Shown here one piece after another: positions 1-38,208 of a stretch of 38,208 bases of DNA. A model generated the notes under the pieces. That model saw nothing but the letters and a program-made list of their open reading frames with translations, was not told the DNA's origin and ran no database searches. Every line of letters starts with the position of its first letter. Position 1 is the stretch's first letter. A program made the position numbers and the translations under genes. Source of the DNA: a virus; IMG/VR virus record IMGVR_UViG_3300048838_001248, positions 64,001 to 102,208 of that record. The stretch is one strand, 5' to 3'.

Positions 1-75
1 AATTGGACTATTATTTGCTTTGAAGAAAGTGGCTGATACTCAATTAAAAATTAGAAAAAATAAGAAAAAATAGTG

Positions 76-387
76 TTATTCGTTATAACTAAACACGTAT
101 TTTCCGTGTCTAATTGTTTCGATTGCAACTCCCGTCATTTCTTTAAACATTTCCACGATACCTTCATCCCCTCTTTTTCTAAATTGGTCTTGAAGTATAC
201 TTAAAATTGCGCTGTGGTCAACTCCTAATCTGGAAGCCATTTCTGCCAATTCTGGAATGCCCATAACACTTTGATTTTCATCGAGAATATTATGCTCATA
301 TCCCTGTGGCATATATGATATTTGATGATTAGGGTCTAAAAGACTCTGAAGTTCTTCTTTAATAATTGTATGTATTTTCTTTTTCAT
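76..387 (-). CDS. Hypothetical protein with possible capsid-targeting N-terminus
   Basis: 103 aa, TAA stop. No family recognised. The first 17 residues (MKKKIHTIIKEELQSLL) form a short amphipathic helix of the IIxEEL type. The same type of start is seen in the proteins at 394-927, 6599-7447 and 35850-36368. In T4-like phages such N-termini mark proteins packed inside the prohead, so a virion-internal, possibly injected protein is an inference. It lies 6 nt downstream of the stop of the 394-927 gene and probably shares its transcript. Confidence 0.75.
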   Translation of the reverse strand: MKKKIHTIIKEELQSLLDPNHQISYMPQGYEHNILDENQSVMGIPELAEMASRLGVDHSAILSILQDQFRKRGDEGIVEMFKEMTGVAIETIRHGKYVFSYNE

Positions 388-393
388 GATGAC

Positions 394-927
394 TTAATAT
401 GCGTAATGTGTAAATCCGTAAGGTTGTTTTTCTTCTCCGGTATCAAATATTTCAATATAATGATTTGGGAAGTAATCGTATGCGCTTGACTGACCGAAAG
501 TTTTTGTGTTTCCGGCACGAACCACTGCAACAAATTCTTTGGGAAAATTTTCGGCATAACCATATTTTGCACCATACGGCACAATATTTTTTTCAGATAA
601 CAAATCTAATATGTTATCATGAAGTGCATTATAAGATTGTGCAAGATATAAATCGCCAGTTCTTAATAAAATTCCTCTGGTATCAGAAGTAAAACCTTCA
701 AGCGATTTGGGGTTCTTATATACCGGAATTGGCTTATTTATGGGTTTATCGAATTGTTTATCTACGTAGCCAACTAACTCTGCCCTTATTTCTGGTGTAG
801 GGACATCTGCAGTTATACCGAGTCTACGTTCATAATATTTATCAGCAATACTTGGCTCAGTTTGCCAATCGCTATAAAAATCCTGAATTTCTTCTTTGAT
901 TAACTCAATTAATTTCAACAATTTCAT
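394..927 (-). CDS. Hypothetical protein, possible internal virion protein
   Basis: 177 aa from the ATG at 927. An upstream in-frame start (957) lies inside or before the GTATTTATG promoter box at 942-950, so 927 is the transcribed start. The N-terminus MKLLKLIELIKEEIQDF is the IxxIKEEI helix shared with three other proteins here. The middle carries TRGILLRTGDLYLAQ and the C-terminus is aromatic; I recognise no family. An ADP-ribosyltransferase relationship is possible but no catalytic motif is convincing. Confidence 0.75.
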   Translation of the reverse strand: MKLLKLIELIKEEIQDFYSDWQTEPSIADKYYERRLGITADVPTPEIRAELVGYVDKQFDKPINKPIPVYKNPKSLEGFTSDTRGILLRTGDLYLAQSYNALHDNILDLLSEKNIVPYGAKYGYAENFPKEFVAVVRAGNTKTFGQSSAYDYFPNHYIEIFDTGEEKQPYGFTHYAY

Positions 928-941
928 TGAAAAGTATTTTC

Positions 942-950
942 CATAAATAC
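942..950 (-). promoter_or_regulatory. Phage promoter box GTATTTATG
   Basis: Sense GTATTTATG 15 nt before the ATG at 927. One of more than 15 copies of this box oriented towards genes in the window. Confidence 0.55.
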
Positions 951-968
951 TAATCAAAAAACAAATGT

Positions 969-1364
969 CTACTCTTGAGTTATATCACTTACCTCTGGAA
1001 TCGTTTTTGAACCATAACATAATGGACATAATTTAGTACCAGCACTTGAATTTGAATCCGGGATAGTACCAAATCCCTTGCACACATGACATTGAACCCA
1101 TTTTGTGTTGATTTTTAATATTGTGGGATTACCTGTGGTGGTTTGTAAATTACTTAACATAAAATCACTAATGTCTTCAACAACACTATAGTCATGAAAC
1201 ATTTTTTGTTTTAATTCCCAAGTATCGTTACCTTCCAGACCTCTGTTCCAACGAATATGATATGCCTTATCTGTTATAAGTAATACTGTGATGGAAGAGA
1301 TGATATCTGTATTTCCAAATTTTATTAAATATGTGTGGTTTAATTCTAAATTTTGTTCTTCCAT
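969..1364 (-). CDS. Zinc-finger hypothetical protein (DnaJ-type CxxCxGxG)
   Basis: 131 aa, TAG stop with an in-frame TGA five codons later. The C-terminal third has two zinc knuckles: CHVCKGFGT (the CxxCxGxG pattern of DnaJ zinc fingers) and CPLCYGS. The N-terminal 80 residues look like a small beta domain with no recognised family. The knuckles probably bind one Zn2+. There is no J domain, so this is not a co-chaperone as such. Stop and next gene start are separated by the promoter box of 394-927. Confidence 0.75.
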   Translation of the reverse strand: MEEQNLELNHTYLIKFGNTDIISSITVLLITDKAYHIRWNRGLEGNDTWELKQKMFHDYSVVEDISDFMLSNLQTTTGNPTILKINTKWVQCHVCKGFGTIPDSNSSAGTKLCPLCYGSKTIPEVSDITQE

Positions 1365-1368
1365 GATG

Positions 1369-1545
1369 TTAATCTATATATCCAATTATTTTTAATTTTT
1401 GTGGGTCACAAAGCATTTTAATTTCTTTGCCGTTTTCATCTATGATGTGAACTACTGTTTTTTTATTTACTCTACCTTCTCTATGATAGGTTCTTCCTTG
1501 TTTACCAGTTTTGGTTTCAACCAAATATCCAGCGTCTATGCTCAT
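1369..1545 (-). CDS. Small hypothetical protein, 58 aa
   Basis: 58 codons from ATG at 1545 to TAA. Starts MSIDAGYLVETKTGKQGRTY and continues with a basic/hydrophobic pattern (VVHIIDENGK) suggesting a small beta-barrel-like fold; no family recognised. The ATG overlaps the TGA of the upstream gene (1542) by 4 nt, the usual translational coupling, and its stop lies 4 nt before the 969-1364 start. The tight fit supports a real gene. Confidence 0.65.
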   Translation of the reverse strand: MSIDAGYLVETKTGKQGRTYHREGRVNKKTVVHIIDENGKEIKMLCDPQKLKIIGYID

Positions 1546-1733
1546 AAAATATTATTTTGTTTTTTTCCGGCAAGTATTATAACATCAAAAGAACGTTCTT
1601 TATGAACTTCGTTATAATTAATAATTTCCCAACCGTCAGTAACTAATTTATCCAGCCATTCCTGTAAATCTTTTTCAAAATCAGGATAGGGGAAGGAATT
1701 CAAGTGCCTTTTATATTTAATGTATCTTTCCAT
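1542..1733 (-). CDS. DUF4177-like small protein
   Basis: 63 aa, TGA stop. Pattern: charged/aromatic start (MERYIKYKRHL), then ELxxWLDKLVTDGWEIINYNEV and a final hydrophobic strand. This resembles the DUF4177 pattern (tyrosine-rich first strand, L-N-x-x-G-W-E motif) and the 59-aa protein at 14849-15028, so the two may be paralogues. Function unknown. Confidence 0.65.
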   Translation of the reverse strand: MERYIKYKRHLNSFPYPDFEKDLQEWLDKLVTDGWEIINYNEVHKERSFDVIILAGKKQNNIL

Positions 1734-1785
1734 TTAAAAAGTTCACCAAATATATTAAATCTTGGGTTCAAAAGCAAGACTTTTA

Positions 1786-1794
1786 GTATTTATA
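1786..1794 (+). promoter_or_regulatory. Promoter box GTATTTATA on the plus strand
   Basis: The only clear plus-strand copy of the box, and it precedes the only plus-strand gene (1829). This orientation match is the best evidence that the box is a directional promoter element. Confidence 0.6.
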
Positions 1795-1828
1795 GTAAAT
1801 AAATTTAAACAAGATAAAATTTACTGCC

Positions 1829-1993
1829 ATGAGCAAAGAAAGAGACATTCAGATTTTAGAACATAAAATTGCTGAACTTGAACAGAAAATACTTAAATTT
1901 CAAGAATTTGGAATTTCTGCGAAAAAGACCGAAAAACTTGAAATACTTAAACTGAAATACGAAGACCAGTTAGCCGAAATAGAATTAGGTTAA
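1829..1993 (+). CDS. Small coiled-coil protein, the only plus-strand gene
   Basis: 54 codons, ATG to TAA. Almost entirely charged coiled coil (EHKIAELEQKILKFQEFG, then EKLEILKLKYEDQLAEIE) with heptad-spaced I/L. No family. It has its own GTATTTATA box 35 nt upstream and ends 5 nt before a terminator hairpin that also serves the convergent gene at 2013. An isolated, self-contained unit; it could be a small decoy or inhibitor protein, but nothing proves that. Confidence 0.65.
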   Translation: MSKERDIQILEHKIAELEQKILKFQEFGISAKKTEKLEILKLKYEDQLAEIELG

Positions 1994-1997
1994 AAAA

Positions 1998-2028
1998 ATC
2001 GGTAGTTAAACGCTACCGATTTTTTTTT
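1998..2028. terminator. Bidirectional rho-independent terminator
   Basis: Stem ATCGGTAG/CTACCGAT with a 7-nt loop, A-run on the left and T-run on the right, so it works both ways between convergent genes 1829-1993 and 2013-2384. The TAG stop of the minus gene sits inside the stem. Confidence 0.85.
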
Positions 2029-2384
2029 GACAGATATCCATAAACAAATCCCCTATCCCTATCATACTCTGATGCAAACATTGCAAGATTATCACAATAA
2101 CTTTTGTAATTTTCTTTCCAGTACAGAATAAATTCATCAATTGTTTCTGTAACTTCCCTTTCATTTGTGATTTTCTTATTTAAAAATAGTTTTTTAATCA
2201 CAAAAACTGCCCATGCTTTCCAATCAACTGTTAATTCGTTATGTTTTTCCTTTATATGTGTTACGGCTATTTCAAACACTACAACAAGATATGGTAGTTG
2301 TTGTTTATGACCGACAATTAATTCAAGAACTGGTGTGTATTTTTGAACTAATAAATCGATATTTTTATTTGTTAAATCTATCAT
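2013..2384 (-). CDS. Hypothetical protein, 123 aa
   Basis: Start ATG at 2384 (MIDLTNKNIDLLVQKYTPVL), overlapping the end of the GMP reductase-like gene by 20 nt; an in-frame upstream extension lies entirely inside that gene and is not used here. Predominantly helical with a hydrophobic middle; no family recognised. TAG stop inside the terminator stem. Confidence 0.7.
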   Translation of the reverse strand: MIDLTNKNIDLLVQKYTPVLELIVGHKQQLPYLVVVFEIAVTHIKEKHNELTVDWKAWAVFVIKKLFLNKKITNEREVTETIDEFILYWKENYKSYCDNLAMFASEYDRDRGFVYGYLSKKNR

Positions 2385-3468
2385 ATGCGTTTTTAGAAAT
2401 CTGACAAATCTTAACCTTGCCAACGAATTCCTCTAATGTTTTTGCATTTACGTAACTCATTAAATTACGTAGGTAATGTTCGAAATTTTCAACCCATCCA
2501 TCAAGGTAGTACTCAACTCGTCTGAACCTCACAACGCCCTCAGAAGTCTTAAAACTGGTCTTTCCCATTGCCTTTTGTGCTTCCTTGGTACTCATTCCCC
2601 TGAAATATTTCTTAATTGGATATCCCTTATCGAAAAATTTCTTTGCGAGTTTTCTATTTAATTTAATACCGTATAGATAATTATCGGCAGCACTTTCAAA
2701 TGCTTTATTGAATATTGACCCAATCATCACGTAGTCTGCACCAAGTGCTAACGACTTAATTATGTCTGAATAGTCTTTCATTCCACCATCAGCAACAATT
2801 GCAGGTGCTTTTCTTTGAACAAAATCGGGATTTTTTCTTTCCTCAAGAGTGCCTTTTTCGAAAGCATTTTTTATTGTACGTATTTCATGAATTAATGATG
2901 CCATAGGATATCCAATGCCTGATTGTTTTGTTGTTAAACATCCATTACCGTTTCCAATACCAATCCTGATATAATCAACACAACCATACTCTGCATACCA
3001 GCGATATGTTTCAGGATTGGCTATGTTACCCACCATGATAATAATATCCGGTCTTAGCCTTTTTATTTCACGGCAGTAGTCAACAATTTTCTGCATGTGA
3101 CCATTAGCTACATCAATAAGAATGTGTGCATTTTCATGCAATTCTTTGAAATTATTTTTATACAAAACGTCAAGGTCATTAAAACCAAAACTAAAGAATG
3201 TGTTTGTATAATCGGTTTCTCGAATGCTATGTTCTGTACAGAAATTTTTAAATTCCTGATATTTAATTGTTCTGGGTAGTGCAACACTAATTCCATTACT
3301 GAAAAAATAACCCATATTTTCAAGGTTCACAACAGTATCCATTGGTGCGGTAATAAGTGGTAATGGTTTTGTGAGTTTAATTCCATTATATCTACTGGAG
3401 ATATGTGTTTTTTTGGCGGGAACTATTAATATGTCGTCAAAATCAAATTTAAATTCTATATTTTTCAT
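2365..3468 (-). CDS. GMP reductase / IMP dehydrogenase family protein
   Basis: 367 aa (beta/alpha)8 barrel enzyme of purine interconversion. Visible motifs: FDFDDILIVP and LITAPMDTV at the N-terminus, the phosphate/nucleotide loop GNIANPETY, the catalytic loop GIGNGNGCLTT with the nucleophilic Cys at about residue 177, IVADGGMKDYSDIIKSLALGAD, and the flap FRGMSTKEAQ followed by SEG. There are no CBS domains and the length fits GMP reductase (about 345) better than IMPDH (about 490), but the tail (LRNLMSYVNAKTLEEF) is shared by both. It probably adjusts the host GMP/IMP pool for phage DNA synthesis, together with the RNR and the nucleotide hydrolase fusion in this window. Confidence 0.85.
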   Translation of the reverse strand: MKNIEFKFDFDDILIVPAKKTHISSRYNGIKLTKPLPLITAPMDTVVNLENMGYFFSNGISVALPRTIKYQEFKNFCTEHSIRETDYTNTFFSFGFNDLDVLYKNNFKELHENAHILIDVANGHMQKIVDYCREIKRLRPDIIIMVGNIANPETYRWYAEYGCVDYIRIGIGNGNGCLTTKQSGIGYPMASLIHEIRTIKNAFEKGTLEERKNPDFVQRKAPAIVADGGMKDYSDIIKSLALGADYVMIGSIFNKAFESAADNYLYGIKLNRKLAKKFFDKGYPIKKYFRGMSTKEAQKAMGKTSFKTSEGVVRFRRVEYYLDGWVENFEHYLRNLMSYVNAKTLEEFVGKVKICQISKNAYDRFNK

Positions 3469-3516
3469 GTTTTCTTTTTACAAAAAAGAAGTGTGTGTTT
3501 TTCACAAAAATGAAAT

Positions 3517-3591
3517 GAGATAATGAATTTTAAGTTTTAAACCTTGAGATTTAAGCGCATGAATACACTAATTTTGAACATTCGTTATCTC
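3517..3591. other. Structured intergenic element
   Basis: The 208-nt gap 3469-3676 has no plausible gene. GAGATAATGAAT (3517-3528) pairs with ATTCGTTATCTC (3580-3591), 12 bp with one G.U, closing a 51-nt loop. Just outside lies the perfect hairpin CGTGTC-T-GACACG (near 3611-3623). A small RNA, leader or operator is possible. Confidence 0.35.
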
Positions 3592-3676
3592 TATCATTAC
3601 CAAGTAGAACGTGTCTGACACGAACAATCATAACATTTAAGTTACTCAACAACACACCTCAATATTATTTTCAGCG

Positions 3677-4150
3677 TTATTCTGAAATATCTTCATTCAG
3701 ATTACCCCAAGGAACATCGGTTGTATAATTATACGTATCAATTTCTTCTTGAAGCGCATCAACCTTTTCTTGAAACTCTTTAATGTATGCGGTTTTTGTT
3801 TGTTCATCAATTTGAACTGCAAATTCTCGAAGCGTTTCTGAACCAAATCTTCCACCCTCCTGAGTTCCTTCTGCAACCGGAACACCATTCCAAAAGGTAA
3901 TCAATGCTTTATATTCAGAAAGAACATAAATCTTGGATTGAATTTCACGATTTGCCTCATTAATGACAAATTTTAATCCAGTAAGCTGGTCAATTTTATC
4001 CATAAGTTCCTTATATAAATTTGGAACATTATATTTCTTTGGATTCAAAGAACCAACCAAATATGAGTTTTTTACTTGGATTTGTGCTTTCAACTGTGCA
4101 ATTTCGCCAATTAATTTTTTTCTGAGTTTTAATGCTTTGTGTAGTTTCAT
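3677..4150 (-). CDS. Coiled-coil protein, DIP1984-like
   Basis: 157 aa, highly helical. It opens with MKLHKALKLRKKLIGEIAQL and has a conserved-looking IxxxNxxI segment around residue 60. This matches the pattern of the DIP1984/septicolysin-like family (MKLxxALxLRxxLxxxIxxL ... IxxxN) found in bacteria and phages; the assignment is by eye and tentative. The C-terminal half (ETLREFAVQID, VDALQEEIDTYN) is a second coiled coil. Function unknown. Confidence 0.7.
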   Translation of the reverse strand: MKLHKALKLRKKLIGEIAQLKAQIQVKNSYLVGSLNPKKYNVPNLYKELMDKIDQLTGLKFVINEANREIQSKIYVLSEYKALITFWNGVPVAEGTQEGGRFGSETLREFAVQIDEQTKTAYIKEFQEKVDALQEEIDTYNYTTDVPWGNLNEDISE

Positions 4151-4207
4151 AATTATCTATATTTTAATACGCAATATTAACAATAAATATTGTAACATAC
4201 AAGGAAT

Positions 4208-5095
4208 TTATATTTTAGTTTTAATTCTGAAATCAATTGACCACCCATATGGCATAAATTGTGGTTGCATTGTATCAATAAAATGATTTCTCCAGAGTTT
4301 TACAAAATCTTCAATTTTTTCCTCGGTATCTAATTTTTGAACAACATGATATCCGTGGTCAAATTCTTGACGACAATGATTTTTAAAATCATTAGTCTCA
4401 TTAAGATGTACGTCCTTCAATAACAAATAATACTTATACAATTGAACATATGTCCAACCATTGACCACATCAATAGGTATTCCGGTTTTTTCTGAAATAG
4501 TTTTTAGTTTTTCTTCAGTCACCTCCGGTGTTACCCTACCATATGTTTTAAATATTGAATGTATGGTGTTTAATAAGATTGCATTTTCTTTCCCAATTTC
4601 CCTGAGTTTTTTTGTATACTCTAAATTGAGTTCACCAATTGTTTTGACATTAAACATTCTGGCAATTTCATCTTTATATAGATTTGCCATTTGTTCGTAC
4701 TCTGAATGTTTTTGTTGATTAATTAAAACCACATCATGATGATTCTTTGATTTATATTCTTCTGGAAAATATGTGCGGTAGCAATAAGGAACAATATGAT
4801 GACGTTGCAGGTCATCTTCCACTCCGCTTACAACACATTTGGTTTCTCTTATACCTCTACCAAACTCTTCATTATCCTCAAAACCGTTTCCTCGTGGAAT
4901 AAAAGTCAACATGATTTTCTTTTTGCCGAAATCTATTGCTAAATTACGCTCCAAGTACCATGCTGCCTTTTTTTCTCCACAAGTAAACATATGTCTTCCA
5001 GATGGATGATAAACCTTCCAATTTTCGATGTTCAGGTTTTTACTTCCAGCCTTTAATATGTTATTTTTTTCTCTACCCTTGCTAATCTTTTCCAT
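4208..5095 (-). CDS. HNH-like protein
   Basis: 295 aa from MEKISKGREK at 5095 (14-nt overlap with the nucleotidyltransferase gene; the longer in-frame ORF has an artefactual hydrophobic start). Residues about 85-150 resemble a divergent HNH/His-Me finger core: CVVSGVEDDLQRHHIVPYCY, then HHDVVLINQQKHSEYE, i.e. ...C..HHIVP...N...H. The rest is helical with no family recognised. Could be a nuclease acting on nucleic acid, but with only one Cys knuckle half the metal site is uncertain. Confidence 0.65.
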   Translation of the reverse strand: MEKISKGREKNNILKAGSKNLNIENWKVYHPSGRHMFTCGEKKAAWYLERNLAIDFGKKKIMLTFIPRGNGFEDNEEFGRGIRETKCVVSGVEDDLQRHHIVPYCYRTYFPEEYKSKNHHDVVLINQQKHSEYEQMANLYKDEIARMFNVKTIGELNLEYTKKLREIGKENAILLNTIHSIFKTYGRVTPEVTEEKLKTISEKTGIPIDVVNGWTYVQLYKYYLLLKDVHLNETNDFKNHCRQEFDHGYHVVQKLDTEEKIEDFVKLWRNHFIDTMQPQFMPYGWSIDFRIKTKI

Positions 5096-6086
5096 TATAT
5101 ATCTCCATGAAATAATCACGAATAACATCATAATTATTTTTAAGAATAAAATTATCGTAATCATCTCCCAGAGCATTCTTGAACTTGCCGATTGCAGCAC
5201 CCAATTCTTTACCCATAAGATTGGGAAGCCAAGACATTACAATATCACCATTAAATTTTTGCGATAATATTTTGTCCTGAGTATCTTTCATTTTCAATTC
5301 ATACAATTGACCCAGCAAATCTGATTCTGGAAAAAATTCGTCAATCATCGGCAAATATAAGTCCTTGTCTTTGTGATACTCATATCTCATATTGATATCA
5401 TTGTCTTTAAGATAATTCAAAAATATATGATATGAGCCACGTTTACGATTTCTTTTCTTGTCGATGCTTTTAAGGTTTTCCATTTTAAAGATTTCAGAAT
5501 CGAAATACTTGGTGTTTATGGTGAATTTGAATATGTCTTCCAGAGTTTCAAATCCCTGTAAATATCTATCATAGTCATATCCACCAAATTCAAATATTCT
5601 TTTAGCGTCTGTCGTCAACAAAATGTCGGCAGAGTTTCTTCCGTTGAAATTCCTGAACTTATAGAACAAGCCTTCCCAGCCATACGACAAACCAAATTTA
5701 TGGTATGTTTTACCCATTATATTACCAAGCGGGTCATATGAAAAATATACCAGCGCAGTTTCCCATTTCGATTCTGGGATTGGGATGAAATCAACTTGAA
5801 AGTTTTTATAATCAAAAGAATATACCCCACCATTAGCATAAACGGCTTCCGGTTGGAATGTTTTACGTATGTAGTCAACCCAATTTATGTTGGCATCAGT
5901 ATCAACCTTTATAAGTAAATCCAAATCACCGTGGTCTGCTTTAGTGTGATAGCACTTTATAACCGAACTGAAAAATGTCAAATCAAAGAAAACACGAACA
6001 TTGAGTTCATATCCTATTTGATTGAATTCTTCGGTGTTTTTTCTTTCAGTATAAACACCATATCTATTTAACGCTTTTCCTCCCAT
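5082..6086 (-). CDS. Nucleotidyltransferase (polymerase beta-like fold)
   Basis: 334 aa from the ATG at 6086; the in-frame extension to 6113 uses TTG inside the -10 box of its promoter. The nucleotidyltransferase signature is visible: HGDLDLLIK (the DxD metal-binding pair) followed by the third carboxylate in FQVDFIPI about 50 residues later. A conserved-looking C-terminal helical part follows. Substrate unknown: small-molecule or RNA nucleotidyl transfer are both possible. The tRNA genes here lack encoded CCA ends, but I see no specific CCA-enzyme motif. TAG stop. Confidence 0.75.
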   Translation of the reverse strand: MGGKALNRYGVYTERKNTEEFNQIGYELNVRVFFDLTFFSSVIKCYHTKADHGDLDLLIKVDTDANINWVDYIRKTFQPEAVYANGGVYSFDYKNFQVDFIPIPESKWETALVYFSYDPLGNIMGKTYHKFGLSYGWEGLFYKFRNFNGRNSADILLTTDAKRIFEFGGYDYDRYLQGFETLEDIFKFTINTKYFDSEIFKMENLKSIDKKRNRKRGSYHIFLNYLKDNDINMRYEYHKDKDLYLPMIDEFFPESDLLGQLYELKMKDTQDKILSQKFNGDIVMSWLPNLMGKELGAAIGKFKNALGDDYDNFILKNNYDVIRDYFMEIYNGKD

Positions 6087-6112
6087 TTTGAATTCGATTT
6101 TTTCGTTATGCA

Positions 6113-6142
6113 ATTATACGAAAACAAATTCAAAATGTTACA
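6113..6142 (-). promoter_or_regulatory. TGTAACATTT / TATAAT promoter
   Basis: Sense TGTAACATTT (6133-6142), then CGTATAAT with the -10 hexamer at 6113-6118, 27 nt before the 6086 start. Same arrangement at 14191, 17038 and 17749. Confidence 0.65.
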
Positions 6143-6148
6143 CGTTTT

Positions 6149-6472
6149 TTAAAAAATTTTAAAAGAAATTATTGTGTCTGAACTTTCTGCTTCCGAAAAT
6201 GTCCAATTTTCGGTTTCCTCTATCTCATCAAGTAATGCTTCGACAAGTTCTAAGTCTTTTTCATAGGCTTCGTTAAGTAGTTCTTCAGGTGTTGTAGAGT
6301 CAAAACCAAAACTCATTTCGTCTTCATTGTCAGCAGGAATTGTAATTTCCTCGGAATCATCTTCAAGTTTATATGTCCAAACAATGCAATTGCCATGTAA
6401 TTGAAACTCACCATTTAACTCATCAGGAAAAAATTTATTTTGTATTTCTTCAAATAATTCGTTGATATTCAT
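6149..6472 (-). CDS. Acidic hypothetical protein
   Basis: 107 aa, strongly acidic (many D/E, few K/R), starting MNINELFEEIQNKFFPDEL. It has alternating beta-like hydrophobic segments and ends in IISFKIF. No family recognised. Highly acidic small phage proteins are often DNA mimics or inhibitors, but nothing specific shows that here. A variant promoter box (CTATTTATG, 6508-6516) lies upstream. Confidence 0.7.
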   Translation of the reverse strand: MNINELFEEIQNKFFPDELNGEFQLHGNCIVWTYKLEDDSEEITIPADNEDEMSFGFDSTTPEELLNEAYEKDLELVEALLDEIEETENWTFSEAESSDTIISFKIF

Positions 6473-6598
6473 CTCTCTATGATATTAAATAATATTAATT
6501 TTTTTACCATAAATAGAAGATGTTCTCCGAAAAGTCAATATTGTTGGAATATATTTGCAAATAGTGGATAAATATGAGTTTTTAATGGAAAATATTTA

Positions 6599-7447
6599 CT
6601 AATAATCAGACATTCTATATGAACCGGAAATTTTACTATCTTCATCAGGACTACTGTATCCACTTAATTGAGATAAAGCACGTGAACCACCTTCAACAAA
6701 CCAAGAGGCAATATCTGAACGTTGATGAACGACATTTAACATTTTATCTATGGTGACAACATCCTGCTCGGCAGTTGTGTTTCTAACTAATTGACCAAGA
6801 AGTGTTACAAGTGGTTTTAATCCATAATCGCTAATAAATCCACCCATTTTATGTTCGGGGTCTTCCATATAATATTTAAAAAATCTTTCCTTCATTTCAT
6901 CATAAAGCATATTTCTAATGTCCTCTCTATCCATACTTTCTGGATTATAATTCTCATCGATAAATTTTTGTGCGAACTGATGAATTTGAGTATTACATTC
7001 TGAAGTGTTTTCTTTTTGTTTATAACCACCATTGGGATTATCGAAATATTTGTCAAAAATACAATTTAATTGTTCGTCAACCCAATATCCAATATTTTCC
7101 TGAAATGCTTCCTCGTCACCCCATTGGGTATGTCCTGCTAAATTGGTCATGATGTTGATTTTCATTGTATTATTTATCATGATTTCCTTAATCATTTCCA
7201 TACCACGTTCATCACGAACAATTCCTTTATACATATAATCTTCCCAAATTTTCTTTAATCTTGGAAATGGAATTACTTTCCAAGGAATGTGTTTTGTAAA
7301 TTCGGGGTTGTTTTTATAAAGAAAATCGGAAAACATGTTTCCCTTTAATTCGTCTTCTCTTTCAAAATATGAATAGTCAATATCGTCTTCATATTCTTTA
7401 ATAAAATTAAGATATTCTTCCTTTATTATTTTATAAACACCCTTCAT
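6599..7447 (-). CDS. Hypothetical protein, possible internal virion protein
   Basis: 282 aa from the ATG at 7447. A longer reading starts at 7465, but that ATG is part of the GTATTTATG promoter box itself; 7447 gives the usual 16-nt spacing. The N-terminus MKGVYKIIKEEYLNFIKEYE again has the IIKEE helix. The middle is rich in acidic and aromatic residues (YMEDPEHKMGGFISDYG); the C-terminus ends SGSYRMSDY. No family recognised. Stops are tandem TAG TAA. Confidence 0.75.
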   Translation of the reverse strand: MKGVYKIIKEEYLNFIKEYEDDIDYSYFEREDELKGNMFSDFLYKNNPEFTKHIPWKVIPFPRLKKIWEDYMYKGIVRDERGMEMIKEIMINNTMKINIMTNLAGHTQWGDEEAFQENIGYWVDEQLNCIFDKYFDNPNGGYKQKENTSECNTQIHQFAQKFIDENYNPESMDREDIRNMLYDEMKERFFKYYMEDPEHKMGGFISDYGLKPLVTLLGQLVRNTTAEQDVVTIDKMLNVVHQRSDIASWFVEGGSRALSQLSGYSSPDEDSKISGSYRMSDY

Positions 7448-7462
7448 TAAATAAACATTTTT

Positions 7463-7471
7463 CATAAATAC
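7463..7471 (-). promoter_or_regulatory. Promoter box GTATTTATG
   Basis: Follows directly on the 7475-7500 terminator, so it restarts transcription for 6599-7447; decides the start of that gene. Confidence 0.6.
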
Positions 7472-7474
7472 AAA

Positions 7475-7500
7475 AAAAGCCGAAAAAATATTCGGCTTTT
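7475..7500 (-). terminator. Rho-independent terminator
   Basis: Stem AAAAGCCGAA/TTCGGCTTTT, 6-nt loop, T-run on the minus strand; ends the metallophosphoesterase transcript. Confidence 0.85.
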
Positions 7501-7518
7501 CTATTACTAATAAACTAA

Positions 7519-8148
7519 TTATATTTCAATTAGAATTGGGTCATAAACACACATGTAGTCTTCATCGAGATTACTTGCATTTACAAATGTTGTATTTTCA
7601 ATCACCTTGATACCATGACCACTATGAATGTGTCCAAAACAATGAATTTTTGGTTTTATCCTTTCAACAACCTCTTTATATAGACTTGGTGAACCAGTGG
7701 CTTTCTTATCGTATACGCTCCAATCAAATATACTATAAGGCGGTTGGTGTGTTATAAGCACATCTGTATCATCTGGAATTGCTTGCCAGTGCTGCATTAA
7801 TTTTTCTTCTGGACGATTAAATGCCCAATTCATAAAAGGTAATGAAACTGGTGTTCCGTAAAATTTAATGCCATCAATAATTACTTCTTGGTCTTCCAAA
7901 TAAATTACATTTTCTGGAACTTTTTCACGTGCAATAATACCGTTGGTCTCAAATAACCAATCATGGTTTCCGGCAATAATAATTTTATGTTCGAAAGGTA
8001 GTTTTGAATACCAATCCATAAAATTCATAATTTCATGACTATAACCCATTGAAGTAAAATCACCACAATGAATAATTACATCTGCTTCTGGTAACTTACT
8101 AAGACGTTTATGCTTAGTATGTGTATCAGATATTATACAAATCTTCAT
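7519..8148 (-). CDS. Calcineurin-like metallophosphoesterase
   Basis: 209 aa, complete two-metal phosphoesterase: IISDTH (D8, H10), HCGD (D30), GNHDW (N61, H62), LITHQPP, and the final GHIHSGHG. The order and spacing match small MPPED2/YfcE-like bacterial phosphodiesterases. Likely a cytosolic phosphodiesterase or phosphatase; substrate (cyclic nucleotide, 2',3'-cyclic phosphate or other) cannot be read from sequence. A role in RNA end healing next to an RNA ligase or in degrading defence signals is conceivable only. Confidence 0.85.
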   Translation of the reverse strand: MKICIISDTHTKHKRLSKLPEADVIIHCGDFTSMGYSHEIMNFMDWYSKLPFEHKIIIAGNHDWLFETNGIIAREKVPENVIYLEDQEVIIDGIKFYGTPVSLPFMNWAFNRPEEKLMQHWQAIPDDTDVLITHQPPYSIFDWSVYDKKATGSPSLYKEVVERIKPKIHCFGHIHSGHGIKVIENTTFVNASNLDEDYMCVYDPILIEI

Positions 8149-8149
8149 A

Positions 8150-8467
8150 TTATTTTTTTCCTTTCATACAATTTATTCCGGCAATTTCACAAAGCATGTT
8201 ATTAATGCTTAATTCAATATCACCATACACCTTTAAAGGGAATAAATATTCAATTAATTCTTCAGAATAATAATTTATTTCAAATGCATAATGCGTGATT
8301 CCTACATTATACCAAATAACATTGATATCTAATTTGTATGTATTACCACTCCGTTCAATTTTTTCTGGTAATTCTTCAAACTTATTTATTACAGTATCAC
8401 TAACATTATATTTTATAAGAAATTTATTAAATTCTTTTTTATCATACTTTTTTGGAAAAGTTTTCAT
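8150..8467 (-). CDS. Hypothetical protein, 105 aa
   Basis: Starts MKTFPKKYDKKEFNKFLIKYNV and shows a helix followed by beta strands (YKLDINVIWYNVGITHYAFEINYYS), ending CEIAGINCMKGKK. No family recognised. It is translationally coupled: its stop is 2 nt before the metallophosphoesterase ATG, so the two may act together. Confidence 0.65.
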   Translation of the reverse strand: MKTFPKKYDKKEFNKFLIKYNVSDTVINKFEELPEKIERSGNTYKLDINVIWYNVGITHYAFEINYYSEELIEYLFPLKVYGDIELSINNMLCEIAGINCMKGKK

Positions 8468-8473
8468 TCAAAC

Positions 8474-9142
8474 TTATTTTCTTTTATATTCCACATCAAA
8501 CCTACCACTAACATTTTTATTTGGTGTTATTTCACCCAACTTATAGGTTTTCTTATTTAATTTATTTATGTATTCCATTGTTGCACCCGTCAAACTAAAG
8601 ATTGTGTCATTGTTTTCGACCTCAATCATATAAACTAAACCAATATAATCTTTATGTTCTGCAGGTTTTACCTTAATTGATAATTCCGGTTTTTCTGTTA
8701 AAGCCACTGGTTCGTCTTTTGCTTGCATCACTTGATTCTCAATATTTTTTGATTTTTCTTGCATATTAAGTTCAAGCATTTCCTTCAATAGTGCCTTATT
8801 GGTTTGACCGTAATCTAAAACCAATATTAATTGTTTTTTATTAAATTCTTGATAATCTTGCAACGTTGCCAAACCATCAATATAACTTTTATCAATTCTC
8901 GCATTAACTTCTTGAAAACCTGTATTCATTTCAGTTTTCATTTGTTCAATTGCAACAGTGTTTTCAATTATTGATTTTTCAAATTTATCCATTCTATTAA
9001 AGAACGATGCTTTAAATTGTCCAAAGACAAATGCAATAGTAATTAAACTACCCGCAATACTAATACCCCATTTAAGTAAAAGTTTAGTTTTATTCGGTTT
9101 GATGTTGACTTCCTCAACTATATCATTTAAAATATTTCCCAT
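8474..9142 (-). CDS. Single-pass membrane protein with coiled coil
   Basis: 222 aa from ATG at 9142 (the longer frame needs a TTG). About 18 cytoplasmic residues, one transmembrane helix (LLKWGISIAGSLITIAFVFG), a coiled coil (residues about 45-120) and a small beta-rich C-terminal domain (AEHKDYIGLVYMIEVENNDT). Topology is similar to phage spanin/holin accessory or t-SNARE-like anchored proteins, but no family is recognised. Confidence 0.7.
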   Translation of the reverse strand: MGNILNDIVEEVNIKPNKTKLLLKWGISIAGSLITIAFVFGQFKASFFNRMDKFEKSIIENTVAIEQMKTEMNTGFQEVNARIDKSYIDGLATLQDYQEFNKKQLILVLDYGQTNKALLKEMLELNMQEKSKNIENQVMQAKDEPVALTEKPELSIKVKPAEHKDYIGLVYMIEVENNDTIFSLTGATMEYINKLNKKTYKLGEITPNKNVSGRFDVEYKRK

Positions 9143-9161
9143 AGCTATTATATTATTCAAC

Positions 9162-9170
9162 TATAAATAC
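9162..9170 (-). promoter_or_regulatory. Promoter box GTATTTATA
   Basis: 20 nt before the ATG at 9142. Confidence 0.55.
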
Positions 9171-9219
9171 TCAAAAATCGTGGTTAGTTGAATAACACAA
9201 CAAAAATAGTGCAAATATT

Positions 9220-10119
9220 TTATTTTAGTAATGGTATGTCTTTCAATACGTTAAGTCTCATGTGACCAACATCATATCTTGTATTCCAAGGTGCTGTGTA
9301 TAAGTATGTAAACACACCATTAAGGTTTAAATCGACAAAATTTTCATATGAATCATCAACAAACATGTCAATACCTGCTTCTTTAGCTGCCTCAACCTTA
9401 CTCTGTCTAATATCAATACTTATCACCTTTTTTCTTGGGAAATGATGCATATCCAACCATTCTTCGGTTATCTCTTTAGGTACTGGTCTTGAGGTTATGT
9501 AACAGTGTGGTTCGAATGGAATTTCTTCCGGTTTCATTAACGGCTGTATTCCAAGATAGAAATCGTTTAATGTGCCATTATTTCTCATTTCATCGAATCT
9601 CTGACCAATTTTTCTATCAAGATACCATGAATTAGGTTCTGCGCTGACTTCAGGATAAAGTTTATTCCATGCAGCAGTAAAATCAGCAAGAACACCATCA
9701 ACATCCAAACCAATTTTCGGTATTTTCATATACTTTTTAGGTCTGTCATCGCCCTGTGGAAATATATAATAAAACGCATTAAGAAAATGTACGTTACATG
9801 CCACGTGTGCAATGTGTAGTCTTCCACTTTCCGGGTCGTAATCTTCGCCTCTTTCAATTGCAGCAATATGCCTTTTCATTGATGCCAAAACGGAAGTCCA
9901 AGACAATCCATTTTCCCAATTACGGTCAAAGTATTTTTCAGCACCCATTGTAAGTACGTCAACCATATCTTCATGTGCTTTAGGGTGAACTAAGTCGTAT
10001 CTTAATTTACCTTTATTAAACCGGAGACCACCGCCTTTACCTGTGGTAGCAGTAACGTCTTTACCCTTTTTTTCTTTGTTTTCCATTATAACTTCTTTAA
10101 CTAAATTTTCGTTTTCCAT
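9220..10119 (-). CDS. Fused dNTP pyrophosphohydrolase-like domain and HAD 5'-nucleotidase
   Basis: 299 aa from ATG at 10119 (TAAAATG, just after the upstream stop; the longer frame needs TTG). Residues about 25-115 match the phage dATP/dGTP diphosphohydrolase N-terminal domain: GGLRFNKGKLRYDLVHPKA, GAEKYFDRNWENGLSW, SMKRHIAAIERGEDYDPESG, HIAHVACNVHFL. Residues about 130-290 are a HAD 5'(3')-deoxyribonucleotidase: GLDVDGVLADF (DxD nucleophile), CYITSRP, and FVDDSYENF. Together they could convert a dNTP to dNMP and then to the nucleoside. In Z-genome phages the first activity clears a competing purine dNTP; here the target nucleotide is unknown. Confidence 0.8.
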   Translation of the reverse strand: MENENLVKEVIMENKEKKGKDVTATTGKGGGLRFNKGKLRYDLVHPKAHEDMVDVLTMGAEKYFDRNWENGLSWTSVLASMKRHIAAIERGEDYDPESGRLHIAHVACNVHFLNAFYYIFPQGDDRPKKYMKIPKIGLDVDGVLADFTAAWNKLYPEVSAEPNSWYLDRKIGQRFDEMRNNGTLNDFYLGIQPLMKPEEIPFEPHCYITSRPVPKEITEEWLDMHHFPRKKVISIDIRQSKVEAAKEAGIDMFVDDSYENFVDLNLNGVFTYLYTAPWNTRYDVGHMRLNVLKDIPLLK

Positions 10120-10120
10120 T

Positions 10121-10480
10121 TTATTCAAATATTTTAACTCCAAACATTTCCTGTAATTCTTTAAACGGTGCTTCGTGTGTTATGTCTTCAGTTTTAATAT
10201 CATCGGTAATAGAATACACCTCTAATTCCGTGATTTCCATCTGATATTCTTCAATTGTTTTAATTTTTTCTTCCCTACTTTTTGTGCGTATTGATGTTAC
10301 ATAGGTGAAGAAAGCACGAAGATATCCCGGTGGTAAATCTGGATGTGAAACAATTCTAAGTGAACCCAGAGGTTTTTCTGTATCATTATCTCGTAATATC
10401 CAACGTGCATCTACACGAAGTTCAGTTACATATCCTTTGAGTCTATCCCAGAAGGTGTTATTTAAGTCTATATTATCCAT
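10121..10480 (-). CDS. Hypothetical protein, 119 aa
   Basis: Starts MDNIDLNNTFWDRLKGYVTEL. Contains basic and beta-type segments (RILSHPDLPPGYLRAFFTY-like region) and an acidic C-terminus. No family recognised. Its start overlaps the small membrane protein gene by 13 nt and its stop abuts the nucleotide hydrolase fusion, so it is part of the same operon. Confidence 0.65.
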   Translation of the reverse strand: MDNIDLNNTFWDRLKGYVTELRVDARWILRDNDTEKPLGSLRIVSHPDLPPGYLRAFFTYVTSIRTKSREEKIKTIEEYQMEITELEVYSITDDIKTEDITHEAPFKELQEMFGVKIFE

Positions 10481-10626
10481 AATAATACTATAACTAATGT
10501 AATTATTGAAATCAGTAATGCGACATTGCCAGTTCTTATTGTTTTACGTATTCGATATTCTTGTCCGAAAACAATATGCTCTGGATGATGTTCTTCAATG
10601 AAGAAATTAACAATTTTCCACCACAT
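10468..10626 (-). CDS. Small C-tail-anchored membrane protein
   Basis: 52 codons, ATG at 10626, TAG stop followed two codons later by TAA. MWWKIVNFFIEEHHPEHIVF, a basic stretch (RIRKTIRTG), then a C-terminal transmembrane helix (ALLISIITLVIVLLW). It fits exactly between genes (2 nt after the 10629 stop, 13-nt overlap downstream). No family; small phage membrane proteins often act on host membranes or exclusion. Confidence 0.65.
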   Translation of the reverse strand: MWWKIVNFFIEEHHPEHIVFGQEYRIRKTIRTGNVALLISIITLVIVLLWII

Positions 10627-10628
10627 AA

Positions 10629-11285
10629 TTATTCTCCCTTTTTACATTCACAGTCGGTGCAAGAACATCCACTTACTTCGTCTGGATTGTAATCTAATTT
10701 AATAATTCTTTCAGGACAACCATGAATTTCCATTGCTCTCACTGCAAGTGCTGCAACTTTCCTGAGTTCATGCGTTGCACCTTCTGTGTCAAGATGATAA
10801 ACCTTTTCTTTGGCTTTGCCTATATGGTATTCAATATAATTAATCCATTCAGCAACTGGTTTTTCTTCATCAGGAGTTCCATCCATTTGTCTGCGTGACC
10901 CCCAATTAGCATCTTGGTAATCTCTTTCACCATCAATGCGTGTATAAATTTCTTCTCTTTCCATAATTATTCCGTTTGTTAAGTTTAATCCAAAATGTAA
11001 TGTATCTTCGATTCTTGATTTTAAATCGAATAGGTTGAAATGTATAAAATCAACATAATTTATTATATCGTCAATTGAAGTAAATATAGTGAAACTATAA
11101 TTTTTCATATCTATATTTTTCACTTGCTTTAGTTCACATCCATTCTTTTTAGAATTATTTAATCCGATTTTTAGATATTCCGGTGTTAATTCTTCTGGAC
11201 ATTGCTCAATAGCTACCAATATTTGACTCAAATCAGTCCAAAAATGACTGTTTGGTTCTACATACATATAATAAGTATGTGTCAT
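10629..11285 (-). CDS. Two-part hypothetical protein with MazG-like helical domain
   Basis: 218 aa. The first 105 residues (MTHTYYMYVEPNSHFWTDL...) are unrecognised. From about residue 110 begins a separate module, EIYTRIDGERDYQDANWG ... EWINYIEYHIGKAKEKV ... ELRKVAALAVRAMEIHG, a pattern common in small phage proteins and resembling all-alpha NTP pyrophosphohydrolases, though the ExxE metal motifs are not clear. Ends with a Cys-rich tail (CSCTDCECKK) likely to bind metal. Proximity to the dNTP hydrolase fusion supports nucleotide metabolism, as inference. Confidence 0.65.
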   Translation of the reverse strand: MTHTYYMYVEPNSHFWTDLSQILVAIEQCPEELTPEYLKIGLNNSKKNGCELKQVKNIDMKNYSFTIFTSIDDIINYVDFIHFNLFDLKSRIEDTLHFGLNLTNGIIMEREEIYTRIDGERDYQDANWGSRRQMDGTPDEEKPVAEWINYIEYHIGKAKEKVYHLDTEGATHELRKVAALAVRAMEIHGCPERIIKLDYNPDEVSGCSCTDCECKKGE

Positions 11286-11287
11286 AA

Positions 11288-11737
11288 CTATCTACGATTA
11301 GCCTTGCGACTGGCTTTTGCCTGTTTATTTTTTTTCTGACGATTTTTTCTATAGTCAGTACCGAATTTGGTAATGGTTTTATTGCCTTTGTGAATGGTAT
11401 TCTTAAATTTTATTTTAGAATCCTTGAGTTCTTTGACAACAATTTCATGCTTTTCGTCATCCGTCAATTCCCTTGTTTCAACAACACCGGACTTTGGGTC
11501 AAGGATTTTATATATTTCCTTTCCATCCTCACCTTCAACAGCAGGTTCTTGTGTTTCAACAAATTGAACATAGAATGTAGGGGATATTTTTATGTAATTT
11601 TTTTTGTTTAGGTCGTCTCCAACCAAAAGAAGTTCTTCATCAACTCCTTCCATTATTTTTTCTTCAATTTCAAGTTCATTGCTTAGATTTTCTGCTTCGG
11701 AAGTGAAAGTTACACCACGTTCTAATTCATCTGACAT
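11288..11737 (-). CDS. Hypothetical protein with strongly basic tail
   Basis: 149 aa. Acidic N-terminal 40 residues, a central beta-rich part (YIKISPTFYVQFVETQ), and a Lys/Arg-rich C-terminus (YRKNRQKKNKQAKASRKANR) that probably binds nucleic acid. No family recognised. TAG stop followed two codons later by TGA; the next gene starts immediately. Confidence 0.7.
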   Translation of the reverse strand: MSDELERGVTFTSEAENLSNELEIEEKIMEGVDEELLLVGDDLNKKNYIKISPTFYVQFVETQEPAVEGEDGKEIYKILDPKSGVVETRELTDDEKHEIVVKELKDSKIKFKNTIHKGNKTITKFGTDYRKNRQKKNKQAKASRKANRR

Positions 11738-11802
11738 TTTAAATGTAAATTATATAAATGTTATTTTGGGTAAAACTAATCAATCTCCGGGATAAATGCA
11801 AG

Positions 11803-11828
11803 AAAAAAAGGGGCGAACCCCTTTTTTT
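11803..11828 (-). terminator. Rho-independent terminator
   Basis: Stem AAAAAAAGGGG/CCCCTTTTTTT with CGAA loop right after the 11827-12147 gene; symmetrical A/T tails could work on both strands. Confidence 0.85.
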
Positions 11829-12147
11829 ATTTTTCATCCTTAATTTCATATTGCTTCAATAATTTATCAATATCGTATTGATATTTCTGAAGAGGATGGT
11901 TTTCTTCAGGATGGCAGTTTTCGATTTGTGAGAAACATTTACCTCTGGCAATACCATATGCTGCATACATGATGCGTAATTTATGACCATTTCTTTGATG
12001 CTCATATGTAGCCTCACTTGCTGGCATTATCCTATCACCTTTAATGTGAACGGTTTTTCTCTGATTTCTGTAAAATTTCTGAATTTCGGCTGCTTTTTTA
12101 ATTCCGTCTTTCATTTCTGCTATGTTTATATTAACTATTGTTTCCAT
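11827..12147 (-). CDS. Hypothetical protein, 106 aa
   Basis: METIVNINIAEMKDGIKKAAEIQKFYRNQRKTVHI..., with ATYEHQRNGHKLRIMYAAYGIARGK in the middle. Mainly helical, basic N-terminal half. No family recognised. Sits alone between a terminator and a palindrome-rich leader (12186-12268), so it may be separately regulated. Confidence 0.65.
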   Translation of the reverse strand: METIVNINIAEMKDGIKKAAEIQKFYRNQRKTVHIKGDRIMPASEATYEHQRNGHKLRIMYAAYGIARGKCFSQIENCHPEENHPLQKYQYDIDKLLKQYEIKDEK

Positions 12148-12185
12148 AATAATGTGTATTTAAATTTAAATTATTTTTATTTAAT

Positions 12186-12268
12186 ATCGCAAATTGCGAT
12201 ACGCAATATGCGAAATTTGATATCACATTTTGTGATTTCAAGTTCGCAATTCGCAAATCACGAACTTG
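12186..12268. repeat. Palindrome-rich leader
   Basis: In 83 nt: ATCGCAA-A-TTGCGAT (12186-12200), ATCACA-TTT-TGTGAT (12222-12236) and CAAGTTCG/CGAACTTG (12239-12246, 12261-12268), with repeated CGCAA/TTGCG units between. It lies in the 174-nt gap upstream of 11827-12147. Operator cluster or structured RNA leader. Confidence 0.5.
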
Positions 12269-12321
12269 GTCAGTATCACACTATTATGGAGGTCTGATGT
12301 TTACCTATGTATCTTTCATAA

Positions 12322-12675
12322 TTATTCAAATTTAGATTTTAAATCGAGATAAAGATTATATTCCGCTTTTTTCTTTGCAGCTTCTTCTTCTTGTTTCCGG
12401 TCTTCAATGACCTTTTTACGTTCAGCCACCATGCGTTCAACTTCTTCTTCTCTTGGTTTAAATTGGTCTTGAATATCAACACCAATTTCTTTTTCGATAG
12501 ACTCAATACTTCTATCGTCAGCATCTTCCCATTTGGGAGATTTGTAGTCAGCATAAAGTTCATCAACCCATTGTTGAACTTCTTCCGGGGTTTCCACATC
12601 GTGCGTGCAGGTTTCTGTTCTTCTACAACATCCGCAACGATAACCATTACCTTGTTCATACGTAATTCTGTACAT
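12322..12675 (-). CDS. Cys-rich N-terminus, helical hypothetical protein
   Basis: 117 aa. The start MYRITYEQGNGYRCGCCRRT carries CGCC ... C..H, a possible zinc knuckle, followed by EVQQWVDEL and a long charged helix (EEEVERMVAERKKVIEDRKQ). No family recognised. The start overlaps the end of the peptidyl-tRNA hydrolase gene by 20 nt, implying coupled translation. Confidence 0.7.
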   Translation of the reverse strand: MYRITYEQGNGYRCGCCRRTETCTHDVETPEEVQQWVDELYADYKSPKWEDADDRSIESIEKEIGVDIQDQFKPREEEVERMVAERKKVIEDRKQEEEAAKKKAEYNLYLDLKSKFE

Positions 12676-13009
12676 AGTCGTAATTTTTAAGTGCCAATTC
12701 TAATTTTTTTGTATGCATCTGCATTTCAGGAGTACCATAATAACAAATAGCAGTCATCTGGTTGTCGATGTCGGGTTCATAAAATGCCACAACATCAGCA
12801 CCATAGTACTGCAATCTATCATAAAGGTCTTTGAGTTTTTCCTCACCATCAATAGATAGTGATACGAGATATTGACTATCTCTCATCCAATCGTGGAATC
12901 GATTGGGAATTTTGTGTGCAAATTCTGCAATTGAATGACCTGTTTGTGCAATCTGTGCACCGGGTTTCAAGTCTGCCCTTACTACTGTTACTAATTTTAC
13001 CTACTTCAT
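12656..13009 (-). CDS. Type 2 peptidyl-tRNA hydrolase with in-frame TAG at codon 3
   Basis: PTH2 releases peptides from peptidyl-tRNA. Read from the ATG at 13009 the frame is M-K-TAG-V-K-L-V-T-V-V-R-A-D-L-K-P-G, then QIAQTGHSIAEFAHKIPNRF, KDLYDRLQYYGADVVAFYEPD and a final AICYYGT: the full PTH2 core of about 115 residues. Family members typically begin M-K-x-V-x-x-V-x-R-x-D-L, so TAG occupies a normal sense position. The only start without the TAG is a TTG at 12970, which would delete beta strand 1. Either the TAG is suppressed (a CUA-anticodon tRNA is encoded 500 nt upstream), or the gene is damaged. TGA stop. Confidence 0.8.
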
Positions 13010-13048
13010 GATACTTGTTTTAATTGTTAATACTACTTGTTTTAGAAC

Positions 13049-13057
13049 TATAAATAC
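13049..13057 (-). promoter_or_regulatory. Promoter box GTATTTATA
   Basis: 39 nt before the PTH2 ATG at 13009, so the TAG-containing start is transcribed. Confidence 0.5.
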
Positions 13058-13086
13058 TTTTACATTTACAAAGATACAAAAAAAAT

Positions 13087-13362
13087 CTAATTTTGCAAAT
13101 TTTCTGCAACAAATTTTTCTGCATTGCTTCTTTTTCCAAAATATTTTAGTGTCCCACCGGGTTCATTCCACTTAGGATTGATGTACGGACCGGCTATTGT
13201 TCCTGCGGGATGCGTTTCCGGTACTTCATGTTTAAACCAACGCATAAAAAAATTACGAATGTCTTCACGAACTTTATGTTCGACCACATTTACGGTATAA
13301 TATTTATCACCTTTATAGATGTCAATACCGTCTTCAGTTGTAAACAATTTAACTTTTTCCAT
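13087..13362 (-). CDS. Hypothetical protein, 91 aa
   Basis: Start MEKVKLFTTEDGIDIYKGDKYY at 13362, overlapping the preceding 50-aa gene by 14 nt; the longer in-frame ORF is that gene's shadow. Contains WxFKHE and a GGTLKYFGKRSNAEKFVAEN C-terminus that resembles small phage beta-sheet proteins. No family recognised. TAG stop. Confidence 0.65.
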   Translation of the reverse strand: MEKVKLFTTEDGIDIYKGDKYYTVNVVEHKVREDIRNFFMRWFKHEVPETHPAGTIAGPYINPKWNEPGGTLKYFGKRSNAEKFVAENLQN

Positions 13363-13501
13363 TTTCTTTGGATTTTTCAAATAATTCAATTTCTTCTCTG
13401 AATGGACATACCTGACAAATCTTAGCACCAACTTTTCTTTGTCTTTTACAGTTTTTGTAAAACCACGTCTCTTTTCCGTCTTTATAAAGTTTATCCTTCA
13501 T
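13349..13501 (-). CDS. Small Cys-containing protein, 50 aa
   Basis: 50 codons, ATG at 13501, TAA. MKDKLYKDGKETWFYKNCKR followed by KICQVCPFREE: three Cys in a C-x10-C-x2-C pattern suggest a small metal site. It lies directly downstream of the suppressor-type tRNA (13515-13586) and is coupled to 13087-13362. No family recognised. Confidence 0.6.
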   Translation of the reverse strand: MKDKLYKDGKETWFYKNCKRQRKVGAKICQVCPFREEIELFEKSKENGKS

Positions 13502-13514
13502 ATTATTTTATTTG

Positions 13515-13586
13515 AGGGCATAACGGGATTCGAACCCGTGGACATCGGTTTTAGAGACCGACTGGCGAACCAACCGTCATATGCCC
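13515..13586 (-). tRNA. tRNA-Sup(CTA): tRNA-Sup(CTA), amber-suppressor type
   Basis: Acceptor GGGCATA/TATGCCC, anticodon stem TCGGT/ACCGA around loop CTCTAAA (anticodon CUA, U33, A37), T-arm ACGGG-TTCGAAT-CCCGT, discriminator U. The D-stem is weak. It should read UAG. Confidence 0.85.
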
Positions 13587-13587
13587 G

Positions 13588-13857
13588 TTAATCATCTTCA
13601 AATTTAAATATTTTTTTTCTTATAATTGCATAATTTGTAAAACACAAGCACATTATTTTGAACTCTTTCCCTTCTTTTGCCACCTGATAAATATATTTCT
13701 CACCTTCTTTAATCACACGCTGCAGTTCATTCATATTAATTCCCCATTCCTCTCTTTCTTCTGGTGTACTATTCTGCATTATATAATCAAATCCATCACA
13801 ATTCCGGTCAAATTCCGAAACCGGATAGGTTCGTTTAAGTAGTTCAAAATCTTTCAT
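13588..13857 (-). CDS. Hypothetical protein, 89 aa
   Basis: MKDFELLKRTYPVSEFDRNC..., with a WGINMNELQRVIKEGEKYIYQVAKEG segment and a hydrophobic CLCFTNYAII near the end. No family recognised. Its ATG directly follows, in frame, the TAG of the 13858-14175 gene; suppression of that TAG would fuse the two into one 195-residue product. Confidence 0.65.
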   Translation of the reverse strand: MKDFELLKRTYPVSEFDRNCDGFDYIMQNSTPEEREEWGINMNELQRVIKEGEKYIYQVAKEGKEFKIMCLCFTNYAIIRKKIFKFEDD

Positions 13858-14175
13858 CTAATTTAAAAAGAATTTTGTTTCCCCAATCTTTTCTATTGCT
13901 GCTGGCATTTTGGTTAACCCACAATCAAGAATTAACTTAACGATTTCATCAAGCTGTTCACCTAACTGGTCTTGTAATTCTTTGGGGGTTTTATTTGGGT
14001 CAGAAACTCTGGCAAATATAACTTCATCAAACCTATCGGTTTTGACATAAATTTTGCTGCTCAAGACATGATTTTCTTTCTCATCTCTTTCCCTTTTAAT
14101 TGTTCCATGAAAGCATCTGCTCCAATCAGCTTTTGCCATGAACATTTCCGTTATCTCAACTTTCAATTTTTTCAT
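13858..14175 (-). CDS. Hypothetical protein, 105 aa
   Basis: Start ATG at 14175, 15 nt after the -10 of the 14191-14220 promoter. MKKLKVEITEMFMAKADWSR, then a beta-rich middle and a helical C-terminus (ELQDQLGEQLDEIVKLIL). No family recognised. Ends in TAG immediately followed in frame by the ATG of the next gene, which makes it a possible suppression-controlled fusion. Confidence 0.65.
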   Translation of the reverse strand: MKKLKVEITEMFMAKADWSRCFHGTIKRERDEKENHVLSSKIYVKTDRFDEVIFARVSDPNKTPKELQDQLGEQLDEIVKLILDCGLTKMPAAIEKIGETKFFLN

Positions 14176-14190
14176 CACATACTTTTTTTG

Positions 14191-14220
14191 ATTATACGGA
14201 GAAAATCTGAAAATGTTACA
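14191..14220 (-). promoter_or_regulatory. TGTAACATTT / TATAAT promoter
   Basis: TGTAACATTT at 14211-14220, CCGTATAAT with -10 at 14191-14196; drives 13858-14175. Confidence 0.65.
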
Positions 14221-14227
14221 AAAAGCA

Positions 14228-14638
14228 CTAATAAATTAATGCTCTATCAAATAAATTGTTCATGATTAGTATTTCAACATCATGAATATCTTCAATATTA
14301 CTGCTATGAACATAAAAACAAATAGCACCAAATTTTAATTTGATTTGATGTATTTCGAAATCCGGGTCAATCTCTGTACATATTTCAACTATTTCATCAA
14401 TAATTTCCATCCATTCTGGAACTATTGGTGTACCTATATCGAAACCATACCAGCCTTTAGGTATGTAATCACAATATTTTTTAAGAAAATAACTATCATT
14501 TTTTTCTGATTCGAATTTTTCTCTTTCTAAAGGATTCGCTCTGAGATAATCATATACACTTCTAAAACCTGTAGGCACTTCAATTGGTTTCAAATCGTAT
14601 TTTGCGAAAATTTCCTCTACGTTACTTAGTATTCTCAT
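14228..14638 (-). CDS. Hypothetical protein, 136 aa
   Basis: MRILSNVEEIFAKYDLKPIE..., with KYCDYIPKGWYGFDIGTPIVPEW and an acidic IDEIVEICTEIDPDFEIHQIKLKFG stretch. The C-terminal pattern (EIxxIKxKFGxxCFY) is typical of small phage proteins of unknown role. Overlaps the 14635-14847 gene by 4 nt. TAG stop. Confidence 0.7.
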   Translation of the reverse strand: MRILSNVEEIFAKYDLKPIEVPTGFRSVYDYLRANPLEREKFESEKNDSYFLKKYCDYIPKGWYGFDIGTPIVPEWMEIIDEIVEICTEIDPDFEIHQIKLKFGAICFYVHSSNIEDIHDVEILIMNNLFDRALIY

Positions 14639-14847
14639 AATTGTTTAAGTATTTCTTTGAATTCCTCATCACCAACATTTAATTTAATTCTAAGGTCATC
14701 AATTCGTTCAATTGTCATGCGTGCTTCACCATAAGCATCCTCATGAATAACAAACAAATGATTTTGGTATTGTCCCGAAAAAGGTTTCAATAGTGTCATT
14801 GCACTATCGTCTTCACTGACTACAACTGCTTTTCTTAATGTGCTCAT
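14635..14847 (-). CDS. Hypothetical protein, 70 aa
   Basis: MSTLRKAVVVSEDDSAMTLLKPF..., a small alpha/beta protein ending EEFKEILKQL. No family recognised. Coupled to the next gene through an ATGA overlap and starts 2 nt after the stop of 14849-15028. Confidence 0.65.
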   Translation of the reverse strand: MSTLRKAVVVSEDDSAMTLLKPFSGQYQNHLFVIHEDAYGEARMTIERIDDLRIKLNVGDEEFKEILKQL

Positions 14848-14848
14848 A

Positions 14849-15028
14849 TCATGCTGGTAATTTTAATCTTTTAAATAGTACTCTTGAAATATAATCGTCT
14901 CCAAATTTTTCAGGTTTTTCCTCGACATAATATGCAATTTCCCATTCTTCACTTCCTTCTTTATTTAATATATCTATTAGTTCAGAATATGTTCTGAATT
15001 TAATATCTGTTCTTTTATATTCCCACAT
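14849..15028 (-). CDS. DUF4177-like small protein
   Basis: 59 aa from ATG at 15028 (13 nt after the promoter box; the longer frame would start upstream of it). MWEYKRTDIKFRTYSELIDI, then LNKEGSEEWEIAYYVEE and a basic terminal strand. The Trp/Tyr first strand and LNxxGxxxWE motif match DUF4177 and the protein at 1542-1733. TGA stop. Confidence 0.65.
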   Translation of the reverse strand: MWEYKRTDIKFRTYSELIDILNKEGSEEWEIAYYVEEKPEKFGDDYISRVLFKRLKLPA

Positions 15029-15040
15029 AACCTTTTTTAA

Positions 15041-15049
15041 TATAAATAC
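15041..15049 (-). promoter_or_regulatory. Promoter box GTATTTATA
   Basis: 13 nt before the ATG at 15028; downstream of the fMet/Ser tRNA pair. Confidence 0.55.
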
Positions 15050-15113
15050 AAAATTATGTGGTATACGCAAGATAAATCAAAATTATATAAATGTCAAGGA
15101 AATTTAAATTTTG

Positions 15114-15187
15114 TAGCGGAAGCAGGACTCGAACCTGCGACCTTCAGCCAATGAGACTGACGAGCCGACCAACTGCTCCATTCCGCA
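15114..15187 (-). tRNA. tRNA-fMet(CAT): Initiator-type tRNA-fMet(CAT)
   Basis: Anticodon loop CTCATTG. The 1:72 position is T.T (unpaired) and the D region GGAGCAG...GGCTCGTC matches bacterial initiators, as does GAAGGTCG. The anticodon stem TCAGT/GCTGA lacks the three G:C pairs usual in initiators. Confidence 0.85.
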
Positions 15188-15192
15188 ATCTG

Positions 15193-15279
15193 CGGAGAGT
15201 AAGAGATTCGAACTCTTGGTACACTTTCATGTACGCCAGTTTAGCAAACTGGTGGTTTCAGCCACTCACCCAACTCTCC
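15193..15279 (-). tRNA. tRNA-Ser(GCT): tRNA-Ser(GCT)
   Basis: Acceptor GGAGAGT/ACTCTCC, anticodon stem CCAGT/ACTGG, loop TTGCTAA, long class II variable arm, discriminator G. Confidence 0.95.
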
Positions 15280-15283
15280 CCGA

Positions 15284-16198
15284 TTATACTTTTGTTTTAT
15301 CAATAAAAGTCTTAACCGTTTTGTTATTAATTTGCAATACCTTGCCCTTTAAGATTTTGAACATTTCTTCCAGCGTCAGGTCACAATAATCATCTTTCCA
15401 ATCAGCAACATAATAGAGTTTTCTACTGTTTCTGATTACACCAAAAAGAATCGGGTCTTTCTTTTTTTCGATTTCTTCTTTTGTTAATTTTTCACCATTG
15501 TTTTCTGGGTCGTAGTGAAGAATAAGATAATTGTCAAAAATCTTTCTTTCATCAACATCTTTCTTAACCATATAAACTTCTTCGGGGATTATTCTGCCGA
15601 AGTTCTTTATCCAAGTAAGTTTCAAGTTCTTATCTTCTCCAACTTGTTCATAAAATTCAACAAGCTGTTTTTCAGTAACGTATTTTTTTAGTCCCATTGC
15701 AATTAAAATTGCCTCACCTTTAACTGTATCCATAAGGTCAGTTAGTTTTTGAAGGAGTGCCACCTGACCCATCGTTTTTGCCTGTACGAGTGCTTTCTCA
15801 TAATATTCTGCAATCTCGGCAATCGGTGTAAGTTCTTCGTAAGATTTTGACAATTCTGTGAAGAAATCAACAATTGAAATCAGTTTTACTGGTGGTTTTT
15901 CAATCTGAGTCGATTGGGTTTTTTGAATTTTTTTCAAAAGCCAACCAGCAAGTCTGGCTTTAAGTGGTGGTTTGACTTCGACACCATTAACCGATATCAT
16001 ATTATTACCACTATTCGTACCATTGGTTGGTACTGTCACCCACGCTTCATTACCATGTATACCCCATGATAATTTCGGTGTGCTGTCGTCAGCATTCTCA
16101 TTTTCTCTTTTGTGTTTTGGGAGATTTTCGTCTATTTCGAAATAGTCAAATATTGCTAATTCTTTAAGACCGACATTTTTTGCTCTTTGTGAAATCAT
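15284..16198 (-). CDS. Hypothetical protein, 304 aa
   Basis: MISQRAKNVGLKELAIFDYF..., a low-complexity linker (residues 30-70, TNGTNSGNN), helical middle (EIAEYYEKALVQAKTMGQVALLQ) and a beta-type C-terminal part (ILFGVIRNSRKLYYVADWKDDYCDLTLEEM). No family recognised; the overall organisation is like phage structural or virion-associated proteins, without proof. It ends 5 nt before the Ser tRNA. Confidence 0.75.
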   Translation of the reverse strand: MISQRAKNVGLKELAIFDYFEIDENLPKHKRENENADDSTPKLSWGIHGNEAWVTVPTNGTNSGNNMISVNGVEVKPPLKARLAGWLLKKIQKTQSTQIEKPPVKLISIVDFFTELSKSYEELTPIAEIAEYYEKALVQAKTMGQVALLQKLTDLMDTVKGEAILIAMGLKKYVTEKQLVEFYEQVGEDKNLKLTWIKNFGRIIPEEVYMVKKDVDERKIFDNYLILHYDPENNGEKLTKEEIEKKKDPILFGVIRNSRKLYYVADWKDDYCDLTLEEMFKILKGKVLQINNKTVKTFIDKTKV

Positions 16199-16200
16199 GA

Positions 16201-16518
16201 TTATTTGTTTTTATAACGTAAAATTACATTCGTTGAAATCCTGTATGCCAGAACTGCTTCCTGATTGTAATGGTCAAGAGTAAAATCAATTATCTCTGAC
16301 ATTTGTTCTTCAGTACAAACGATTCTGCAGGGTATCATTCTGTCAACATAAAGTTTTCCAGTGGGACTAAGCCATTCACCTTTTGCGGGTTTCATGATAG
16401 TTACACCGCCAGTTACTTTCTTCACAAAAGCATCCCACTGCTTATGGTGCTCATAAGTAAACTTCTGGTCTTTGTTATTGGATGCCGGAACTAATATTTC
16501 CCAAAGTTCAGTTTTCAT
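16201..16518 (-). CDS. Hypothetical protein, 105 aa
   Basis: MKTELWEILVPASNNKDQKF..., containing HKQWDAFVKKVTGGVTIMKPAKGEW and RIVCTEEQMSEIIDFTLDHYNQ. The N-terminus (ELWEILVPASNN) and C-terminus (AVLAYRIS) fit a small alpha/beta fold seen in phage and bacterial hypothetical proteins. No function assigned. Overlaps the 56-aa gene upstream by 11 nt. Confidence 0.7.
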   Translation of the reverse strand: MKTELWEILVPASNNKDQKFTYEHHKQWDAFVKKVTGGVTIMKPAKGEWLSPTGKLYVDRMIPCRIVCTEEQMSEIIDFTLDHYNQEAVLAYRISTNVILRYKNK

Positions 16519-16678
16519 CGTTAATCCTTTTCAGTGTTTCTCTTTTTTCTTTCAGTCTTTGTGAGCCGTTGAAGAAATCCAGTCTTTTAATTCCAGCAAC
16601 TCTTGCTTTCAGGAAACCACCACCACGACCCCAATGAAGTCTTTTAGCTACTTTTCTCATTTTACTCTCTGCTGTCAT
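16508..16678 (-). CDS. Small basic protein, 56 aa
   Basis: 56 codons, ATG at 16678 to TGA. MTAESKMRKVAKRLHWGRGG then FLKARVAGIKRLDFF and KEKRETLKR. Very basic with a Gly run, likely nucleic-acid or ribosome binding. Placed between the bL12-like gene (2 nt after its stop) and 16201-16518. No family recognised. Confidence 0.65.
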   Translation of the reverse strand: MTAESKMRKVAKRLHWGRGGGFLKARVAGIKRLDFFNGSQRLKEKRETLKRINDEN

Positions 16679-16680
16679 AT

Positions 16681-17031
16681 TTAATGTATTTCAATTGTTG
16701 CACCACATTCTTCTAATGCTTCTCCAAGTGCTTCAGCATTTTCAATTGAAGTATTTTCAATCACAACACATGGTGCACTATCAACAATATCCTTGGCTTC
16801 TCTAAGACCGATTCCCAGATATTCCTTAATTGTTTTAAGTAACATTAATTTTCTATCACCAGCGTTTCTTAGAAAAACAGTAGCTGTTGTATTAATTTCT
16901 GTTGATATTCCACCAAAATGATATATTGTTGCACTTATATTGTGTTCCAATAGTGCCGAAGTTAACATATCGATTTCAGGCGCACTTAGTTTCGATATTG
17001 TTCTTGCAATTTGTTTTATATTCTTTTCCAT
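16681..17031 (-). CDS. Ribosomal protein bL12 (L7/L12) C-terminal-domain protein
   Basis: 116 aa. Residues about 45-116 align with the bL12 C-terminal domain: TATVFLRNAGDRKLMLLKTI, EYLGIGLREAKDIVDSAP, then AEALGEALEECGATIEIH. The E. coli equivalents are the K-x-x-V-I-K-A-V-R, G-L-G-L-K-E-A-K-D-L-V-E-S-A-P and A-E-E-A-G-A-x-V-x-V blocks. This domain recruits translation factors (EF-Tu, EF-G, IF2) to the ribosome stalk. The N-terminal 40 residues do not obviously match the bL12 dimerisation domain, so it may dock elsewhere. Its promoter (-10 at 17038-17043) leaves almost no 5' leader. Confidence 0.85.
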   Translation of the reverse strand: MEKNIKQIARTISKLSAPEIDMLTSALLEHNISATIYHFGGISTEINTTATVFLRNAGDRKLMLLKTIKEYLGIGLREAKDIVDSAPCVVIENTSIENAEALGEALEECGATIEIH

Positions 17032-17037
17032 AGTGCA

Positions 17038-17067
17038 ATTATACGAAAAATTTTTGGAAATGTTACA
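17038..17067 (-). promoter_or_regulatory. TGTAACATTT / TATAAT promoter
   Basis: TGTAACATTT at 17058-17067 and TCGTATAAT with -10 at 17038-17043; only 6 nt separate the -10 from the bL12-like ATG, suggesting a nearly leaderless mRNA. Confidence 0.65.
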
Positions 17068-17076
17068 AATAAATAT

Positions 17077-17395
17077 AAAAATAGCGTGAGCGTACCCAGA
17101 ATTTTGTTTTATTTCATCATTTATCTAAGCACCAACCCGACTATCATAGAGTTGCTTTCCCTCTAAGTCTGTTTGGCTTGCACCACTCCGCAGTACTAAC
17201 GATAGCTTCGGGTCTTTCAGGGTTACAGGTTTATTGGCGGTACTATTAACCCTTATTCCCATTGTTTGCCAACCTAACTGCTTTCACTGACTATCTCCTG
17301 CGTCCAGCAACGGTGTTCTGAAGTTCCTCTATGCTGTTTGCCCGAAGGCATAATCCCGAAGGTCAGCATAGCGATGAATCCTCTGCGCTATTTTT
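17077..17395 (-). ncRNA. rnpB: RNase P RNA
   Basis: A G+C-richer 319-nt island without an ORF. P1 is closed by AAAAATAGCG (17395-17386) and CGCTATTTTT (17086-17077). P3 hairpin GCTATGCTG...CAGCATAG is followed by GAGGAACTTCAGAACACC, aligning with the bacterial GAGGAAAGTCCGGGCTCC. Further matches are CCTGTAACCCTGAAAG (CAGGTAAGGGTGAAAG), GGAGTGGTGCAAGCCAAACAG (the L15 substrate-binding region GGAGCAAGGCCAAATAG), CTTAGATAAATGAT (CTAGATGAATGACT) and ACAAAATTCTGGGTAC (ACAGAACCCGGCTTAT). The P4 strands covary (TTCAGAA with TTCTGGG). It would mature the 5' ends of the phage tRNAs with host or phage protein. Type A-like and slightly short. Confidence 0.85.
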
Positions 17396-17396
17396 T

Positions 17397-17433
17397 GTGT
17401 GGCGGGGTAGGTCGCTTTAATGTATAACCACAC
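17397..17433 (-). other. Acceptor-like hairpin 5' of RNase P RNA
   Basis: GTGTGG/CCACAC closes a 25-nt loop, followed by A, directly before P1 of the RNase P RNA. It may be a leader hairpin or a built-in processing site. Confidence 0.35.
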
Positions 17434-17483
17434 TAATATTCTTCATCTTTCACTGGCATTGGAAGTTTTTTCTTTCTTTTTAA

Positions 17484-17735
17484 TTAAACTAACTTGGAAT
17501 AGTCTCTACCGCCAACATTATATCCAAGTTTAATGCCTTGATAGTATTTTTTACCGTCTTCTTCTTTGAGAAAGATACGAATTTCTTTCTGGTCAGAAAT
17601 AACCTCATGCACACCATTAAATTTAACATAATCGCTCCCCGGTCTGCAATGTAATACAATCAAATCACCTTTATTTATTGGTTTATTTGACCACCACATA
17701 CTTACTTTTTTGTATTTCTTACCTTTGTAGTTCAT
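17484..17735 (-). CDS. Hypothetical protein, 83 aa
   Basis: Start ATG at 17735 (an in-frame TTG lies 6 nt upstream), 13 nt after its -10 box. MNYKGKKYKKVSMWWSNKPI, then a beta-rich segment (KGDLIVLHCRPGSDYVKFNG). Basic, single small domain, perhaps SH3/OB-like. No family recognised. It is directly upstream of the RNase P RNA and may share its transcript. Confidence 0.7.
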   Translation of the reverse strand: MNYKGKKYKKVSMWWSNKPINKGDLIVLHCRPGSDYVKFNGVHEVISDQKEIRIFLKEEDGKKYYQGIKLGYNVGGRDYSKLV

Positions 17736-17748
17736 ATTCAATTTTTTT

Positions 17749-17778
17749 ATTATACGAAATAAATTTAAAAATGTTACA
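17749..17778 (-). promoter_or_regulatory. TGTAACATTT / TATAAT promoter
   Basis: TGTAACATTT at 17769-17778, TCGTATAAT with -10 at 17749-17754. Likely drives 17484-17735 and the RNase P RNA. Confidence 0.65.
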
Positions 17779-18646
17779 AAATTGGGGGTGAAAATTCTGG
17801 ATTTTCTGTTTCAAAATTGAATGTGAAAAAATTGTTAGGGTTCGCTGGAATCATTTCATTTTTCCAAATTTTAATCAATTCTTGACGATGTTCCTTATTT
17901 AAACAGAACATTTTTATTGTTTTTATTATTTTTTTGTCTTTAGTTATATCTTCTCCAATATTATCATAAAAATCCCCATTAAAATAAAATCTTGAATTTA
18001 TTTTACCGTCCATTGTTTTGACATGAAAATGTGGATATCTTTTTTTAATTCCACCTACAGTTACCTCAAGTTCATGTTCACCATTAATTTCAACAGATAA
18101 AATATATTTAGTATGATGCCACGATTCTGGTTTTTTTCTTTCACAATAATAACAACCATTAATGATTTGTTCTTCACTAACTAATCCTCGTTCAATATAC
18201 TCAACCTGTGAAAGTATTAATGAAAATTTTAAATTTAATAAATCCATATTTTTGTCGTTAAAAATCACATGACAATCCTTACCTTGTTTACAAACACCCC
18301 CCATACTAAATCCAGATAAATTATTAGATGCGATAATATTATTATCAGTTAAATTAATATTAACTATTTTTATTAAAAGACTCCCATCGGGGATGTCAGG
18401 TTCTTTATTGAGAAGTTCACGATAATCAGAATCTTTCAATTTTTTTCTATTTAAAATTGTTGGTGAAATGATTTTTATTGAGGTCGATACACCTAATAAC
18501 CCGTGATTAAAATCAATGATTTTTGGTATACGATGCAATTGTTTATGAATAAATTCTTTAGTTATAAAACACTTAGCATTGGGGTAACACCCACATTCCA
18601 TTAATCTATTCGGTATTAATAAAGCACCTACCATTCTTTTCATCAT
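17774..18646 (-). CDS. XkdF-like protease domain with DUF4160-like C-terminal part
   Basis: 290 aa. N-terminal half: VGALLIPNRL, KEFIHKQLHRIPKIIDFNHG, DGSLLIKIVNINL and NLSGFSMGG. This series (PN-start, helix ending in x-x-NH, SLL-strand, GFSMGG) is the pattern of XkdF/prohead-protease-fold proteins; the catalytic Ser and His would be in GFSMGG and NHG. Residues about 165-235 have CYYCERKKPESWHH and KKRYPHFHVKTMDGKINSRF, like the DUF4160 'HFHV' signature. The combination is unusual and the call tentative. No capsid genes are nearby. Confidence 0.6.
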   Translation of the reverse strand: MMKRMVGALLIPNRLMECGCYPNAKCFITKEFIHKQLHRIPKIIDFNHGLLGVSTSIKIISPTILNRKKLKDSDYRELLNKEPDIPDGSLLIKIVNINLTDNNIIASNNLSGFSMGGVCKQGKDCHVIFNDKNMDLLNLKFSLILSQVEYIERGLVSEEQIINGCYYCERKKPESWHHTKYILSVEINGEHELEVTVGGIKKRYPHFHVKTMDGKINSRFYFNGDFYDNIGEDITKDKKIIKTIKMFCLNKEHRQELIKIWKNEMIPANPNNFFTFNFETENPEFSPPIL

Positions 18647-18688
18647 TTCCCAAAAATATATAAAAAAATGGAAATTACAAGGAATTAT

Positions 18689-19363
18689 TTATTTTTTTAA
18701 TTTTCTTTTTAATCTTCTTTTCTTTCGACCATTCCCCTTATTTAATGCACCATATGTTGGTGTTAGTGAATGACAATTAGGACACAATAGTTCAAGATTA
18801 TTTAAATTATGATTTTCAGAATTACCGTCTTTGTGTTCTAATTGTATTGGTACTAAACCTGTTGTTGGATTAACTTCATGCCAACCACATTTCATGCATT
18901 TTTCACCATGTTTATAGATAAGATATCTTTTATATAATGTTGCTGAAAAGGAAATGTCACCATTTTCAATTTTCTTAAAATTTTCTTGTTGGTAGTGTGT
19001 TGAACTACACTCACGTGAACAGAATTTAATTTGGTTTGAATTTAATTTAACTCCACAATGTAAGCAATTCTTTAATTTATTAATGTTTGCTCTTTTTGGA
19101 TATTTTTTATTGTTATGTTTAGCACCACAAGACTGTGAACAAAATTTTCTTTTATCTTTTATTTTTCCAATAAATTCATTACCACATTCAGTACATATTA
19201 GTGTTTCAGTTGTTTTAGATTTATTTTGATAATATCCTAATTTATTTAATCTTACTTGAACACTACGAACGTCTCTATTAAGTATTAAGCCAATTTCTTC
19301 AAATCGCACTCCTGCTTGGTTTAAATCAATTGCTTTGTCGATATCATCTTGATTCCATTTCAT
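18689..19363 (-). CDS. HNH homing endonuclease with zinc fingers
   Basis: 224 aa. N-terminal helix-turn-helix (DIDKAIDLNQAGVRFEEIGL), three CxxC knuckle clusters (CTECGNEF, CSQSC, CLHCGV, CSREC), then an HNH core: CMKCGWHEV ... IQLEHKDGNSENHNLNNLEL, LCPNCHSL. Basic tail RKKRRLKRKLKK. It cuts DNA at a specific site and is typical of free-standing phage homing endonucleases. It sits between a gene and tRNA-Gly. Confidence 0.9.
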   Translation of the reverse strand: MKWNQDDIDKAIDLNQAGVRFEEIGLILNRDVRSVQVRLNKLGYYQNKSKTTETLICTECGNEFIGKIKDKRKFCSQSCGAKHNNKKYPKRANINKLKNCLHCGVKLNSNQIKFCSRECSSTHYQQENFKKIENGDISFSATLYKRYLIYKHGEKCMKCGWHEVNPTTGLVPIQLEHKDGNSENHNLNNLELLCPNCHSLTPTYGALNKGNGRKKRRLKRKLKK

Positions 19364-19377
19364 AATATTTACTTTTA

Positions 19378-19386
19378 CATAAATAC
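19378..19386 (-). promoter_or_regulatory. Promoter box GTATTTATG
   Basis: 15 nt before the HNH endonuclease ATG. Confidence 0.55.
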
Positions 19387-19421
19387 TATGAAATGCGAAA
19401 AAAGATTTTCGAAAACATTGG

Positions 19422-19495
19422 AGCAGGTAATCGGAATCGAACCGACTCTATTCCACATTGGCAATGTGGTGCACCACCTTTCATGCGTTACCTGC
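19422..19495 (-). tRNA. tRNA-Gly(GCC): tRNA-Gly(GCC)
   Basis: Acceptor GCAGGTA/TACCTGC, anticodon stem CCACA/TGTGG, loop TTGCCAA, discriminator U. Confidence 0.95.
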
Positions 19496-19499
19496 AAAT

Positions 19500-19535
19500 C
19501 GGCAATGCCGTTTTTAATTGCATTGCCGTTTTTTT
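19500..19535 (+). terminator. Plus-strand-oriented terminator
   Basis: CGGCAATG/CATTGCCG with a 13-nt loop, followed by TTTTTTT on the plus strand only. There is no plus gene here, so it may block antisense transcripts. Confidence 0.55.
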
Positions 19536-19746
19536 ATGGCAACAGTTTAAATTTTCCTGTTGTCAAATCAAATAATTTTTCGTTTCCGGCAAGACCCGCA
19601 TAATAATCTGCTTTCTCATAGGCATCATGCTGATACCTTGCTTTGACGTAAAATGTTCGAACTCTGCCACTCGTAAGGGTGAGTTCAACCAACCAGTATT
19701 TCATGGGTGGTTTTTTGGATTTAGCTTTCGCCTTTTTAGTATCCAT
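19534..19746 (-). CDS. Hypothetical protein, 70 aa
   Basis: MDTKKAKAKSKKPPMKYWLV, basic N-terminus, then a two-stranded beta segment (VELTLTSGRVRTFYVKARY) and ADYYAGLAGNEKLFDL. No family recognised. Ends inside the T-run of the plus-oriented terminator. Confidence 0.6.
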   Translation of the reverse strand: MDTKKAKAKSKKPPMKYWLVELTLTSGRVRTFYVKARYQHDAYEKADYYAGLAGNEKLFDLTTGKFKLLP

Positions 19747-19800
19747 AATCTTAACTAATCAGTATAACTGATTCAGCTAAGACGAGTCGAACATCGGTAT
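19745..19800 (-). other. Possible tRNA T-arm relic with hairpin
   Basis: GATG-TTCGACT-CGTC resembles a T-arm and is followed by the hairpin AATCAGT-TAT-ACTGATT. No acceptor or anticodon arm can be found, so at most a relic. Confidence 0.2.
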
Positions 19801-19801
19801 T

Positions 19802-20002
19802 TTATTCATTTTTATTTGGTTTATAAGGTTCGTCTTCTTCATAAAGAAAAACGTATTTAACGTTATTTTTTCTAAAATTTTTATATTTTTCCGGCAAGTC
19901 ATCACATGTGCCAGCATAAAAATGATGGCAGTGGTCATGATAAAAACCCATCATTTTCACTGTTAAACCATCCCAAGTATTTGCGTATAATGCTTTTATC
20001 AT
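19802..20002 (-). CDS. Hypothetical protein, 66 aa
   Basis: MIKALYANTWDGLTVKMMGF, then YHDHCHHFYAGTCDDLPEK with clustered His/Cys that could bind a metal, and a charged C-terminus. No family recognised. Starts 2 nt after the stop of 20004-20354, so coupled to it. Confidence 0.6.
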   Translation of the reverse strand: MIKALYANTWDGLTVKMMGFYHDHCHHFYAGTCDDLPEKYKNFRKNNVKYVFLYEEDEPYKPNKNE

Positions 20003-20003
20003 T

Positions 20004-20354
20004 TTATTTAAAAACTCTTTTTATCCAAATATAATGCTTTCTATTATCCAAGTACTTTAAATCATCATCATTGTCATACGCTTCTCTTTCAAACGAAAGA
20101 GATTTATATGCATTTCCGAAATTAGTAAAAATTTTAATAATCCATTCAATAAAATACCATAAATAAAAAAAAATTATCAACATTTCCATTTGTTGTTTCC
20201 AGTGAATTGTTTCGTGATTAATCATTCTGGTGTTTGTTAAATGTTTTTCCTTGACATAAATACCAAACGGTGCTAATGTTATTCCTGCTGCCCAGCCAAA
20301 TGTAATCAGGCTGACAAACCAGTTCATTTTTTTTACTTTTGGTTTTAAACACAT
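20004..20354 (-). CDS. Membrane-associated HExxH protein
   Basis: 116 aa. N-terminal hydrophobic helix (WFVSLITFGWAAGITLAPFG), then NHETIHWKQQMEML carrying a zincin-like HExxH, a second membrane segment (LIIFFYLWYFIEWIIKIF), and SFEREAYDNDDDLKYL. The same arrangement occurs in small Bacteroidota membrane proteins; I am not aware of a proven activity. A putative membrane metalloprotease, catalytic role unproven. Confidence 0.7.
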   Translation of the reverse strand: MCLKPKVKKMNWFVSLITFGWAAGITLAPFGIYVKEKHLTNTRMINHETIHWKQQMEMLIIFFYLWYFIEWIIKIFTNFGNAYKSLSFEREAYDNDDDLKYLDNRKHYIWIKRVFK

Positions 20355-20367
20355 AATTATACTTTAT

Positions 20368-20376
20368 TATAAATAC
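20368..20376 (-). promoter_or_regulatory. Promoter box GTATTTATA
   Basis: 14 nt before the ATG at 20354 and just after tRNA-Arg(ACG). Confidence 0.55.
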
Positions 20377-20381
20377 GTTTG

Positions 20382-20455
20382 TACGCCCAGAGGGAGTCGA
20401 ACCCCCACTCTCCACGTTCGTAGCGTGGTGCATTATCCAGTTATGCTATGGGCGC
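20382..20455 (-). tRNA. tRNA-Arg(ACG): tRNA-Arg(ACG)
   Basis: Acceptor GCGCCCA/TGGGCGT, anticodon stem CCACG/CGTGG, loop CTACGAA; A34 needs TadA editing to read CGN. Confidence 0.9.
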
Positions 20456-20545
20456 ATATCTTACTTCCTATTGTTTTTAAATGAACTACCTACTATTTTT
20501 TACTAAATGCTTCATTTTCAACATTAGATGCTCCTATTATTTTAG

Positions 20546-20617
20546 TACCCTCGGCAGGAGTCGAACCCGCATTCTAAGTTTCGAAGACTTCCGTTCTGTC
20601 CATTGAACTACGAAGGC
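20546..20617 (-). tRNA. tRNA-Arg(TCG): tRNA-Arg(TCG)
   Basis: Acceptor GCCTTCG/CGAGGGT, loop CTTCGAA, anticodon stem with one terminal mismatch (27:43), discriminator A. Confidence 0.88.
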
Positions 20618-20624
20618 AGTTGTT

Positions 20625-20633
20625 TATAAATAC
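20625..20633 (-). promoter_or_regulatory. Promoter box GTATTTATA between tRNAs
   Basis: 8 nt before the 5' end of tRNA-Arg(TCG), so this box can drive a tRNA directly. Confidence 0.5.
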
Positions 20634-20638
20634 TTTAG

Positions 20639-20710
20639 TACTCCCAACAGGAATCGAACCTGTATCTAAAGTTTAGGAAACTCCAATTCTATCCGTTGAA
20701 CTATGGGAGC
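20639..20710 (-). tRNA. tRNA-Arg(CCT): tRNA-Arg(CCT)
   Basis: Acceptor GCTCCCA/TGGGAGT, anticodon stem GGAGT/ACTTT with two G.U pairs, loop TTCCTAA, reads AGG. Its 5' end overlaps the stop of the 20701-20919 gene. Confidence 0.88.
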
Positions 20711-20919
20711 AAATTAACATATTGATATTTTATACCCAAAGGGTCACCATTATTTTTCAAATATTCAGAAAATGAATCACGTTTATTCTCACTATAAACA
20801 ATCATAATACAATGACCATATTCGTCAATGAATGCATATCCGTTTAACGATATCCATTCTTTATTTTCATTCTGAAACTTCAGAACTTGATTCATCTTTT
20901 GAATCGTATGTTTCATCAA
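20701..20919 (-). CDS. Hypothetical protein, 72 aa, running into a tRNA
   Basis: MMKHTIQKMNQVLKFQNENK..., then WISLNGYAFIDEYGHCIMIVYSE, a small beta-sheet domain. The last codons and TAG stop lie in the 5' acceptor/D-arm of tRNA-Arg(CCT), so translation and tRNA processing compete for this overlap. The true start may be the second internal ATG at 20895, since the gene overlaps the zinc-ribbon gene upstream by 53 nt. No family recognised. Confidence 0.55.
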   Translation of the reverse strand: MMKHTIQKMNQVLKFQNENKEWISLNGYAFIDEYGHCIMIVYSENKRDSFSEYLKNNGDPLGIKYQYVNLLP

Positions 20920-21025
20920 AAATTGGTATTCTTGTTATGTGAATAACTTCATTGCATTTGGGACAAATAATGAAATCACTACTTGTTGGAACGCAAATTA
21001 CTTCTTTACATTTTGGACAAATCAT
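20867..21025 (-). CDS. Small zinc-ribbon protein, 52 aa
   Basis: 52 codons, ATG at 21025, TGA stop. Two CPKC knuckles 17 residues apart (MICPKCKEVI ... IICPKCNEVIHITRI) form a classic zinc ribbon, followed by an acidic Ser-rich tail (DSKDESSSEVSE). Likely binds nucleic acid or a protein partner. Overlaps the start of the downstream gene by 53 nt. Lies just downstream of tRNA-Arg(TCT). Confidence 0.65.
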   Translation of the reverse strand: MICPKCKEVICVPTSSDFIICPKCNEVIHITRIPIFDETYDSKDESSSEVSE

Positions 21026-21042
21026 TACTTTATCGTTTTTAG

Positions 21043-21114
21043 TACCCCCACGTGGAATCGAACCACGAACCTAACTTTAGAAGAGTTATGTTATATCCAT
21101 TTAACTATAGGGGC
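21043..21114 (-). tRNA. tRNA-Arg(TCT): tRNA-Arg(TCT)
   Basis: Acceptor GCCCCTA/TGGGGGT, anticodon stem TAACT/AGTTA, loop CTTCTAA, reads AGA. Confidence 0.92.
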
Positions 21115-21129
21115 AAATGTAAGAAAAAA

Positions 21130-21151
21130 GAACGAATATTCCTATTCGTTC
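21130..21151 (-). terminator. Rho-independent terminator overlapping a stop codon
   Basis: GAACGAATA/TATTCGTTC followed by a T-run on the minus strand. The 5' arm contains the last codons and the TAG of 21142-21369; tRNA-Arg(TCT) begins 16 nt further on. Confidence 0.8.
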
Positions 21152-21369
21152 CTCTTTCTTTTAAATATTTTAAGTGGATTTATCTTAGCCAAGTAAAAGT
21201 ATAAGATAAAACAAGACACTGAGACAAGGTAAAAAATTGAAATTGAAAACCAATAACTGCCTGTTGTATCCATTAACCACTTCAGTAGAGCATCGTATCC
21301 CAAGGGATTGAAAAAAGTCCCCAAGAATAGAAATAATGTTGCTGTTTTTTCTCTGTTTATGACCTTCAT
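21142..21369 (-). CDS. Small membrane protein, 75 aa
   Basis: ATG at 21369: MKVINREKTATLFLFLGTFF, a first hydrophobic segment, then YWFSISIFYLVSVSCFILYFYL as a clear transmembrane helix and a basic tail ending KIFKRKRNE. The tail codons just before the stop include AGA and AGG, read by two tRNAs in the following Arg array. The other overlapping frame (21185-21412) starts inside a promoter box and is taken as a shadow. Confidence 0.6.
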   Translation of the reverse strand: MKVINREKTATLFLFLGTFFNPLGYDALLKWLMDTTGSYWFSISIFYLVSVSCFILYFYLAKINPLKIFKRKRNE

Positions 21370-21409
21370 CACTTTCCATGTTAATAGATTTAATATTAGT
21401 TATTTTTTT

Positions 21410-21418
21410 CATAAATAC
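21410..21418 (-). promoter_or_regulatory. Promoter box GTATTTATG
   Basis: About 40 nt before the 21369 ATG, just after the tandem TAG TAG end of the YqeY gene. Confidence 0.5.
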
Positions 21419-21420
21419 TA

Positions 21421-21828
21421 CTATTTCGACAATAGTTCTCTGACAATTTGACTTGCGACCTTACCATCAATCTGAGCAGCAGTTGGAAGTTTCTTGATTT
21501 CAACCATTACTTTTCCCATGTCCTGAATGCCAGAAAAGCCGTGTTTATTTATTAATCCGGCAACAATGACCTTAATTTGGTTTTCGCCAAGCATTTGTGG
21601 TAAATACTTATTGAGAATTTCAACCTCACCAAGATTTCCTAATTCTTTGGCGTTCTCTGACATTTTTCTCAAAACTTTAAGTGCTTCTTCGTCACTTAAT
21701 TGTTTTGATACGTCTGTCATTACTCTTGCAAATTCTCCAGCAACTACTCTAAGCAAAGAAACTGTTTCAGTATCTCTACTTTTCATGGCATTCACCATGT
21801 CTTCCCTAATTTGTGCTTGTAAACTCAT
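21421..21828 (-). CDS. GatB/YqeY-domain protein
   Basis: 135 aa, complete YqeY-like protein: MSLQAQIREDMVNAMKSRDT, SLLRVVAGEFARV, LSDEEALKVLRKM, EVEILNKYLPQML, GFSGIQDMGKVMVEIKK and DGKVASQIVRELLSK all match the family in order. The domain is related to the tRNA-binding tail of GatB amidotransferase. Stand-alone YqeY proteins have no settled function but are thought to contact tRNA. A phage copy among tRNA genes supports a translation role. Two TAG codons in tandem end it. Confidence 0.85.
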   Translation of the reverse strand: MSLQAQIREDMVNAMKSRDTETVSLLRVVAGEFARVMTDVSKQLSDEEALKVLRKMSENAKELGNLGEVEILNKYLPQMLGENQIKVIVAGLINKHGFSGIQDMGKVMVEIKKLPTAAQIDGKVASQIVRELLSK

Positions 21829-21885
21829 GATAATTAATTTTAATTAAAAACTTGACCCAATTGTGAGCCAATTGAGCCGATTATG

Positions 21886-21971
21886 AGCCGATGAAGGGAT
21901 TCGAACCCCCGTGGACTTTATGGGTCTCCTGATTACAAGTCAGGTGCAATCAACCACTATGCGACATCGGC
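21886..21971 (-). tRNA. tRNA-Thr(TGT): tRNA-Thr(TGT) with long variable arm
   Basis: Acceptor GCCGATG/CATCGGC, anticodon stem CCTGA/TCAGG, loop CTTGTAA. The variable region is about 17 nt with a short GAC/GTC stem, as in class II tRNAs, which is abnormal for Thr. Confidence 0.85.
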
Positions 21972-21982
21972 ATTCTTTTCTG

Positions 21983-22056
21983 AGCCAAAAGCAGGACTCG
22001 AACCCGCAACTTCCTCATTACAAGTGAGGCACTCTACCAATTAAAGTTATTCTGGC
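21983..22056 (-). tRNA. tRNA-Thr(TGT): tRNA-Thr(TGT)
   Basis: Acceptor GCCAGAA/TTTTGGC, anticodon stem CCTCA/TGAGG, loop CTTGTAA, normal variable loop. Second Thr(TGT) next to the long-armed one. Confidence 0.92.
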
Positions 22057-22057
22057 A

Positions 22058-22498
22058 TTATCTATAATCTTTCCAGTATCCAGTTATTTCATTTGTTTCA
22101 ACATTCAATTCTTTAAGAACTTGAATTTTAATAATCTCTGGAGTATCTGACCAATATAGTACACAATATTGTTTATCGTCAACATCAAATGCATCGTTTA
22201 TTTCACGAGTTCCCTTTTCAAAATTAAACAATGACACATATACTCTGCGTGCACATAATCCACCATTCTTTTCATCTTGCTTTGCACGTTCTGCTTTCAG
22301 ATAATCATAAGTAACTTCATCAGTTTCAACCCAAATCTTTTTAAATTTTTTGGGTACTAATTTCAGTGCTTTGTTGATGACAGCCTTACAGTCAGGACAA
22401 TATGTTTCATCATTTAGTTCGTGAAAACATCCATTACCACTTGCTTGCCAAGCATAGACAGTGTTGCAATGTCTACACCTTTTCATATAATGCATCAT
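22058..22498 (-). CDS. Zinc-binding hypothetical protein, 146 aa
   Basis: Starts MMHYMKRCRHCNTVYAWQAS and shows C-x2-C (CRHC) and C-x2-C (CPDC) about 26 residues apart, a zinc ribbon, followed by an alpha/beta domain (KFKKIWVETDEVTYDYLKAE). No family recognised. An alternative start (MKRCRHC) is 12 nt downstream. The stop is 2 nt before the second Thr tRNA. Confidence 0.65.
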   Translation of the reverse strand: MMHYMKRCRHCNTVYAWQASGNGCFHELNDETYCPDCKAVINKALKLVPKKFKKIWVETDEVTYDYLKAERAKQDEKNGGLCARRVYVSLFNFEKGTREINDAFDVDDKQYCVLYWSDTPEIIKIQVLKELNVETNEITGYWKDYR

Positions 22499-22511
22499 AT
22501 TTTTAATTTAT

Positions 22512-22856
22512 TTAGATGATATGTCCAATTCTTTCTTTTACATGATTTTTATATTTTTCAATATTTCTCACCGCTCCACGTGTGGCTGGATGATAAATGA
22601 ATTCATGCTCAATTTGGTGCTTTTTAAGTTCTCTCTCGACCTTTCTACCCATTGCAATTACTATGCCACCAAATGATTTGATGTCCTCTATATCGTCCTC
22701 AAAAACGTTTTTAAAGCATAGTTTATCCCAATCAAGTCCAAGAGCATCGGTTGCTTTTGAAAGATGTGCTGCTGCAAGTCTCCGGTCTTTCCAAGTCCAA
22801 CCTTTTTTTATTGCAAGTTCACTGCGTTCTTCACCTACGAATAAGATTTTTTTCAT
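22512..22856 (-). CDS. Uracil-DNA-glycosylase-superfamily-like protein
   Basis: 114 aa. MKKILFVGEERSELAIKKGW with a GEERS loop, WKDRRLAAAHLSKATDALGL, FKNVF, IVIAMGRKVERELKK and HPATRGAVRNIEKY. The order (substrate loop after strand 1, AMGRKV strand, HPAxxG loop) resembles small UDG-like phage proteins, but the catalytic Asp/Asn cannot be placed with certainty. Base excision or another nucleotide-binding role are both possible. Confidence 0.55.
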   Translation of the reverse strand: MKKILFVGEERSELAIKKGWTWKDRRLAAAHLSKATDALGLDWDKLCFKNVFEDDIEDIKSFGGIVIAMGRKVERELKKHQIEHEFIYHPATRGAVRNIEKYKNHVKERIGHII

Positions 22857-22857
22857 G

Positions 22858-23070
22858 TTACCATTCTATTGTTAAGTCAGTAACACTATTAATATCAATT
22901 TCGTAAACACCTTGGCGATGTTTTTTGTTAAAAAGTGTTGACCTAATGTTATTAAAACTACAATCTTCAGGACAATGAATTAATGCCATTCCCTCATTTC
23001 TATCGGCAGTTCCCTGACAATAGGTTGTGTAGATATAACCCAATAAAACGTATTTCCAATTTTCTTTCAT
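22858..23070 (-). CDS. Hypothetical protein, 70 aa
   Basis: Start MKENWKYVLLGYIYTTYCQG at 23070; the longer frame runs through two tRNA genes and is rejected. Contains a hydrophobic strand pair and CPEDCSFNNIRSTLF, ending in ITDLTIEW-like residues. No family recognised. Its stop is 2 nt before the next gene's ATG. Confidence 0.6.
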   Translation of the reverse strand: MKENWKYVLLGYIYTTYCQGTADRNEGMALIHCPEDCSFNNIRSTLFNKKHRQGVYEIDINSVTDLTIEW

Positions 23071-23123
23071 AATAAAAAATTTTATCAAAGATAATAAAAA
23101 AATTTTATCATGCAAACATTTTG

Positions 23124-23195
23124 CGCTCCGGGTAGGAGTCGAACCTACAACCTCTTGGTTAACAGCCAATTGCTCTGCCATTGAGCCACCGAAGC
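23124..23195 (-). tRNA. tRNA-Asn(GTT): tRNA-Asn(GTT)
   Basis: Acceptor GCTTCGG/CCGGAGC, loop CTGTTAA, T-arm GTAGG/CCTAC, discriminator G. Confidence 0.92.
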
Positions 23196-23202
23196 ATTTT
23201 GT

Positions 23203-23274
23203 AGTGAAGGTGGGACTTGAACCCACAACCTTGACCTTATAAGAGTCCTGCGCTAACCATTGCGCCACATCACT
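23203..23274 (-). tRNA. tRNA-Ile(TAT): tRNA-Ile(TAT)
   Basis: Acceptor AGTGATG/CTTCACT with one T.T mismatch, D-stem GCGC/GCGC, loop CTTATAA (anticodon UAU, reads AUA). One anticodon-stem mismatch at 27:43. Confidence 0.85.
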
Positions 23275-23328
23275 ATGGAGAGGGACAGGTTATTTATACC
23301 TTTAAGGGACTCCCTCAGACCCATTTTG

Positions 23329-23400
23329 AGCAGAATATGGGATTCGAACCCATTCCCGAAGTTTGGAAGACTCCCGTGCAACCATCAACACCTATTCTGC
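23329..23400 (-). tRNA. tRNA-Gly(TCC): tRNA-Gly(TCC)
   Basis: Acceptor GCAGAAT/ATTCTGC, anticodon stem GGAGT/ACTTC, loop CTTCCAA, discriminator U. Confidence 0.92.
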
Positions 23401-23444
23401 ATTTGCACTTCCTGCTGCGTTTAGTGCTAACCGTAGGTGGGGTG

Positions 23445-23517
23445 TGGTACAGGTTGGAGTTGAACCAACATCTAAGGTTTTTCAGACCCCCGCATAGACC
23501 ACCTTTGCTACTGTACC
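23445..23517 (-). tRNA. tRNA-Phe(GAA): tRNA-Phe(GAA)
   Basis: Acceptor GGTACAG/CTGTACC, loop CTGAAAA, T-arm TTGG-/CCAA-type. Its 5' end overlaps the stop of the HNH endonuclease gene. Confidence 0.92.
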
Positions 23518-24011
23518 ATAATTTTATAATTAAAAACCGCATTCATAAACTTTTCATCTTTACCGTATTTGGTATGCTCAATTTTATGACAATTTGAACA
23601 AAGTAATTCGCATTTTAACGCTTCCATTTTCATCACTTCCCATGACTTGTTCCACATTCTACCTAATTCAAATTCTTTATCATCATTAGGGTGATGAAAT
23701 TCAAAGGCAGCAATATTACCTGACCATCCACACTTATTACATTTACCACCTAATAGTTCAATTGCTTTTTGTTTCGTTCTATACCTTCTAATTCTTGTTG
23801 TACAACTTTGACATTTACTTCTATTCCTACTATTATCTTTAATGGGATTTCCGCAAAGAGCACAAAATTCAACTTTTTCTTTTACAATAGTTTTCAAATC
23901 AAATTTTTTCAACCAATATTTAATTGTTGTTTGTGAACAATTAAACTGTTTTGCAATTTTTCTGTGTGAATAACCTAAGTCAACACATTTTTTTAATTCA
24001 TCTAATTCCAT
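23508..24011 (-). CDS. HNH homing endonuclease in the tRNA array
   Basis: 167 aa. N-terminal helix-turn-helix (CVDLGYSHRKIAKQFNCSQT), zinc knuckles CALCGNPI and CQSC, then CNKCGWSGNIAAFEFHHPND and CELLCSNCHKIEHTKYG, the HNH catalytic core with four Cys. Last codons and the TAG stop fall within the 5' acceptor/D region of tRNA-Phe, so the element sits flush against a tRNA. Confidence 0.9.
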   Translation of the reverse strand: MELDELKKCVDLGYSHRKIAKQFNCSQTTIKYWLKKFDLKTIVKEKVEFCALCGNPIKDNSRNRSKCQSCTTRIRRYRTKQKAIELLGGKCNKCGWSGNIAAFEFHHPNDDKEFELGRMWNKSWEVMKMEALKCELLCSNCHKIEHTKYGKDEKFMNAVFNYKIMVQ

Positions 24012-24027
24012 AATATGTATATTTTTA

Positions 24028-24036
24028 TATAAATAC
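24028..24036 (-). promoter_or_regulatory. Promoter box GTATTTATA
   Basis: 17 nt before the HNH endonuclease ATG at 24011. Confidence 0.55.
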
Positions 24037-24077
24037 TATGGTTTTCAACAAACGTACCACCATTGAGTTAGTATTTG

Positions 24078-24149
24078 TGTGGATTACAGGAATCGAACCT
24101 GTCTTTATGCCTTTTCAGAGCATCACTAAACCGTCTCAGTTAAATCCAC
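24078..24149 (-). tRNA. tRNA-Phe(GAA): tRNA-Phe(GAA), second copy
   Basis: Acceptor GTGGATT/AATCCAC, anticodon stem ATGCT/GGCAT, loop CTGAAAA. Sequence differs widely from the first Phe copy, so not a recent duplicate. Confidence 0.9.
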
Positions 24150-24385
24150 AGTTTGGTTCTGGCGTGAGCCTTATACTCACTCCCCCCGAATATCATTTCA
24201 AATATCTAAATGTCTCGGAGATTGTTGTCGTCCTATCCGCACTGCCAAATGCGAGTACAATAACTTTCTGCTGAACATTAGGGAAGCCTCTTATGCAAAC
24301 CAGAACCCTGACATCAATAAGGGTCATGACTCCTTTGTTGACGTGAAAATCGTGTGATGATAATCCAGTGCACACGACTTTATCT
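24150..24385 (-). other. Structured non-coding stretch before tRNA-Phe
   Basis: 236 nt without a convincing gene and G+C-richer than its surroundings. GGTTCTGG (24307-24300) can pair with CCAGAACC (24161-24154); inside, GTGAG-TATAAGG-CTCAC is a hairpin; near the 5' side TCGTGTG...CACACGA is another. Could be a processed spacer, an sRNA or part of the endonuclease element. A 60-aa frame (24193-24375) looks accidental. Confidence 0.4.
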
Positions 24386-25036
24386 TCATGTAATACGACC
24401 TAATTTCCATTCAGAATTAACATATTTGGTAATATTACATTTTTTAATTTTTTTATTTGAGATACCATTTGTAATCCAGCAAGTGCCATATTGTGAATTA
24501 TTTTTACCCACACCCATTCCTTTATGTTTTTCACTCATAATTAATTTTGTTTTTTCAGAGTGACTTTTATTGGTGAATCTACTACTATTTGCGTGTGGAT
24601 ATATACCTTTCTCGAAAATTTTTTTCATTGTGTTTGACCTTATTATACTCATTTTATTTCGAAATTCGGTATCAATTTTCAATTTTTCAGCATATGCTTT
24701 TCCTGCACATGAAGAACGATATTTTTGCTGTTCTTCAGAAATAAATCCACCCTCACCACCAATCATTAAATTTAAACATTCATTTTTTACAATTTCATTT
24801 AAATTAACAATCTCTTTTTCACGTTCAATCAATGATTTACGGTTTGGTAGATATTCAACAATTTCAACTTTGTGATTTTCTTTACCATATTTATTCAAAG
24901 AACGTCTTAATCTTCTGCCCGACCCATAATATCCATCATTAGGATTATCAGTGGAATGCATCCCATAATAATACTTACCATTCAACAAACAAGTTGTTTT
25001 ATAAATGAAATGGTATTGTTTTTCTTTTCTTGCCAT
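24386..25036 (-). CDS. GIY-YIG homing endonuclease
   Basis: 216 aa. HFIYKTTCLLNGKYYYGMHS carries the GIY-YIG core (IYK...KYYYGMH), followed by DGYYGSGRRLRRSLNKYG, the Arg of the motif, and IEREKEIVNLNE with the catalytic Glu. C-terminal NUMOD-like DNA-binding repeats (SRFTNKSHSEKTKLIMSEKHK). Free-standing, between Ser and Phe tRNAs; spreads the surrounding locus by site-specific cutting. Confidence 0.9.
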   Translation of the reverse strand: MARKEKQYHFIYKTTCLLNGKYYYGMHSTDNPNDGYYGSGRRLRRSLNKYGKENHKVEIVEYLPNRKSLIEREKEIVNLNEIVKNECLNLMIGGEGGFISEEQQKYRSSCAGKAYAEKLKIDTEFRNKMSIIRSNTMKKIFEKGIYPHANSSRFTNKSHSEKTKLIMSEKHKGMGVGKNNSQYGTCWITNGISNKKIKKCNITKYVNSEWKLGRIT

Positions 25037-25051
25037 AATCTGTACTTTTCA

Positions 25052-25060
25052 GATAAATAC
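25052..25060 (-). promoter_or_regulatory. Promoter box GTATTTATC
   Basis: 16 nt before the GIY-YIG ATG at 25036. Confidence 0.5.
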
Positions 25061-25086
25061 TGAAAAGTACAGAAAACGACTAAGGG

Positions 25087-25173
25087 CGGAGAAGGTAGGA
25101 TTCGAACCCACGGGACACTTGCATGTCCAACGGTTTTCAAGACCGCCTCCATAAGCCACTCGGACACTTCTCC
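25087..25173 (-). tRNA. tRNA-Ser(TGA): tRNA-Ser(TGA)
   Basis: Acceptor GGAGAAG/CTTCTCC, anticodon stem GCGGT/ACCGT, loop CTTGAAA, class II arm GGACATGCAAGTGTCC. Confidence 0.95.
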
Positions 25174-25230
25174 ATTTGCTGTCTCAAAAAGTACGCTACT
25201 TGAAACCAAGACAGCCAAGGTTTACTGTGG

Positions 25231-25303
25231 TTGGGACGGGTGGATTTGAACCACCGACTTTTCGGGTATCAGCCGAATACTCTAACCACTGAGTTACGCC
25301 CCA
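25231..25303 (-). tRNA. tRNA-Ile(GAT): tRNA-Ile(GAT)
   Basis: Acceptor TGGGGCG/CGTCCCA, stem TTCGG/CCGAA, loop CTGATAC, discriminator A. Confidence 0.93.
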
Positions 25304-25363
25304 ATATTGACTTTATTCATCGCAAACACGTTATATCAGTCAAACCAGTGTTGATTGGTCTTT

Positions 25364-25440
25364 GTTGTCTCGGTGAGATTTGAACTCACGACTTCCACAT
25401 TATCAGTGTGACACTCTGACCGGACTGAGTTACGAGACAA
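25364..25440 (-). tRNA. tRNA-Ile(GAT): tRNA-Ile(GAT), second copy
   Basis: Acceptor TTGTCTC/GAGACAA, stem TCACA/TGTGG, loop CTGATAA. Enlarged D-loop; discriminator C by this folding. Confidence 0.88.
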
Positions 25441-25444
25441 TTTG

Positions 25445-25520
25445 CGGGTCGGGTAGGAGTCGAACCTACATCTCGCTGGTTAACAGCCAGCCGTTTTAAC
25501 CATTATAGCACTACCAACCC
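25445..25520 (-). tRNA. tRNA-Asn(GTT): tRNA-Asn(GTT), second copy
   Basis: Acceptor GGGTTGG/CCGACCC, stem GCTGG/CCAGC, loop CTGTTAA, discriminator G. Confidence 0.93.
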
Positions 25521-25642
25521 ATTTGGCGTGTCAGAGCGGGTTGTACGATTAACACACCCAATGCATTTTGTCTGTCCATGTCTGTGTCTCTGGCACAACC
25601 GCCCAGAGTGCCTTTGGCTTACAACTACTTTGCATTGTTTGA

Positions 25643-25716
25643 GCATAGAGTGGGATTCGAACCCACGATTGTACGGTTTTGCAGACCGTTGCCTTTGACC
25701 ACTCGACCATCTATGC
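25643..25716 (-). tRNA. tRNA-Cys(GCA): tRNA-Cys(GCA)
   Basis: Acceptor GCATAGA/TCTATGC, stem ACGGT/ACCGT, loop CTGCAAA, discriminator U as in b-type tRNA-Cys. Confidence 0.95.
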
Positions 25717-25810
25717 ATATATAAAACTTTCAGTCAATCCTAAGATTGTGCGGTAATCACCACGAGCAGGTAGTTTTATTCGATTACCATACCAGCATGT
25801 CAAAGAACAC

Positions 25811-25862
25811 GATTATCGGTTTTTAAGCCGATAATCAGCATTTATCGGTTTTTAAGCCGATA
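25811..25862. repeat. Tandem identical hairpins
   Basis: Two copies of TTATCGG-TTTTTAAG-CCGATA (25811-25836 and 25841-25862) separated by 4 nt, between tRNA-Cys and tRNA-Thr. Could be processing signals; no long T-run follows on the minus strand. Confidence 0.7.
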
Positions 25863-25871
25863 TTTTATTTG

Positions 25872-25942
25872 AGCCAAGAACGGGAATCGAACCCGTATTG
25901 CTTGTATACCACACAAAAGTTCTACCTTTAAACTATCTCGGC
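25872..25942 (-). tRNA. tRNA-Thr(GGT): tRNA-Thr(GGT)
   Basis: Acceptor GCCGAGA/TCTTGGC, anticodon stem TTTGT/ACAAG, loop GTGGTAT (anticodon GGU), first tRNA of its array after the attenuator. Confidence 0.85.
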
Positions 25943-25962
25943 TTATGTAAAGAACGTTAAAA

Positions 25963-25992
25963 TAAAAAACCCGGAACTTTGGATTCCGGGTT
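25963..25992 (-). terminator. Attenuator terminator of the mixed tRNA array
   Basis: AACCCGGAA-TCCAAAG-TTCCGGGTT followed by TTTTAT, only 20 nt before the first tRNA. The 5' arm (CAGAACCCG, 25995-25987) is complementary to CGGGTTCTG in the leader ORF (26053-26045). Confidence 0.8.
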
Positions 25993-26033
25993 CTGTTTTT
26001 ATTCAGTTTTATTTTACTTCATATAATTTCGTA

Positions 26034-26156
26034 TTAATAAAACCCAGAACCCGTGTCCGCAATATTATTTCTGCCAAAATCTGAACAGAATGTACCTTCT
26101 CCAATACGACTGGTTGTCGTTAGACTCGATACTAATATGTAGGCTATTCGTTTCAT
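26034..26156 (-). CDS. Leader peptide of the mixed tRNA array
   Basis: 40 codons, ATG at 26156, TAA. Not a normal protein: it is enriched in residues served by the following tRNAs, e.g. LTTTSRIGEG, TFCSDFGRNNI (Thr 6, Ser 6, Ile 4, Asn 2, Phe 3-4, Cys 1, Gly 5). The array starts Thr, Cys, Asn, Ile, Ile, Ser, Phe. The last part of the ORF (ACG GGT TCT G) is the antiterminator strand, and the earlier GGC AGA A segment (CAGAA, 26073-26069) can pair with its TTCTG. Ribosome stalling on the Asn/Ile/Arg codons would favour antitermination. Confidence 0.6.
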   Translation of the reverse strand: MKRIAYILVSSLTTTSRIGEGTFCSDFGRNNIADTGSGFY

Positions 26157-26215
26157 CGTTTTATTTTTTACTTATTAATAATAAAATGGCTTCTTCATTT
26201 AAAATCATTTTTATC

Positions 26216-26246
26216 TAAATACGTTACAAAGGTATAAAATGTTACA
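26216..26246 (-). promoter_or_regulatory. Leader promoter TGTAACATTT / CGTATTTA
   Basis: TGTAACATTT at 26246-26237, then CGTATTTA at 26223-26216, 60 nt before the leader ATG. A hybrid of the two promoter families, like that at 35801-35832. Confidence 0.55.
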
Positions 26247-26282
26247 ACAATTGCAAACTTTTTTCAAATTATTTTCAAAAAA

Positions 26283-26309
26283 AATCCCGAATTTTTTTGA
26301 TTCGGGATT
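26283..26309 (-). terminator. Rho-independent terminator
   Basis: AATCCCGAAT-CAAAAAA-ATTCGGGATT with T-run; ends the 26332-28608 transcript before the leader promoter. Confidence 0.85.
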
Positions 26310-26331
26310 CATTTATTTAAAAATCAGGTGT

Positions 26332-28608
26332 TTAGATTTTCACTTCCTTTTCATTCAAGTCAAAAGTAAATTCGACATTTTGACCATCAAGAACCACATT
26401 AAGTTTATTTTCGTCAAAGGATTTGAATTCGGTAAACCATTTTTTGCTAAGAATTAAAGCAAATTTGATTTCTGCAATTTCCTGTAATGCTTTTCTTCTT
26501 TGCTTATTAAGAATACCGGATTTGGTTTCAAGGTATGTTTTAAGTACACCTTTCTGTTGTTCTTCACTAAGCGACTTATACATATCAGAATCCAGTTGTG
26601 AGAGATACTTCTTGATTGCATCAGCCATCACCCACTCGCTGAGTTTCAATGCTGCACCGCTTTTTATTTTGGCGACAACATCTTCAACCTTTGGCAGTGA
26701 AGACAGACCTTTGATTTTGGTTTCAAGATTAACCGACATATAGAAGTCAGTTGATTCTGCGCTTGTCACCTTTGGTGCAAAACCGTTGAAGTCTGTGATA
26801 CCTACTTCTTTAAGCCAATCAGCAGCTTCTTGTCCAAGCAATTCAACAAATGATTTGCTGGTTTTAGGATACAGTGATTTCTTATAGAAGTCATAAACTT
26901 TCTTATCACCCTGTAATTTTACGAGTTCCCATTCCAGTTTAGCAAGTGACATTGCGGAAACTGCTTTAACCATTTTCTTGTTGACAAGTGGAAGACTGGT
27001 AAGGTCGATAACGATGAGTTGATAGGTATCACTTCCATCATATTTTTCGCTTGAAACATAGATTTCGTGTTTAACATCATTATTTTTTAATAATGCCTCT
27101 AATTCAATCGACCAATTTACTGGAAGTTTCTGCACATTAACAATACCGTCTTTGATAAGAGTGAAGGTATTGTATTTGAATGACGCAACCTTGTCAATTT
27201 TGAATTTATTTTCAGGAAGAATTGCTTCTCCTTCGATATAAATTCTCACACTGAGGTTAGCACGACTTTCGTTCCACACCAAGTCAGTAAGAGGATATCC
27301 CCTGTCAGGATTGGTATTGTGGAATTTTACCTCAACTTTACTTTCTTGAAGTTCAGAAGTTATTTTCGCCAGTTCTTCAACATTCTTTGCCTCTGCAAGT
27401 CTTTTCTTTTCGGCATCAGTAAGAACAGTTGCACTTGCAATTTTCTTTCTACCGATTCTGTTATATGAGAAAGATTCGTGACTTGGATAGAACAGACACC
27501 CTTCAGTATTTCCCAAATCTTCAATGAGATTCATGAGGCAGTATGCATCATCAGGAACGGGTTTAATTTGAACCTTTCCATTGTAAACCGGAAATCTCTT
27601 CGACACGTCAGCAATACATTCTTTAATTGCAGTCTTGAATGTGTTGAGTTTCTGTTTTCCGAAAGCATTGACAAGCATCTGATAATGAAATTGGTCACCA
27701 AGTGCATAGAATACCTTTTCAGCATCATCATTCAGAAGTTTGTCGGCAAGCACATAAATTGCTGCATATAGACTGGTGTCACTTCCAGAAGTACCTGCAT
27801 TAGTACCAACCTCTTTTGCAGAGAAGAAATGTACATCTTTCACATCACTACCTACCATAATTTTGCCGTCCTGAATATTGTAAAGCAAAACGCTTCCATT
27901 AGAAACGCTGAACGCAAAATCGTAAAGATATTTGTCGGTGATTTCAACAACGATTTTCTTCCCACCACGAGCACTTGTTGATATTTTTGCATCAAACATT
28001 GGCTCAAAGTCATCGAAACCATCGCAACTAATTTTTTCACCGCCAAGCACAGATGCCATTTCGGTTAGTCTTCGGGAATCGGCATAGTAACCATATTCAA
28101 CAAATGTTGAAGATGTGATGTCGGTTTCCAGAGTTTTGAGTGTGGAAATCACCTCATTCCAAGGACAGTCATTATTATAACCATCGGTAAGGAAAATCAT
28201 CGAGAAAACAGAATCTGGGCGATTTTTTTGGATTCTTCCAACCAATTCTTTAACCAATTGAAGTGGTTTAAGGAATGCAGTTAATCCAATTGGGCGAAGC
28301 CATTTATCAATTGCATCATTCAGGTCGCTGAGAGTCTTGAGTGATTTTACTTCAACCTCTTCTTTAAGAATTCCAGCTTCCCTACTACCGGAGAACCATA
28401 CAATAGAAATAGTATCACCTTCCTTCATGATGTTGGAAAGTTTGTTTTTCAATTGTGTTCTGATTAAAGGGAGTTCGTGATACATTGACCCTGATACGTC
28501 AACTACGAAGATGTGATTTGTTTTTTTTGCAACCTCTACGGTTACGTTACTATTAACACTCTGAGAAATGAGGTAATAGTTTTCATGGAGTTTTTCAAAA
28601 ATTTTCAT
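26332..28608 (-). CDS. Large VWA-domain protein
   Basis: 758 aa. Residues about 30-210 form a von Willebrand A domain with a complete MIDAS: DVSGS (37-41), T110 and D142 in FLTDGYNND; this binds a metal and usually a protein partner. The remaining 550 residues are alpha/beta without a recognised family (SSTFVEYGYYAD, FKYNTFTLIKDGIVNV). No signal peptide or membrane segment, so cytoplasmic. A second VWA protein and a GHKL ATPase are encoded just upstream, suggesting they act together. Confidence 0.85.
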   Translation of the reverse strand: MKIFEKLHENYYLISQSVNSNVTVEVAKKTNHIFVVDVSGSMYHELPLIRTQLKNKLSNIMKEGDTISIVWFSGSREAGILKEEVEVKSLKTLSDLNDAIDKWLRPIGLTAFLKPLQLVKELVGRIQKNRPDSVFSMIFLTDGYNNDCPWNEVISTLKTLETDITSSTFVEYGYYADSRRLTEMASVLGGEKISCDGFDDFEPMFDAKISTSARGGKKIVVEITDKYLYDFAFSVSNGSVLLYNIQDGKIMVGSDVKDVHFFSAKEVGTNAGTSGSDTSLYAAIYVLADKLLNDDAEKVFYALGDQFHYQMLVNAFGKQKLNTFKTAIKECIADVSKRFPVYNGKVQIKPVPDDAYCLMNLIEDLGNTEGCLFYPSHESFSYNRIGRKKIASATVLTDAEKKRLAEAKNVEELAKITSELQESKVEVKFHNTNPDRGYPLTDLVWNESRANLSVRIYIEGEAILPENKFKIDKVASFKYNTFTLIKDGIVNVQKLPVNWSIELEALLKNNDVKHEIYVSSEKYDGSDTYQLIVIDLTSLPLVNKKMVKAVSAMSLAKLEWELVKLQGDKKVYDFYKKSLYPKTSKSFVELLGQEAADWLKEVGITDFNGFAPKVTSAESTDFYMSVNLETKIKGLSSLPKVEDVVAKIKSGAALKLSEWVMADAIKKYLSQLDSDMYKSLSEEQQKGVLKTYLETKSGILNKQRRKALQEIAEIKFALILSKKWFTEFKSFDENKLNVVLDGQNVEFTFDLNEKEVKI

Positions 28609-28690
28609 ACAATATTTATTTAATTACAGTTTATTTCTGTTACAATACAAAAGTATGTAAATTTATTTTAACTACAAAACAAATTACACA

Positions 28691-28885
28691 CTATTTTTCA
28701 ATCCTTTTGTGGTTTTTTAACCACTGTTCAATATAAGCATTGTCATTACTCACAAAACCATCATGACAATCGACCTGAAAATCTCTTACAAGTTTTTGTA
28801 AATCGTCAATAGTTAAAAAATAACCACTAACATATTTTTCATCTTTACCTTCTTCAACTACAATTTTACTCTCTAAAATAATCAT
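28691..28885 (-). CDS. Hypothetical protein, 64 aa
   Basis: MIILESKIVVEEGKDEKYVS..., then FLTIDDLQKLVRDFQVDCHDG. Small alpha/beta domain, TAG stop. Its own promoter box is 16 nt upstream. No family recognised. Confidence 0.6.
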   Translation of the reverse strand: MIILESKIVVEEGKDEKYVSGYFLTIDDLQKLVRDFQVDCHDGFVSNDNAYIEQWLKNHKRIEK

Positions 28886-28900
28886 GGTCAGTAAATTTTA

Positions 28901-28909
28901 CATAAATAC
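28901..28909 (-). promoter_or_regulatory. Promoter box GTATTTATG
   Basis: 16 nt before the 28885 start. Confidence 0.55.
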
Positions 28910-28944
28910 TGACCATGATAAAAAAGATTATAATTTTTTATAAA

Positions 28945-31596
28945 TTATCCACATTTTCCATAACCACACGCCATACAGGTTAAACATCCTTCTTTATATT
29001 CAAGATGGTCACTACCACAAACCGGGCAAACACCTTTACCTTTTTCACCGTCTTTGATATATCTTTTAATGACACGTGCTACACCATTTTTCCACGTATT
29101 TAAGTGGTCGGTATTAAGGTTTAATGAGTCAATCAAATGATAAACATAAATTATTGGCATTCCGTGTCTTAATACACTTGAAAATAGTTTAGCGTAATTC
29201 CAGTACTCAGGATTGAATGCATGATTAAGACCAGTATGAACCTGCTTATCGCCATTACTGTCAATATATTCAATATCATATCGCTTCCTTTTATTACCGT
29301 CTTTATCCTCAATAATGTTTTTAACGACTTCACACTCTTTTACATTACTTGGAAGGTTGCTTAATCCATTTTCTAACTTTCCAGTGAAAATTTCGTATGG
29401 TTTTCCATCACGCATACCAACAACAGCAATCCATTTTTCCAAATTATTTTGGAATCTATGTATTTCACCCTTTAATCTCTTGGGACGTTTAGGTGCATGA
29501 TTTTCCTGAAACTCGGATTTGGTTTCCTTTTGTGAAACCAGCACACCGCTACGACTACCATCACGATAAACAGTAATGCCTTTACAACCACTTTGCCAAC
29601 CTGTTTCATATACTTTGGCTACGGTTTCTTCGGTAACGTCTTCAGGAAGATTAACGGTAACACTAATGCTGTGGTCAACATGTTTTTGAACCCTACCCTG
29701 CATTTCAACCTTTTTAACCCAATCAACATCATTTGAAGTTGCCTTATAATAAGGAGACTTTTTAACGATTTCATCAAGTTGTTGCTTTGACATGGATTTA
29801 ACCACATCAATACTATAACCATTAATTTCTAACCACATTTCGAATTTGTGATGAAATACTGGATATTCCATCCATGCAATGCCTTCATCATCAACGAAAT
29901 CAATTCTAACATCCTTTTCCTGTGGATTGATTTTACGTCTACGCATGTACACAGGTAAGAATGCTGGTTCAATACCTGATGTTGTTTGTGTCATTAAAGA
30001 GACTGTCCCGGTTGGTGCAATAGTAAGCAAGGCAATATTTCTACGACCATACTTAACCATATTTTTATACAATTCTTCGTCTTCATTGAATAATCTTTCA
30101 ATGAACGGGTTTTCCTTTTCCCTATCCCAATCATAAATTGGAAATGCACCACGTTCTTTTGCCATGATAACTGACGACCAATATGCTTGCAATTTCAGTG
30201 TCTTATGAACTTCCTCACTGAAATCAGTTGCTTTGTCAGTGCCATACCTAAGTCCCATTGCAGCAATCATATCACCTTCACCTGTAACACCCAAACCAGT
30301 TCTACGACCCTTTACGGTCATTTCTCTTATCTTTTCCCAGAGGTTAATTTCATATAACTTAATGAATTCGTCTTCCGGGTCTGATTTAATTTTATTGAGA
30401 ATAGCATCTATCTTTTCAAGTTCAAGGTCAATAATATCATCCATATATCGTTGCGCAATGACCACATCACTTTTAAATAAATCCCAATCAAAATAAGCAT
30501 CGGGAGTAAAGGGATTTACAACATATCCAAATAAGTTAAGAGCAAGTAATCTACAACTATCGTTTGGACACAAAGGTATTTCACCGCAAGGATTAGTTGA
30601 TGTTGTTCTGAAGCCTTCATGTGTATAACAATCGGGAATACTTTCATTCATAACCGCATCCCAAAAAAGAATACCGGGTTCTGCAGATTTCCAAGCGTTA
30701 AATATTATTTTTTTCCAAAGTTTTTTAGCATCGGTTTTTTTCACATATCCAATATTCTTACCGTATTTGTCTTGTACTGGATATATCTTATCATACTCAG
30801 CATTTAAATGAAATTCCTGCATAGAAAAAAGATACATTGTTGCATCTTCCTGCTCTGACATTATTTTAAATAAATCCAAGGGATATGTTTGCACAAAATG
30901 AGTTTCGTCTCTAACTGCTCTCATGAACTCATCTGTAATCTTTACCGAAACATTTGCACCAGTAACTTTACCAGCACTTAATTTAGCATCAATGAATGCT
31001 TCTGCATCTGGATGTTTTATTGAAATACTTTCCATTAACGCACCTCTTCTGCCGTCCTGTGCAACTTCTTTAGTACTATTTGAGTATCTTTCCATGAAAG
31101 GTACTACACCTGTACTTGTTATTGCACTATTTTTCACCGGACTTCCGGCAGGACGAATAAATGAAAGGTCTAATCCAACACCACCACGTCTTTTCTGTAG
31201 CTGAACCATTTCTTGGTCAAGTTTCATTATTCCACCATAGCTGTCACTATCCTTTGTGTTTCCAATAACAAAACAATTCGATAAAGACACTACTTGAAAA
31301 TCATTACCAATGCCAGACATCGGTGAACCTTGTGGTACAATTCTTTTAAAATTCTTTAGTGTTTGGTAAATTTCTTCTTCATTAAGAGGGTTGGGATATT
31401 TTGATTCGATTCTTGCAAGTTCTTTTGCAATTCTTCGATGCATGTCATCCGGGGTTAATTCGTAGTAATTTTTTTCATCTTTTAAGCAATACTTTTTCAT
31501 CCAAACATCGGCTGCTAAACCATCTCCTTTAAAATACAGAGAAGTAGCGTTTTCAACCTCTTGTCTGGAAAAACTTTTCAAATTTTTTTCCGTCAT
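28945..31596 (-). CDS. nrdJ: Class II (adenosylcobalamin) ribonucleotide reductase NrdJ
   Basis: 883 aa, full length. Reduces ribonucleotides to deoxynucleotides using B12. Visible: first active-site Cys in LSNCFVIGN, the substrate/phosphate region RRGGVGLDLSFIRPAGSP, the radical Cys and Glu in NPCGEIPLC, the PTGTVSLMTQTTSGIEP loop, and a C-terminal zinc ribbon CPVCGSDHLEY ... CMACGYGKCG that is typical of NrdJ. No separate radical-generating subunit is needed, so it works in any oxygen level if B12 is available. It would supply dNTPs for phage replication. Confidence 0.95.
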   Translation of the reverse strand: MTEKNLKSFSRQEVENATSLYFKGDGLAADVWMKKYCLKDEKNYYELTPDDMHRRIAKELARIESKYPNPLNEEEIYQTLKNFKRIVPQGSPMSGIGNDFQVVSLSNCFVIGNTKDSDSYGGIMKLDQEMVQLQKRRGGVGLDLSFIRPAGSPVKNSAITSTGVVPFMERYSNSTKEVAQDGRRGALMESISIKHPDAEAFIDAKLSAGKVTGANVSVKITDEFMRAVRDETHFVQTYPLDLFKIMSEQEDATMYLFSMQEFHLNAEYDKIYPVQDKYGKNIGYVKKTDAKKLWKKIIFNAWKSAEPGILFWDAVMNESIPDCYTHEGFRTTSTNPCGEIPLCPNDSCRLLALNLFGYVVNPFTPDAYFDWDLFKSDVVIAQRYMDDIIDLELEKIDAILNKIKSDPEDEFIKLYEINLWEKIREMTVKGRRTGLGVTGEGDMIAAMGLRYGTDKATDFSEEVHKTLKLQAYWSSVIMAKERGAFPIYDWDREKENPFIERLFNEDEELYKNMVKYGRRNIALLTIAPTGTVSLMTQTTSGIEPAFLPVYMRRRKINPQEKDVRIDFVDDEGIAWMEYPVFHHKFEMWLEINGYSIDVVKSMSKQQLDEIVKKSPYYKATSNDVDWVKKVEMQGRVQKHVDHSISVTVNLPEDVTEETVAKVYETGWQSGCKGITVYRDGSRSGVLVSQKETKSEFQENHAPKRPKRLKGEIHRFQNNLEKWIAVVGMRDGKPYEIFTGKLENGLSNLPSNVKECEVVKNIIEDKDGNKRKRYDIEYIDSNGDKQVHTGLNHAFNPEYWNYAKLFSSVLRHGMPIIYVYHLIDSLNLNTDHLNTWKNGVARVIKRYIKDGEKGKGVCPVCGSDHLEYKEGCLTCMACGYGKCG

Positions 31597-31648
31597 AAAA
31601 TAATAATTTTTTATAAAATTTATGTTTACAAATATATGGATAGGTTAC

Positions 31649-31657
31649 CATAAATAC
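31649..31657 (-). promoter_or_regulatory. Promoter box GTATTTATG
   Basis: 53 nt before the NrdJ start. Confidence 0.5.
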
Positions 31658-31726
31658 AAGGTTTTATAAAAAAACTGGAATAAACTTTTAATAAATTTTC
31701 AAGTCTTTAGTTCACATATTTTTACG

Positions 31727-31752
31727 AAAAAAGGGATGCTAATTAGCATCCC
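31727..31752 (-). terminator. Rho-independent terminator
   Basis: Perfect 20-nt palindrome GGGATGCTAATTAGCATCCC followed by TTTTTT on the minus strand; ends the small VWA gene. Confidence 0.85.
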
Positions 31753-31787
31753 TTAAAAAAACGGAAATAGATACGAAAACAGAAAAA

Positions 31788-32558
31788 TTATTGTTGATTT
31801 ATATTACTTGTTCCTGTGGTATATGTGATGTCAACTGAACCATTATCTTCGGGTTCATTATCATCCTTATCGTCAATAAGTTTTTTTGACATTTTCTTAA
31901 AATTGTCTGAAGTACTACTCATTGACCTATAACTCATGCTTGCATCATTTAATGTTGCAGTCATATTCATGACACCTACAGAGTCTGCGGTATAGGTGAA
32001 AGTATTCCCGGCACTAATTCCGAATGATGTCCCAACAGAAAATGCGTCTTGATTTGCAGCGAGATAAATGAAATTCCAATCATCTTCTTCACAACTCTTA
32101 ATAAGTTTTTTAATTGTTTCGAGATTGTATTCATGACTTGCATTTTCGTGACCATCGGTAACAACACAAACAAGCACTTTTGCTGGTGCTTCTTTTCCAA
32201 GTTTAATAAAATTTTGTTTCTCAGAATTAATTGTTTTACCAATTGCATCATAAAGTGCAGTAGTGCCCCTCGGATACCAATCTTTTTTTGTTAGTTCTTC
32301 TGCTTTTTTGATGTCTACATTATCATAAATCAATTCGTATTTGTCATCAAAAAGTGCAATAGTAATTGTAGCCTCATCAGGCAATTCTTTTTGTTTTTTC
32401 AGAAATGTATTAAAACCACCAATGCTGTCATCCATTATACTGGACATTGAGCCACTGCGGTCTAAAATACAAATGATGTGAGTTTTTTCATTTGAAGAAA
32501 CTATTTCTTCGGTAACTGTTGTTGTAACAGTAGTTGTTACTTTTTTCTTTTTAGCCAT
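31788..32558 (-). CDS. Small VWA-domain protein (TerY-like)
   Basis: 256 aa. After a Lys/Thr-rich start (MAKKKKVTTTVTTTVTEEIV), a VWA domain with MIDAS DRSGS (33-37), GTTALYDAI (T99/T100) and VTDGHENAS (D135). Length and motif spacing resemble TerY/stand-alone bacterial VWA proteins. The C-terminal 80 residues are Ser/Asp-rich and likely disordered. Cytoplasmic. A metal-dependent protein-binding module. Confidence 0.85.
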   Translation of the reverse strand: MAKKKKVTTTVTTTVTEEIVSSNEKTHIICILDRSGSMSSIMDDSIGGFNTFLKKQKELPDEATITIALFDDKYELIYDNVDIKKAEELTKKDWYPRGTTALYDAIGKTINSEKQNFIKLGKEAPAKVLVCVVTDGHENASHEYNLETIKKLIKSCEEDDWNFIYLAANQDAFSVGTSFGISAGNTFTYTADSVGVMNMTATLNDASMSYRSMSSTSDNFKKMSKKLIDDKDDNEPEDNGSVDITYTTGTSNINQQ

Positions 32559-32690
32559 TTCTCATATACTTATGCTTTTAAAGTTATTTTGAACAAATAT
32601 ATATTATTTTTATTTAAAATGCAAGGTTATTTTTATTTAGACTAAATAAAAATAATATTACGTTGATTTTCAATAGAATATAAAATAAAA

Positions 32691-32713
32691 AAACCGGGTG
32701 ATTTACCCGGTTT
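32691..32713 (-). terminator. Rho-independent terminator
   Basis: AAACCGGGT-AAATC-ACCCGGTTT with T-run; ends the GHKL ATPase gene. Confidence 0.85.
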
Positions 32714-32735
32714 TTCAATATAAAATAACGATTAA

Positions 32736-34382
32736 CTATTCTTTGGAATTCAAATTTCTGCGTAGGAAATTACTCCAAGTACGAATTAATTCATCGATTT
32801 GATTTAGGTCATCAGTATATAATTCCTGACGAGATGCCAGAGCAAACGAGTGAAGCATATCAAGCATGAATTTTTGCCCCTGCCTATCAAGTCTCGCAAA
32901 TTCAAAGTAGAATCCGTGGTCAACATTGATACGCACCAAGAACTTACCATTACCCTGATGATGTGCATTGAAAAACGAAGCGTCTTCACCGAAGTTCACG
33001 AAATCCACGTCTATTTTATTAAACGTTTTTTTGTTTCGTGGTTTATCCTCTTTTTTTCTTTCCCTTTTATCTTTCTCAACTTCAGGTTCGTCTTCAACTC
33101 CTTCGATTTTTTCCTTTTTAATTGGGTTTCCGTTTTTATCGGTTAACACCGTAGGAGTATTTTTATTGTCGTTTTTCTGTTTGACAATACTTTTAATGTT
33201 TTTCAATACATCTTCATCAACTTCCTCAGAAGATTCAGGCATTGTTTTTCTCTTTTCTGATTTACAATATTTAACTGCTTCTGTGACATCATGCTGCATT
33301 AAATTAGTCAAACTTTGTGGTAATATGATTCTGTTTTTCATTACGTTTGTTTTGAAAACTTCGTCAAATTTACCGTCAAAAAGAAGTTCCGCACGGAAAT
33401 TTCCTTGCCAACTTGAATATTTATCGATACCACTAAAATCAAATCTTTCTGCTTCCATGATTTGTCTGTGATTACGCATCACATAAAAACCATTATTTCT
33501 ACCGTTAAGTTTTTCTGTGGGGTATAAGGTTTCGAGTGCTGGGTCAACATAATAATATCTCACCACAATCTCAGCAAGTTGACCATCAACATCAAATTGA
33601 TATTTTTGATTGGTGACATTGCTATTTAGAATGATTGTTCCTTTCAAATCAGCACCCATTGGGTCAATCATTTCTACTTTGGTGTCGTTCAGTACAAATG
33701 ATATTTTTTTCACACCGTTCTTTCCAGAAATGTACGAACGATAAGTTTTCCCAATCGCTTTCAACAGTTGGTTATCGAATTGTGTTTTATTTCGATTGGA
33801 AATTCTATCTAATTTATAGATTTCGAGAATTGTCCCGGTTGAATTACCAAGCATTTGTTTGAAATACCTGATTTCATCCTGATTTGCTTTTTCGATTGAA
33901 ACGAATTTCCACGATTTTTCTTTTATCGCAATATCTAAATCGAAAATACCACACACATAATTATCATCACTGTGTTTGGTTATGATTTTAAAACCACGAC
34001 CTAATGATATTGATGCAGAATTGAGACCTACACCGAAGTATCCTAATTCACCATCACGGATTTTGCTGGTTTCTGAACCGAGTTTAAGTGCCTCGGTTAG
34101 AATTTTTTCTGTCATACCAACACCATCATCAATAATGCAAATACGACCCTTACCATCGCTACCAAATTTTGTGGTAATAGTAATTTCGGGTTTTTTAGTG
34201 CCGTTGATAACAACAGCATCGACTGAATTATCGATAATATCAAGAATTGCCTGATAATTATCGTAACCCATGTCACGAAGAGATTCTAATAAACGTGGAT
34301 TTGGAGTTGCATCGACAAGATGCCTGTCTGTGGTAGTTGCGTACTGTTCTTCAGCAACGTTACCGTTTTCTGTTTTTAACAT
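32736..34382 (-). CDS. GHKL ATPase
   Basis: 548 aa from ATG at 34382 (an in-frame upstream ORF extension overlaps no promoter-supported start). GHKL nucleotide-binding motifs: N box AILDIIDNSVDAVV (D48...N52), G1 box IDDGVGM (85-90), and G2 box GELGYFGVGLNSASISLG (111-127). A transducer-like second domain follows, and then a long charged linker (EVEKDKRERKKEDKPRNKKT) and a C-terminal beta/alpha domain. Resembles MORC/Hsp90-type stand-alone ATPases rather than topoisomerases or MutL. TAG stop; VWA genes follow. Confidence 0.85.
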   Translation of the reverse strand: MLKTENGNVAEEQYATTTDRHLVDATPNPRLLESLRDMGYDNYQAILDIIDNSVDAVVINGTKKPEITITTKFGSDGKGRICIIDDGVGMTEKILTEALKLGSETSKIRDGELGYFGVGLNSASISLGRGFKIITKHSDDNYVCGIFDLDIAIKEKSWKFVSIEKANQDEIRYFKQMLGNSTGTILEIYKLDRISNRNKTQFDNQLLKAIGKTYRSYISGKNGVKKISFVLNDTKVEMIDPMGADLKGTIILNSNVTNQKYQFDVDGQLAEIVVRYYYVDPALETLYPTEKLNGRNNGFYVMRNHRQIMEAERFDFSGIDKYSSWQGNFRAELLFDGKFDEVFKTNVMKNRIILPQSLTNLMQHDVTEAVKYCKSEKRKTMPESSEEVDEDVLKNIKSIVKQKNDNKNTPTVLTDKNGNPIKKEKIEGVEDEPEVEKDKRERKKEDKPRNKKTFNKIDVDFVNFGEDASFFNAHHQGNGKFLVRINVDHGFYFEFARLDRQGQKFMLDMLHSFALASRQELYTDDLNQIDELIRTWSNFLRRNLNSKE

Positions 34383-34493
34383 ATATTGTTTATTTAATGT
34401 CCGAATACTATATTCGAACTTCTGTGCAAATATATAAACAATAAATGTAACCACCAAATATTTAGGTGATTATTTTTAAAAAATTTTAAATTG

Positions 34494-34578
34494 TGAGGGT
34501 AGAGGGATTCGAACCCCCTGAGTATCAAAGTATTGGATTTACAGTCCAACGCCACTCCACCATCGTAGCCGTACCCTC
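34494..34578 (-). tRNA. tRNA-Tyr(GTA): tRNA-Tyr(GTA)
   Basis: Acceptor GAGGGTA/TACCCTC, stem TTGGA/TCCAA, loop CTGTAAA, class II arm, discriminator A. Confidence 0.94.
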
Positions 34579-34581
34579 ATT

Positions 34582-34654
34582 GTGCATCCGACAGGGTTCG
34601 AACCTGTGTCACCTGATTAAGAGTCAGGAGCATAACCACTTTGCTACGGATGCA
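34582..34654 (-). tRNA. tRNA-Lys(CTT): tRNA-Lys(CTT)
   Basis: Acceptor TGCATCC/GGATGCA, stem CCTGA/TCAGG, loop CTCTTAA, ordinary variable loop. D-arm and anticodon arm nearly identical to the long-armed tRNA-Lys(TTT) at 34963-35044. Confidence 0.92.
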
Positions 34655-34717
34655 AGTTCCTCCTGTCCCTTCGGCAACGGTTATGTTGGTGCACCAACGC
34701 CCCTTTTCAGGAAGATG

Positions 34718-34796
34718 TGGAAATGGTAGGACTCGAACCTACATGCCGAAGCGGGAGTTTTACAGACTCTTGGGTATTCCAGCACCCAACATTTCC
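34718..34796 (-). tRNA. tRNA-Tyr(GTA): tRNA-Tyr(GTA), second copy
   Basis: Acceptor GGAAATG/CATTTCC, stem AGAGT/ACTCC with an end mismatch, loop CTGTAAA, short class II arm. A perfect GTTGGTGCACCAAC palindrome (34685-34698) lies just downstream. Confidence 0.9.
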
Positions 34797-34802
34797 AATT
34801 TG

Positions 34803-34871
34803 TGCCCAAGGCAGGGGTCGAACCTACGACACAATTCCAAGACGGTTTGTGTCTCCAAACAAGGACATTTG
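34803..34871 (-). pseudogene. Degenerate tRNA-like element
   Basis: Has a T-arm (GTAGG-TTCGACC-CCTGC) and 3' acceptor strand (CTTGGGC A), a D-arm-like hairpin CCAAA/TTTGG and an anticodon-like hairpin GACACAA/TTGTGTC with a 12-nt loop containing CTTGGAA (Pro UGG if functional). No matching 5' acceptor strand exists. Confidence 0.5.
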
Positions 34872-34956
34872 GTGGGATTGGTGGGATTCGAACCCACTCA
34901 GCCGATGGCACTTGTTTTACAGACAAGCCTAACTCTCCAACGTTAGCGCACTCCCA
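34872..34956 (-). tRNA. tRNA-Tyr(GTA): tRNA-Tyr(GTA), third copy
   Basis: Acceptor TGGGAGT/AATCCCA with one mismatch, stem CTTGT/ACAAG, loop CTGTAAA, class II arm. Confidence 0.88.
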
Positions 34957-34962
34957 AATTTG

Positions 34963-35044
34963 TGTATTCGGTGGGATTCGAACCCACGTTGTACTTTCGT
35001 ACCCTGATTAAAAGTCAGGAGCATAACCACTTTGCTACGAATAC
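34963..35044 (-). tRNA. tRNA-Lys(TTT): tRNA-Lys(TTT) with extra variable arm
   Basis: Acceptor GTATTCG/CGAATAC, stem CCTGA/TCAGG, loop CTTTTAA. The variable region contains an added hairpin GTAC-GAAA-GTAC, normally absent from tRNA-Lys. Confidence 0.9.
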
Positions 35045-35097
35045 GTTTGGATATTTCAGTTATCTTGGATACAGAAAATTCCTAAACTCTACCTCAG

Positions 35098-35168
35098 TGC
35101 ACCCGGTAGGAATCGAACCTACGTCATCTGGTTAAAAGCCAGAGGCATATCCCCTTTGCTACGAGTAC
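35098..35168 (-). tRNA. tRNA-Lys(TTT): tRNA-Lys(TTT)
   Basis: Acceptor GTACTCG/CGGGTGC, stem TCTGG/CCAGA, loop CTTTTAA, discriminator A. Confidence 0.92.
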
Positions 35169-35220
35169 ATGTCTACTTTTTTTGGGACATTGGACTAAAA
35201 AGTAGTAAAAACCCTAAAAG

Positions 35221-35293
35221 TGCGCCCGATGGGACTCGAACCCATAACTCCCACATTAAAAGTGTGGTACTCTACCAATTGAGTTACGAGCGC
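35221..35293 (-). tRNA. tRNA-Lys(TTT): tRNA-Lys(TTT)
   Basis: Acceptor GCGCTCG/CGGGCGC, stem CCACA/TGTGG, loop CTTTTAA, discriminator A. Confidence 0.94.
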
Positions 35294-35312
35294 AATTACA
35301 TATCGACAGTGG

Positions 35313-35396
35313 TTCACCTGACGGGATTCGAACCCGCACACAGGGATTAAGATAGCATGTGCACTTCCCTTGCTCTCTCCATTGAGCCACAAGTGC
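35313..35396 (-). tRNA. tRNA-Lys(CTT)-like with 12-nt anticodon-loop insertion
   Basis: Acceptor GCACTTG/CAGGTGA (1:72 G.A), D-stem GCTC/GAGC, anticodon stem AGGGA/TCCCT, T-arm GCGGG-TTCGAAT-CCCGT. The anticodon loop is 19 nt instead of 7; its 3' end ATCTTAA would be a normal CUU loop after removal of AGTGCACATGCT. Confidence 0.6.
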
Positions 35397-35620
35397 TGCC
35401 GATATGTCTACTAACATCATTACTCACCTCAACTACTAATTTACTTTACTAATGTGTTTCCAGTTCTCATGCCTGTCAGAACCTTCCTCTGCTCATGTTT
35501 TTTTGGTTGCCCATGCTATCGTTACACTTAAACCTTTCACACACTTTCCAATAACATTTCATATTGGTTTTCACTCTGCTTTCAAATTTTAAATATTTTT
35601 CAAAGAACATATAAAACAAA
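35397..35620 (-). other. Transcribed spacer of the Lys/Tyr array
   Basis: Between the attenuator terminator and the first tRNA. The only ORF is a 28-codon frame, 35476-35562 (MKCYWKVCERFKC...), with no further support. No clear hairpins with T-runs. Probably leader RNA removed by processing. Confidence 0.4.
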
Positions 35621-35646
35621 AAACCCGACTCTTACGAATCGGGTTT
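35621..35646 (-). terminator. Attenuator terminator of the Lys/Tyr tRNA array
   Basis: AAACCCGA/TCGGGTTT with a 10-nt loop followed by TTTTTTG. Its 5' arm plus loop (CCCGATTCGTAAGAGT, 35643-35628) is complementary to ACTCTTATGAGAATCGGG in the leader ORF (35715-35698). Confidence 0.82.
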
Positions 35647-35670
35647 CTGTCTGGTATAAAGTCATTACTT

Positions 35671-35760
35671 TTATATATCACTATTAGACATACCATTCCC
35701 GATTCTCATAAGAGTTTTCTTATAAGTTTTATAAAGATAATATGTGCTAAAAGTTCTCAT
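35671..35760 (-). CDS. Leader peptide of the Lys/Tyr tRNA array
   Basis: 29 codons, ATG at 35760, TAA. The segment STYYLYKTYKKT has four Tyr (all TAT) and three Lys codons (AAA, AAG) in 12 residues; the array downstream encodes only Tyr and Lys tRNAs. The ORF holds the antiterminator strand (35698-35715), which starts right after the Lys codons. ATAAGA-AAAC-TCTTAT (35723-35708) is an alternative hairpin formed by the control codons. The three mutually exclusive hairpins have the layout of the his/trp-type attenuators. Confidence 0.7.
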   Translation of the reverse strand: MRTFSTYYLYKTYKKTLMRIGNGMSNSDI

Positions 35761-35800
35761 TGTCTTTTTCTATTAAATTTTTCAGTTTACAAATGTATGA

Positions 35801-35832
35801 TATAAATACGAATAAAACAAATAAATGTTGCA
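35801..35832 (-). promoter_or_regulatory. Leader promoter TGCAACATTT / CGTATTTATA
   Basis: TGCAACATTT (35832-35823), 12 nt, CGTATTTATA (35810-35801), 40 nt before the leader ATG. Same layout as 26216-26246. Confidence 0.6.
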
Positions 35833-35849
35833 AAAAGTTTAAATTATTT

Positions 35850-36368
35850 TTATTTCACAAAATCTTCGTAATATTGAATTAATTGGTTTTCGTTTTCAAA
35901 GTATCTTATTTTATCTTCATTAGGACTGTAATTAACCATTTCTCTCCCCTTAATGACCAACCCATCATATCCTAATCTTAACATCTCATCTCTAACATTT
36001 GTCTTTGAATCAAATTCTCTTTTAGCATTAAAATAATCATTAATGCCTTTTTCTCTACCATAATTCACTGCTACTTGTTGTAAATATATTTCAGCATCGT
36101 TCCAACTATTAACAATTTTTGGATGTTTTGGTATTGCGCCCACAACAAAATAGACCTTACCATATTTCCTTGCCAATTCTTTATTTCCTAATGCTGCTGT
36201 ATATAAACCCTGACCAAAAGAAGCCATTCCATTATTTTCTTTACCTACTTCTTGCATACCCCTAAGTGTTACGTTTTGTCGTTTCCACTTTAAGTAATCT
36301 GCACGATTGTAGTCTTCGTTCAGAATATTTGAAATTTCTTCGTTAATTATATTCAGTATTTTGCTCAT
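35850..36368 (-). CDS. ADP-ribosyltransferase-like, Alt-like internal protein
   Basis: 172 aa. Possible capsid-targeting start MSKILNIINEEISNILNEDY, then VTLRGMQEVG, FGQGLYTAALGNKELARKYG, KVYFVVGAIPKHPKIVN, and LGYDGLVIKGREMVNYSPNE. The GxGLYTA turn followed by a small-aa strand and YDGLVxxxREMVNYSPxxIK-like C-terminus match the ADP-ribosyltransferase fold of phage and polymorphic toxins, with E in REMV as catalytic candidate. T4 Alt is an injected ADP-ribosyltransferase; a similar role is inferred. Exact substrate unknown. Confidence 0.6.
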   Translation of the reverse strand: MSKILNIINEEISNILNEDYNRADYLKWKRQNVTLRGMQEVGKENNGMASFGQGLYTAALGNKELARKYGKVYFVVGAIPKHPKIVNSWNDAEIYLQQVAVNYGREKGINDYFNAKREFDSKTNVRDEMLRLGYDGLVIKGREMVNYSPNEDKIRYFENENQLIQYYEDFVK

Positions 36369-36376
36369 ATTAATTA

Positions 36377-37174
36377 CTATTCAACAAGTCTGATTGTCCA
36401 GAAGTCTGCAGCTAAGTTTGCGGTTGTAATATATTCATAAGGTAAATAGAAATAACCTCTATCTCCCCATTCTGTACCCCAGCTATTTCTCATAATCAAA
36501 TGTTTTTTAGTTTCATCGTATCCAACCGCTACCACAGCATGTCCACCAATATTACCCTCATTTGCTTGGGGCATAACAACATAACCCGAACGTGCGGTAT
36601 CATCACTCATAAACGAATGAAACAACATCATACCAAATGCCACCGGATGTCCTTCTGCAAGACATTCTTTAATTTCTTGTATTGAATGTGTAACCCTGAG
36701 ATATTCTAATACCTGATTTTTTTCACCCTCTACATAACATTCATTACTTGGTTTTGTTTTGAATTTACAGGTATTGTATTTCCACATTGATTCGGGACAT
36801 ACACCTTTATCTACCATTGTTTTCATCGTATTTCTCATTGTAGCACCAGCATCTGAATTCACAGTACCTTCAATTACTCTTGTGTTATAATAAACAAATA
36901 ATCTTGAAGGCGTGAAGTTACTTCTTTGCTGTCTCATTTGTTCAAATTGAAATACCGCACCCATTGCGTTGGCTGTACAACTACCAAGAGTACCCTGATT
37001 ATATATAGGTGGGCACAATGGTCTTAAATCTACCTTTTCTGGTACTGCTTTAGGAGCACCTATTTTAAATTTAAAGTCTCTGGGGTCAGGTAAATCACGT
37101 TTCCATCCAAGACCTAATTTAATTGTCTGTTGTTCCGGTTTTTTAAACCAGTTGAATAATTTTCCGATTTTCAT
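36377..37174 (-). CDS. Papain-like (C1) cysteine protease
   Basis: 265 aa from ATG at 37174, 16 nt after the promoter box; the longer frame needs GTG. The papain core is complete: oxyanion Gln and nucleophile in YNQGTLGSCTANAMG (Q60, C66), GGHAVVAVGYD (catalytic His), and MRNSWGTEWGDRGYF (catalytic Asn). The N-terminal WKRDLPDPRDFKF is like the bacterial C1 peptidases with a short pro-region. No signal peptide, so it acts inside the cell or in the virion; a target (host protein or phage prohead) is unknown. Tandem TAG TAA stops. Confidence 0.9.
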   Translation of the reverse strand: MKIGKLFNWFKKPEQQTIKLGLGWKRDLPDPRDFKFKIGAPKAVPEKVDLRPLCPPIYNQGTLGSCTANAMGAVFQFEQMRQQRSNFTPSRLFVYYNTRVIEGTVNSDAGATMRNTMKTMVDKGVCPESMWKYNTCKFKTKPSNECYVEGEKNQVLEYLRVTHSIQEIKECLAEGHPVAFGMMLFHSFMSDDTARSGYVVMPQANEGNIGGHAVVAVGYDETKKHLIMRNSWGTEWGDRGYFYLPYEYITTANLAADFWTIRLVE

Positions 37175-37189
37175 AATATAGCGTTTCAC

Positions 37190-37198
37190 TATAAATAC
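37190..37198 (-). promoter_or_regulatory. Promoter box GTATTTATA
   Basis: 16 nt before the protease ATG, right after the 37202-37226 terminator. Confidence 0.6.
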
Positions 37199-37201
37199 AA
37201 A

Positions 37202-37226
37202 AAAAGCGGAGAAATTCTCCGCTTTT
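37202..37226 (-). terminator. Rho-independent terminator
   Basis: AAAAGCGGAGAA/TTCTCCGCTTTT with T-run; ends the RNA ligase gene, overlapping its stop. Confidence 0.85.
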
Positions 37227-38208
37227 AAATGCTATAATCATATCCATCTCGGAAAGGTTTGCTGTAATCCGGTCTAACCAATTTCCAAATTATTTCATCG
37301 TATGGTCTTTTATCGTACAATTTAAAGAGGATTGAACGATATTCGGATTTCAATGCTTCTGCAGCAAATTCCTTACGGTCTGAAACGTTATTTATGTGAT
37401 AAATTCTAACAAACTCTTTCAATGTTTCCCTTTCGATTTCATTATATGCCAACTGTAGCGAGTTGCTAACCCTTTTCAGCCAATCATAGAATTCATCTGG
37501 TACTCTATCAAGCAATTCATCAAAATCATACCCGTTCATCATGTGTTCCCACACAACAACATTTGAAACATTTGTCAATATACCATGAAGTCTAACGTAT
37601 TCAGCAAATTTAACCTTAACCCTAAATCCATTCTTGAATTTAACCACAAATCCCTCACTATTATCTTTTTCAAGTTTTTTAAGGTCAATTAAGTCATTAA
37701 TTTTTACGTTGAATTTTTTAACAACAGTAAAATATTTAGAGTATTGCTCAACCAATTCTTCATAGAGTGCTTCAACACCTGTTTCGGTTACAATTCTTGT
37801 AAGTAAAACAAGTTCCCTTCTATTGCCGTAGTCAACAACAATACGATTTTCAGGATATAGAACCTCAAATAAAAAGGTACATTCAGTATTTAATTTATCA
37901 AGAACAGATGCTTTTAGCATTTTTTGTGCTTCTAACGCTTGTTCTGAAATAAATGAACCCCTTGAAGCCACAATCCATTCCATACGTGGTTTGTAGTAAA
38001 ACACAATAATTAATGAGCCGTCCATTTTTTCGAAAATATCATATTCTTCCGACATATCGATTTCAGATGGGTCATATTCTTCGTAGTTCATGAACTTCTG
38101 AAATGGACGTGCAATTATATTACCCTCAATATCAATAACAAGACCACGACAAGAAAGAGTATATTCATCCCAAACTCTTTTTGACTGAACTCTTGGTGAA
38201 TAATTGAG
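37225..38208 (-). CDS. T4 Rnl1-like RNA ligase (5' end outside the window)
   Basis: The frame remains open to the right window edge, so at least 327 aa are visible and the start is missing. Upstream part: SCRGLVIDIEGNIIARPFQKF. Motif I EKMDGSLI carries the adenylated Lys; SRGSFIS, FLFEVLYP (motif III-like) and EGFVVKFKNGFRVKVKFAEY (motifs IV/V) follow, with a helical Rnl1-type C-terminus. T4 Rnl1 seals tRNA-Lys cleaved by host anticodon nuclease. Here it lies four features upstream of a tRNA-Lys/Tyr array, which supports the same duty. Confidence 0.9.
   Translation of the reverse strand, partial: LNYSPRVQSKRVWDEYTLSCRGLVIDIEGNIIARPFQKFMNYEEYDPSEIDMSEEYDIFEKMDGSLIIVFYYKPRMEWIVASRGSFISEQALEAQKMLKASVLDKLNTECTFLFEVLYPENRIVVDYGNRRELVLLTRIVTETGVEALYEELVEQYSKYFTVVKKFNVKINDLIDLKKLEKDNSEGFVVKFKNGFRVKVKFAEYVRLHGILTNVSNVVVWEHMMNGYDFDELLDRVPDEFYDWLKRVSNSLQLAYNEIERETLKEFVRIYHINNVSDRKEFAAEALKSEYRSILFKLYDKRPYDEIIWKLVRPDYSKPFRDGYDYSI

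What the first reader, a model, noticed from the sequence alone, without database searches (positions are those of the whole stretch)
34494..35832. Attenuator-controlled Lys/Tyr tRNA array: leader peptide with Tyr/Lys codons, antiterminator and terminator
Seen directly: promoter (35801-35832), 29-codon ORF with STYYLYKTYKKT, an in-ORF segment ACTCTTATGAGAATCGGG (35715-35698) complementary over 8+7 bp to the terminator 5' arm/loop CCCGATTCGTAAGAGT (35643-35628), and a competing hairpin ATAAGA-AAAC-TCTTAT (35723-35708) built from the control codons. The downstream tRNAs are Lys and Tyr only, exactly the enriched codons. Established: his/trp/phe-type attenuation works this way. Inference: when charged tRNA-Lys or -Tyr runs out, the ribosome stalls, the antiterminator forms and phage tRNA-Lys/Tyr are made. 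I know of no described attenuator that controls a tRNA array by leader codons for the same tRNAs.
Basis: partly seen in the sequence, partly recalled or inferred. Interest (0 to 1): 0.95.

Follow-up and report, generated by a model that had tools for sequence, protein, structure and literature searches.

The report
Codon-sensing attenuators of phage tRNA arrays
Giant phages place a tiny 'test gene' rich in particular codons, followed by a transcription off-switch, in front of the tRNA genes for exactly those codons, so that (by inference) the viral tRNAs are made only when ribosomes run short of them; the design recurs in three phage lineages, cultured laboratory phages included, and I found no earlier description of it.

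Summary
Confirmed and extended. The window holds two such leaders: the reported Lys/Tyr one, and a second (26156-26034) whose peptide is rich in the eight amino acids of the tRNA array behind it. The Lys/Tyr bias of the reported leader alone is not significant (p=0.11); comparison settles the case. In all 13 phage genomes or contigs with two or more leaders the true leader-to-array pairing is the best of all permutations (1/5040 in three giant phages, one fully held out). Of 44 distinct leaders, 42 have a segment right after the control codons that pairs with the terminator 5' arm (held-out 13/13; control sites 7/50). A structure-only pattern found 19 loci in IMG/VR; all 19 precede Lys/Tyr tRNAs. 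The design also occurs in Bacillus phage G and in Caulobacter/Brevundimonas phages, phiCbK included. GlnRS, AsnRS, LeuRS and AlaRS-like genes lie inside the matching units. Best reading: ribosome-mediated transcription attenuation, in which stalling at codons short of charged tRNA opens transcription of those tRNAs. No expression data were available; the sign and the trigger are inferred.

The parts
35790..35832 (-). Leader 1 promoter region: TACATTTG (35797-35790), upstream TTTG, and CGTATTTAT between them
   Evidence: Sequence; same arrangement before the Lys/Tyr leaders of relatives. Promoter function inferred.
35671..35760 (-). Leader peptide 1 ORF, MRTFSTYYLYKTYKKTLMRIGNGMSNSDI
   Evidence: conserved in relatives
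35716..35742 (-). Control codons of leader 1 (codons 7-15: Tyr Tyr Leu Tyr Lys Thr Tyr Lys Lys)
   Evidence: Tyr/Lys positions conserved in 16 distinct leaders
35698..35715 (-). Segment 2 (antiterminator arm) of leader 1; core AGAATCGGG 35706-35698
   Evidence: Duplex with terminator arm -14.3 kcal/mol, z -4.1, p=0.007; P(2:3) 0.73-0.89 with a ribosome on codons 7-15, 0.00 on codons 18-26
35618..35647 (-). Terminator 1 (segments 3 and 4): GAAACCCGATTC-GTAA-GAGTCGGGTTTT + T-run
35300..35600 (-). Conserved non-coding RNA with tRNA-like 3' part (35396-35313) between terminator 1 and the first tRNA-Lys; role unknown
   Evidence: Alignment of four phages; tRNA model 42 bits; 5' part matches no Rfam family
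34493..35293 (-). tRNA array 1: Lys, Lys, Lys, Tyr, Tyr, Lys, Tyr
   Evidence: ARAGORN
26227..26234 (-). Leader 2 promoter-like element TACCTTTG
   Evidence: inferred
26034..26156 (-). Leader peptide 2 ORF, MKRIAYILVSSLTTTSRIGEGTFCSDFGRNNIADTGSGFY
   Evidence: 28 of 39 residues belong to the eight amino acids of array 2, 15.8 expected, p=8e-5
26038..26053 (-). Segment 2 of leader 2, CGGGTTCTGGGTTTTA
   Evidence: Duplex -22.2 kcal/mol, z -5.9, p=0.003
25965..25994 (-). Terminator 2: AGAACCCGGAAT-CCAAA-GTTCCGGGTTTT + T-run
19419..25942 (-). tRNA array 2: Thr, Cys, Asn, Ile, Ile, Ser, Phe, Phe, Gly, Ile, Asn, Thr, Thr, Arg x4, Gly, with small ORFs between; Ser/Met (15279-15113) and a CTA-anticodon tRNA (13586-13514) lie further on
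   Evidence: ARAGORN; similar order in relatives

Best explanation
These are ribosome-mediated transcription attenuators that control phage tRNA arrays. RNA polymerase transcribes a leader with a short ORF and a ribosome follows. If charged tRNA for the control codons is plentiful, the ribosome moves over segment 2 while segment 3 emerges, segment 2 cannot pair with segment 3, the 3:4 hairpin forms and transcription stops before the tRNA genes. If charged tRNA for any control codon is short, the ribosome stalls before segment 2, segment 2 pairs with segment 3, the terminator cannot form, and the tRNAs for those same codons (in some units also the matching aminoacyl-tRNA synthetase) are made. 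SHOWN by computation: leader codons match the array behind them; segment 2 follows the control codons and pairs with the terminator arm; the two pairings exclude each other. INFERRED: that the leader is translated, that termination and read-through occur, the sign of the response, and the trigger (demand of phage translation, decay of the host pool, or host tRNA-cutting defence).
For: (1) Matching: with a rule that ignores composition the true pairing is the best of all permutations in every genome: LR745206 1/5040, LR756502 1/5040, IMG/VR 72-kb contig 1/24, LR756501 1/24, LR756500 1/6, window 1/2; frozen rule on held-out LR756504 1/5040, and 1/24, 1/24, 1/2 in three contigs related to the window. 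Examples: MTTSFQQQQQQQINRTD before Gln x4; MKAMILSLCLSLSLSLQ before Leu/Ser/Cys; HIIHIWEHLLEEV before His/Glu/Val/Trp/Leu. (2) Antiterminator p<0.05 in 42/44 leaders, mean z -3.2; 13/13 new leaders, 7/50 control sites. (3) Order: cognate codons 482/940 before segment 2 against 81/408 in or after it; 41/44 leaders. (4) Structure-only search: 19/19 hits precede Lys/Tyr arrays. (5) Folding before segment 4 is made: P(2:3) 0.73-0.89 with a ribosome on codons 7-15, 0.00 on codons 18-26. (6) Synthetase genes in the units match: GlnRS twice, AsnRS, LeuRS, AlaRS-like. (7) Serial gates: in 8/8 cases the upstream leader is enriched for the next gate's amino acids, 0.18 against 0.08. (8) Other lineages: Bacillus phage G and the phiCbK group, where all three strands change together, GGCGGGCC:GGCCCGCC against GGACGGGCC:GGCCCGTCC in CcrSC.
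Against: No transcript, ribosome-profiling or reporter data. At full length the terminator is always favoured, so the model needs kinetic co-transcriptional folding. A ribosome at the stop codon covers segment 2 in only 19/44 leaders; in leader 1 segment 2 is free again at that moment (P 0.84), so closure there needs timing or a ribosome standing between segments 2 and 3. Without a protector hairpin an untranslated leader should read through, unlike trp. Some arrays have no leader by the same rule (Leu/Met group of the window's relatives; LR756508). phiCbK keeps Arg codons in a leader though it lacks tRNA-Arg (PMC3556154). Some genomes share homologous leaders (LR745206/LR756502; the window's relatives), so the permutation tests are not all independent.
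Confidence: 0.93

Rival explanations
1. The ORFs are ordinary small phage genes that happen to precede tRNA arrays; the terminators end an upstream unit and peptide composition only reflects base composition.
For: AT-rich phages are rich in Lys, Tyr, Asn and Ile anyway; the window leader alone is not significant for Lys+Tyr. Two of the ORFs are annotated as ordinary genes, phage G gp86 and phiCbK gp083.
Against: Composition switches with the array inside one genome; poly-Gln, Leu/Ser and Arg/Ser peptides occur; same design at 62-67% GC; segment 2:3 pairing in 42/44 leaders.
Confidence: 0.02
2. Constitutive partial terminator: the hairpin merely sets the ratio of leader to tRNA transcript or acts in processing, and the ORF and its codons tune basal read-through without sensing shortage.
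For: No regulation has been measured. In leader 1 the gate looks open both without a ribosome and with a ribosome at the stop codon.
Against: A fixed ratio does not need codons of exactly the tRNAs downstream, nor upstream leaders that carry the codons of the next gate.
Confidence: 0.04
3. Opposite sign or other sensor: the ribosome's position decides, but stalling closes the gate, or the leader reacts to general translation slowdown rather than to particular tRNAs.
For: Sign is inferred from geometry only; in several leaders the last cognate codon is 0-7 nt from segment 2, so a ribosome stalled there would cover part of it.
Against: Most cognate codons lie further upstream, and masking the codon 7-15 positions leaves 2:3 pairing intact; a general slowdown sensor would not need array-specific codons.
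Confidence: 0.03

Closest known systems
his/trp/phe-type leader-peptide transcription attenuators of bacterial amino-acid operons (from general knowledge)
   Same: Short ORF with control codons, antiterminator segment after them, mutually exclusive intrinsic terminator, predicted opening on stalling
   Different: Controls tRNA arrays in viruses; one leader can read up to nine amino acids; gates in series; no general protector hairpin
Leader-peptide control of aminoacyl-tRNA synthetase genes, e.g. hisS/hisZ in bacilli (PMC2965389)
   Same: Attenuator serving the charging of one tRNA family by its own codons
   Different: Here the tRNA genes themselves are the main output; synthetases only in some units
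T-box leaders
   Same: Raise supply of translation parts when a tRNA is uncharged
   Different: T-boxes bind the tRNA directly; no T-box match here and the signal needs a translated ORF
Phage tRNAs that evade tRNA-cutting defences (PMC10264068, PMC11555353; found)
   Same: Phage tRNAs replace depleted host tRNAs
   Different: Those papers concern the tRNAs; here the switch that could turn them on is described

Membership tests
Leader-peptide (ribosome-mediated) transcription attenuator | Short ORF upstream of the operon with codons cognate to what the operon supplies | tested here: met
   Permutation tests; phage G and phiCbK group
Leader-peptide (ribosome-mediated) transcription attenuator | Intrinsic terminator between leader ORF and first gene | tested here: met
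Leader-peptide (ribosome-mediated) transcription attenuator | Antiterminator segment after the control codons, exclusive with the terminator | tested here: met
   42/44 and 13/13 leaders against 7/50 controls
Leader-peptide (ribosome-mediated) transcription attenuator | Protector (1:2) hairpin that closes the gate when the leader is not translated (present in trp and his, not in every attenuator) | tested here: not met
   Above shuffles in 6/44 leaders only; window p=0.08. Optional feature, so it does not by itself exclude the family
Leader-peptide (ribosome-mediated) transcription attenuator | Ribosome at the leader stop codon masks segment 2 | tested here: inconclusive
   True in 19/44 leaders, leader 2 included, leader 1 not
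Leader-peptide (ribosome-mediated) transcription attenuator | Read-through rises when the cognate tRNA is uncharged | not testable with these tools
   Needs transcript or reporter data
T-box riboswitch | T-box covariance-model match (specifier loop, T-box bulge) | tested here: not met
   No match in the window at gathering score or, for 34480-35860, at E<=1
Described Rfam leader families (amino-acid operon leaders) | Covariance-model match | tested here: not met
   No leader-family match; it works like one without being a member of a described family

The most novel reading that the evidence does not exclude
A general, repeatedly evolved viral sensor of the charged-tRNA pool: giant phages of unrelated lineages hold their tRNA (and synthetase) supply shut and open it codon set by codon set when the host pool fails, including when host defence cuts tRNAs, so that the immune attack itself switches on the replacement tRNAs. 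Serial gates read the sum of all amino acids supplied further down.
Probability: 0.35. Interest if true: 0.97.

Novelty: new variant of a known kind. Interest (0 to 1): 0.95.

Why it matters
Why phages carry tRNA genes has been debated for decades (codon compensation, evasion of tRNA-cutting defence). A switch whose input codons equal its output tRNAs says that supply is meant to follow demand, and it makes the question testable: which tRNAs run out, when, and under which defence. It extends leader-peptide attenuation to viruses, to tRNA genes, to inputs of many amino acids and to gates in series; leader codons may help to assign odd phage tRNAs; and the leaders are natural codon-specific biosensors.

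Tried and rejected
Significance from the single window leader: rejected, p=0.11. Protector hairpin as a general part: not supported. Folding of the full-length leader with a ribosome mask: uninformative, the terminator almost always wins; replaced by folding of the RNA cut before segment 4. Codon-level match inside 4- and 6-fold boxes: 283/314 against 276.5 expected with wide wobble, 247/314 against 214.7 with strict wobble, so only weakly informative. Scan of GTDB genomes with the Lys/Tyr pattern: none. Search of cultured phages with the window leader DNA: no true relative. Same rule on T5, XacN1, RaK2, crAss001, DAC23, pT24: no leader; SP-15 has no tRNA; LR756508 has dispersed tRNAs without leaders. 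tblastn with phiCbK gp083: no match, probably low-complexity masking. Literature searches for attenuated phage tRNA genes found nothing, but most subscription papers and preprints are not in the library. A p-value for a hand-chosen core of the phage G peptide (2.7e-7) is not relied on.

Full report
WHAT WAS CHECKED. The leader folds better than 200 of 200 shuffles, z=-4.3. Taken alone its Lys+Tyr content is not significant (7/28, expected 4.2, p=0.11). The claim therefore had to stand or fall on comparison.

A SECOND LEADER IN THE SAME WINDOW. Reading the other tRNA cluster showed the same design at 26234-25965: promoter-like TACCTTTG, ORF MKRIAYILVSSLTTTSRIGEGTFCSDFGRNNIADTGSGFY, a segment CGGGTTCTGGGTTTTA at its end that pairs with the arm of the following terminator (-22.2 kcal/mol, z -5.9), then Thr, Cys, Asn, Ile, Ser, Phe, Gly and Arg tRNAs. 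28 of 39 residues are of those eight kinds, 15.8 expected, p=8e-5.

RELATIVES OF THE WINDOW. The window lies in a 102-kb virus record. Protein searches gave relatives with Lys/Tyr arrays and leaders such as MTTFSTYYLYKSYKQML, MKIFGTYYYGKKSYKKHL and MRTFGKYYYGKKSYKKQF. A pattern made only of the pairing (GAATCGGG ... CCCGATTCG ... TCGGGTTTTT) found 19 stretches in IMG/VR; all 19 lie directly before Lys/Tyr tRNAs and carry such a leader. These are homologues, so this shows conservation, not independent origin. Among 16 distinct peptides several control positions never change amino acid, and one position exchanges Tyr and Lys only.

OTHER GIANT PHAGES. LR745206 (635 kb), LR756500 (462 kb), LR756501 (735 kb) and LR756502 (642 kb), uncultured huge phages of the kind described in PMC7162821 (a paper that mentions neither attenuation nor leaders), have many tRNA arrays with leaders of quite different composition: QQIQQQQINQ before Gln; SSRSRSS before Arg/Ser; SYESYYEE before Glu/Tyr; IAVIGNGAGAI before Ile/Gly/Met/Ala; FTPAPAVAFRRGTGTGTGT before Arg/Thr/Val/Ala/Gly/Pro; LLNSLCLL before Leu. 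I then fixed a rule that does not look at composition (ATG ORF of 12-60 codons ending 15-50 nt before a terminator that lies within 400 nt of a tRNA; longest ORF taken) and compared each leader with all arrays of its genome. The true pairing was the best of every possible permutation in each of nine genomes or contigs (1/5040, 1/5040, 1/24, 1/24, 1/6 and four pairs). With the rule frozen, a further giant phage, LR756504 (636 kb), gave 7/7 and 1/5040, and three IMG/VR contigs gave 4/4, 4/4 and 2/2. Only LR756504 is fully held out: the Lys/Tyr leaders of the other three contigs, or near-identical ones, had already been seen.

ANTITERMINATOR. For 44 distinct leaders the best duplex between leader and terminator arm plus loop beats dinucleotide shuffles at p<0.05 in 42. 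The Lys/Tyr leaders picked by the pattern have it by construction; the other leaders do not. Leaders new: 13/13; comparable ORF-plus-terminator sites not before tRNAs: 7/50. The paired segment lies in or just behind the 3' part of the ORF, and cognate codons fill the stretch before it (482/940 against 81/408; 41/44 leaders; last cognate codon 0-16 nt before it). Terminator sequences differ between leaders and segment 2 differs with them. Orthologous leaders of LR745206 and LR756502 show paired changes, for example GAGATTCGA:TCGAATC against GAGGTTCGA:TCGAACT (sequences). A separate protector hairpin is not general.

MECHANISM. Folding the RNA as it stands just before segment 4 is made, with a ribosome footprint masked, gives a 2:3 pairing probability of 0.73-0.89 for a ribosome on control codons 7-15 of leader 1 and 0.00 on codons 18-26; for leader 2, 0.53-0.69 for codons 12-30 and 0.00 at codons 34-41. 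This is the geometry of an attenuator opened by stalling. Two loose ends: without a ribosome the gate of leader 1 is also open (0.84), so an untranslated leader should read through; and in leader 1 a ribosome waiting at the stop codon no longer covers segment 2, so closure needs timing or obstruction by a ribosome between segments 2 and 3.

UNITS. Matching synthetase genes lie inside the units: GlnRS behind the Gln tRNAs of LR745206 and LR756502, AsnRS in the Asn-containing unit of LR745206, LeuRS in the Leu unit of LR756501, an AlaRS-like protein in the Ile/Gly/Met/Ala unit of LR745206. Gates stand in series; in 8 of 8 cases the upstream leader holds more of the next gate's amino acids than unrelated leaders do (mean 0.18 against 0.08), as it should if everything downstream depends on the first gate.

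OTHER LINEAGES. Bacillus phage G, cultured: gp86 (58381-58515), MMKCSWFEFDTDFTDVFYCEYTFYSLYTFLDIRKQ..., a terminator, then Cys, Asp, Phe, Tyr, Glu, Thr, Ser and (by annotation) Trp tRNAs; 27/43 residues of the seven kinds called by ARAGORN, p=8.5e-4 or 2.5e-3 depending on background; antiterminator p=0.008. Caulobacter and Brevundimonas phages at 62-67% GC: CcrColossus MMTYRNNVRQIRVRQFNLAGR..., TTGACA upstream, 11-bp antiterminator (-25.6 kcal/mol, p=0.002), then Val, Ile, Gln, Asn, Arg; seven relatives including phiCbK keep it, with p between 9e-3 and 3e-7 for codons 4-18 (a stretch chosen after seeing CcrColossus) and paired changes. phiCbK gp083 before Pro/Lys/Leu/Ala/Ser has 31/44 residues of those kinds, 13.3 expected, p=5e-8; there the likely segment 2 lies behind the stop codon. 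The phiCbK genome paper mentions no attenuation. Not every tRNA-rich phage has it: T5, XacN1, RaK2, crAss001, DAC23 and LR756508 do not by the same rule.

KNOWN OR NEW. It works like his/trp/phe attenuation and like leader-peptide control of synthetase genes (hisS, PMC2965389). It matches no Rfam leader or T-box. I found no report of attenuators that control tRNA genes by leader codons, in phages or elsewhere, within an open-access library; an unseen report in a subscription journal or preprint is possible. I file it as a new variant of a known kind. The trigger is open: demand of phage translation, decay of the host pool, or tRNA-cutting defence. A T4 RnlA-type RNA ligase gene lies near the Lys/Tyr leader in the window and a similar protein in L001, a hint of tRNA repair but not proof.

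Noticed in passing
window 35600-35300 (minus); L001 4750-5110; L038 593-960; L042 2670-3030: Conserved non-coding RNA of about 270 nt between the attenuator and the first tRNA-Lys, with a near-invariant GAGCAG.GGAAGGT.CTGACAGGCA and a tRNA-like 3' part with an enlarged anticodon loop; the 5' part matches no Rfam family.
   Followed up: partly
window 37225-38091 (minus); L001 2961-4046: T4 RnlA-family RNA ligase (Pfam PF09511, 4e-12) near the Lys/Tyr attenuator; T4 RnlA mends tRNA-Lys cut by PrrC, so a link to tRNA damage is possible.
   Followed up: partly
window 13514-13586 (minus); also LR756500, LR756508, LR756501, pT24: tRNA with CTA anticodon (amber reader) in several of these phages; possible stop-codon reassignment not examined.
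   Followed up: no
window 21421-21828 (minus): YqeY-like protein (PF09424, 5e-23) inside tRNA array 2; YqeY is elsewhere fused to GlnRS.
   Followed up: no
window, several intergenic sites (e.g. near 24035, 20375, 21415) and both sides of the leaders: GTATTTAT recurs shortly before genes and inside the leader promoters; may be part of a phage promoter.
   Followed up: no
window about 34870-34800 (minus): Degenerate tRNA-like sequence with TTGGAATT in the anticodon region between two Tyr tRNAs.
   Followed up: no
control ORF-plus-terminator sites in the fetched loci: Three of 50 control sites not before tRNAs show strong leader:terminator pairing (p<0.01); some may be attenuators of other phage genes.
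   Followed up: no
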